Below, piece after piece: positions 1 to 33,946 of a stretch of 33,946 nucleotides of DNA. Where the stretch lies: positions 1 to 33,946 of the forward strand of contig CAMNNA010000003.1 in assembly GCA_946545285.1 (NCBI GenBank), written 5' to 3'. Position 1 is the first letter of the stretch, and every line of letters begins with the position of its first letter. Below the pieces are notes generated by a model. That model worked only from the letters and a program-made list of their open reading frames with translations. It had not been told where the DNA came from and did no database searches. This DNA comes from an uncultured cyanobacterium (GTDB lineage: Bacteria; Cyanobacteriota; Vampirovibrionia; Gastranaerophilales; Gastranaerophilaceae). A program made the translations under genes and the position numbers.

Positions 1-57
1 CGTTACAATTTTGCAAAAACAATTTTCACAAAACTTTACAAACAAATAAATACCCTG

Positions 58-86
58 TTGACAGAGGATTTTGTTTGAAATACGAT
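58..86 (+). promoter_or_regulatory. Sigma70-type promoter of the rpsJ operon
   Basis: TTGACA (58-63), 17-nt spacer, TACGAT (81-86), about 125 nt upstream of rpsJ. Confidence 0.75.
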
Positions 87-151
87 ATCTATGCTTGAAG
101 TATAGTAGTTAGAATATCCGAAATATTTTAAAAATAGCACTTCGGGCAAAA

Positions 152-177
152 GACAAGGCGGTTTTTGCCGGTTTGTC
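152..177 (+). promoter_or_regulatory. Leader hairpin upstream of rpsJ
   Basis: GACAA(152-156)...TTGTC(173-177) enclosing CGG...CCG; lies in the predicted 5' UTR. Confidence 0.4.
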
Positions 178-211
178 GAAGGTGTACATAGACAACAAAA
201 AGGAATGCGAA

Positions 212-529
212 ATGGCAAACAGCACAACAAAAAACAGAATCAGAGTTTGTTTAAAAGCTTATGATCACAAGCTTATTGATGTATCTGCTGAAAAAATTGT
301 AGAAACAGCAAAAAGAACAGACGCTAAAGTAGCCGGACCTATTCCTTTACCTACAAAAAGACGTATATATTGCGTTTTGCGTTCCCCGCACGTAGATAAA
401 AAATCTCGTGAACATTTTGAAATGAGAACACACAAACGTATAATTGATATATACGATCCGACTCAAGCCACTATGGAAGAGTTACGTAGATTAGATCTTC
501 CTGCAGGTGTAGATATCGAGGCAAAATAG
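212..529 (+). CDS. rpsJ: 30S ribosomal protein S10
   Basis: [23 protein letters not shown]...; S10 signature; ATG at 212 preferred over the TTG-initiated ORF start at 173. Confidence 0.97.
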
Positions 530-721
530 TTTGCATTGATTCCTGCAATTGAAAACTAAATAAGCATTATGCATATAATGTGAACTACGGCACCCATATG
601 CGGTGTGAGGTTGAACCTCAAAAGGTAAAGTGATAGTAGCGCTCGCAAGCGACAAGATGCAATTTCGAAACGGGGCATTTGTTTTGCACCAAGTAGAATG
701 AGCATAGAAAGGTAGAAAAAT

Positions 722-1357
722 ATGACACTAGGTGTAATAGGTAAAAAAGTCGGAATGACTCAAATCTTTGACGAAAACGGTTTGGCTATTCCTGTAACAG
801 TTATCAAAGTTGATGAAACTGTTGTTACTCAGGTAAAAACAGTTGAAACAGACGGTTATAACGCTATACAGGTCGGTACCGTTCCGGCAAAAGAAAAACA
901 TTTGACAAAAGCTCAATTGGGTCATTTTAAGAAAAACAGCTTATCTAATTACAGACATTTACAAGAATTCAGAGTAGACAATCCTCAAGATTTCAAGGTA
1001 GGTGACAAAGTTGAACTTTCTGTATTAGACAATGTTGAAAAAGTTGATGTAACAGGAAAATCAATAGGTAAAGGTTTTCAAGGTACTGTAAAAAGATGGA
1101 ACTTTGGTAGAGGGCCTATGGCTCACGGGTCAAAAAACCACAGAGAACCGGGTTCAATCGGTGCAGGTACAACTCCTTCCCGTGTAATCAAAGGAAAGAG
1201 AATGGCCGGCAATATGGGTAACGAAAGAGTTACTATTTCAAAGCTTAAACTTGTTAAAGTGGATTCTAATAACGGTTTAGTTTTGGTGAAAGGATCAGTT
1301 CCTGGATGTGAAGGAAGATTGGTTACGATCGTTCCTACAAGAACTAAATGGAACTAA
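722..1357 (+). CDS. rplC: 50S ribosomal protein L3
   Basis: GVIGKKVGMTQIF and GKGFQGTVKRWNFGRGPMAHGSKNHR. Confidence 0.97.
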   Translation: MTLGVIGKKVGMTQIFDENGLAIPVTVIKVDETVVTQVKTVETDGYNAIQVGTVPAKEKHLTKAQLGHFKKNSLSNYRHLQEFRVDNPQDFKVGDKVELSVLDNVEKVDVTGKSIGKGFQGTVKRWNFGRGPMAHGSKNHREPGSIGAGTTPSRVIKGKRMAGNMGNERVTISKLKLVKVDSNNGLVLVKGSVPGCEGRLVTIVPTRTKWN

Positions 1358-1582
1358 AAGGCGTAAGCCAATGTGAGGTGCCGGTGTTGGCTTGACAAGA
1401 GCAAGGCAAGCAGGGCACGAAACATAATATCTCCGCCGTTGTGAGTGAAATGAAATGAAGCGAACGAAGCAATCTTTGATTGCACAGGCGGAAAAGTAAA
1501 AGACTTACTAAATAACCCGCTTCTACCATATGAAACCTTTAAAAGGAAAGGGGTAGACGGAAAGCAAAAAGGAAAAAGGAAA

Positions 1583-2209
1583 ATGTCAAAAGAAATTTTA
1601 AATACAAATGGCGAAAAATTAGGTGAAATCACCTTATCAAAAGATGTATTCGGTGTTGAACCTAATATTCACGTAATGCATTTAGCATTAAGAAGACAAT
1701 TAAATAATGCTCGTTCAGGCAATGCTTGTACAAAAACAAGAGCTGAAGTAGCCGGCGGCGGAAGAAAACCTTGGAAACAAAAAGGTACAGGCCGTGCAAG
1801 AGCAGGATCATTAAGATCACCGTTATTTGCAGGCGGTGGTGTAATTTTTGGGCCAAAACCAAGAAGTTACGCTTTCAATATGCCTCAAAAAGCAAGACAA
1901 TTAGCACTTCGTTCCGCATTGTCTGCAAGAGCTGAACAAATCGTTGTAGTAAAAGATTTTTCAACAATTGCTGAACCAAAGACAAAATTGATGGTTAGTG
2001 CTTTGAAATCTTTAAATGTTAACGGAAAAGTTTTGGTTGTTGCAAATACAAAAGCTGATGAAAACAAAAATTTGGAATTATCTGCAAGAAATATTCCTAG
2101 CGTAAAACTTTTGTTACCGAACAACTTGAACGTAAAAGACTTACTTGAAGCTGATTTTGTTGTTATGACTGAATCTGCTGTAAATGAAATCACAGAAAGG
2201 TTGCAATAA
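1583..2209 (+). CDS. rplD: 50S ribosomal protein L4
   Basis: KPWKQKGTGRARAGSLRSPLFAGGGVIFGPKPRSY. Confidence 0.97.
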   Translation: MSKEILNTNGEKLGEITLSKDVFGVEPNIHVMHLALRRQLNNARSGNACTKTRAEVAGGGRKPWKQKGTGRARAGSLRSPLFAGGGVIFGPKPRSYAFNMPQKARQLALRSALSARAEQIVVVKDFSTIAEPKTKLMVSALKSLNVNGKVLVVANTKADENKNLELSARNIPSVKLLLPNNLNVKDLLEADFVVMTESAVNEITERLQ

Positions 2210-2499
2210 TGAGTAAAGAAAATTTATATGACGTAATTAAAAAACCTTTAATTACTGAAAAATCAGTAGCGGCTACAGCAAATTCACAATACACATTCGA
2301 AGTTAAAAAGGATGCAACAAAAATTGAAATTGCTCAAGCTGTAGAATTAGCTTTTCCAGGTAGAAAAGTTAAAAAAGTAAGAACTGTTTACATGCCATCT
2401 CACTCAAAAAGAATGGGATATAAATTCGGCAGAACAGATTCATCTAAAAAAGCTATCGTAACAATCGAAGGCGAACCGCTTGAATTTATGAATGTATAA
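2209..2499 (+). CDS. rplW: 50S ribosomal protein L23
   Basis: IKKPLITEKS; overlaps rplD by 1 nt; operon position. Confidence 0.96.
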   Translation: MSKENLYDVIKKPLITEKSVAATANSQYTFEVKKDATKIEIAQAVELAFPGRKVKKVRTVYMPSHSKRMGYKFGRTDSSKKAIVTIEGEPLEFMNV

Positions 2500-2640
2500 A
2501 TCATAATCAGCAAATAGCAATTGTTATTTGCAGGTGCGGTAAAAAACAAAACGGGGCGCAATTGGCACAAGTCCCAAAAAGTAGTAGAAACAGTTTTGCG
2601 GGCAGACCGCAAAAACTAAAAGCCAAAAGGAGAAATTAAA

Positions 2641-3471
2641 ATGGCAATCAGAAAAATCAATCCGACGTCTCCGGGACAAAGAGGCATGACAAGAAGCGAT
2701 TTTGCAGAAATCACTTCCACTTCTCCTGAAAAATCATTATTAACTAAGTTGAATAAAACTTCAGGCAGAAACAACACAGGTAGAATTACTTGCCGTCACA
2801 AAGGAGGCGGGGTAAAAAGAAAATACCGTGTAATTGATTTTAAAAGAGAAAAATTCGGCGTACCGGCAACAGTAAAAACTATTGAATACGATCCGAACAG
2901 AAACGTAAGAATTTCATTATGCTTTTATGCAGATGGTGAAAAAAGATATGTATTAACACCGGAAGGTTTAAAAGTAGGTGATACAATTGTCAGCGGTCCG
3001 CAAGCACCGGTTCAAACAGGAAATGCGTTACCGTTGGAATTGATTCCGTTAGGTACTTTTGTTCACAATATTGAATTAAGACCTGGTCGCGGCGGAGTTA
3101 TGGTAAGAGCGGCAGGAAACAGTGCTCAGGTAATGGCTAAAGAAGGAAATTATGTAACAATAAAACTTCCTTCAGGCGAAATGAGAATGATAAGAAAAGA
3201 ATGTTTGGCAACAATCGGTGTATTGGGCAATGCTGAATTCAAAAACTTATCAATCGGTAAAGCCGGCAGAAAACGTTATATGGGTATCAGACCAACAGTT
3301 CGCGGTGTAACAATGAACCCTTGCGATCACCCTCACGGTGGTGGTGAAGGTAAAACAGGTCCTGGCGGAAACCCTAAAACACCTTGGGGTAAACCTGCTC
3401 TTGGTTACAAAACTCGTAAAAAAGGTAAAGCGTCTGATAAATTAATCGTAAGAAGACGTAACAAAAGATAA
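2641..3471 (+). CDS. rplB: 50S ribosomal protein L2
   Basis: [34 protein letters not shown] aaaggag. Confidence 0.98.
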
Positions 3472-3492
3472 TTAAACTAAAAGGAGAAATAA

Positions 3493-3771
3493 ATGGCACG
3501 TTCATTAAAAAAAGGTGCATATGTAGAAGAATCTCTACTAAAGAAAATAGAAAAAATGAATGCAAACTCTGAGAAAAAAGTCATCAAGACTTGGTCCAGA
3601 GCATCTATGGTGGTACCTGATATGTTGAACCATACTATTGCTGTTCACAACGGGAAGACTCACGTTCCTGTATATGTAACAGAAGAAATGGTAGGACATA
3701 AATTAGGTGAATTCGCTCCTACAAGATTGTTTAAAGGTCATGCAGGTTCGGATAAAACCGCTAAAAAGTAA
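3493..3771 (+). CDS. rpsS: 30S ribosomal protein S19
   Basis: [35 protein letters not shown]. Confidence 0.97.
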
Positions 3772-3808
3772 TCCAAAGTAATATTTATTAAATTAAAAGG
3801 ATAAAAAA

Positions 3809-4150
3809 ATGGAAGCAAAAGCAAAACAAACAGACATAAAAATGACAGCAAGAAAACTTCGCAGAGTAATCAACGAAGTTAGAGGAAAATCTGTTATCGA
3901 AGCGCAAGATATGTTGCGTTTTATGCCTTACTTTGCAGCAAGAGTTGTAGAAAAGAATTTGAAAGCAGCAGTTGCAAATGCTCGTGAACAATACGGTGCA
4001 GCACCTGAAGCATTAAAGATTTCACAGATTTTTGCTGATGAAAGTACTACATATAAACGTGCAAGAACAAGAGCGCAAGGTCGTATGTACTCAAGATTAA
4101 AACGTACATCACATTTAACTGTAGTAGTAAGTGATACAATCAAAAAATAG
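3809..4150 (+). CDS. rplV: 50S ribosomal protein L22
   Basis: TARKLRRVINEVRGKSV, GRMYSRLKRTSHLTVVV. Confidence 0.96.
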   Translation: MEAKAKQTDIKMTARKLRRVINEVRGKSVIEAQDMLRFMPYFAARVVEKNLKAAVANAREQYGAAPEALKISQIFADESTTYKRARTRAQGRMYSRLKRTSHLTVVVSDTIKK

Positions 4151-4162
4151 GAAAGTAATAAA

Positions 4163-4888
4163 ATGGGACAAAAAACACATCCAACCGGATTTAGAGTAGG
4201 CATTATCCAAGACTGGGCAAGTACTTGGTATGCGAAATTCAAAGAATACGGTACTTTCGTCAAAGAAGACGACAAAATCAGAAAATTTATTAAGAAAAAA
4301 TTGTATACAGCAGGGATTTCAAGAATTTTGATTGCAAGAAAAGCTCAAAATGTGACAATAACTGTTGTAACAGCAAAACCGGGTATTGTTGTTGGCCGCG
4401 GTGGTCAAGGTATTGATGAACTTCGTAATGATGTTTCAAAATATATTGGCAAGTCAGTAGTTATCAATGTTGTTGAAGTCGCAAGAATTGACGCTGATGC
4501 TCAATTAGTTGCAGAAAATATAGCACAACAACTTGAAAAACGTATTGCATTCCGCAGAGCAATGAAACAAGCAATGCAAAGAACAATGAGATCAGGCGTT
4601 CAAGGTATCAAAGTTATGGTATCAGGACGTTTGGGCGGAGCTGAAATTGCACGTTCTGAATGGGCAAAAGAAGGAAGAATTCCTTTGCAGACATTAAGAG
4701 CTGATGTAGATTACGGTTTTGCAGAAGCAGATACCGTTATGGGTAAAATTGGTGTTAAGGTTTGGATCTTCAAAGGGAACTTGATGCCTGGAGAAAAAGC
4801 AGATCAAAATATCAAATTTAAAAACGGTAAAGAAAATGCACCTCGTCAAAGACGTCCTCGTCGTGAAAGAAGTGCACAAGAATCATAA
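4163..4888 (+). CDS. rpsC: 30S ribosomal protein S3
   Basis: [31 protein letters not shown] (KH domain). Confidence 0.98.
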
Positions 4889-4923
4889 GTAATTAAGGTA
4901 TGAAATAATAGGAGCAAAATATA

Positions 4924-5343
4924 ATGTTACAGCCTAAAAAAACTAAATACCGCAAAATGATGAAAGGCAGAATGAAAGGTACAGAAACCAGAGGTGTTAG
5001 CCTTGAATTCGGTCATTACGGGTTGCAGGCAGTTGAGCCGGGTTGGATTACCAGCCGTCAGATAGAAGCTGCTCGTCGTGCAATGACTCGTGAAATCAAA
5101 CGTGGCGGTAATGTATGGATTAAAATATTCCCGGATAAACCGATTACTGCAAAACCTGCAGAAACTCGTATGGGTTCGGGGAAAGGTAACGTTGAATACT
5201 GGGTTGCGGTAGTTAAGCCAAACAGAATTATGTTTGAACTTGAATATTTTGACAAATCAGTAGCAGTGCATGCGCTTGAATTAGCCGCACAAAAGTTGCC
5301 TATCAAAACTAAAATTGTCACAAAGACAGATGATGCACAGTAA
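4924..5343 (+). CDS. rplP: 50S ribosomal protein L16
   Basis: [47 protein letters not shown]. Confidence 0.98.
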
Positions 5344-5402
5344 AATTCTTTTAAGTCAAATCGGTCGAATAAGAGAATTTAACTTATATAAAGGAAAATA
5401 AA

Positions 5403-5600
5403 ATGAAATTAAATGAAATGCGTGAAAAAACAGTTGATGAGTTACAAAATGCAATTGTAGATTGGAAAAAACAATTGTTGGAAGCAAGAATTCAATTGGC
5501 TACTAACAAATTGGAAAATCCTTCAACATTGTCAAAAACAAAAAAACTTATCGCTCAAGCAAAAACAATAATTACAGAGAAAGGTGTACAAAATGCCTAA
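5403..5600 (+). CDS. rpmC: 50S ribosomal protein L29
   Basis: [41 protein letters not shown]. Confidence 0.95.
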
Positions 5601-5838
5601 AAAAGAAAAACAAGGAATCGTAATCAGTAATAAAATGGATAAAACAGTAGTTGTAAAAGTTGCAGACTACGAAGCTCATCCAAGATATAAAAAGATTATT
5701 GAATCAAACAAACACTACAAAGCACATGACGCTGAAAATGTTTGTAATATCGGAGATACAGTAAGAATTGTAGAATCAAGACCTGTATCAAAAGATAAAC
5801 GCTGGACAGTTGCTGAAATTGTAGAAAAAGCAAGATAG
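5593..5838 (+). CDS. rpsQ: 30S ribosomal protein S17
   Basis: [23 protein letters not shown]...; ATG 5593 preferred; overlaps rpmC by 8 nt. Confidence 0.96.
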
Positions 5839-5958
5839 TTAATAAGCGTATGGTTTTGCAGCATTGCTTTTAAAGTAATGAGAGGCAAAGCGCCGGAATA
5901 TAGGCCGGCAAAAGAATGTAGGTTGGGTTAACCCGACAAAATTAAAAGGAAAAGAAAA

Positions 5959-6327
5959 ATGATACAACAGGAAACAAGATTAGTAGTCGCAGATAACACA
6001 GGTGCAAAAGAGTTATTATGTATTCGTGTTATGGGCAGCTCTAATAAAAAATTTGCAGCAGTCGGTGATGAGATTGTAGCTTCTGTAAAAGATGCAACCC
6101 CTAATATGACTGTAAAAAAAGGTGAAGTTGTTCGTGCTGTTGTGGTAAGAACTAAAGCAGATATAAAACGTCAAGACGGTTCTGTTATCAGATTTGATGA
6201 AAATGCTGCAGTAATTATTGCAAAAGACGGCAACCCGAGAGGAACTCGTGTATTTGGCCCTGTCGCTCGTGAATTGAGAGATAAAGGTTATATGAAAATA
6301 GTTTCTCTTGCACCGGAAGTTATTTAA
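5959..6327 (+). CDS. rplN: 50S ribosomal protein L14
   Basis: [41 protein letters not shown]. Confidence 0.98.
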
Positions 6328-6398
6328 GATAAATACATGTAATAGATTTTAAACAAAAATTAAAATCAGTCCATGAAAGTACAAATCAGGAGAAAAAA

Positions 6399-6740
6399 AT
6401 GAAAGACAACAATAAGAAAAAATTACACGTAAAAACAGGTGACAGAGTTGTTGTTATCGCAGGTAAAGACAAAGGTAAGGAACCTTCAAATGTAAAAAGT
6501 GTTGATACCAAAAACGGCAGAGTTATCGTTGAAGGCAGAAACATGGTTACAAAGGCTCAAAAACCTCAACCTCAATTGGGAATTCAAGGCGGCTTGATTC
6601 AAAAAGAAGCTTCAATTGATTCTTCAAATGTAATGATAATTTGTCCGGCGTGCGAAAAAGCAACTAAAGTTGCTCACAAAGTAATAGACGGAAAAAAAGT
6701 TCGTGTATGTAAAAAATGCGGACAACAGCTAGATGCTTAA
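6399..6740 (+). CDS. rplX: 50S ribosomal protein L24 (with CxxC...CxxC zinc-ribbon-like tail)
   Basis: VKTGDRVVVIAGKDKGKE, CPACEKATKVAHKVIDGKKVRVCKKCG. Confidence 0.95.
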   Translation: MKDNNKKKLHVKTGDRVVVIAGKDKGKEPSNVKSVDTKNGRVIVEGRNMVTKAQKPQPQLGIQGGLIQKEASIDSSNVMIICPACEKATKVAHKVIDGKKVRVCKKCGQQLDA

Positions 6741-6789
6741 TGTGTAGATGTTCTACGACATTAATACCAATAGTAAAGGAAAAAGGAAA

Positions 6790-7350
6790 ATGACAGTAAC
6801 AAAAAATTTAAAACAAAGATATGTTGAAGAAGTAATTCCTGCTATGAAGGAAAAATTCGGATACAAAAACATTCACCAAGTGCCGAAGATGGTAAAAATC
6901 GTATTAAATATGGGTGTTGGTGAAGCTTCTCACAATTCAAAAATTGCAGAATCAATTGAAGCTCAATTAACAAAAATTGCCGGTCAAAAAGCGGTAGTAA
7001 CAAAAGCTAAAAAATCAATTGCATCATACAAATTGAGAGAAGGAATGCCGGTCGGAGCAATGGCAACATTGCGCGGCGACAGAATGTATGATTTTATGCA
7101 AAAACTTATTTGCGTGGTATTACCAAGAATCCGTGACTTTCGCGGGGTGAGTGCAAAAAGTTTTGATGGTCGTGGCAATTATACATTAGGTCTGAAAGAA
7201 CAGGCTCTTTTCCCTGAAATCACTTACGAAGAAGTTGATTTAGTTAAGGGTATGAACGTTTCGGTTATTACGACAGCCAAAACGGATGATGAGGCAAGAG
7301 AGTTGTTAAGACTCTTAGGAATGCCATTCAAAGGTAGTAAAAACAATTAA
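6790..7350 (+). CDS. rplE: 50S ribosomal protein L5
   Basis: [43 protein letters not shown] 6790 after AAGGAAAA. Confidence 0.97.
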
Positions 7351-7367
7351 GAACAAAGGAGAAATTC

Positions 7368-7574
7368 ATGGCTAAAAAAGCGATGATAAACAAAGAAGAA
7401 AGACGTCAAAAACTTGCTGCCGCAGGAAAATACCCTACAGTAAGACTACATAACAGATGCAGTATCTGTGGTCGTCCTCACGGCTATCATAGAGATTTTG
7501 GTCTTTGCAGAATTTGTTTACGTAAAATGGCTCACCAAGGTTTGTTGCCTGGTGTAACAAAAGCTAGCTGGTAG
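7368..7574 (+). CDS. rpsN: 30S ribosomal protein S14 type Z (zinc-binding form)
   Basis: [38 protein letters not shown]. Confidence 0.97.
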
Positions 7575-7600
7575 TTTTATCAGTTCATAAGTTAAAAAAA

Positions 7601-7624
7601 CGACCCGTTTTGGGTCGTTTTTTG
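7601..7624 (+). terminator. Rho-independent terminator ending the ribosomal operon
   Basis: ACGACCC-GTTTT-GGGTCGT followed by a T tract. Confidence 0.93.
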
Positions 7625-7696
7625 CTGTAAATAAAGTTATTTTAAAAAAAAATCGTCTAAATACCCCTATTTTTCAATATTTTTTTAGAAAACCCC

Positions 7697-7724
7697 TTGA
7701 CAGTAAAGGAAAAAATGCTATAAT
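7697..7724 (+). promoter_or_regulatory. Consensus sigma70 promoter for the HU gene
   Basis: TTGACA (7697-7702), 16-nt spacer, extended -10 TGCTATAAT. Confidence 0.92.
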
Positions 7725-7793
7725 GAATTCGTCGATTAGCAATACTGCGGAATATGGTTATTGTCCGTAGTGAAAGGAAGAAGGAGGTTCATA

Positions 7794-8066
7794 ATGAACA
7801 AAGACGAATTAGTAAAAGAAGTAGCAAAGAAATCAAATGTTTCTCAAAAAGACACTGCAAGCATTATTTCTTCAACATTAGAAGTAATCCAAAAAGCAGT
7901 TTCTAAAGGTACAAAAGTTACTTTGGTTGGTTTCGGTACATTCGAACAACGTAAAAGAGCAGCTAGAACAGGCAGAAATCCTCAAACTGGCGCTGCTTTA
8001 AAAATTCCTGCAAAGAAAGTTCCTGCTTTCTCAGCTGGTAAAAAATTCAAAGAACTTGTAAAATAG
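7794..8066 (+). CDS. hup: HU family DNA-binding protein
   Basis: MNKDELVKEVAKKSNVSQKDT...GFGTFEQRKRAARTGRNPQTG; RBS AAGGAGG at 7781. Confidence 0.96.
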   Translation: MNKDELVKEVAKKSNVSQKDTASIISSTLEVIQKAVSKGTKVTLVGFGTFEQRKRAARTGRNPQTGAALKIPAKKVPAFSAGKKFKELVK

Positions 8067-8085
8067 TTATGAATTAATATTAAAA

Positions 8086-8120
8086 ATGCGCGGGGTTTGA
8101 AAAAGTCCCGCGCATTTTTA
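8086..8120 (+). terminator. Rho-independent terminator after HU
   Basis: ATGCGCGGG...CCCGCGCAT followed by T5. Confidence 0.92.
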
Positions 8121-8137
8121 TTGTTAAATTAACATTA

Positions 8138-8166
8138 TTGAACAAGTGGGATTTTTGTGTTATTAT
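8138..8166 (+). promoter_or_regulatory. Promoter for the LysM/GH13 gene pair
   Basis: TTGAAC-N17-TATTAT. Confidence 0.6.
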
Positions 8167-8203
8167 TTTTTTATAAGTAAAATAGATTAAGGTGAGGCGG
8201 AAT

Positions 8204-8848
8204 ATGAAAAGTTCAACAGTAAAAAGATCCAATTTATCCCAAGAGTCAATGGATGTAATTGAAAATTTGGCAAACGATAACAGTTTATATGAACAATATG
8301 TTGAGTCTGATGAATTACCGGAAGAATATTTAAGGCAAGATTCGCAAGTAAAAAATAATAAATCGAAAGAAATTGATTTGTTGTGGCAGAGTTTTAAAAA
8401 TACTCAATTAAACTCTCAATCACCTGTGATGTTGGTGATTTTAGGTTTTATTATGGGTGTTGTTACGACATTGTTATTTATGTGGGCAATTGGTGCTGTT
8501 TCGAATTTCGATATAAAATTACCGGCTTCACCTTCTGTTCAATCGGAAGAAAAAAATATTGAAACTCAAGCTCAAACAGGCGAAGAAGTTTCCGCTGAAG
8601 CTGTTCAAGATGAAAATCAAGATGTTGTTACCGATGGAGAAACATCTGAAAATCAATCAGTGCCGTTTGATAGTTCAAGGATGACAAAATATATTATTCA
8701 AGATGGCGATACTGTAGAAAAAATTATTATCAAGCATTACGGTTCGTATACACCTCAAAGAGCTGAAAATATTAAAAAAGCAAATAATTTATCCAACTTA
8801 GATAGGATAAGTATCGGACAAGAATTACTTATTCCTGTGGAAGAATAA
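8204..8848 (+). CDS. LysM domain-containing single-pass membrane protein
   Basis: TM segment VMLVILGFIMGVVTTLLFMWAIGAV; C-terminal YIIQDGDTVEKIIIKHYG...ANNLSNLDRISIGQELLIP. Confidence 0.88.
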   Translation: MKSSTVKRSNLSQESMDVIENLANDNSLYEQYVESDELPEEYLRQDSQVKNNKSKEIDLLWQSFKNTQLNSQSPVMLVILGFIMGVVTTLLFMWAIGAVSNFDIKLPASPSVQSEEKNIETQAQTGEEVSAEAVQDENQDVVTDGETSENQSVPFDSSRMTKYIIQDGDTVEKIIIKHYGSYTPQRAENIKKANNLSNLDRISIGQELLIPVEE

Positions 8849-8855
8849 TATTATT

Positions 8856-10400
8856 ATGAGCAATATTATTATTAAAAAGGGCGCAAAAATTTTAAACTTT
8901 TTGCTTGTATTTGTGTGTATAAGCAATGTTTGTTATTCACAAGAATGGAAAAACGATTTAAGAACAAAATTTTTGAATAACGACACGGTTATAATGGAGA
9001 TAAATATTCGGTCGTTTAATTCAAAGGATATAGATGGTGATGGGTTTATTCAAACTGAGAAAGGTGAAATTCGGGGGAATTTTTTAAACGCGATTAACCG
9101 ATTGGATGAATTAAAAAGTTTGGGGGTAAATACAATTCATATATTACCTATTACGCCTGTAGGTAAATTGAAGGCATTAGGAACAGCAGGAAGTTTGTAT
9201 TCTGCCTCTTCATTTTCATCTGTAAATCCGGAGCTTGCGGATTTATCAAGTAAATTAGATGTAAATTCTCAGGCAAAAGAATTTATTAAAGCAGCACACG
9301 AAAAAAATATAAGAGTAATTATAGATGTTCCTGCGTGCGCATCTTATGATTTATATATAAGCCGTCCCGAGTTATTTGTAAAAGGAAAGTTGGATGAGCC
9401 GGTATTGCCGTCTGATTGGACGGATGTTCGTTTGTTGAATTCGGGAGATGAAAATTTTATAAACCCTGATGTTTATAATTTATATAAAGATTTTGTGGAT
9501 TTGGTTATAGAGTTAGGGTCAGACGGAATAAGAGCGGATGTCGCTCACTCAAAAAGTGCAAATTTTTGGAAGGAACTTATAGATTATTCCAGACAAAAAG
9601 ATCCGGAGTTTTTATGGATTGCGGAATCATCTGATTCTTGGAGTGAATCAATAAGTCCGTATGCTGTGTTTACGCCCTATGATAAACTTTTAGAATCCGG
9701 ATTTGACGGGTATTACGGCTCATTTTTTAATATAAAAGATTGGAAAAATTCGCATGATTTATATAATCAAATATCAAATACTTTAAAAACTTTAAAAGAA
9801 TTTGAAACTAAAAAAAGCGTGATAGGGAGTTTTACAAATCATGACCAAGTTAGTCCTATACTGATAAACGGCCCTGAACTTAGTGATATGATTATATGGC
9901 TTAATGCTACGTTACCGCTAAATTCTTACTTTGTAGACGGATTTCAAACGGGTGATGATTATGTTTATCTAAACGGGAATAAAAAATCAAAAACTTCGAA
10001 TACTGATGATTACACATATTTTACTCATCATGGACAAATTGATATATTCAATTATTCAAGAAAACCGGGCGGAAAAAATATGTTTTTAAAAAATGATTTT
10101 ATCTTAGGGAATAATGTTAAATCAAGTATTTTAGAAGTACTAAATAATGGTAAATTTACTCCGATAAAAATAAATAATGATAAAATTTTTGCATACAGTT
10201 ATTCTTATAATAAAAAAACGGTTTTAACCGTTGGAAATCTTGATTTTAAAAATGAGCAAAAAGCCTCTTTTCATATTCCAAGAAATGCAAAAAATTTGAA
10301 TATGATTCCTATAAAAATAACAAATATGCCGGAGGTTAAAAAAGGTAAGTTTAATTCTGTTTTAAACCCCGGCGAAATTATTGTGTTGATATTTAAATAA
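8856..10400 (+). CDS. Secreted GH13 (alpha-amylase superfamily)-like protein
   Basis: N-terminal signal peptide; GIRADVAHSKSANFW (region II), LWIAES (region III), SFTNHDQ (region IV). Confidence 0.85.
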   Translation: MSNIIIKKGAKILNFLLVFVCISNVCYSQEWKNDLRTKFLNNDTVIMEINIRSFNSKDIDGDGFIQTEKGEIRGNFLNAINRLDELKSLGVNTIHILPITPVGKLKALGTAGSLYSASSFSSVNPELADLSSKLDVNSQAKEFIKAAHEKNIRVIIDVPACASYDLYISRPELFVKGKLDEPVLPSDWTDVRLLNSGDENFINPDVYNLYKDFVDLVIELGSDGIRADVAHSKSANFWKELIDYSRQKDPEFLWIAESSDSWSESISPYAVFTPYDKLLESGFDGYYGSFFNIKDWKNSHDLYNQISNTLKTLKEFETKKSVIGSFTNHDQVSPILINGPELSDMIIWLNATLPLNSYFVDGFQTGDDYVYLNGNKKSKTSNTDDYTYFTHHGQIDIFNYSRKPGGKNMFLKNDFILGNNVKSSILEVLNNGKFTPIKINNDKIFAYSYSYNKKTVLTVGNLDFKNEQKASFHIPRNAKNLNMIPIKITNMPEVKKGKFNSVLNPGEIIVLIFK

Positions 10401-10405
10401 AAATA

Positions 10406-12019
10406 TTAAAAATTATTTCTCATTATATTTAAGTCTGTTTTGGCATCTGTAGTCAGCTTAATGCCGTAAGTTTTGGTAAATAAATCCAATGTTGAAGGAT
10501 TTATTATTTGAGGCGGACAGTTGTTCATATATAAATTTTTTATGTTTAATTGATTTTTTAGGTTTATCAAATTAGAAAATCCCATAACAGAACAATTTGT
10601 ACAAATATAGGTGATTTTGTCGCTAAATTCTTTTAGTTTAGTTAAAATATTAAAAATGAGATTAACCGCAAGCGGGTCGTAATTTCCGATATAGATATTT
10701 AGTGAATTTTTCTTTTCACATTTATAAGAAAGAGTTAATACAGCTTCATCTTTATTCAAATTTGAATAAAAATCGTTAAAGTATTCTTTTCGAATTTCGG
10801 AATAATTATCTGTTCCGATAATGTATAATTTTTTGAATTCACCGGTTTTTAATTTTTCTATACAATTTTGAATTTTTGTTTCAAAATCATCCAAATTATA
10901 ACCTAATCTTAGTGACGGTTTGTTTTTTCCTGTTTTGAAACCTTTCGAATCTATAGCTGTTTTTATGAGTTCGGAATAGTCGTTGTTGTCAACTTTTGTA
11001 AGTCCTTGCGGGATAACATTATTGTTTGAGAATAATCTCCCTCGGTATAGATAATCAGTATTGTAACCGGCGTTTCCGGTTAAAAGTATTGCTCCCGGGA
11101 AGGTTGCAAAATCCAGTATCGCGTTTGAATTTCCTTTCCCGTAATGACCTTTTAAGTTGTCGTATTTTTGAAATTTTTCAAAAGCGTGCGCAATCAGTAA
11201 ATTTCCGTGTGTATAAATATCAATAGGAAGATCTTTTGATTGTTCCAAAATATTTAATAAGTCAAAAAAATTGTTTCCTGAAACTAAAATAGCTTTTCCT
11301 TTTCTTGTTGAAAGTGATACTTCAGTTTCTGATAATTTCCCGAATTGTTTTAGTGCGTGTTCACTTATTTTTATTGATAATTTATTATTTAAGCAAGACA
11401 GATTATTTAAATGTTTTTTTATATTTTCCGGTTTGTAATTCCGTTGATTATAAATATTTATTGCTTTTAAGACATTTATATAAATTTCAGAATCTATTCC
11501 GTCAAAATCATTTAGTTTAGATAGATTTGAGCATACACTTTTTATAACAAGAATTAGAATGTCGGTTAGACATCTTTGTTCCTGCGTTAATTTTTTATAG
11601 TTTGTAAAAAATAATTTTTCACCTTGAGATATTGTATTATTTATGGTCGTGTTTTCATTAAAGTCAATATTAAACTTTAAATTTAATGCTTTTTCGTTAT
11701 TTGTTTGGCATAAATTCAGATAAGTTTGTTTGACGTTTTTAAGCAGATAAAACTGTTTTGTTATAAGCGAAAACAGTTGATTTTCACTAAATTCGTTTAT
11801 AGGAATCAAACTTGCAATGTCATTAATTATTTCAAGATTAATACTTTTGTTGTCTGCGCCCATTTTATTAAGTTTTAAAATATAGTAAGAAGATTGCTTA
11901 ATAAAATAAAACAGAACTTCTTGAAGTGCAGCAATACTTGGCGCTAAAGAACAAGCTCCTCGCGAAGTGCATTCATTTGCATCTGTTGAAATGTTGTTTT
12001 GAAAATTATAATTATTCAT
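10406..12019 (-). CDS. Hybrid cluster protein (Hcp)-like protein lacking cluster ligands
   Basis: Hcp-like stretches ILVSGNNFFDLLNILEQS..DIYTHGNLLIAHAF..KGHYGKGNSNAILDFATFPGAILLTGNAGY; N-terminal ECTSRGACSLAPSIAALQEVLFY. Confidence 0.85.
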   Translation of the reverse strand: MNNYNFQNNISTDANECTSRGACSLAPSIAALQEVLFYFIKQSSYYILKLNKMGADNKSINLEIINDIASLIPINEFSENQLFSLITKQFYLLKNVKQTYLNLCQTNNEKALNLKFNIDFNENTTINNTISQGEKLFFTNYKKLTQEQRCLTDILILVIKSVCSNLSKLNDFDGIDSEIYINVLKAINIYNQRNYKPENIKKHLNNLSCLNNKLSIKISEHALKQFGKLSETEVSLSTRKGKAILVSGNNFFDLLNILEQSKDLPIDIYTHGNLLIAHAFEKFQKYDNLKGHYGKGNSNAILDFATFPGAILLTGNAGYNTDYLYRGRLFSNNNVIPQGLTKVDNNDYSELIKTAIDSKGFKTGKNKPSLRLGYNLDDFETKIQNCIEKLKTGEFKKLYIIGTDNYSEIRKEYFNDFYSNLNKDEAVLTLSYKCEKKNSLNIYIGNYDPLAVNLIFNILTKLKEFSDKITYICTNCSVMGFSNLINLKNQLNIKNLYMNNCPPQIINPSTLDLFTKTYGIKLTTDAKTDLNIMRNNF

Positions 12020-12263
12020 TTTTATTATCTTTCGCTAAGTGATTTTGTAAGTACTCAATAATTTCGTCTGATTCGTAAAGTCCTTTGTTGTTTTTTAAAT
12101 CATATAAAAACGGAACTTGATCTTTACCTCCGAGATGAAGAAGTTTCAATGCGTTTTCGTTATCGTTGGTGTTGAGTTTTTTATAATCAATTTTATTTTC
12201 GTCCATAAAATTCATAACTTTTTTACAATACGGACATGTTTCCATCATAAATAAGTCAAACAT
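12012..12263 (-). CDS. Glutaredoxin-like protein
   Basis: ETCPYCKKVMNFMDENKIDYKKLN...GGKDQVPFLYD; CPYC active site; overlaps the next gene by 8 nt. Confidence 0.88.
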   Translation of the reverse strand: MFDLFMMETCPYCKKVMNFMDENKIDYKKLNTNDNENALKLLHLGGKDQVPFLYDLKNNKGLYESDEIIEYLQNHLAKDNKNE

Positions 12264-12516
12264 AATTTTCTCCCCTTTGTTTAAATAGTATAAATCAGGA
12301 TAAAAATTTTTTATGCCCTGAAAGTGTAATTTATAAATGTGAATAAAGAATCAGTAAGCAGATACTTGTACAAGTCATGGAATATATTTTAATGTGCAAA
12401 ATTTCGTTAGCAGTAAATATCTAATAGCTGAAATATTTATCCGGTATAATTGTCTTAATGTAAAAATTGTTTTTGTATTGTAGCAAAAAATCTTTTTTTT
12501 GTATTTTAGTCTTAGC

Positions 12517-13131
12517 ATGAGAATTTCTGCGTTAAATATTTTAAAAATATCTGTTTTTTCTGTTGCTTTAAGTGCAATTGCGCCTAAAACTCAAGCTTTG
12601 CCGCATCAAAAACAAGATTCTTTTGAAATGGTTTTTAACAAGCCTCTGCCTGCTGAGGGTTCTAACGATCAAAACTTTTTAAAATTTGCTCCTAATCCTG
12701 ATGTTTTAGTCCAAAATAAAAAGAAAAAAGCAATATTTGTAGTGGATTTATCAAAAAATCATCTCTATCAATATGATAAATCCGGTAAAGCAATTTGGGT
12801 TTACCCTATTGCAAGCGGTAAAAAATCTACTCCAACTCATACCGGTGTCAGGGTAGTTTCTCATGTTGAATCTTACCCATATCGTGGTGCTCCTAAAACC
12901 TCTAAAAGAAGAAAAACTCCGCGTGCGTTCGGTCCTAAAATTATTATTTTAGATAAATTAGACACAAAAACCGGTGAAAAATTCCCGACAGGTGAATTTA
13001 TTCACGGAAATAATAATCCTTCTTCTATCGGGAAATACGCATCTCACGGTTGCATGAGGATGGATAACGAAGTTATTAAGCAATTGGCTAAAGTTGTTGA
13101 ACGTGATGATATCGTTTTGATAAAAAAATAA
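12517..13131 (+). CDS. L,D-transpeptidase (YkuD family), exported
   Basis: FVVDLSKNHLYQYDKSG...GEFIHGNNNPSSIGKYASHGCMRMDN; N-terminal hydrophobic signal. Confidence 0.93.
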   Translation: MRISALNILKISVFSVALSAIAPKTQALPHQKQDSFEMVFNKPLPAEGSNDQNFLKFAPNPDVLVQNKKKKAIFVVDLSKNHLYQYDKSGKAIWVYPIASGKKSTPTHTGVRVVSHVESYPYRGAPKTSKRRKTPRAFGPKIIILDKLDTKTGEKFPTGEFIHGNNNPSSIGKYASHGCMRMDNEVIKQLAKVVERDDIVLIKK

Positions 13132-13382
13132 AAGGGCACTGAAATATCAGCACCCCACAAAAGTTGATTATGATGGATGATTCGATTTTAATTTTCCCCT
13201 TGGTTTTCTTTATTTTCCCTGAACTTTTTCTTATTTCCCCGTAAGTTCTTTTCTTATCCCTTACATATATATAAACGTTTTTTGATTTTAAAAATTGCCC
13301 TTTTTTATCTAAAAAGTATATATTTGTAATATATCTTTACAAAATCAAAATATTTATTAAAAAATTGGAAAAATTACTCAAA

Positions 13383-14621
13383 TTAATTTATATAATTCAA
13401 AATTTCCGCTCTGTTAACAGTTGTTTGTTCACCGGTTTTTAAGTTCTTAACAGAAATTTTGTTTTGCGATATTTCATCTTCTCCTAAAATCAGAGCATAT
13501 TTTGCAACTTTAGAGGCTTTTTCAAGTTGTTTGGTAAATTTTTTATTTGCCAAATCAAGTTCTACATTTAGCCCTTTATTGCGTAATTCTTGCGCAAGTA
13601 AAAATGCTTCTGCTGTTGAATTTGAAACGATATAGCCATCAAGCAGTTCGTTTTTAATTTCAGGAATTAAAGAAATTAATCTTTCCATTCCCATTGCAAA
13701 GCCAACTGCCGGTGTGTGTTCTCCTCCTAATTGCTCAACAAGTCCGTCGTAGCGGCCGCCTCCGCATACTGCATTTTGAGACCCTAAATTGTTTGATTTG
13801 ATTTCGAATACTGTTCTTGTATAATAGTCTAAACCTCTTACTAATAGCTTGTTTTCGCTATATTTTATTTTTAAATTATCAAGATATTTTTTTAATTCAT
13901 CATAGTGATTTTTGCATTCTTCACACAAAAAATCAGAATGAATTACAGTCTGAATTTCAGGTTTAGCGTAAATTTTTTGGCATTCTTCTACTTTGCAATC
14001 TAATAATCTCAACGGATTTTTGTCAAATCTTGTTTGGCAATCTTCGCATAAGTCGTTTAAATACGGTCTAATGACATTTTTTAATTTTTCTTTGAATTCT
14101 GCTCTGCATTTAGGGCAGCCCAAAGAATTTATTTCGACTTCTAAATCGTTAAGTCCTACAGATTTCAGAAAATCAACGGCAGTTAATATTACTTCCGCGT
14201 CCGCGCTTGGTTGTGAAATTCCAAACATTTCAACTCCGACCTGATGGAATTGTCTTTGACGTCCTGCCTGCGGACGTTCGTAGCGAAACATCGGACCTTT
14301 ATACCAAAGTTTAACCGGTGAAGATAGTCTTGACATACCGTTTTCTATGTAAGAACGTACCACTCCTGCGGTATTTTCCGGTCTTAATGTGATAGATCTG
14401 TCGCTTTTTTCAAAAGTGTACATTTCTTTGTTTACAATATCAGTGGTATCGCCAACTCCGCGCGAAAACAGTTCTGTTACTTCGATTATCGGTGTTCTGA
14501 TTTCGTTAAAACCGTATGAATTAAATACTTTTCTTGCACAATCCTCCACAAAATGCCACATTGTGACATCTTGCGGTAATATATCTTTTGTTCCTTTTAA
14601 TACTTTGATAATTTTTCCCAT
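13383..14621 (-). CDS. hisS: Histidyl-tRNA synthetase
   Basis: LKGTKDILPQD, RFRYERPQAGRQRQFHQVGVE-like motif 2, GGGRYDGLVEQLGG. Confidence 0.97.
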   Translation of the reverse strand: MGKIIKVLKGTKDILPQDVTMWHFVEDCARKVFNSYGFNEIRTPIIEVTELFSRGVGDTTDIVNKEMYTFEKSDRSITLRPENTAGVVRSYIENGMSRLSSPVKLWYKGPMFRYERPQAGRQRQFHQVGVEMFGISQPSADAEVILTAVDFLKSVGLNDLEVEINSLGCPKCRAEFKEKLKNVIRPYLNDLCEDCQTRFDKNPLRLLDCKVEECQKIYAKPEIQTVIHSDFLCEECKNHYDELKKYLDNLKIKYSENKLLVRGLDYYTRTVFEIKSNNLGSQNAVCGGGRYDGLVEQLGGEHTPAVGFAMGMERLISLIPEIKNELLDGYIVSNSTAEAFLLAQELRNKGLNVELDLANKKFTKQLEKASKVAKYALILGEDEISQNKISVKNLKTGEQTTVNRAEILNYIN

Positions 14622-14672
14622 AAAAAGATTATAGGATTTCAAAGGTTGTTGTCAAACTAAATAAGTTAAAAA

Positions 14673-14861
14673 CTATTTAACATCACCTTTTATAACAATA
14701 AGATTATTCATTATTTTCATAGCGCAAGTCGGCAGCACTACGTGTTCCAAACCATCTGCGATACTGATAATTTTTCCTGCGCCTAGAACGACTTCTTCCC
14801 CTTTATAAATAAATTTGTAGTCTGTATCTCTGTCTGAACGAATTGTAATTTGTGCTGTCAT
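14673..14861 (-). CDS. Hypothetical small protein (~62 aa)
   Basis: MTAQITIRSDRDTDYKFIYKGEEVVLGAG...; RBS-like aaggataaaga. Confidence 0.55.
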   Translation of the reverse strand: MTAQITIRSDRDTDYKFIYKGEEVVLGAGKIISIADGLEHVVLPTCAMKIMNNLIVIKGDVK

Positions 14862-14957
14862 TTTCTTTATCCTTAAATTTCTTCTACGACAAAGTATAAT
14901 ACAATATTTAATTTGAAAATGCAAGCCTTAAGTGCAAAATTATGGTATAATTTTATT

Positions 14958-16610
14958 GTGAATGATAAATTAAAAGAAACATTGAAACTTTTGCCTTCAT
15001 TGCCGGGGTGTTACATATATTACAACTCCGATAATGAAATTATTTATGTTGGGAAAGCAAAAATTTTAAAACGCCGTGTAAAATCTTATTTTAACCGTAA
15101 ACATCATGATAGTGTTAAGGTTAATGTTTTAGTTTCTCAAATCGACCATATGGAATATATTATAACCAATACTGAGGTCGAGGCGCTTATTTTAGAAAGC
15201 CATTTAATAAAAAAACATAAACCGAAATATAATATTTTATTAAAAGATGATAAAAAATACCCGTATTTTCTTGTTACTGATGAGGATTTTCCAAGAATTT
15301 TGATTGTTCGTAAAAGGAATAAAGACAAATTAAAAGGGCGATATTACGGTCCGTATACAAATATCGGTGCTATGCATTCGACTTTGGATTTTTTAAAAAA
15401 AATTTTTCCGCTTCGTCAGTGCAAAACTCCAAGATTTAAATCAAGACCTTGCCTTTATTATGATATAGGCAAATGTCTTGCGCCTTGTCAAAATTTGGTA
15501 ACAAGTGATGAATATAAAGCTCTTGTTCATCAAGCAGAATTGTTTTTATCAGGTAAACAATCCGAATTGATGAATCAATTAATGGCTCAAATGCAAAAAT
15601 ATTCTGATTCCCAGCAATATGAAAAAGCCGCAAGACTCCGTGACAGCTATAAAGATTTAAAAACTACTTTAGAAAAACAAAAAGTTGTTTATGAAAATAC
15701 GAAGCTTAACGAAGATGTTTTGTCGGTTATGCACGAAGACGGTATATTGGTAGTTGTGGTATTGATGATTAGAGAAGGAAGGTTGATTGATAAAAAAGAT
15801 TTTACATTTGAAGTTGAAGCCCAAGACAGAGTTGAATATTTCGAAACCTTCTTTAAGGAATATTACAATACTTTGTCTTTAGAATATCCTGATAAAATCG
15901 TTTCTAATGAACTTGAAAAAATCGGGGAAAAATCATTATATGAAAAATGGCTTGAAATTGTTTCTCATAAAAAAATAAAAATAAGTTACGGAAAATCGGC
16001 TCAAGGGAAAGAACTTCAAACTCTTGCAGATAAAAATGCGTCTATATTATTGAATAATGCAAAATTGTCTAAAATGTCAAAAATAAACGAAGATTTTAAT
16101 CAAATCGGCTCATATTTAAAAGAAAAATTAAAATTAGATAATTTCCCTTATCGAATGGAATGTTATGATATCTCTCATATTCAAGGGACAAATACAGTTG
16201 CTTCAATGGTAACTTTTATAAATGGTCTTAGTAAAAAATCAGAATATAAAAAATTTAAAATCAAAACAACAGAAGGCAAGCCTGATGATTTTATGTCGAT
16301 GAAAGAAGTTTTATCCCGCAGGCTTTTGCATTTGGGACAAAAAGGTTGGGATAAACCCGATCTGATTATTATAGACGGCGGAAAAGGTCAATTATCAAGC
16401 GTTATGAAAGTTGTTAAAGAAATGGGGATAACAGGAATTGATTTTGTTTCTTTAGCTAAAAGAGAAGAAGAAGTATTTTTACCCGGACAATCAAAATCTG
16501 TTATGCTCCCAAAAGAATCAGGCGCATTATTTTTGTTTCAAAGAATTCGGGATGAAGCTCATAGATTTGCGATTACATATCACAGAAATTTGAGATCGAA
16601 AAATATGTAA
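14958..16610 (+). CDS. uvrC: Excinuclease ABC subunit C (lacks C-terminal HhH region)
   Basis: GIY-YIG: LPGCYIYYNSDNEIIYVGKAKILKRRVKSYF; UVR motif; CYDISHIQG, IIDGGKGQ, RDEAHRFAITYHRNLRSKNM-stop. Confidence 0.95.
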   Translation: MNDKLKETLKLLPSLPGCYIYYNSDNEIIYVGKAKILKRRVKSYFNRKHHDSVKVNVLVSQIDHMEYIITNTEVEALILESHLIKKHKPKYNILLKDDKKYPYFLVTDEDFPRILIVRKRNKDKLKGRYYGPYTNIGAMHSTLDFLKKIFPLRQCKTPRFKSRPCLYYDIGKCLAPCQNLVTSDEYKALVHQAELFLSGKQSELMNQLMAQMQKYSDSQQYEKAARLRDSYKDLKTTLEKQKVVYENTKLNEDVLSVMHEDGILVVVVLMIREGRLIDKKDFTFEVEAQDRVEYFETFFKEYYNTLSLEYPDKIVSNELEKIGEKSLYEKWLEIVSHKKIKISYGKSAQGKELQTLADKNASILLNNAKLSKMSKINEDFNQIGSYLKEKLKLDNFPYRMECYDISHIQGTNTVASMVTFINGLSKKSEYKKFKIKTTEGKPDDFMSMKEVLSRRLLHLGQKGWDKPDLIIIDGGKGQLSSVMKVVKEMGITGIDFVSLAKREEEVFLPGQSKSVMLPKESGALFLFQRIRDEAHRFAITYHRNLRSKNM

Positions 16611-16612
16611 TT

Positions 16613-17539
16613 TTATCCTTGACAATAAAGGATACTGGATAAATATCTTTCCCCGCAGTCAGGCAGAATTGATACAATCAATTTGCCTTTGTTTTCTTCT
16701 CTTTTTGATAATTCAATTGATGCAAATACTGATGCTCCGCCGGAAAATCCTGATAGGATTCCTTCTTTTGTTGTCAAATTTCGTGCTGTATTTATAGCAT
16801 CTTCATCTTTTACAGGAATAATTTCATCAACATATTCAGCTTTAAAGTTTGAGGGAACAAAATTTGCTCCTATTCCTTGAATTTTGTGTGGTCCTGCTTG
16901 TGTTTTTCCTGATAATATTTGTGATGAATATGGTTCAACGGCCACGATTTTTATATCAGGATTAAGTTCTTTTAATTTTTTCCCTAATCCTGATATGGTT
17001 CCTCCTGTTCCTACTCCGGCAACGATAATATCAACTTTACCGTCTGTATCGTTCCAAATTTCTTGTGCAGTGTTAAGATAGTGGGTTTTAGGATTTGACG
17101 GGTTGTCAAATTGGGAAGGGATAAATGAATTCGGATATTTTTCTGATAATTCAATTGCTTTATTTACTGCACCTTTCATCCCTTCAGAGCCGGGTGTTAA
17201 AATAACTTCCGCGCCGTACGCTTTCATTATATTTCGTCTTTCAACTGACATTGTTTCCGGCATGGTAATTATAATTTTGTATCCTTTGACTGCGCATACC
17301 ATGCAAAGTCCGATTCCTGTATTTCCGCTTGTAGGTTCAATTATAACAGTATCTTTTTTGATTTTGCCTTCTTTTTCAGCATCAATAATCATTTGTAGTG
17401 CGGCACGGTCTTTTATCGAATTTGCCGGATTGAAATATTCAAGTTTAAGGCAAATATTTGCATTTCCGGTATTTAATTTATTTAATTTTACAAGAGGGGT
17501 TTTTCCGACTAACTCAGTTAAATCGCTTGCAATTTTCAT
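16613..17539 (-). CDS. cysK: Cysteine synthase (O-acetylserine sulfhydrylase)
   Basis: VGKTPLVKLNKL, NPANSIKDRAAL, EPTSGNTGIGL, GVGTGGTISG. Confidence 0.96.
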   Translation of the reverse strand: MKIASDLTELVGKTPLVKLNKLNTGNANICLKLEYFNPANSIKDRAALQMIIDAEKEGKIKKDTVIIEPTSGNTGIGLCMVCAVKGYKIIITMPETMSVERRNIMKAYGAEVILTPGSEGMKGAVNKAIELSEKYPNSFIPSQFDNPSNPKTHYLNTAQEIWNDTDGKVDIIVAGVGTGGTISGLGKKLKELNPDIKIVAVEPYSSQILSGKTQAGPHKIQGIGANFVPSNFKAEYVDEIIPVKDEDAINTARNLTTKEGILSGFSGGASVFASIELSKREENKGKLIVSILPDCGERYLSSILYCQG

Positions 17540-17579
17540 ATAATACAACTCCATTCTTTTTTTATGTTAGTATAAGACC

Positions 17580-18170
17580 ATGAAGTTGTGCGTTTTTCAA
17601 GGGACTTTTGATCCTATTCATAATGCTCATATTAGAATTGCTAAGTTTGCGCAGGATTATTTTAAATTTGATAAATTTTTATTTATTCCTGCAAAAGATC
17701 CTCCTCATAAAAATTTGGATTCTGAGATGTCGATTCACAGATTTAATATGGTAAAGCTTGCGCTGTCTGAATCTCCTGAATTTGAAGTTTCTGATATTGA
17801 ATTTAAAAAAGAGGGGAAATCTTATACATATTTGACTATTTTGGACCTTTATAAAAATTATAAAATTGACGGTAAGATTAACTTTTTAATCGGAACAGAT
17901 GCTTTTTGCAAAATTCAAAGCTGGTATGAATCAGATAAATTGAAAGAACTTGTTAAATTTTTGGTATTTGATCGGGGATATAAGTTTGATAATCTTGAAA
18001 TTCAAAAACTGGTTGATTGCGGCTATGATTTTGAATTTGTAAATCTTGAATTTTTTGATGTATCATCTTCTGATATAAGGGAAAAATTAAAATCAAATAT
18101 TGATGTCAGCGATTTAATAAATGATAAGGTCGGAGAATATATAAAAACATATGGATTATACAAAAATTAG
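17580..18170 (+). CDS. nadD: Nicotinate-nucleotide adenylyltransferase
   Basis: FQGTFDPIHNAHIRIA, SSSDIREKLK. Confidence 0.95.
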   Translation: MKLCVFQGTFDPIHNAHIRIAKFAQDYFKFDKFLFIPAKDPPHKNLDSEMSIHRFNMVKLALSESPEFEVSDIEFKKEGKSYTYLTILDLYKNYKIDGKINFLIGTDAFCKIQSWYESDKLKELVKFLVFDRGYKFDNLEIQKLVDCGYDFEFVNLEFFDVSSSDIREKLKSNIDVSDLINDKVGEYIKTYGLYKN

Positions 18171-18744
18171 TGAATCGGAAATCTTAGATTGGTTAAAAAA
18201 TAATCTTGACAAAAAACGCTATGAACATAGTTTGGGAACGGCAGAGTGCGCTAAAAATTTGGCTTTAAAATTCGGACAAAATCCTGAAAAGGCTTATATT
18301 GCGGGACTGCTTCATGATTGTGCAAAATGTTTTTCGTTTGAGAAATCTTTAGAAGTGTTGAATAATGCTGATTTTGAAATTTACGAAGATGAAAGAAATA
18401 ATAAAAAAACAATTCATTCTCCTGTAAGTGCTGTAGTTGCGAAAAATATATTCGGAGTTTCTGATTTAGAAATATTAGATGCTATAAGGTGGCATACCTT
18501 GGGTAAAATCAATATGACTGATTTTGAAAAAATAATATTTTTAGCAGATAAAATTGAACCAAGAACAAGAACACGTGACTATCTTGATTCGGTAAGGGAT
18601 GTTTTGAATGAACAAAAAGGTCTTAATAAGGCAATGTTTATTTGTTACAAAGAAACAATTAAAAGTTTAGTTCAGCGAGAATTAACTATTTGTCCGCTAA
18701 CAATAGAAATCTATAATAATCTGTTGAATGTTTCTAAATGTTAA
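18151..18744 (+). CDS. yqeK: HD-domain hydrolase, YqeK family
   Basis: RYEHSLGTAECAKNLA...AGLLHDCAK, RWHTLGK; overlaps nadD. Confidence 0.93.
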   Translation: MDYTKISESEILDWLKNNLDKKRYEHSLGTAECAKNLALKFGQNPEKAYIAGLLHDCAKCFSFEKSLEVLNNADFEIYEDERNNKKTIHSPVSAVVAKNIFGVSDLEILDAIRWHTLGKINMTDFEKIIFLADKIEPRTRTRDYLDSVRDVLNEQKGLNKAMFICYKETIKSLVQRELTICPLTIEIYNNLLNVSKC

Positions 18745-18757
18745 CGAAGTTTACAAT

Positions 18758-18789
18758 TTGACATGAAAACCCGTTTTTCATGGTACAAT
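18758..18789 (+). promoter_or_regulatory. Putative promoter with a dyad in a 20-nt spacer
   Basis: TTGACA (18758-18763), TACAAT (18784-18789); inverted repeat CATGAAAA-CCCGT-TTTTCATG (18762-18782). Confidence 0.5.
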
Positions 18790-18811
18790 CATCAACATAG
18801 TGAGGGAGTAA

Positions 18812-20857
18812 ATGAAACTACTTGAAATTAGAAATAATCTTGCGAAATTGTCTTACGAAGAAGATGAAAGCCCAATAATCGGGAGTTTTGTTTCAATATC
18901 TAATGAAGAAAAATCATATGTCGGGCAGTTTGTGAATTTAAAATCTGACGGAAGAAATAATTTCGGAATCGCAAAATTAGTGTTTGTTTATAATTCTGAA
19001 GGTGTTGTTGAGGATTATGACGGTTCAATACCACGTATTGATTCAGAATTGGCATATTTGCATCCTTCAGAAATTTTGGATTTGTTCCCGTCTGCTGACC
19101 CAATAAAAATCGGTGTGTTAGCTCAGACTGAAGAAACTTTAAATTTGGATATAAGTGCTTTTGAAAAAAATTTGACGGTTTTTGCTTCTAAAAATTATGA
19201 TGCTGTCAGATTTATTTCAAATTCCGTTATCCAATTGTTTTTAAATAAGAAAAAAAGTGTAATAGTTGATTTTGATAATTCTTTTGATGGGTATAAAAAG
19301 ATAGTTTTTACAAAAGATTTTAAAGTTCCGCTTACTCCTTCGTTAATTGATTTTATATTTGATTACGAATTAACTGATGTTGAAGCTGAAACAAAAGCTG
19401 TTATTCAAAATATATTTTATGATGTTTCTGAGTACATTAAAACATTAGAGTATCCTTTTTTACCTATTGATAGTTTTGTAGATGTTGTTTCTGCACAATA
19501 TAAACAAACCGAAATGCCAGAATTAGCATTGTTAAAAAATAAGCTGTTGAAATATCGCGATAACAATGTTTTTGCAAATACTAAGGAAGAATTTTTAATC
19601 TTTAAAGATAAAATACAAGAGCGGAATCTTTCTATAGTTGATTTATCTGTTGTTGAAGAACCGTTGCAAAATGAAGTTTTGCAATTTATTCATTCTCAGC
19701 TTGAAACAATTGACAAATATATTTATTTCTTTGTGAAATTAAATAATTATAATTCAACTAAAAAACTTTTAAAATCATTGATTAATAATAATCATGTTTA
19801 TACAACAATTATTACCGATCCTTCTTACAAGTATGTTTCTGAATTGAAAACATGTGCTAATAATATGATTCTTTTCAATCCGCAAGAAACAGAACACGAA
19901 TTTAGTTTTTATTCAACATTTTTAAATAAATTGAATAAAGATGAAGCGATTGTTTGCGGAGAGTTAACACATGAAATTCCTTTTGTGGTTGATATTTCAA
20001 CATTAGAACTTCCGTTAACACAAGAAGATGTTTTTGGTGATAGGTACAGGTTTGTGCCGGTTGAAGAAAACCTTGGTTTTATAAGAACAGAAGATGGAGC
20101 TGCTGTTGTTTTTGAATCTCCGGAAAAATCGGATGCTTCTTTGCAGATTGAATCTCAACAGGCAAATTCTGTTGCTGCTCAAAAAGATGAGGAAGAATTT
20201 ACGGATTTTTCTGCATTGAAAACAGTTGAACCGGTAAAATCTGATATAGAAGCTAAACCTGAAGGTGATGTTTTACAGGATTTTGATAATATAACTCAGG
20301 ATAAATCCGAAACTATGCATTCTGATATATTCGAAGATTCCACTCAGGAAGATTTATCTTCAAATAACGTTTATCTTGATGATTTTGTTAATCAACCATC
20401 ATCTGAATCAAATCAAAATGTTGAAAATTCTGACTTGATAGATGTATCTGAGCCGGAAATTGTATCAGATTCAGAAGAAATTAGTTTTGATGACGATGAA
20501 AATGATATAATTCTTGATGAAAATGAAAATATAGTCAGTGAATTGACAGAAGATGATTTGGATTTTATCGAAAGTACCGAGGAATCATCTGATGTATCTG
20601 AATCTGAAAATTTAACTGGTGGAGATGAAAAAAATGATACTCCTGTTGTTCCGGTATTTCCGGCGGAAGATGATTTAAATAATGAAGATTTTTCTGATTA
20701 TAAGCAAGGTGATATGGTTACTCATCCTCGCTACGGACGCGGAGTTATTGAAAAAATTATTAAATACGGGAATAAAATACTTTGTTCAATTTCTTTTGAT
20801 AATGTCGGAAGAAGGCTTTTAGATCCATCTGTTTCGGAATTTGAAAAGGTTTCGTAA
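18812..20857 (+). CDS. Large protein with HerA-like degenerate region, acidic linker and C-terminal PcrA/UvrD-type Tudor-like domain
   Basis: Acidic D/E/S-rich segment about 440-630; C-terminus GDMVTHPRYGRGVIEKIIKYGNKILCSISFDNVGRRLLDP; HerA-like pattern inferred. Confidence 0.6.
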   Translation: MKLLEIRNNLAKLSYEEDESPIIGSFVSISNEEKSYVGQFVNLKSDGRNNFGIAKLVFVYNSEGVVEDYDGSIPRIDSELAYLHPSEILDLFPSADPIKIGVLAQTEETLNLDISAFEKNLTVFASKNYDAVRFISNSVIQLFLNKKKSVIVDFDNSFDGYKKIVFTKDFKVPLTPSLIDFIFDYELTDVEAETKAVIQNIFYDVSEYIKTLEYPFLPIDSFVDVVSAQYKQTEMPELALLKNKLLKYRDNNVFANTKEEFLIFKDKIQERNLSIVDLSVVEEPLQNEVLQFIHSQLETIDKYIYFFVKLNNYNSTKKLLKSLINNNHVYTTIITDPSYKYVSELKTCANNMILFNPQETEHEFSFYSTFLNKLNKDEAIVCGELTHEIPFVVDISTLELPLTQEDVFGDRYRFVPVEENLGFIRTEDGAAVVFESPEKSDASLQIESQQANSVAAQKDEEEFTDFSALKTVEPVKSDIEAKPEGDVLQDFDNITQDKSETMHSDIFEDSTQEDLSSNNVYLDDFVNQPSSESNQNVENSDLIDVSEPEIVSDSEEISFDDDENDIILDENENIVSELTEDDLDFIESTEESSDVSESENLTGGDEKNDTPVVPVFPAEDDLNNEDFSDYKQGDMVTHPRYGRGVIEKIIKYGNKILCSISFDNVGRRLLDPSVSEFEKVS

Positions 20858-21885
20858 TGAACGTTTTATCAGGGCTTAGTTTAGAAGAAATTGAAAATAT
20901 AGTTTTAGGTCTTGGCGGATCAAAATTCAGGGCAAGACAAATTCACAATTGGATTTATTTAAAATCGGTTTCATCTATTGATGAAATGACTGATTTGTCA
21001 TTAAAATTCAGACAGGAATTAAATTCTGTTGCAAAAGTTTCTGATGTAAAAATTAAAGTAAAACAGGTCAGCAACGACGGAACTATAAAATATTTGCTTG
21101 AATATCCTGATAAACAGTGTGTTGAAACAGTTTTAATGAGATTTGACAATCGTGCTAATTTAACGGCTTGTGTAAGTTCACAGGTTGGTTGTGCTGTGAA
21201 TTGCAGTTTTTGTGCTACAGGTAAACGCGGTTTTATCAGAAATTTGGATTATAAAGAAATTATTGAACAAGTATTGACAATCCAGCGGGATACAGGGTTA
21301 AAGGTTACAAATATTGTGTTTATGGGGCAGGGAGAACCTTTATTAAACCTCGATAATGTGTTAAAAGCGGCGCATATTTTTAATGAATCTTTCCAAATCG
21401 GGGCAAGAAGATTGACAATTTCAACATCCGGTATAATTCCCGGTATAGAAAAATTATCCGATATTGATTTGCAATCGACATTAGCGATTTCATTGCACGC
21501 TCCAAATCATAATATAAGAAAACAACTTATGAAAATTGAAGAAAAATATCCTATGGATAAACTTCATAACGCATTGAAAAATTATATTGATAAAACAGGA
21601 AGAAGAATTACTATTGAATATCTTTTAATTAAAGATTTGAATGATACTGCTCAAAGTGCAAAAGAGTTAGGAATTTATTTAAAAGATTTGAAATGTAATA
21701 TCAATTTAATTCCATATAATCCAACTGAGAAAAATGACTACAAACGTCCGGATGCCACTTCGATTATGAAATTTAAGTATTTGTTGGAACATATGGGTAA
21801 AAAAGTAACTGTAAGGCTTGAGCGCGGAGCAGACATTGATGCTGCCTGCGGTCAGTTAAGAGGCAGAGTTTTAAAAGCTGATTAA
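20857..21885 (+). CDS. rlmN: Dual-specificity RNA methyltransferase RlmN
   Basis: CVSSQVGCAVNCSFCATGKRGFIRNL, NIVFMGQGEPLLN; TAATG overlap with previous gene. Confidence 0.96.
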   Translation: MNVLSGLSLEEIENIVLGLGGSKFRARQIHNWIYLKSVSSIDEMTDLSLKFRQELNSVAKVSDVKIKVKQVSNDGTIKYLLEYPDKQCVETVLMRFDNRANLTACVSSQVGCAVNCSFCATGKRGFIRNLDYKEIIEQVLTIQRDTGLKVTNIVFMGQGEPLLNLDNVLKAAHIFNESFQIGARRLTISTSGIIPGIEKLSDIDLQSTLAISLHAPNHNIRKQLMKIEEKYPMDKLHNALKNYIDKTGRRITIEYLLIKDLNDTAQSAKELGIYLKDLKCNINLIPYNPTEKNDYKRPDATSIMKFKYLLEHMGKKVTVRLERGADIDAACGQLRGRVLKAD

Positions 21886-21911
21886 TTAGTTTTGTTACAT
21901 TATTTAATTTT

Positions 21912-21940
21912 TTTACAAAAAAATTAATCATTTGTATTAT
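21912..21940 (+). promoter_or_regulatory. Promoter for murA
   Basis: TTTACA-N17-TATTAT. Confidence 0.6.
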
Positions 21941-21973
21941 GATATATAGTATCAGATATTCTCGGAGGATAAA

Positions 21974-23293
21974 TTGATAGAAAAATATTATATAAAAGGT
22001 GGTACCCCATTAAAAGGTGAAGTTTTAATCGGCGGAGCAAAAAACTCGGTATTGAAGCTAATAGCTGCGAGTTTACTTGCAAAAGGAACAACAAAAATAT
22101 ATAATGTTCCGGATTTGACTGATGTTGATATTATGTTGAAAGTAATTGCTCAGTTAGGTGCAAAAGTTGAACATAATAAAGCAGAAAAATCTGTTACGAT
22201 TGATGCATCCGAACTTACCGGTGTTACGGCAAGTTATGAATTAGTCAGTAAAATGCGTGCATCATTTGTTGTTTTGGGTGCTCTTGTTTCCAGATGTAAA
22301 GAGGCAAAAGTTGCTATGCCCGGCGGATGCGCTATTGGTGAAAGGCGGGTAGATTTTCATATCCGCGGTTTGGAAACTTTGGGGGCTAAAATTAAAATTG
22401 AAAACGGCTATGTTATAGCAAAAGCTCATAAATTAGTTGGCGGAGAAATTTATCTTGATATTCCGTCTGTTGGTGCGACTGAAAATATTATGCTTGCATC
22501 TGTTTTAGCACAAGGTTCTACTAGAATTCAAAATGCAGCTCAGGAGCCGGAAATTGTTGATTTGGCAAACTTTTTAAATGCAATGGGGGCTGATGTAAAC
22601 GGTGCCGGTACATCTGAAATTGTTATTAACGGTGTAAAACAAGAAGATCTTCATCCTATTGAATATACTACTATTCCTGATAGGATTGAAGCCGGAACTT
22701 ATATGACCGCTATAATTGCAACAAAAGGTAAAGGGATTATAAGAAATGTTTATCCTGCTCATTTGACTTTTTTCGTTGATAAATTATTAAAAATGGGCGC
22801 AAGTATTAAACTTTTAGATCCGACATCAATAGAAGTAAGCTGCAAGAACAGGTTAAATTCTATTAATTTTATAACTCAGCCTTATCCGGGGTTTCCGACA
22901 GATTTGCAATCTATGGCAATGACACTGTTAACAACTGCAAACGGGGTTGGGATTATAACAGAAAGTTTATATGAAAACAGATTTATGCAAGTTCCTGATT
23001 TGAACAGAATGGGTGCTGATATTCACCAAGACAGAAATCACGCTATAATTAAAGGGGTTAAAAAGCTTTCAGGTACTACTCTTGCTGCAAGTGATTTAAG
23101 AGCCGGCGCATCATTGGTTGTGGCTGCTTTGATGGCAGAAGGAGAATCTGTCGTCGGTAAATTACATCATATAGATAGAGGATACGAAAAATTTGAAGAT
23201 AAGTTAAGATTGTTAGGCGGGAAGATTGAAAGAAAAAGCGAAGAATTCCCGATAAATATTTCGGAGGAAACTCACAATGAATCCTACTTATAA
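21974..23293 (+). CDS. murA: UDP-N-acetylglucosamine 1-carboxyvinyltransferase
   Basis: GGAKNSVLKLIAASLLAKG, PGGCAIGERRVDFH; TTG start with GGAGG upstream. Confidence 0.96.
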   Translation: MIEKYYIKGGTPLKGEVLIGGAKNSVLKLIAASLLAKGTTKIYNVPDLTDVDIMLKVIAQLGAKVEHNKAEKSVTIDASELTGVTASYELVSKMRASFVVLGALVSRCKEAKVAMPGGCAIGERRVDFHIRGLETLGAKIKIENGYVIAKAHKLVGGEIYLDIPSVGATENIMLASVLAQGSTRIQNAAQEPEIVDLANFLNAMGADVNGAGTSEIVINGVKQEDLHPIEYTTIPDRIEAGTYMTAIIATKGKGIIRNVYPAHLTFFVDKLLKMGASIKLLDPTSIEVSCKNRLNSINFITQPYPGFPTDLQSMAMTLLTTANGVGIITESLYENRFMQVPDLNRMGADIHQDRNHAIIKGVKKLSGTTLAASDLRAGASLVVAALMAEGESVVGKLHHIDRGYEKFEDKLRLLGGKIERKSEEFPINISEETHNESYL

Positions 23294-23609
23294 ACGTTGG
23301 TATGACCATGATCCTTTATTGTTAGAAGTTATTGAACTTCTTAGAAATTATCAGACTGAACTGAGAACGCAGGCTGAAATTTTCTTGCAAAAGATTGAAG
23401 AAAAATTATCAAAAGAAACAGTTGACAAGTTTTATGCAATGGTTAAACCTGTAAATGCCAATAATCGTTGGTATGACAAGGATCCTGTGATTTCAAGAAC
23501 AGTTGAGATCTTAAGATTTGTTCCTCCTGAAGTTCAAAGAATTTGCGCACAAAATTTTATTAAAACTTTAAAAGAAATGGGTATTGAATACGAAAATCCA
23601 AAATCCTAG
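23277..23609 (+). CDS. Hypothetical protein with two RWYD-type internal repeats
   Basis: RWYDHDPLLLEVIELLR and RWYDKDPVISRTVEILR; RBS GGAGG; overlaps murA by 17 nt. Confidence 0.75.
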   Translation: MNPTYKRWYDHDPLLLEVIELLRNYQTELRTQAEIFLQKIEEKLSKETVDKFYAMVKPVNANNRWYDKDPVISRTVEILRFVPPEVQRICAQNFIKTLKEMGIEYENPKS

Positions 23610-23618
23610 TTAATATTT

Positions 23619-23822
23619 TTAATCGCTTTGTGCAACAACAGTTGCGATTAGTTCTCCGTAGCTGTTTACGCATCCGTTTGTTTCTTCAACAATATATCTT
23701 AAACCTTCTTTGCCTTCGATAGCTTTTTCGGCGCAATCCATAGCATCGTCATAATCTTTAAATTCTCCGACTAAGTTTTTTGATAATTCTGATTTGTCTT
23801 TTGCTGTATAAACTTGAAACAT
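23619..23822 (-). CDS. Hypothetical small protein (67 aa)
   Basis: ORF with RBS-like aaaaggagt just upstream of the start. Confidence 0.65.
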   Translation of the reverse strand: MFQVYTAKDKSELSKNLVGEFKDYDDAMDCAEKAIEGKEGLRYIVEETNGCVNSYGELIATVVAQSD

Positions 23823-23880
23823 TTTTTACTCCTTTTTTCTTTATACTATCACATAAAACTTTATGTGGTAAAGTAGATTT

Positions 23881-24663
23881 ATGGATAAAATAAAAGTTAA
23901 ATGTCCGGCTAAAATTAATCTTGACTTGAAGGTTATAAATAAACGTCCTGACGGTTTTCACAATATTGAAAGCACAATGGCTGTTATAAATTTGTATGAT
24001 TATTTAACAATTTCTGTGCAGGAATCCGATAAAACTGAAATAGTTTTATCAGGCAGCAGCAAAGAAATTCCTTATGATAAGACCAATCTTATTTATAAGG
24101 CCGCGGAATTATTTTTGTCTGATTCCAAAATTCAAAACAAGAAAATCGAAATATATGCGCAAAAAAATATTCCGATAAGTGCCGGTCTTGCAGGCGGAAG
24201 TACAGATGCTGCAGGAACATTATACGGATTAAACAAATTATTTAAACAATTTTCCACTCAAGAATTACATAAAATGTGTGCGCAATTAGGTTCGGATTTG
24301 AATGTTTGTTTAGCAGGCGGAATATTAAAAACATCCGGACGCGGAGAAATTGTTGTTCCTGCTGAATTTGAAGAATTGAATATTAGTCTGATAAAGCCGA
24401 ATAGTTTGGGAATCAGTGCTAAAGAGGCTTATACAAAATTCGGGTTGAAACAAAAAACTCCTGATCGTCAAAACTATGTTAACGATCTTGAATGGGCTGT
24501 AATTGATGATTATAAAGAACTTCAATACATCAAAAATAAATATCCAAAAGCAATCATGACAGGTTCAGGATCTGCCTTTTATATGATTAACGGAAATTTT
24601 GAAAATGAAAAAGGTTTTACGGTTATAAATGGCTTAAAAACAATTAACCATGGTGTTATTTAA
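23881..24663 (+). CDS. ispE: 4-diphosphocytidyl-2-C-methyl-D-erythritol kinase
   Basis: CPAKINLDLKVINKRPDGFHNI, IPISAGLAGGSTDAAGTL. Confidence 0.95.
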   Translation: MDKIKVKCPAKINLDLKVINKRPDGFHNIESTMAVINLYDYLTISVQESDKTEIVLSGSSKEIPYDKTNLIYKAAELFLSDSKIQNKKIEIYAQKNIPISAGLAGGSTDAAGTLYGLNKLFKQFSTQELHKMCAQLGSDLNVCLAGGILKTSGRGEIVVPAEFEELNISLIKPNSLGISAKEAYTKFGLKQKTPDRQNYVNDLEWAVIDDYKELQYIKNKYPKAIMTGSGSAFYMINGNFENEKGFTVINGLKTINHGVI

Positions 24664-25444
24664 TTTCAAACTGTTCTTGAAGTTTATCAAGAGTTCCTTT
24701 TCTTGCTTCTTTATTTAAAATTTCGTTAACATATTTTATCATTGATTGAGATTCTTTTTCTTTTCTAAACGCGATGGCGTACGGTTCTTTTGTGTATAAT
24801 TGAGGCAAAAGTTCGACAGAATCGTCTTTCAGTGCATAATTTAATAAAATAGCGTTGTCAGAAACTAAAGCTTCCGCCCGTCCGTTTTTCAAAGCTTTGT
24901 ATGCCTCATCATAAGTTTTGTAGCCAAGAATTCCCAAATTAGAAACACCGGACCTTAAACTTTGTTCACTTGTGGAACCAAAAACAATAATTGCTCGTTT
25001 TCCCGACAGATCTTTAAGATGCCTGATTTTACTTCCTTTTTTAACTAAAATGGCTTGTCCCGCAGTATAATAGCTGTTAGAAAAATCAAGTATTTCTTTA
25101 CGTTTCGGAGTAATAGACATGGTGGCAATAAGAATATCAACATCATTTGAGTATAATTTCATCATACGATCAGATGCTGTTACTGGGACGAATTTTACTT
25201 TATTTCTGTCCCCTAATAAGTTTTTTGCAATAATTCGTCCGATTTCAACATCATAACCTTCGTAATTTCCGGAAGATGTTTTGTATCCAAATGGATAAGA
25301 ATCGGATTTTACTCCAATTATAATTTGATCTCGTTCAGTTATTGTATCTGATAAACTCTTATATTGCTGTTTGGAATTTTTCATCCCGCAGCCGCAGCAT
25401 ATAAAAATTATTGATATTAAAATTGCAAAAAGTTTTTTATACAT
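24656..25444 (-). CDS. Amino-acid-type ABC transporter substrate-binding lipoprotein
   Basis: IFICCGCGMKN lipobox-like; IIGVKSDSYPFGYKTSSGNYEGYDVEIGR, ILDFSNSYYTAGQAILVKKGS (SBP family 3). Confidence 0.9.
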   Translation of the reverse strand: MYKKLFAILISIIFICCGCGMKNSKQQYKSLSDTITERDQIIIGVKSDSYPFGYKTSSGNYEGYDVEIGRIIAKNLLGDRNKVKFVPVTASDRMMKLYSNDVDILIATMSITPKRKEILDFSNSYYTAGQAILVKKGSKIRHLKDLSGKRAIIVFGSTSEQSLRSGVSNLGILGYKTYDEAYKALKNGRAEALVSDNAILLNYALKDDSVELLPQLYTKEPYAIAFRKEKESQSMIKYVNEILNKEARKGTLDKLQEQFEIK

Positions 25445-25555
25445 TATCTTTTACTCCTTGTTTTATATTATCCCAATGTTAATATTTAGTCAAAAGTGTT
25501 AAATGTTTTTATTTTTTTGGGATTTTATTGTATTATATTTTGCGAAAGGATTTTT

Positions 25556-25963
25556 ATGTTAAGTATTGAACATTTTGAACTTGCATACGAAACATTAAAC
25601 AAGAGTTATTTAGCTTATGAAAAAAATAAGGATTCTGAATTTGCTGAATTTATTGAAGATTCGTGTGTGAAACGATTTGAATATACACTTGAAACAGCTT
25701 GGAAACTTATGAAAAAAATTCTGATAAAAAAATACGGTAAAACCGACTCTGAATTAACAATTAACAATATATTCAGATTTATGCAGGGTTATGGTTATGC
25801 GCAAAATTGGGAAAACTGGAAAAAATATTATCAGCAAAGAAATAATACCGCTCATGAATATAATATTGAAAAATCAAGAAATTTAGTTTTGTTGATACCT
25901 GAATTTTTGAATGATGTCGTATTTTTAATAAACAGATTAAAAAAGGATAAAGACATTGATTAA
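25556..25963 (+). CDS. HEPN protein (HI0074 / HepT-like putative toxin)
   Basis: RFEYTLETAWKLMKKIL and RX4HXY motif RNNTAHEY. Confidence 0.85.
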   Translation: MLSIEHFELAYETLNKSYLAYEKNKDSEFAEFIEDSCVKRFEYTLETAWKLMKKILIKKYGKTDSELTINNIFRFMQGYGYAQNWENWKKYYQQRNNTAHEYNIEKSRNLVLLIPEFLNDVVFLINRLKKDKDID

Positions 25964-26246
25964 GGGAATTTCTGAAACTGAATATCAAATAATAAATTCA
26001 ATATTATCGCCGTATAAAGATAAATATGAATTTTATTTTTACGGATCAAGAGTAAAAGGTGATTTTCGGGATTTATCAGATTTGGATATTTTGATTAAAG
26101 GTAAAAATTGTGCTGATATTATTGAGAATTTGGAATATATGTTTGATAAGAGCAATTTGCCATATGTTGTAAATATCAGTGATTTTAATAATTTAAATAA
26201 ATCTTTTTATGATTTAATAGAAAAGGATTTAGTAAAGGCGATATAA
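25956..26246 (+). CDS. MNT minimal nucleotidyltransferase (MntA-like putative antitoxin)
   Basis: GSRVKGDFRDLSDLD = GSX10DXD; overlaps HEPN gene by 8 nt. Confidence 0.87.
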   Translation: MIKGISETEYQIINSILSPYKDKYEFYFYGSRVKGDFRDLSDLDILIKGKNCADIIENLEYMFDKSNLPYVVNISDFNNLNKSFYDLIEKDLVKAI

Positions 26247-26270
26247 AAAATAAACCAAGGAGTATAAAAA

Positions 26271-27170
26271 ATGAAGGGAATAATACTGGCAGCAGGCGCG
26301 GGAACAAGGTTATATCCTGCATCGCAACCTATTTCAAAAATACTTTTACCTGTTTATGATAAACCAATGATTTATTATCCGTTGTCAACTTTAATGATAG
26401 CAGGAATAAGGGATATTCTGATTATTACAAACGAATCTGATTGCGAAAACTTTAAAAAACTTCTTGGTGACGGTTCACAAATCGGATTGAATATTTCTTA
26501 TAAAATTCAATACGTGCAAAAAGGTATTGCGGATGCTTTTTTAATCGGTGAAGATTTTATTAACGGTGATGATGTTGCATTAATTTTGGGGGACAATATT
26601 TTCCATGGTTTCGGGTTTGATAAAATGCTTAAAAATGTTATTCAAAACAATTCCGGAGCTACAGTATTTGGGTATAGAGTAAAAGATCCGGAAAGGTTTG
26701 GGGTTGTTGAATTTGATTCTAATAAAAAAGTTTTATCTTTAGAAGAAAAACCTATTTGCCCGAAATCAAATTATGCGGTTACAGGATTGTATTTTTACGA
26801 CAGAAATGTTTGTGAATTCGCAAAAACTCTTACTCCGTCAAAACGCGCAGAGTTAGAAATTACGGATTTAAACAAAATTTATCTTGAAAAAAGAATGCTA
26901 AACGTTGAGATATTAGGACGCGGATTTGCGTGGTTAGATACAGGGACTCACGAGTCAATATTCCAAGCAAGTAATTTTATCCATTCTATGGAAGATAATA
27001 AAGGTGAAAAAATTGCTTGTATTGAAGAAATTGCGCTAAATAACGGATTTATTACTCCTTCTCAATTGTTGCAATATCTTGAAAAATTTGGGAAAAACAG
27101 TGAATATTATAACTATGTTTACGATTCTATTTACGAATATCAAAAAAGAAATAGGGTAAAAACTTTATAA
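26271..27170 (+). CDS. rmlA: Glucose-1-phosphate thymidylyltransferase
   Basis: GIILAAGAGTRLYPASQPISKILLPVYDKPMIYYPLS, GDNIFHG. Confidence 0.95.
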   Translation: MKGIILAAGAGTRLYPASQPISKILLPVYDKPMIYYPLSTLMIAGIRDILIITNESDCENFKKLLGDGSQIGLNISYKIQYVQKGIADAFLIGEDFINGDDVALILGDNIFHGFGFDKMLKNVIQNNSGATVFGYRVKDPERFGVVEFDSNKKVLSLEEKPICPKSNYAVTGLYFYDRNVCEFAKTLTPSKRAELEITDLNKIYLEKRMLNVEILGRGFAWLDTGTHESIFQASNFIHSMEDNKGEKIACIEEIALNNGFITPSQLLQYLEKFGKNSEYYNYVYDSIYEYQKRNRVKTL

Positions 27171-27173
27171 ATT

Positions 27174-27860
27174 ATGACAATATATTTAGATGCCGGCACA
27201 ACTTATTCAAAAATAATTTCGGTAAACGAAAAAATCCCTTCGCTTACGCCGGTTGATGTTGTTTTGAAATCGGAAAAAGAATTTAATTATTATATATTGG
27301 AATCAAAAATTTTACGGGATATGGATTTGAAAATTCATTCTTCCTGCGGTCATATGAGCGGAACAGAAATTTGCGAAAATGAGATAATTGCGTTGGCAAA
27401 AGGTGCAAAACAATATGTTGAACAAAATTCAACAATTTTAGATTTGGGCAGCCGCGATGCAAAATGGATAAGTTTTCAATCAGGTAAATTCCACGATATG
27501 GATTGGAACACATCTTGTGCCAGTTCAACAGGTGCAACGGTTGAAATGCTTATGAAATTTTACGATTTAAAACCTCAAGATTTAAATTTTGTTTCTGAAA
27601 AATTTAATGTTACTTGCGGAATTTTCGGATTGGAAAAAATTATGGATTCTATTTCAAAGGGTGAAAATGCAAGTGTTGCGGTATCAAAATTTATTCACGG
27701 GCTTGGGTATAATGCTTGGAATTTTGCGAAAAAACCTAAAAAATTGTATTTATCAGGCGGTTTTTGTGAAAATAAATGTCTCGTTGATTCATTAAAAAAT
27801 TATTGTGAAGTTGTACTTTTAGGCCGATTTGTGCTTTGCGAAGGGTTAATATATGAATAA
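27174..27860 (+). CDS. BadF/BcrA/HgdC-type ASKHA ATPase activator-like protein
   Basis: YLDAGTTYSKII, NTSCASSTGATVEML, NVTCGIFGLEKIMDSISKGE, LSGGFCEN. Confidence 0.78.
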   Translation: MTIYLDAGTTYSKIISVNEKIPSLTPVDVVLKSEKEFNYYILESKILRDMDLKIHSSCGHMSGTEICENEIIALAKGAKQYVEQNSTILDLGSRDAKWISFQSGKFHDMDWNTSCASSTGATVEMLMKFYDLKPQDLNFVSEKFNVTCGIFGLEKIMDSISKGENASVAVSKFIHGLGYNAWNFAKKPKKLYLSGGFCENKCLVDSLKNYCEVVLLGRFVLCEGLIYE

Positions 27861-28194
27861 CAGGCAACTCGGTGCTAAAGGTGAACAAATAGCCTGTGAT
27901 TATCTTGTAAAAAACGGTTACGAGATAATTGAAAGAAATAAGCATTTTTCTAAATTCTGCGAGATTGATATAATCGCAAAGTATAAAAAGAAATTGGTAT
28001 TTGTAGAAGTAAAAACAAGATCAACAAACAATTTCGGAACTCCGTTTGAAGCAATATCCAAAACTAAATATCAAAATATTAAAACCGGCGCACTATCCTA
28101 TATTAAAAATTATGGAAAATGTGAGTTTCAAATTGATGTAGTCGGAATAACCCTTTTTCCCAATATTCAAATCGAGCATTTGAAAAATGTTTGA
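27853..28194 (+). CDS. yraN: UPF0102 family protein YraN
   Basis: MNNRQLGAKGEQIACDYLVKNGYEIIERN...EIDIIAKYKKKLVFVEVKTR. Confidence 0.93.
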   Translation: MNNRQLGAKGEQIACDYLVKNGYEIIERNKHFSKFCEIDIIAKYKKKLVFVEVKTRSTNNFGTPFEAISKTKYQNIKTGALSYIKNYGKCEFQIDVVGITLFPNIQIEHLKNV

Positions 28195-28305
28195 TTCAGG
28201 CAGAAAAATAAAATGAAAAATTGTTTGTAAATTTAAATCCATAGATTGATGTTAGTTTACAAATAATGTAATAGCATACGAGTGGGAGATTAGGGAGGTA
28301 AAAAA

Positions 28306-28950
28306 ATGAAAAAAATATTTTTAATCTTATCCGTAATAGCAGCATTTGCATTTACCTGTCTGTCTGTGTTTGCAAGCGGAAATTATCTTCGTACTATAAC
28401 TTTGGAAAAAAATAACGCCGGTTATAATATTGTTTTATCTACAGACAAAGCAGCAAAAATCATAAAATCTTCACCTTCGCAAAGTGAACTTATTCTTGAA
28501 TTGAAAGGTGTAACATCATCTGATACCGTTAATGCTTTGTATAAAGGGGTAAGTAATATTGATAATTTTGTTGTGGAAAATGTTTCTCCAAACAGATTAA
28601 AAGTTTATATAAAAGCTGATAATATTAAAAATGCAACAGTTGTTATGAACCCTGTTAACGGTCAAAGTACAGTCATATCTGATACTTTCCCTATAAATAA
28701 AACAGCTTGGGCAGGATTTGTATTACTTTTGTTGTACGTGATTTTTAGAATTTCATCAAAATCCGCGCAGCATGAAAATTCTATATTAATAAAACGTGAT
28801 ATTAAAGATCGTGAAATTGAATTATACAGACGTTACAGAAAAAATATCAACAGTAACCCTTCAATTTATTCTCAGGACAAAAAATTCCAAAACATGTTGA
28901 GAAAAATTGATCGAAAAATTGATGAAAGATTAGCCTCATCAATTAAGTAA
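28306..28950 (+). CDS. Exported membrane-anchored protein with a possible AMIN-like beta domain
   Basis: Signal peptide MKKIFLILSVIAAFAFTCLSVFAS; internal TM AWAGFVLLLLYVIFRI; basic C-terminus. Confidence 0.6.
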   Translation: MKKIFLILSVIAAFAFTCLSVFASGNYLRTITLEKNNAGYNIVLSTDKAAKIIKSSPSQSELILELKGVTSSDTVNALYKGVSNIDNFVVENVSPNRLKVYIKADNIKNATVVMNPVNGQSTVISDTFPINKTAWAGFVLLLLYVIFRISSKSAQHENSILIKRDIKDREIELYRRYRKNINSNPSIYSQDKKFQNMLRKIDRKIDERLASSIK

Positions 28951-28991
28951 TAAAATTTAAAATATATCCCTAAAACATTTTATATTATTTG

Positions 28992-29016
28992 AGCAAGTGA
29001 ATAACTTGCTTTTTTA
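28992..29016 (+). terminator. Rho-independent terminator
   Basis: AGCAAGT-GAATA-ACTTGCT followed by T tract. Confidence 0.85.
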
Positions 29017-29080
29017 TTTTAAATAATTAGTCTATATATATGACAACTTATATTGTTTAATTAAATATAATATAGGAAGA

Positions 29081-29758
29081 ATGGAAGAAAAAGCACTGAA
29101 TAAAAAATATATTGATTTTGTGGACGACTTAATAACACAAGTTGAGCCGTTAGTGCCTTCTGATATAAATAAACTTCAAATTGATTACTTATTAAATAAT
29201 ATAAAAAAGTCTGCTATAACATTGGCAAAATCTATTGAAGAAGAAGAAACTTTTCAAAATTTGGATTTTGATACTCAATGTATGTATATTCAGATTATGG
29301 CGGAATGGTCATTTCATAAAGAGATTGATCTTTTCAGATCAGGAATTCCTGCAAAATACTGGAAACCTGTCATGGTTAAAATTTGGGCTAATATGTGGGA
29401 TGTAATGTTTGCTTGCGCGCAAAATAATGCGTCAAAAGAAGTTTTATTAAATGTAATTGAAAAATACGTTACCAAAGCGTATACAAATGCAATTGAAGAT
29501 TTAAAAAAATCAAACGCGATAGATGAAATAACAGAAGAAAAAGCAAAAGAGCAGTCAAATATTTCTGTTATGGCAAAGGAAATGCTTGATGGTGAAAAAC
29601 AAAGAAATAAAATTGAATACTTCTTTACTTATTTATTCATCTTTTTCGGGATTTTGCTTGTAGTTTATTTGGTTATTGACAGATTCGGGTCAAATGGAGT
29701 TGTACTGGTTTTGAGTACATTAGCAATATATGATGTTATTCGTTTTTCAAAAAAATGA
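29081..29758 (+). CDS. Hypothetical protein with C-terminal TM segments
   Basis: Long ORF; FFTYLFIFFGILLVVYLVIDRF and VVLVLSTLAIYDVI. Confidence 0.65.
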   Translation: MEEKALNKKYIDFVDDLITQVEPLVPSDINKLQIDYLLNNIKKSAITLAKSIEEEETFQNLDFDTQCMYIQIMAEWSFHKEIDLFRSGIPAKYWKPVMVKIWANMWDVMFACAQNNASKEVLLNVIEKYVTKAYTNAIEDLKKSNAIDEITEEKAKEQSNISVMAKEMLDGEKQRNKIEYFFTYLFIFFGILLVVYLVIDRFGSNGVVLVLSTLAIYDVIRFSKK

Positions 29759-29784
29759 TAATTATTAAAAATGCCTAAAATAAT

Positions 29785-30690
29785 CTATCCTGCAATGAAT
29801 TTTGCCAAAATTTCGGGGTGATTGGAAATTAATATATCCGCAAATTTTTCAGAATCAATTTGTGAAATTACGATAGTCATCAAATCGCGAGGTAATTCTT
29901 TTATCATGTTTTGCAGGTATTCCGGTTTAATTACCCCCATTGATTTTATTAAATCACTTTTATTTCGTTCATTTTTTATGATTTTTGTATAAGTATCAGC
30001 TTCAAATTTTTCGAATAAATCCGGATGAGATTTTGTTATTGCTAAGGTAAGTTCTTGTTTTTGCACATAATGAAGATTTTCGATTGCGTTTTTGTAATCT
30101 TGAGGACTTAGCTTTTCTATCGTTGCTACCAATTCTTCTGAAGTGCCGTTTTGTTCTTCGCCTGTTACACTTTCTAATATTTGTTGTAAGTACATTGCAG
30201 GAATTGATGTTAATTCCTTTAATACCAAATCTTTATCCATATCAAATGCTGTTAAAAATTTATTCAAATCTTCTTCCGGAATTAAATTAATCAATTCTTC
30301 TTTTTCAAACATCTGGAACACTGTTTTTACAAGTTCTTCCATCGGAATATCTTTTAATAAATCTAATAATTTTTCTTGTGAAAAAAATTGTAATCCTGCG
30401 ACTAAATCATCTGTTTCAAGGGATGATATAAGCTCTTTCAAAGCGTCATTGTCCATTTTATTCATAATGATTATCTTATTACTTGGATCTGCAAGTTGAA
30501 ACAGCTCAACAAGCTGCTGCGGATCTGTAAACATGTCTGCCGCAAGTTTTATTGCTTCAAGGTTTCCTTGTGCTGCTTCTGATAATAAAATTTCTTCAAC
30601 AGTGCTGTTTTGGTATTGTTGAAGTCGTGATTCCGGAATGTTTAACCGTGATTTTAAATATTCAAATTGTGATTCAATTATTAGTCCCAT
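29785..30690 (-). CDS. Helical-repeat protein resembling MgtE_N/FliG-like repeats
   Basis: Repeated short helical motifs such as MDNDALKELISSLETDDLVAGLQFFSQEKLLDLLKDIPMEELVKTVFQMFEKEEL. Confidence 0.6.
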   Translation of the reverse strand: MGLIIESQFEYLKSRLNIPESRLQQYQNSTVEEILLSEAAQGNLEAIKLAADMFTDPQQLVELFQLADPSNKIIIMNKMDNDALKELISSLETDDLVAGLQFFSQEKLLDLLKDIPMEELVKTVFQMFEKEELINLIPEEDLNKFLTAFDMDKDLVLKELTSIPAMYLQQILESVTGEEQNGTSEELVATIEKLSPQDYKNAIENLHYVQKQELTLAITKSHPDLFEKFEADTYTKIIKNERNKSDLIKSMGVIKPEYLQNMIKELPRDLMTIVISQIDSEKFADILISNHPEILAKFIAG

Positions 30691-30836
30691 GACAATTATA
30701 TTTACGGAATTTTTATCTTTTTTATTCAGTAATTTCAGGTGATTGTTACATTTTGTAAAAAAATACTATAAATGTAACAAAAATTTAACAAAAAATTACT
30801 TTATATAAGTAATGGAAAAGAAAAAGGGATAAAAAA

Positions 30837-31109
30837 ATGAGTTTTGATGTTAACATCGGCAGAAGTGAACCGGTTATCAAAGCAGCCGCAAATATGAATA
30901 ATGATGGCGGCAGCGGCGGTAATTTAGGTTACATGATGGGTGGTGGTGACGGCGAAAATCAAAAGAAAAAAAATCCTTATGGAAGTATTTTTGAAAATGA
31001 TAAAAATGAAATTGATATGTTTGTTATGAATTCCAAACTTCCGAAAAATGATTATTATGAAGAAGATTCTTTAATAAAAAAATTATTTAAAAAATTTACA
31101 AAATTTTAG
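30837..31109 (+). CDS. Hypothetical Gly-rich small protein
   Basis: 90-aa ORF, NNDGGSGGNLGYMMGGGDGEN; weak RBS. Confidence 0.5.
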   Translation: MSFDVNIGRSEPVIKAAANMNNDGGSGGNLGYMMGGGDGENQKKKNPYGSIFENDKNEIDMFVMNSKLPKNDYYEEDSLIKKLFKKFTKF

Positions 31110-32011
31110 GCATTAGACAAATACCGCCGATTTGCTATTTAAAAATCTATGAACCGTTGCAAAAAGATTGGCAAACATACCAAAGAGTAAAAAATATTGT
31201 AAATCGAATTAAAGTTCATGCCAACAATGGAGATTTCAAATCCGTTGCCAGTGATTTAGGGAATTTTGCAAGCAACAATCAAAGACAAATCATATCTGAT
31301 TTATTACAACCAAATGTAAAGCTACAGAATAATATTAATAACGTAAAAGAAATCATTAATAAATACCATTTAGATGATGAATTCAAATATGCCTTAAGCA
31401 GCAATACAAGTGGCATAAGTAGCAGTGCGGATTTTACTGATTATGGTAATGGAAATATAAAAATAAATAATTTCTTAAATAAAAATAGACCAAATGCAAA
31501 AGAAATGGCAAATATATTTTTAGCAAAACCACAAAATATACCGTTAAGTAAAGAATATAGTTACATTCCTAAGGGTAATGCTAATATATTAAATTACAAA
31601 TATAAATTATTTGGAACGAATAAGGAAATCCCTCAGGACTGGGAAGGTATTGTTTATAATCAATATAGTTCATTATTCAAAAATGTTTCAAATTCTATCG
31701 AAATACAAAATAAAATTCGAGAACAATATAACATTATGCGAGCTGATAGACTTAATGACAAATTCGAAGTTGATTTCTCAAAGGATTCTAACTTACATTT
31801 ATCAATAGGACATGCAACAGTTCTTGAGCCTTACATTGATTCGCAGGGATATTTTCATGGGATTCTTTTTGATAAATATGATTTTGATAATGAGTATTTA
31901 AAATATTACTCTAACTTAAAAACAACTATTGTTAATAATTATTTTTGGGTAATTCAACATGAAGCTGGGCATAATTATTATATCCTTGCTCCAATTTTAT
32001 TTAAATGGTAG
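31091..32011 (+). CDS. Putative displaced polymorphic-toxin C-terminal region, no conventional start codon
   Basis: Frame open from 31091; first usable start TTG 31157 lacks an RBS; C-terminus LHLSIGHATVLEPYIDSQGYFHGILFDKYDFD...VIQHEAGHNYYILAPILFKW. Confidence 0.45.
   Translation, partial: KIYKILGIRQIPPICYLKIYEPLQKDWQTYQRVKNIVNRIKVHANNGDFKSVASDLGNFASNNQRQIISDLLQPNVKLQNNINNVKEIINKYHLDDEFKYALSSNTSGISSSADFTDYGNGNIKINNFLNKNRPNAKEMANIFLAKPQNIPLSKEYSYIPKGNANILNYKYKLFGTNKEIPQDWEGIVYNQYSSLFKNVSNSIEIQNKIREQYNIMRADRLNDKFEVDFSKDSNLHLSIGHATVLEPYIDSQGYFHGILFDKYDFDNEYLKYYSNLKTTIVNNYFWVIQHEAGHNYYILAPILFKW
31136..31170 (+). repeat. Repeat copy A (35 nt), coding YLKIYEPLQKD
   Basis: 28/35 identical to 32570-32604 by eye. 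Confidence 0.75.
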
Positions 32012-32020
32012 TATTACCTT

Positions 32021-32548
32021 ATGGTAAATTTTTACAAAACTAATAAAGATATAATATACACAATAGGCATACATATTCTTATGCCTATTGTGTATTGTTT
32101 TATTTTTATATCTACACTAATAGTACCCCTTTTATTATTCTTAAATGAATTCTCGCAAGATATAGAAAATCCTTTGGGATTAAATATTAAAACTTTTGTA
32201 TTTATATTTTTTTATATATTTATTATGTTTCTTTTTATATTACGACTATGCATACTACCTTGTGTTTATGGGTACTTTGAAAAAAATTCTAATAACATTA
32301 GACTGAAAAATTTTATACATAATTTAAAACATAATTATCTGTATAGATTGCTTATACTGATTATTATTGAAATTCCATTTTTGATATTAGTATTAAATGC
32401 AAATACTGTTCATAATCCGCCTTATTGGGAGCGTATTGAGCTGCATGCATTATTAACTTGTACATGTGATTTATTAGGTTGCTATCTTGTATTATTTCTA
32501 TGGTGGGATATACAAAAATTTATAAAAAAAATTAAAAACAAAACATAA
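32021..32548 (+). CDS. Multi-pass membrane protein (about 4 TM), putative immunity protein
   Basis: Hydrophobic segments IGIHILMPIVYCFIFISTLIVPLLLFL, FVFIFFYIFIMFLFILRLCIL, LLILIIIEIPFLILVL, LGCYLVLFLWWDI; begins 9 nt after the toxin-like ORF. Confidence 0.6.
   Translation: MVNFYKTNKDIIYTIGIHILMPIVYCFIFISTLIVPLLLFLNEFSQDIENPLGLNIKTFVFIFFYIFIMFLFILRLCILPCVYGYFEKNSNNIRLKNFIHNLKHNYLYRLLILIIIEIPFLILVLNANTVHNPPYWERIELHALLTCTCDLLGCYLVLFLWWDIQKFIKKIKNKT
32056..32095 (+). repeat. 16-bp perfect inverted repeat within the membrane-protein ORF
   Basis: ATACACAATAGGCATA-CATATTCT-TATGCCTATTGTGTAT. Confidence 0.95.
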
Positions 32549-32569
32549 AATGCAACAAACAGAACAGAG

Positions 32570-32604
32570 TATTCAAAAATATACGAATCATTACAAAAGG
32601 ATTG
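32570..32604 (+). repeat. Repeat copy B (35 nt), coding YSKIYESLQKD
   Basis: 28/35 identical to 31136-31170 by eye; followed by a stop codon. Confidence 0.75.
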
Positions 32605-32650
32605 CTAATTAAAAAACAAAAAACAAAAAACAAAATATTCTATACAAAAA

Positions 32651-32690
32651 AACTGCCGGTGTTTTATTAAAAATCATCGGCAGTTTTTTT
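32651..32690. terminator. Rho-independent terminator, possibly bidirectional
   Basis: AACTGCCGGTG...CATCGGCAGTTTTTTT between converging genes. Confidence 0.88.
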
Positions 32691-32708
32691 ATTAATCAAT
32701 TTTTCAAT

Positions 32709-33515
32709 TTATTCATCTTCTAAAGACTGATAACCTGATTTGTGAGATTTTAGCAGTACTCCTCGTTTGGAAGTTTGAATAAAATCAATCATTTTTTCTA
32801 TGTATTCATTTGTAGGAATTTCAGCTTTAATTTTTTCTATTGCTTGAGAAGTGTTGTATTCATCAGAAATCAATAATTTAAAAGCTTCATGAAGGTGTGT
32901 TCTGATTTCTAAAGGAACTCCTCTGCGTTTTAGGGCTATAACGTTTATTGTTCTTGGTACAGGAGGACGTCCTTCTCCTTTTGAATACGGTAAAATATCT
33001 TGGCGTGATGCTGAAAAACCGCTGACAATTGCCATATCACCGATTCGGATATTTTGGTGGAAAACGCTCATTCCTCCGACAAATGCACCGAACCCGACAT
33101 GAACATGTCCGCCCAATGTTACCAAATTTGCTAATATAACTTGATCATCTAAAACGCAATTATGTGCAACGTGTGAGCCTACCATAAGTAAGCATTTTTT
33201 ACCGATTCTTGTAGTAAAATCACCGCAGGCTGCGCCTCTGTGAACTGTAACGTTTTCTTTAATTATAGTTCCGTCACCTATTACAACTTTAGTTTCTTCT
33301 CCTTTGTATCCTAAATCCTGAGGTTCGGAGCCGATTGTTGCAAACGGCGAAATTGTACAATTTTCACCAATTTCTGCATATTCTATATGAGCGTTTGAAA
33401 TTACTCTTGTTCCGCTTCCTATTTTTACGTTTTTCCCTATAACTACGTATGGCCCGATAATTGCATCGGGTGCTATTTGTGCACTCGGATCAATAATCGC
33501 TGTCTTATCAATCAT
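32709..33515 (-). CDS. lpxA: UDP-N-acetylglucosamine O-acyltransferase
   Basis: Left-handed beta-helix hexapeptides; ENVTVHRGAACGDFTTRIG, GSHVAHNCVL, LGGHVHVG. Confidence 0.94.
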   Translation of the reverse strand: MIDKTAIIDPSAQIAPDAIIGPYVVIGKNVKIGSGTRVISNAHIEYAEIGENCTISPFATIGSEPQDLGYKGEETKVVIGDGTIIKENVTVHRGAACGDFTTRIGKKCLLMVGSHVAHNCVLDDQVILANLVTLGGHVHVGFGAFVGGMSVFHQNIRIGDMAIVSGFSASRQDILPYSKGEGRPPVPRTINVIALKRRGVPLEIRTHLHEAFKLLISDEYNTSQAIEKIKAEIPTNEYIEKMIDFIQTSKRGVLLKSHKSGYQSLEDE

Positions 33516-33629
33516 AAATTTTCTCCTCTTATACTGCCTATAGCTATAATTATATTATAAATTCCGCAGTTTTTAAAATCCTTTATATTATTTTAATAAG
33601 GGGTAAATTTTTTTATTTTATTTAATGTA

Positions 33630-33946
33630 TTAATCACTTATACAAATGTAGTTTAAAAGTTTATTGTCTTCTCTTAAATATACGCTATTGGAGAATCTCT
33701 CTGGTGACGGTACGTAGTTATGAATCATAATATGTTGTCCGTCAGATCCTTCATCAACCCAAACATGGCTGGCATTGTAATGTCCGATTTTTGAACGATT
33801 GTCAGCATATTTTTCAGGATGTGATGTTCCGCAGCCATGTGTATCCCCAATGGATCCGCTTAATCGTTTCGTAATATAACTTTTTATATGACAACCGTAC
33901 ATTTCCATAGAAATCAGATCGTATTCATCCGCGTTAGGAAGGTGTC
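33630..33946 (-). CDS. Partial Cys/His-rich hypothetical protein, 5' end beyond window
   Basis: Frame stays open to the window edge (HLPNADEYDLISMEMYGCHIKSYI...). Confidence 0.5.
   Translation of the reverse strand, partial: HLPNADEYDLISMEMYGCHIKSYITKRLSGSIGDTHGCGTSHPEKYADNRSKIGHYNASHVWVDEGSDGQHIMIHNYVPSPERFSNSVYLREDNKLLNYICISD

Follow-up and report, generated by a model that had tools for sequence, protein, structure and literature searches.

The window analysed here (the whole stretch of 33,946 nucleotides from an uncultured member of Gastranaerophilaceae) encodes HcpL, a protein with the fold of the hybrid cluster protein (Hcp) that has none of the seven ligands of the hybrid cluster. HcpL is best explained as a functional protein inherited vertically from an Hcp ancestor. 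We put a probability of about 0.5 on the reading that it is a repurposed Hcp, in which the hybrid cluster was abandoned and another thiol centre is now present; both cofactor and function are unproven.

Fold and cluster ligands of HcpL

The open reading frame of HcpL (table 1) has no internal stops. An earlier, sequence-only reading of the window had placed this intact frame correctly and had described its product as related to Hcp along much of its length, which agrees with both profile and structure comparisons. HcpL matched the Prismane family PF03063 with an E-value of 1e-32 and 114 bits, above the gathering cut-off of 27. The match to NF003658 had an E-value of 8.5e-60, but its 202.9 bits are below the equivalog cut-off of 367, and the score against TIGR01703 (189.3 bits) is also below the cut-off of that equivalog (360.8). 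Membership in the Prismane/CODH superfamily, which is judged by a profile match above the gathering cut-off and the superfamily fold, is satisfied, and the equivalog-score criterion for Hcp (NF003658, TIGR01703, hydroxylamine reductase) is failed.

The AlphaFold2 model of HcpL had a mean pLDDT of 87.7 (89.8 with a deeper alignment). Residues 1–22, which hold C17, were modelled with pLDDT below 50, and the deeper alignment brought no improvement there. Using Foldseek, we found that the best matches of the model were Hcp structures over the full length (TM 0.76–0.81), including 1e2u (D. vulgaris Hcp, TM 0.81) and 7de4 (TM 0.78). In the predicted structure, the Hcp fold is intact. HcpL and Hcp (prismane protein, classes I–III) have in common the fold, the domain order and scaffold residues such as G248, Y269, P308 and G361, whereas HcpL differs in the absence of the hybrid-cluster ligands and of two of the four N-terminal Cys residues, and in the presence of two new ones, C476 and C501.

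Table 1. Positions of HcpL, its partner gene and key codons within the window
Feature	Position	Strand	Basis
HcpL (Hcp-fold protein without hybrid-cluster ligands, 537 aa)	10406..12019	(-)	ORF check, profiles, alignment, AlphaFold2, Foldseek
Glutaredoxin, 83 aa, CPYC, glutaredoxin-2/GST_N-like	12012..12263	(-)	PF13417, PF00462
C17 (= E. coli Hcp C18, ancestral N-terminal cluster ligand, retained)	11969..11971	(-)	alignment
C23 (= E. coli Hcp C25, retained)	11951..11953	(-)	alignment
N249, in place of hybrid-cluster ligand His249	11273..11275	(-)	alignment
N273, in place of hybrid-cluster ligand Glu273	11201..11203	(-)	alignment
A317, in place of hybrid-cluster ligand Cys317	11069..11071	(-)	alignment
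T403-D404, at persulfide Cys405 position	10808..10813	(-)	alignment
Y432, in place of hybrid-cluster ligand Cys433; Tyr in most of family	10724..10726	(-)	alignment
C476, new Cys at E. coli Hcp position 491, adjoining ligand E492	10592..10594	(-)	alignment
S477, at ligand Glu492 position; Asp in most of family	10589..10591	(-)	alignment
C501, new Cys at E. coli Hcp position 515	10517..10519	(-)	alignment

Multiple alignment of the window protein with E. coli Hcp (whose numbering is used for the ligands) and canonical relatives revealed that HcpL has 0/7 of the ligand set H249, E273, C317, C405 (the persulfide Cys), C433, C458 and E492, the corresponding residues being N, N, A, T/D, Y, none and S. 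This bears out the sequence-only reading, which had claimed that every hybrid-cluster ligand was lost. It had also stated that the first two Cys residues of the N-terminal [4Fe-4S] motif were gone and the last two kept; the alignment places the losses at C3 and C6 and retains C18 and C25 (2/4). No intact ligands were found elsewhere in the pocket, so the claim of ligand loss stands. A compensating ligand at the shifted Cys of the LSYKC motif (C434) was considered and rejected, as this residue is not conserved in relatives.

Among 119 members of the HcpL clade, retention was 2% for H249, 18% for E273, 1% for C317, 0 for C405, and 3% each for C433, C458 and E492, the last being replaced mostly by Asp. 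The N-terminal positions C3 and C6 were never retained, and C18 and C25 were kept in 89% and 88% of members, respectively. Compared with the other invariant columns of canonical Hcp (median retention 17%; Mann-Whitney p = 0.009), the ligand columns were lost more often, and numerous non-ligand pocket residues have been lost in the clade as well. One class of HcpL (L104–L113) is only 470–500 aa long and lacks part of domain 3, located between the GGCDG and QCND regions.

Distribution, selection and phylogeny

In one class-wide sample, the HcpL clade was detected in all 37 genomes of Gastranaerophilaceae, the family of the window. Canonical Hcp, which is encoded by a separate gene, scored above the cut-off in only 15 of the same 37 genomes. 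A search for canonical hcp or any other Prismane gene elsewhere in the genome of the window, which is 93% complete, found none. Of the 59 relatives that were searched, 53 gave a match. Matches to the clade profile were present in 365 of the 387 genomes of the order, with canonical Hcp matches forming part of this count. Scanning the GTDB species genomes yielded 80 loci, all of which came from an alignment query (a single-sequence query gave no match), and nearly all of their titles refer to Gastranaerophilales, Melainabacteria or gut/rumen bacteria. Two loci titled otherwise (Muribaculaceae and Brachyspira) probably come from mislabelled assemblies. The HcpL clade was seen only in the order Gastranaerophilales.

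The dN/dS values of close pairs within the HcpL clade were 0.04–0.23, similar to those of canonical Hcp pairs and far under 1, which argues against decay. Nearly all orthologs have an open frame, intact frames occur in dozens of independently assembled genomes, and orthologs with the same substitutions were found across the family. The sequence-only reading had favoured a repurposed protein or a different cofactor site over decay, and the shared losses, the open frames, the dN/dS values and the new Cys pattern support it; the evidence favours its "different cofactor site" half.

In the phylogenetic tree, canonical Hcp occupies one side of a branch with support of 100/100, and HcpL is found on the opposite side together with half-degenerate proteins of two other families of the order (L032, L039 and L048; L043 and L045). 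These non-canonical paralogs have lost part of the ligands, each with a different missing subset. Compared with HcpL, L032 keeps all four N-terminal Cys residues, E273, C317 and C405, and a Cys is already present at the C501 position. Unlike HcpL, none of the five has an adjoining glutaredoxin gene. They look like surviving intermediate forms.

Additional copies of HcpL were observed in a few genomes. Two different HcpL genes, possibly encoding a heteromer, are in tandem in G255 (L138:483-2090 and L138:2090-3685) and also in G307. In G006 (contig C17), a second, short-type HcpL (L040) is present beside the long type (L027), and may be a second paralog or contamination.

Conserved cysteines and a partner glutaredoxin

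Two features had been missed by the sequence-only reading: the new, near-invariant C476 and C501, and the glutaredoxin gene upstream of HcpL. C476 and C501 align with E. coli F491 and T515, respectively. Together with C17 and C23, they are invariant in 27 orthologs of the window's genus, and all four co-occur in 94 of 124 non-canonical rows of the alignment. When Cys residues were counted in the N-terminus and the two loops, at least four were found in 106 of 111 members (exactly four in 101 and more than four in 5), although these counting windows were picked after the alignment had been viewed. The remaining members include L100 and L112, each with only three; L208, L213 and L103 lack both loop Cys residues without visible compensation and keep the N-terminal pair.

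C23 has been lost on two separate branches of the tree, one a clade and the other L099. In both cases, a vicinal Cys was gained beside C501 (at position 502 in the clade and 500 in L099) and one N-terminal Cys stays, the pattern expected of a four-thiolate site. A strictly pairwise loss of Cys residues was rejected, since a clade that seemingly lacks both N-terminal residues keeps one, shifted in the alignment.

The loops bearing C476 and C501 are those that, in Hcp, carry the Glu ligand and contact the N-terminal cluster domain. When Mm HCP loses its N-terminal cluster, the loops around Glu434 and Trp461 move by about 5 Å (PMC10502027). By residue counting, Glu434 corresponds to E492, and Trp461 lies four residues after the C501 position. 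It may be inferred that C476 and C501 face the N-terminal Cys region and that the four thiols are mutually close.

The glutaredoxin gene is directly upstream of HcpL and overlaps it by 8 bases (12012–12019). Its product meets the criteria of a glutaredoxin, with a CPYC motif and scores of 35.9 against PF00462 (cut-off 22.9) and 46.8 against PF13417 (cut-off 22). The families matched by HcpL partner genes are the N-terminal domain of glutaredoxin 2 and glutaredoxin 3; in contrast to glutaredoxin 2, the window's partner is a single-domain protein and scores below the GrxB equivalog cut-off. Among the first 31 loci of the same genus, all but one have a glutaredoxin gene upstream of HcpL (30/31, the exception being a 5'-truncated HcpL); such a gene is also found in most related genera, with some genera lacking an adjoining one. 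In other genera, the pair usually has a UDP-GlcNAc 2-epimerase-like gene on one side and rpsG/rpsL on the other, and the constancy of this location is consistent with vertical inheritance. The clade with Cys-502 and L103 have a glutaredoxin-3 (Grx3) type gene instead, which means that the partner was replaced or that the pairing originated twice, and in either case a functional link is indicated. The genome also encodes a GCS2-type glutamate-cysteine ligase and glutathione synthase (GshB).

Partner glutaredoxins with CPYS instead of CPYC were observed in L130, L131, L133, L171, L195, L015 and L103, and in L103 such a protein accompanies an HcpL without loop cysteines. Elsewhere in the window, positions 8856–10400 encode a secreted-looking, very divergent protein of the alpha-amylase family, only part of which is covered by the Pfam match.

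Possible function of HcpL

Based on these data, we propose that C17, C23, C476 and C501 may form one site at the old interface between the N-terminal cluster and the Glu loop, an inference made without Cys-Cys distances. Such a site would most likely be a metal centre, with [4Fe-4S] or [2Fe-2S] ahead of Zn, although no metal data are available. The co-translated glutaredoxin, with glutathione from GCS2/GshB, could reduce or deglutathionylate this centre or help to load it. If so, the role of HcpL would likely be sensing or relay in redox, nitrosative or thiol stress and not reduction of NO or hydroxylamine. A more detailed scenario, which we hold tentatively and at somewhat less than even odds, is that the hybrid cluster was dropped and the accessory cluster moved by exchange of two N-terminal ligands for new Cys residues on loops that formerly served the hybrid cluster, resulting in a glutaredoxin-coupled redox protein retained by nearly the whole family, with intermediates in the sister families.

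Several points count against the four-Cys centre. The N-terminus bearing C17 is poorly modelled, and the Cys-Cys distances are lacking. The loop Cys residues are absent from three members and two more are at three Cys, and compensation rests on two events only. In addition, vicinal Cys residues are unusual for a single cluster, and the glutaredoxin does not adjoin HcpL in some genera.

The main rival is a metal-free thiol redox protein, in which C17/C23 and C476/C501 are dithiol/disulfide pairs cycled by glutaredoxin, the latter pair lying in the emptied hybrid-cluster pocket and serving in a nitrosothiol, persulfide or glutathionylation relay. We regard this as unlikely but a serious possibility. 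In most loci the partner glutaredoxin is of the dithiol (CPYC) kind, and L208, L213 and L103 have lost the two loop Cys residues together but retain the N-terminal pair. An S-nitrosylase activity has been suggested for Hcp itself (Seth et al. 2018, as cited in PMC10210160). On the other hand, loss of C23 is matched by a Cys beside C501, which suggests four thiols rather than two pairs, and C17 and C23 are old cluster ligands. Several partner glutaredoxins are of the CPYS type; such proteins are still able to act by a monothiol mechanism.

It is less probable still that HcpL is a non-catalytic pseudoenzyme or scaffold, using the Hcp fold as a binding or regulatory module with structural Cys residues (e.g., a Zn knot). 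No catalytic ligand remains, many of the invariant domain 3 residues of canonical Hcp have been lost, and a short class of 487 aa even lacks part of that domain, but the conserved pairing with glutaredoxin suggests a thiol-active function. A hybrid-type or other Fe-S-O cluster held in the old pocket by replacement ligands appears very improbable. Asp at E492 in most of the family, E273 in 18% of members and the mostly conserved H271, H278 and H292 around the pocket would be consistent with it; however, none of the seven positions is kept, the replacements vary (N/S/D/G at H249 and S/D/N/I at C405), and several genera have Asn or Gln in place of H271 and H292. A decaying gene or assembly artefact, for which nothing but the ligand loss itself speaks, is refuted by the low dN/dS, the intact frames in independent assemblies and the near-universal presence of the gene.

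A mononuclear His/Cys site in the old pocket (H271, H278 and H292 with C476/C501) was also considered and ranked low, since several genera have Asn, Gln or Phe instead of these His residues but maintain the Cys residues.

Among known systems, Ni,Fe-CO dehydrogenases, including C. hydrogenoformans CODH-V, have the superfamily fold in common with HcpL (TM about 0.5), and CODH-V illustrates that active-site clusters change within the Hcp/CODH fold (PMC10502027). However, CODH-V keeps an Fe-S-O cluster on an Hcp-like ligand set, whereas the HcpL pocket has no ligand set.

The metallocluster ligands have been described as conserved in all HCP classes (PMC10502027), and HcpL represents a large conserved branch without them. 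Our literature search found no mention of an Hcp branch without ligands and nothing that combined Hcp with Gastranaerophilales or with pseudoenzymes; its top ten results with Melainabacteria did not mention that group. Databases will tend to label HcpL as hydroxylamine reductase, an unlikely activity given the missing ligands. Intermediate steps seem to survive in two sister families, so that a tree could be used to trace how an Fe-S site was lost and possibly relocated, and the gene concerned is close to universal in Gastranaerophilaceae, a group of common but poorly understood gut bacteria.

Follow-up and report, generated by a model that had tools for sequence, protein, structure and literature searches.

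A probably silent and horizontally relocated cassette of a putative toxin tip and its likely immunity gene in an uncultured gut and rumen bacterial lineage

The window, the whole stretch of 33,946 nucleotides analysed here, harbours a small cassette on the forward strand, located between an unrelated small gene (90 aa) and lpxA. The cassette includes an open frame (31091-32011) without ATG or GTG, as the earlier note had claimed for its 284-aa ORF; the sole candidate start is a TTG at 31157, which lies within a linker repeat. Between 31136 and 32011 the frame corresponds to the C-terminal 291 residues of a 460-aa protein of the related genome G012 and constitutes an orphan toxin C-terminal region. 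Its variable tip domain of 174 aa (31487-32008) contains the motif DKYDF (31871-31885). A 175-aa ORF (32021-32548) begins 9 nt past the stop of the startless frame and encodes a membrane protein with four predicted transmembrane segments, in agreement with the earlier description of a multi-TM ORF at this place. This protein is the probable cognate immunity protein, and no clear ribosome-binding site precedes its ATG at 32021. The coding sequence of the membrane protein includes a perfect 16-nt inverted repeat with an 8-nt loop (32056-32095), and a terminator-like inverted repeat with a T run is present between the cassette and lpxA (32646-32690).

Two copies of a 35-nt repeat bracket the cassette, both on the forward strand, at 31136-31170 (YLKIYEPLQKD) and 32570-32604 (YSKIYESLQKD). 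The copies are identical at 28 of the 35 positions and share no exact 9-mer, and four of the seven differences, read from the sequence, are synonymous in the frame common to both. No other pair of 35-mers between 30600 and 33000 reaches at least 28 matches, and the best pair in dinucleotide shuffles (n=40) had 26. The protein score of the 11-residue pair was 45, compared with 29-37 in shuffles (n=12). The repeat reported in the earlier note therefore stands in its coordinates, identity and synonymous changes, above shuffle level in both nucleotides and protein. Its extent had to be revised, since the actual linker extends to about 46 residues, and the 35 nt are merely the overlap of the left breakpoint, situated in one linker, with the right breakpoint, situated in the next. 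Copy 1 matches the linker of full-length toxins, and copy 2 is the cut-off beginning of the next cassette, after which the linker is shortened and ends in an early stop. An apparent short similarity was also seen between the two outer junctions (GATTTGCTATTTAAAAA / GATTGCTAATTAAAAA).

The search of the window frame against 59 related genomes revealed matches in 22 of them, mainly from the same genus. Where the source is given, the assemblies carrying full-length parents are from uncultured rumen or ruminant-gut organisms, suspected to be Gastranaerophilales. The parents of sister species are 450-490 aa long and possess a conserved N-terminus, a coiled linker (KIYEPLQKDWQEYQ) and a variable C-terminus. 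Full-length proteins with the linker ahead of variable C-termini, which the earlier note had proposed to look for, were found in genomes G012, G016, G033, G021, G034, G064, G002 and others. In the first four, the window frame matches the C-terminal portion of proteins of 458-469 aa. These type (i) parents start with M[Q/E]KQIHVNSYVKxDGTQVKEHFR, followed by a glycine-rich hydrophobic stretch, a coiled segment up to TEYxKIYEPLQKDWQEYQ, and the tip. A second N-terminal type, type (ii) (MANLKDFFNKVSNNNRIFTAEDIGEMSGNEY...YVHSYTKADGTQVKAHYRS), bears related tips, and one N-terminus of this type bears an unrelated C-terminus matching serum amyloid A (PF00277). Intact parents share the motif [Y/F]-x-[R/K]-x-DGT-x-V. 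The toxin-type N-terminus fused to the PF00277 domain (E 1.4e-18) lies at L020:7187-7951 and is followed by a small lipoprotein-like ORF.

Behind the parents, the gene order consists of a small membrane protein and then more startless cassettes of linker-tip frame and membrane protein. The genome of G012 encodes a full toxin with its membrane protein; behind these lie a second linker-tip frame, which has no start, and a further membrane protein. The cassette arrays of G016 and G064 are degraded, and toxin fragments with internal stops occur in some other genomes. G181, which belongs to another genus, possesses one full toxin and six further tip frames, four of which begin from a common leader (KGILSFRQKLFQPTQM) that mostly overlaps the end of the membrane-protein gene ahead. 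Matches to the tip profile were detected in 170 out of 383 genomes of the order, distributed over 32 of 52 genera. In the window's own assembly (93% complete) we could find neither a linker-bearing parent, nor a second copy of the tip, nor an N-terminus of type (i). The viral contigs and the phage and plasmid records searched did not contain relatives of the toxin or the tip, and the full-length proteins had no strong match in PHROG.

Tips are swapped at the linker. Two toxins of the G012 genome are 81% alike in the N-terminus and 83% in the linker, and 27% in the tip. Similar values were obtained for the toxins of G012 and G034 (82%, 87% and 28%), whose tips are still distantly related. The reverse pattern was found between G012 and G033, with 65% for the N-terminus and 87% for the tip. 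The family possesses two of the features expected of polymorphic toxins, a conserved N-terminal region with unrelated or strongly diverged C-termini, and standalone startless tip/immunity cassettes. Tips and membrane proteins also diversify together. Behind 50 of the 51 distinct tips whose downstream ORF could be read lies a small protein with at least three predicted membrane segments, and tip similarity correlates with membrane-protein similarity (Mantel r 0.67, 0/5000 permutations), a correlation to which linkage alone could contribute. We infer that the tip is toxic and that the membrane protein neutralises it.

By comparison with Rhs/CDI-like polymorphic toxins, the earlier note had interpreted the locus as a silent toxin-tip/immunity module of a system whose parent protein carries KIYExLQKDW. 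The module was supported by the linker-bearing parents, the startless arrays and the linker-to-linker unit, and the likeness to Rhs and CDI holds for the way of working. It does not extend to membership, as the parents are neither VENN-demarcated CdiA nor YD-repeat Rhs proteins and have no Pfam match. Similar to orphan cdiA-CT/cdiI modules, the cassettes combine a startless tip with immunity and follow the same array order (PMC3150448). In CDI orphans, homology begins at one VENN sequence and stops precisely at the following one (Poole et al. 2011, PMC3150448), and the same between-strain pattern, from the demarcating motif precisely to that of the next orphan, is seen here. However, the window unit lacks VENN, is demarcated by a coiled linker and has moved outside any array. 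In the silent-cassette loci of Neisseria MafB, too, the toxin gene has startless CT cassettes behind it, each accompanied by an immunity gene, and one tip can be full-length in one strain and a cassette in another (PMC4287609). Unlike in MafB, the N-terminus and tip are different, no mafA partner was seen, and several parents are linked to a phage portal. The latter position is shared with the MuF toxins of temperate phages, which are encoded directly downstream of the portal and have variable tips and adjacent immunity (PMC5576092; Bxa, PMC11699363). Nevertheless, no MuF domain (PF04233/PF06152) was detected in the full-length toxins, and the host cluster appears vertically inherited rather than part of an active prophage.

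Homology between the window and the G012 cassette covers exactly 31136-32604, beginning with base one of repeat copy 1 and ending with the final base of copy 2, so that the copies are the exact left and right ends of the shared unit. The two sequences are 98.4% identical (23 differences in 1469 nt), and eight of the 23 differences fall in one 57-nt patch within the linker. This identity is far above that of core genes of the same two species, namely uvrC (79%) and lpxA (82%), and indicates recent horizontal transfer. Taken together, the exact linker bounds and the identity of 98.4% versus 79-82% argue for a horizontally acquired, relocated linker-to-linker unit. Each repeat copy of the window pairs with its own G012 linker, and the repeat was therefore inherited from the array and not created on insertion. 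Since the gene order is reshuffled in the genus, an exact empty insertion site was not found among the relatives examined, where other genes flank lpxA and the 90-aa gene.

Very probably, the window element is such a relocated cassette, comprising an unexpressed tip and its immunity gene, and was copied horizontally from the array of a relative. One linker-to-linker unit, made up of the silent toxin tip, the immunity gene and the first bases of the linker of the next cassette, would have been copied into the site between the small gene and lpxA. The stored cassette could then donate a new tip or act as spare immunity. An alternative origin, in which deletions removed the N-terminal part and the remaining array of a full toxin locus once present at this site and left a dying gene instead of a stored or transferred cassette, is somewhat unlikely. 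It would be in agreement with the missing start codon, the truncated neighbouring linker with its early stop, and the clear fragments with internal stops in other genomes. However, each end of the element falls precisely within a linker, neither of the two reading frames is broken, the sequence is nearly identical to that of G012, and no portal or N-terminal remains are present beside the cassette. There is a lesser but real chance that the membrane protein is expressed alone and kept as standing immunity, protecting against relatives that bear this tip, with the tip itself as baggage. The immunity ORF is intact, and orphan immunity genes of CDI systems are thought to be protective (PMC3150448). 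Nonetheless, the lack of a clear ribosome-binding site speaks against expression, and standing immunity would leave the retained open tip frame unexplained.

In several genomes, the gene immediately ahead of the toxin gene matches the SU10 portal (PF23899) and phrog_332. The window genome possesses the corresponding cluster on contig C8, with genes for an endolysin, a virion protein, capsid, a scaffold-like protein, a tail protein, small terminase, an acetyltransferase-like protein, portal and large terminase. Past the large terminase, a gene starting with MTTEERIVHVRSYYKKDGTFVR, an N-terminal motif of the toxin type, runs into the contig end. The cluster measures about 9-10 kb, and its gene order is kept (G000:C8 = L212; L213, L214, L215, L217, L257). 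Nearly all genomes of the genus encode one copy of the capsid (79-87% identity), which was found in 159 out of 383 genomes of the order; the portal was found in 45 of the 46 genus genomes. Portal distances track those of lpxA (r 0.66, 0/5000), and portal pN/pS is about 0.02-0.22. Where the cluster was read, it adjoins housekeeping genes, and no integrase or replication gene was recognised by this reading, as opposed to a profile scan. As expected of a gene transfer agent, the structural cluster is present in a single copy, apparently inherited vertically, and under purifying selection. The literature searched on such agents in this lineage contained nothing relevant. The head/packaging cluster looks like a domesticated locus and is possibly gene-transfer-agent-like.

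The position immediately after the portal, which is that of MuF toxins, was compared in 30 genomes; it is occupied by the large terminase in 16 and by a toxin-type start in seven. Other toxins are located at chromosomal sites, with no phage gene within the flanks examined. Given the [Y/F]-x-[R/K]-x-DGT-x-V motif of the intact parents and the position of several of them right after the cluster's portal gene, the most likely delivery route would be the loading of toxins into phage-head particles. A further step would be that the inherited head cluster is a particle system which loads swappable tips as cargo and also spreads cassettes as DNA, like a gene transfer agent, the window cassette being a delivered copy; we consider this combined scenario unlikely. 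A separate motif, F-T-x-E-D-I-x-x-M-S-x-x-E-x-x-x-N-E, occurs both in toxin N-termini and in a protein of the cluster whose gene lies upstream of the portal (L130:13383-14012, L017:1-174, toxin N-terminal type (ii)), and in some genomes it is present near the C-terminus of a post-portal protein. It may be a possible capsid-loading signal.

Comparison of the tip with Pfam, NCBIfam, PHROGs and PDB sequence profiles revealed nothing significant, and the tip constitutes a new family at the sequence level. Across 39 diverse tips, the first D of DxYD[F/Y] is the only invariant residue; the Y and the second D, together with an N further on, are near-invariant. The DKYDF of the window is identical to the D226-KYDF of colicin M, in which the motif reads D226-KYDF-NAST-HR236 and D226, Y228, D229, H235 and R236 are essential (PMC8469651). 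In addition, colicin-M orthologs have known immunity partners that are integral membrane proteins (PMC8469651). An early low-confidence model (mean pLDDT 52) had its best PDB matches in B. fragilis BtpeA (E 0.008) and PaeM (E 0.14). However, the tips contain the DxYD and not the HR of the colicin M motif DxYD(x5)HR, which places them outside the colicin M family, and both fold matches disappeared with a better tip-only model (pLDDT 69.5, pTM 0.68), which had no match in the PDB. A fold search of a viral library returned no match either. The assignment of the tip as a periplasmic lipid II hydrolase of the colicin M kind is tentative, with appreciably less than even chances, and colicin-M-like attack on lipid II is a weak leading guess for the tip. 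From the motif and the membrane-bound immunity, by analogy with colicin M, a lipid-linked cell-wall precursor might be the most likely target. The sequence HEAGH close to the end of the window tip resembles the HExxH of metallopeptidases, a reading that was highly improbable and was refuted by alignment, as relatives of the same subtype carry IARGH, INGH or LLNGH there.

A silent relocated toxin-tip/immunity cassette is a known kind of object; here, its protein family and its setting are new. The range of swappable-toxin cassettes is thereby extended to an uncultured gut/rumen lineage, in several species of which the parent genes are housed in an apparently domesticated phage-head locus. As the libraries searched (Pfam, NCBIfam) lack this tip family and parents occur in such a locus, it becomes testable whether inherited phage heads serve both the delivery of antibacterial proteins and the trade of the corresponding genes.

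Two further loci of the window were recorded. A 301-aa protein on the reverse strand (29785-30690) matches the MgtE intracellular N domain (PF03448, E 4.9e-9) without the transporter part. Neighbouring look-alikes of a HEPN-type (HI0074-like) protein and a minimal nucleotidyltransferase, a frequent toxin-antitoxin pairing, were found at 25496-26246 when the translations were read by eye.
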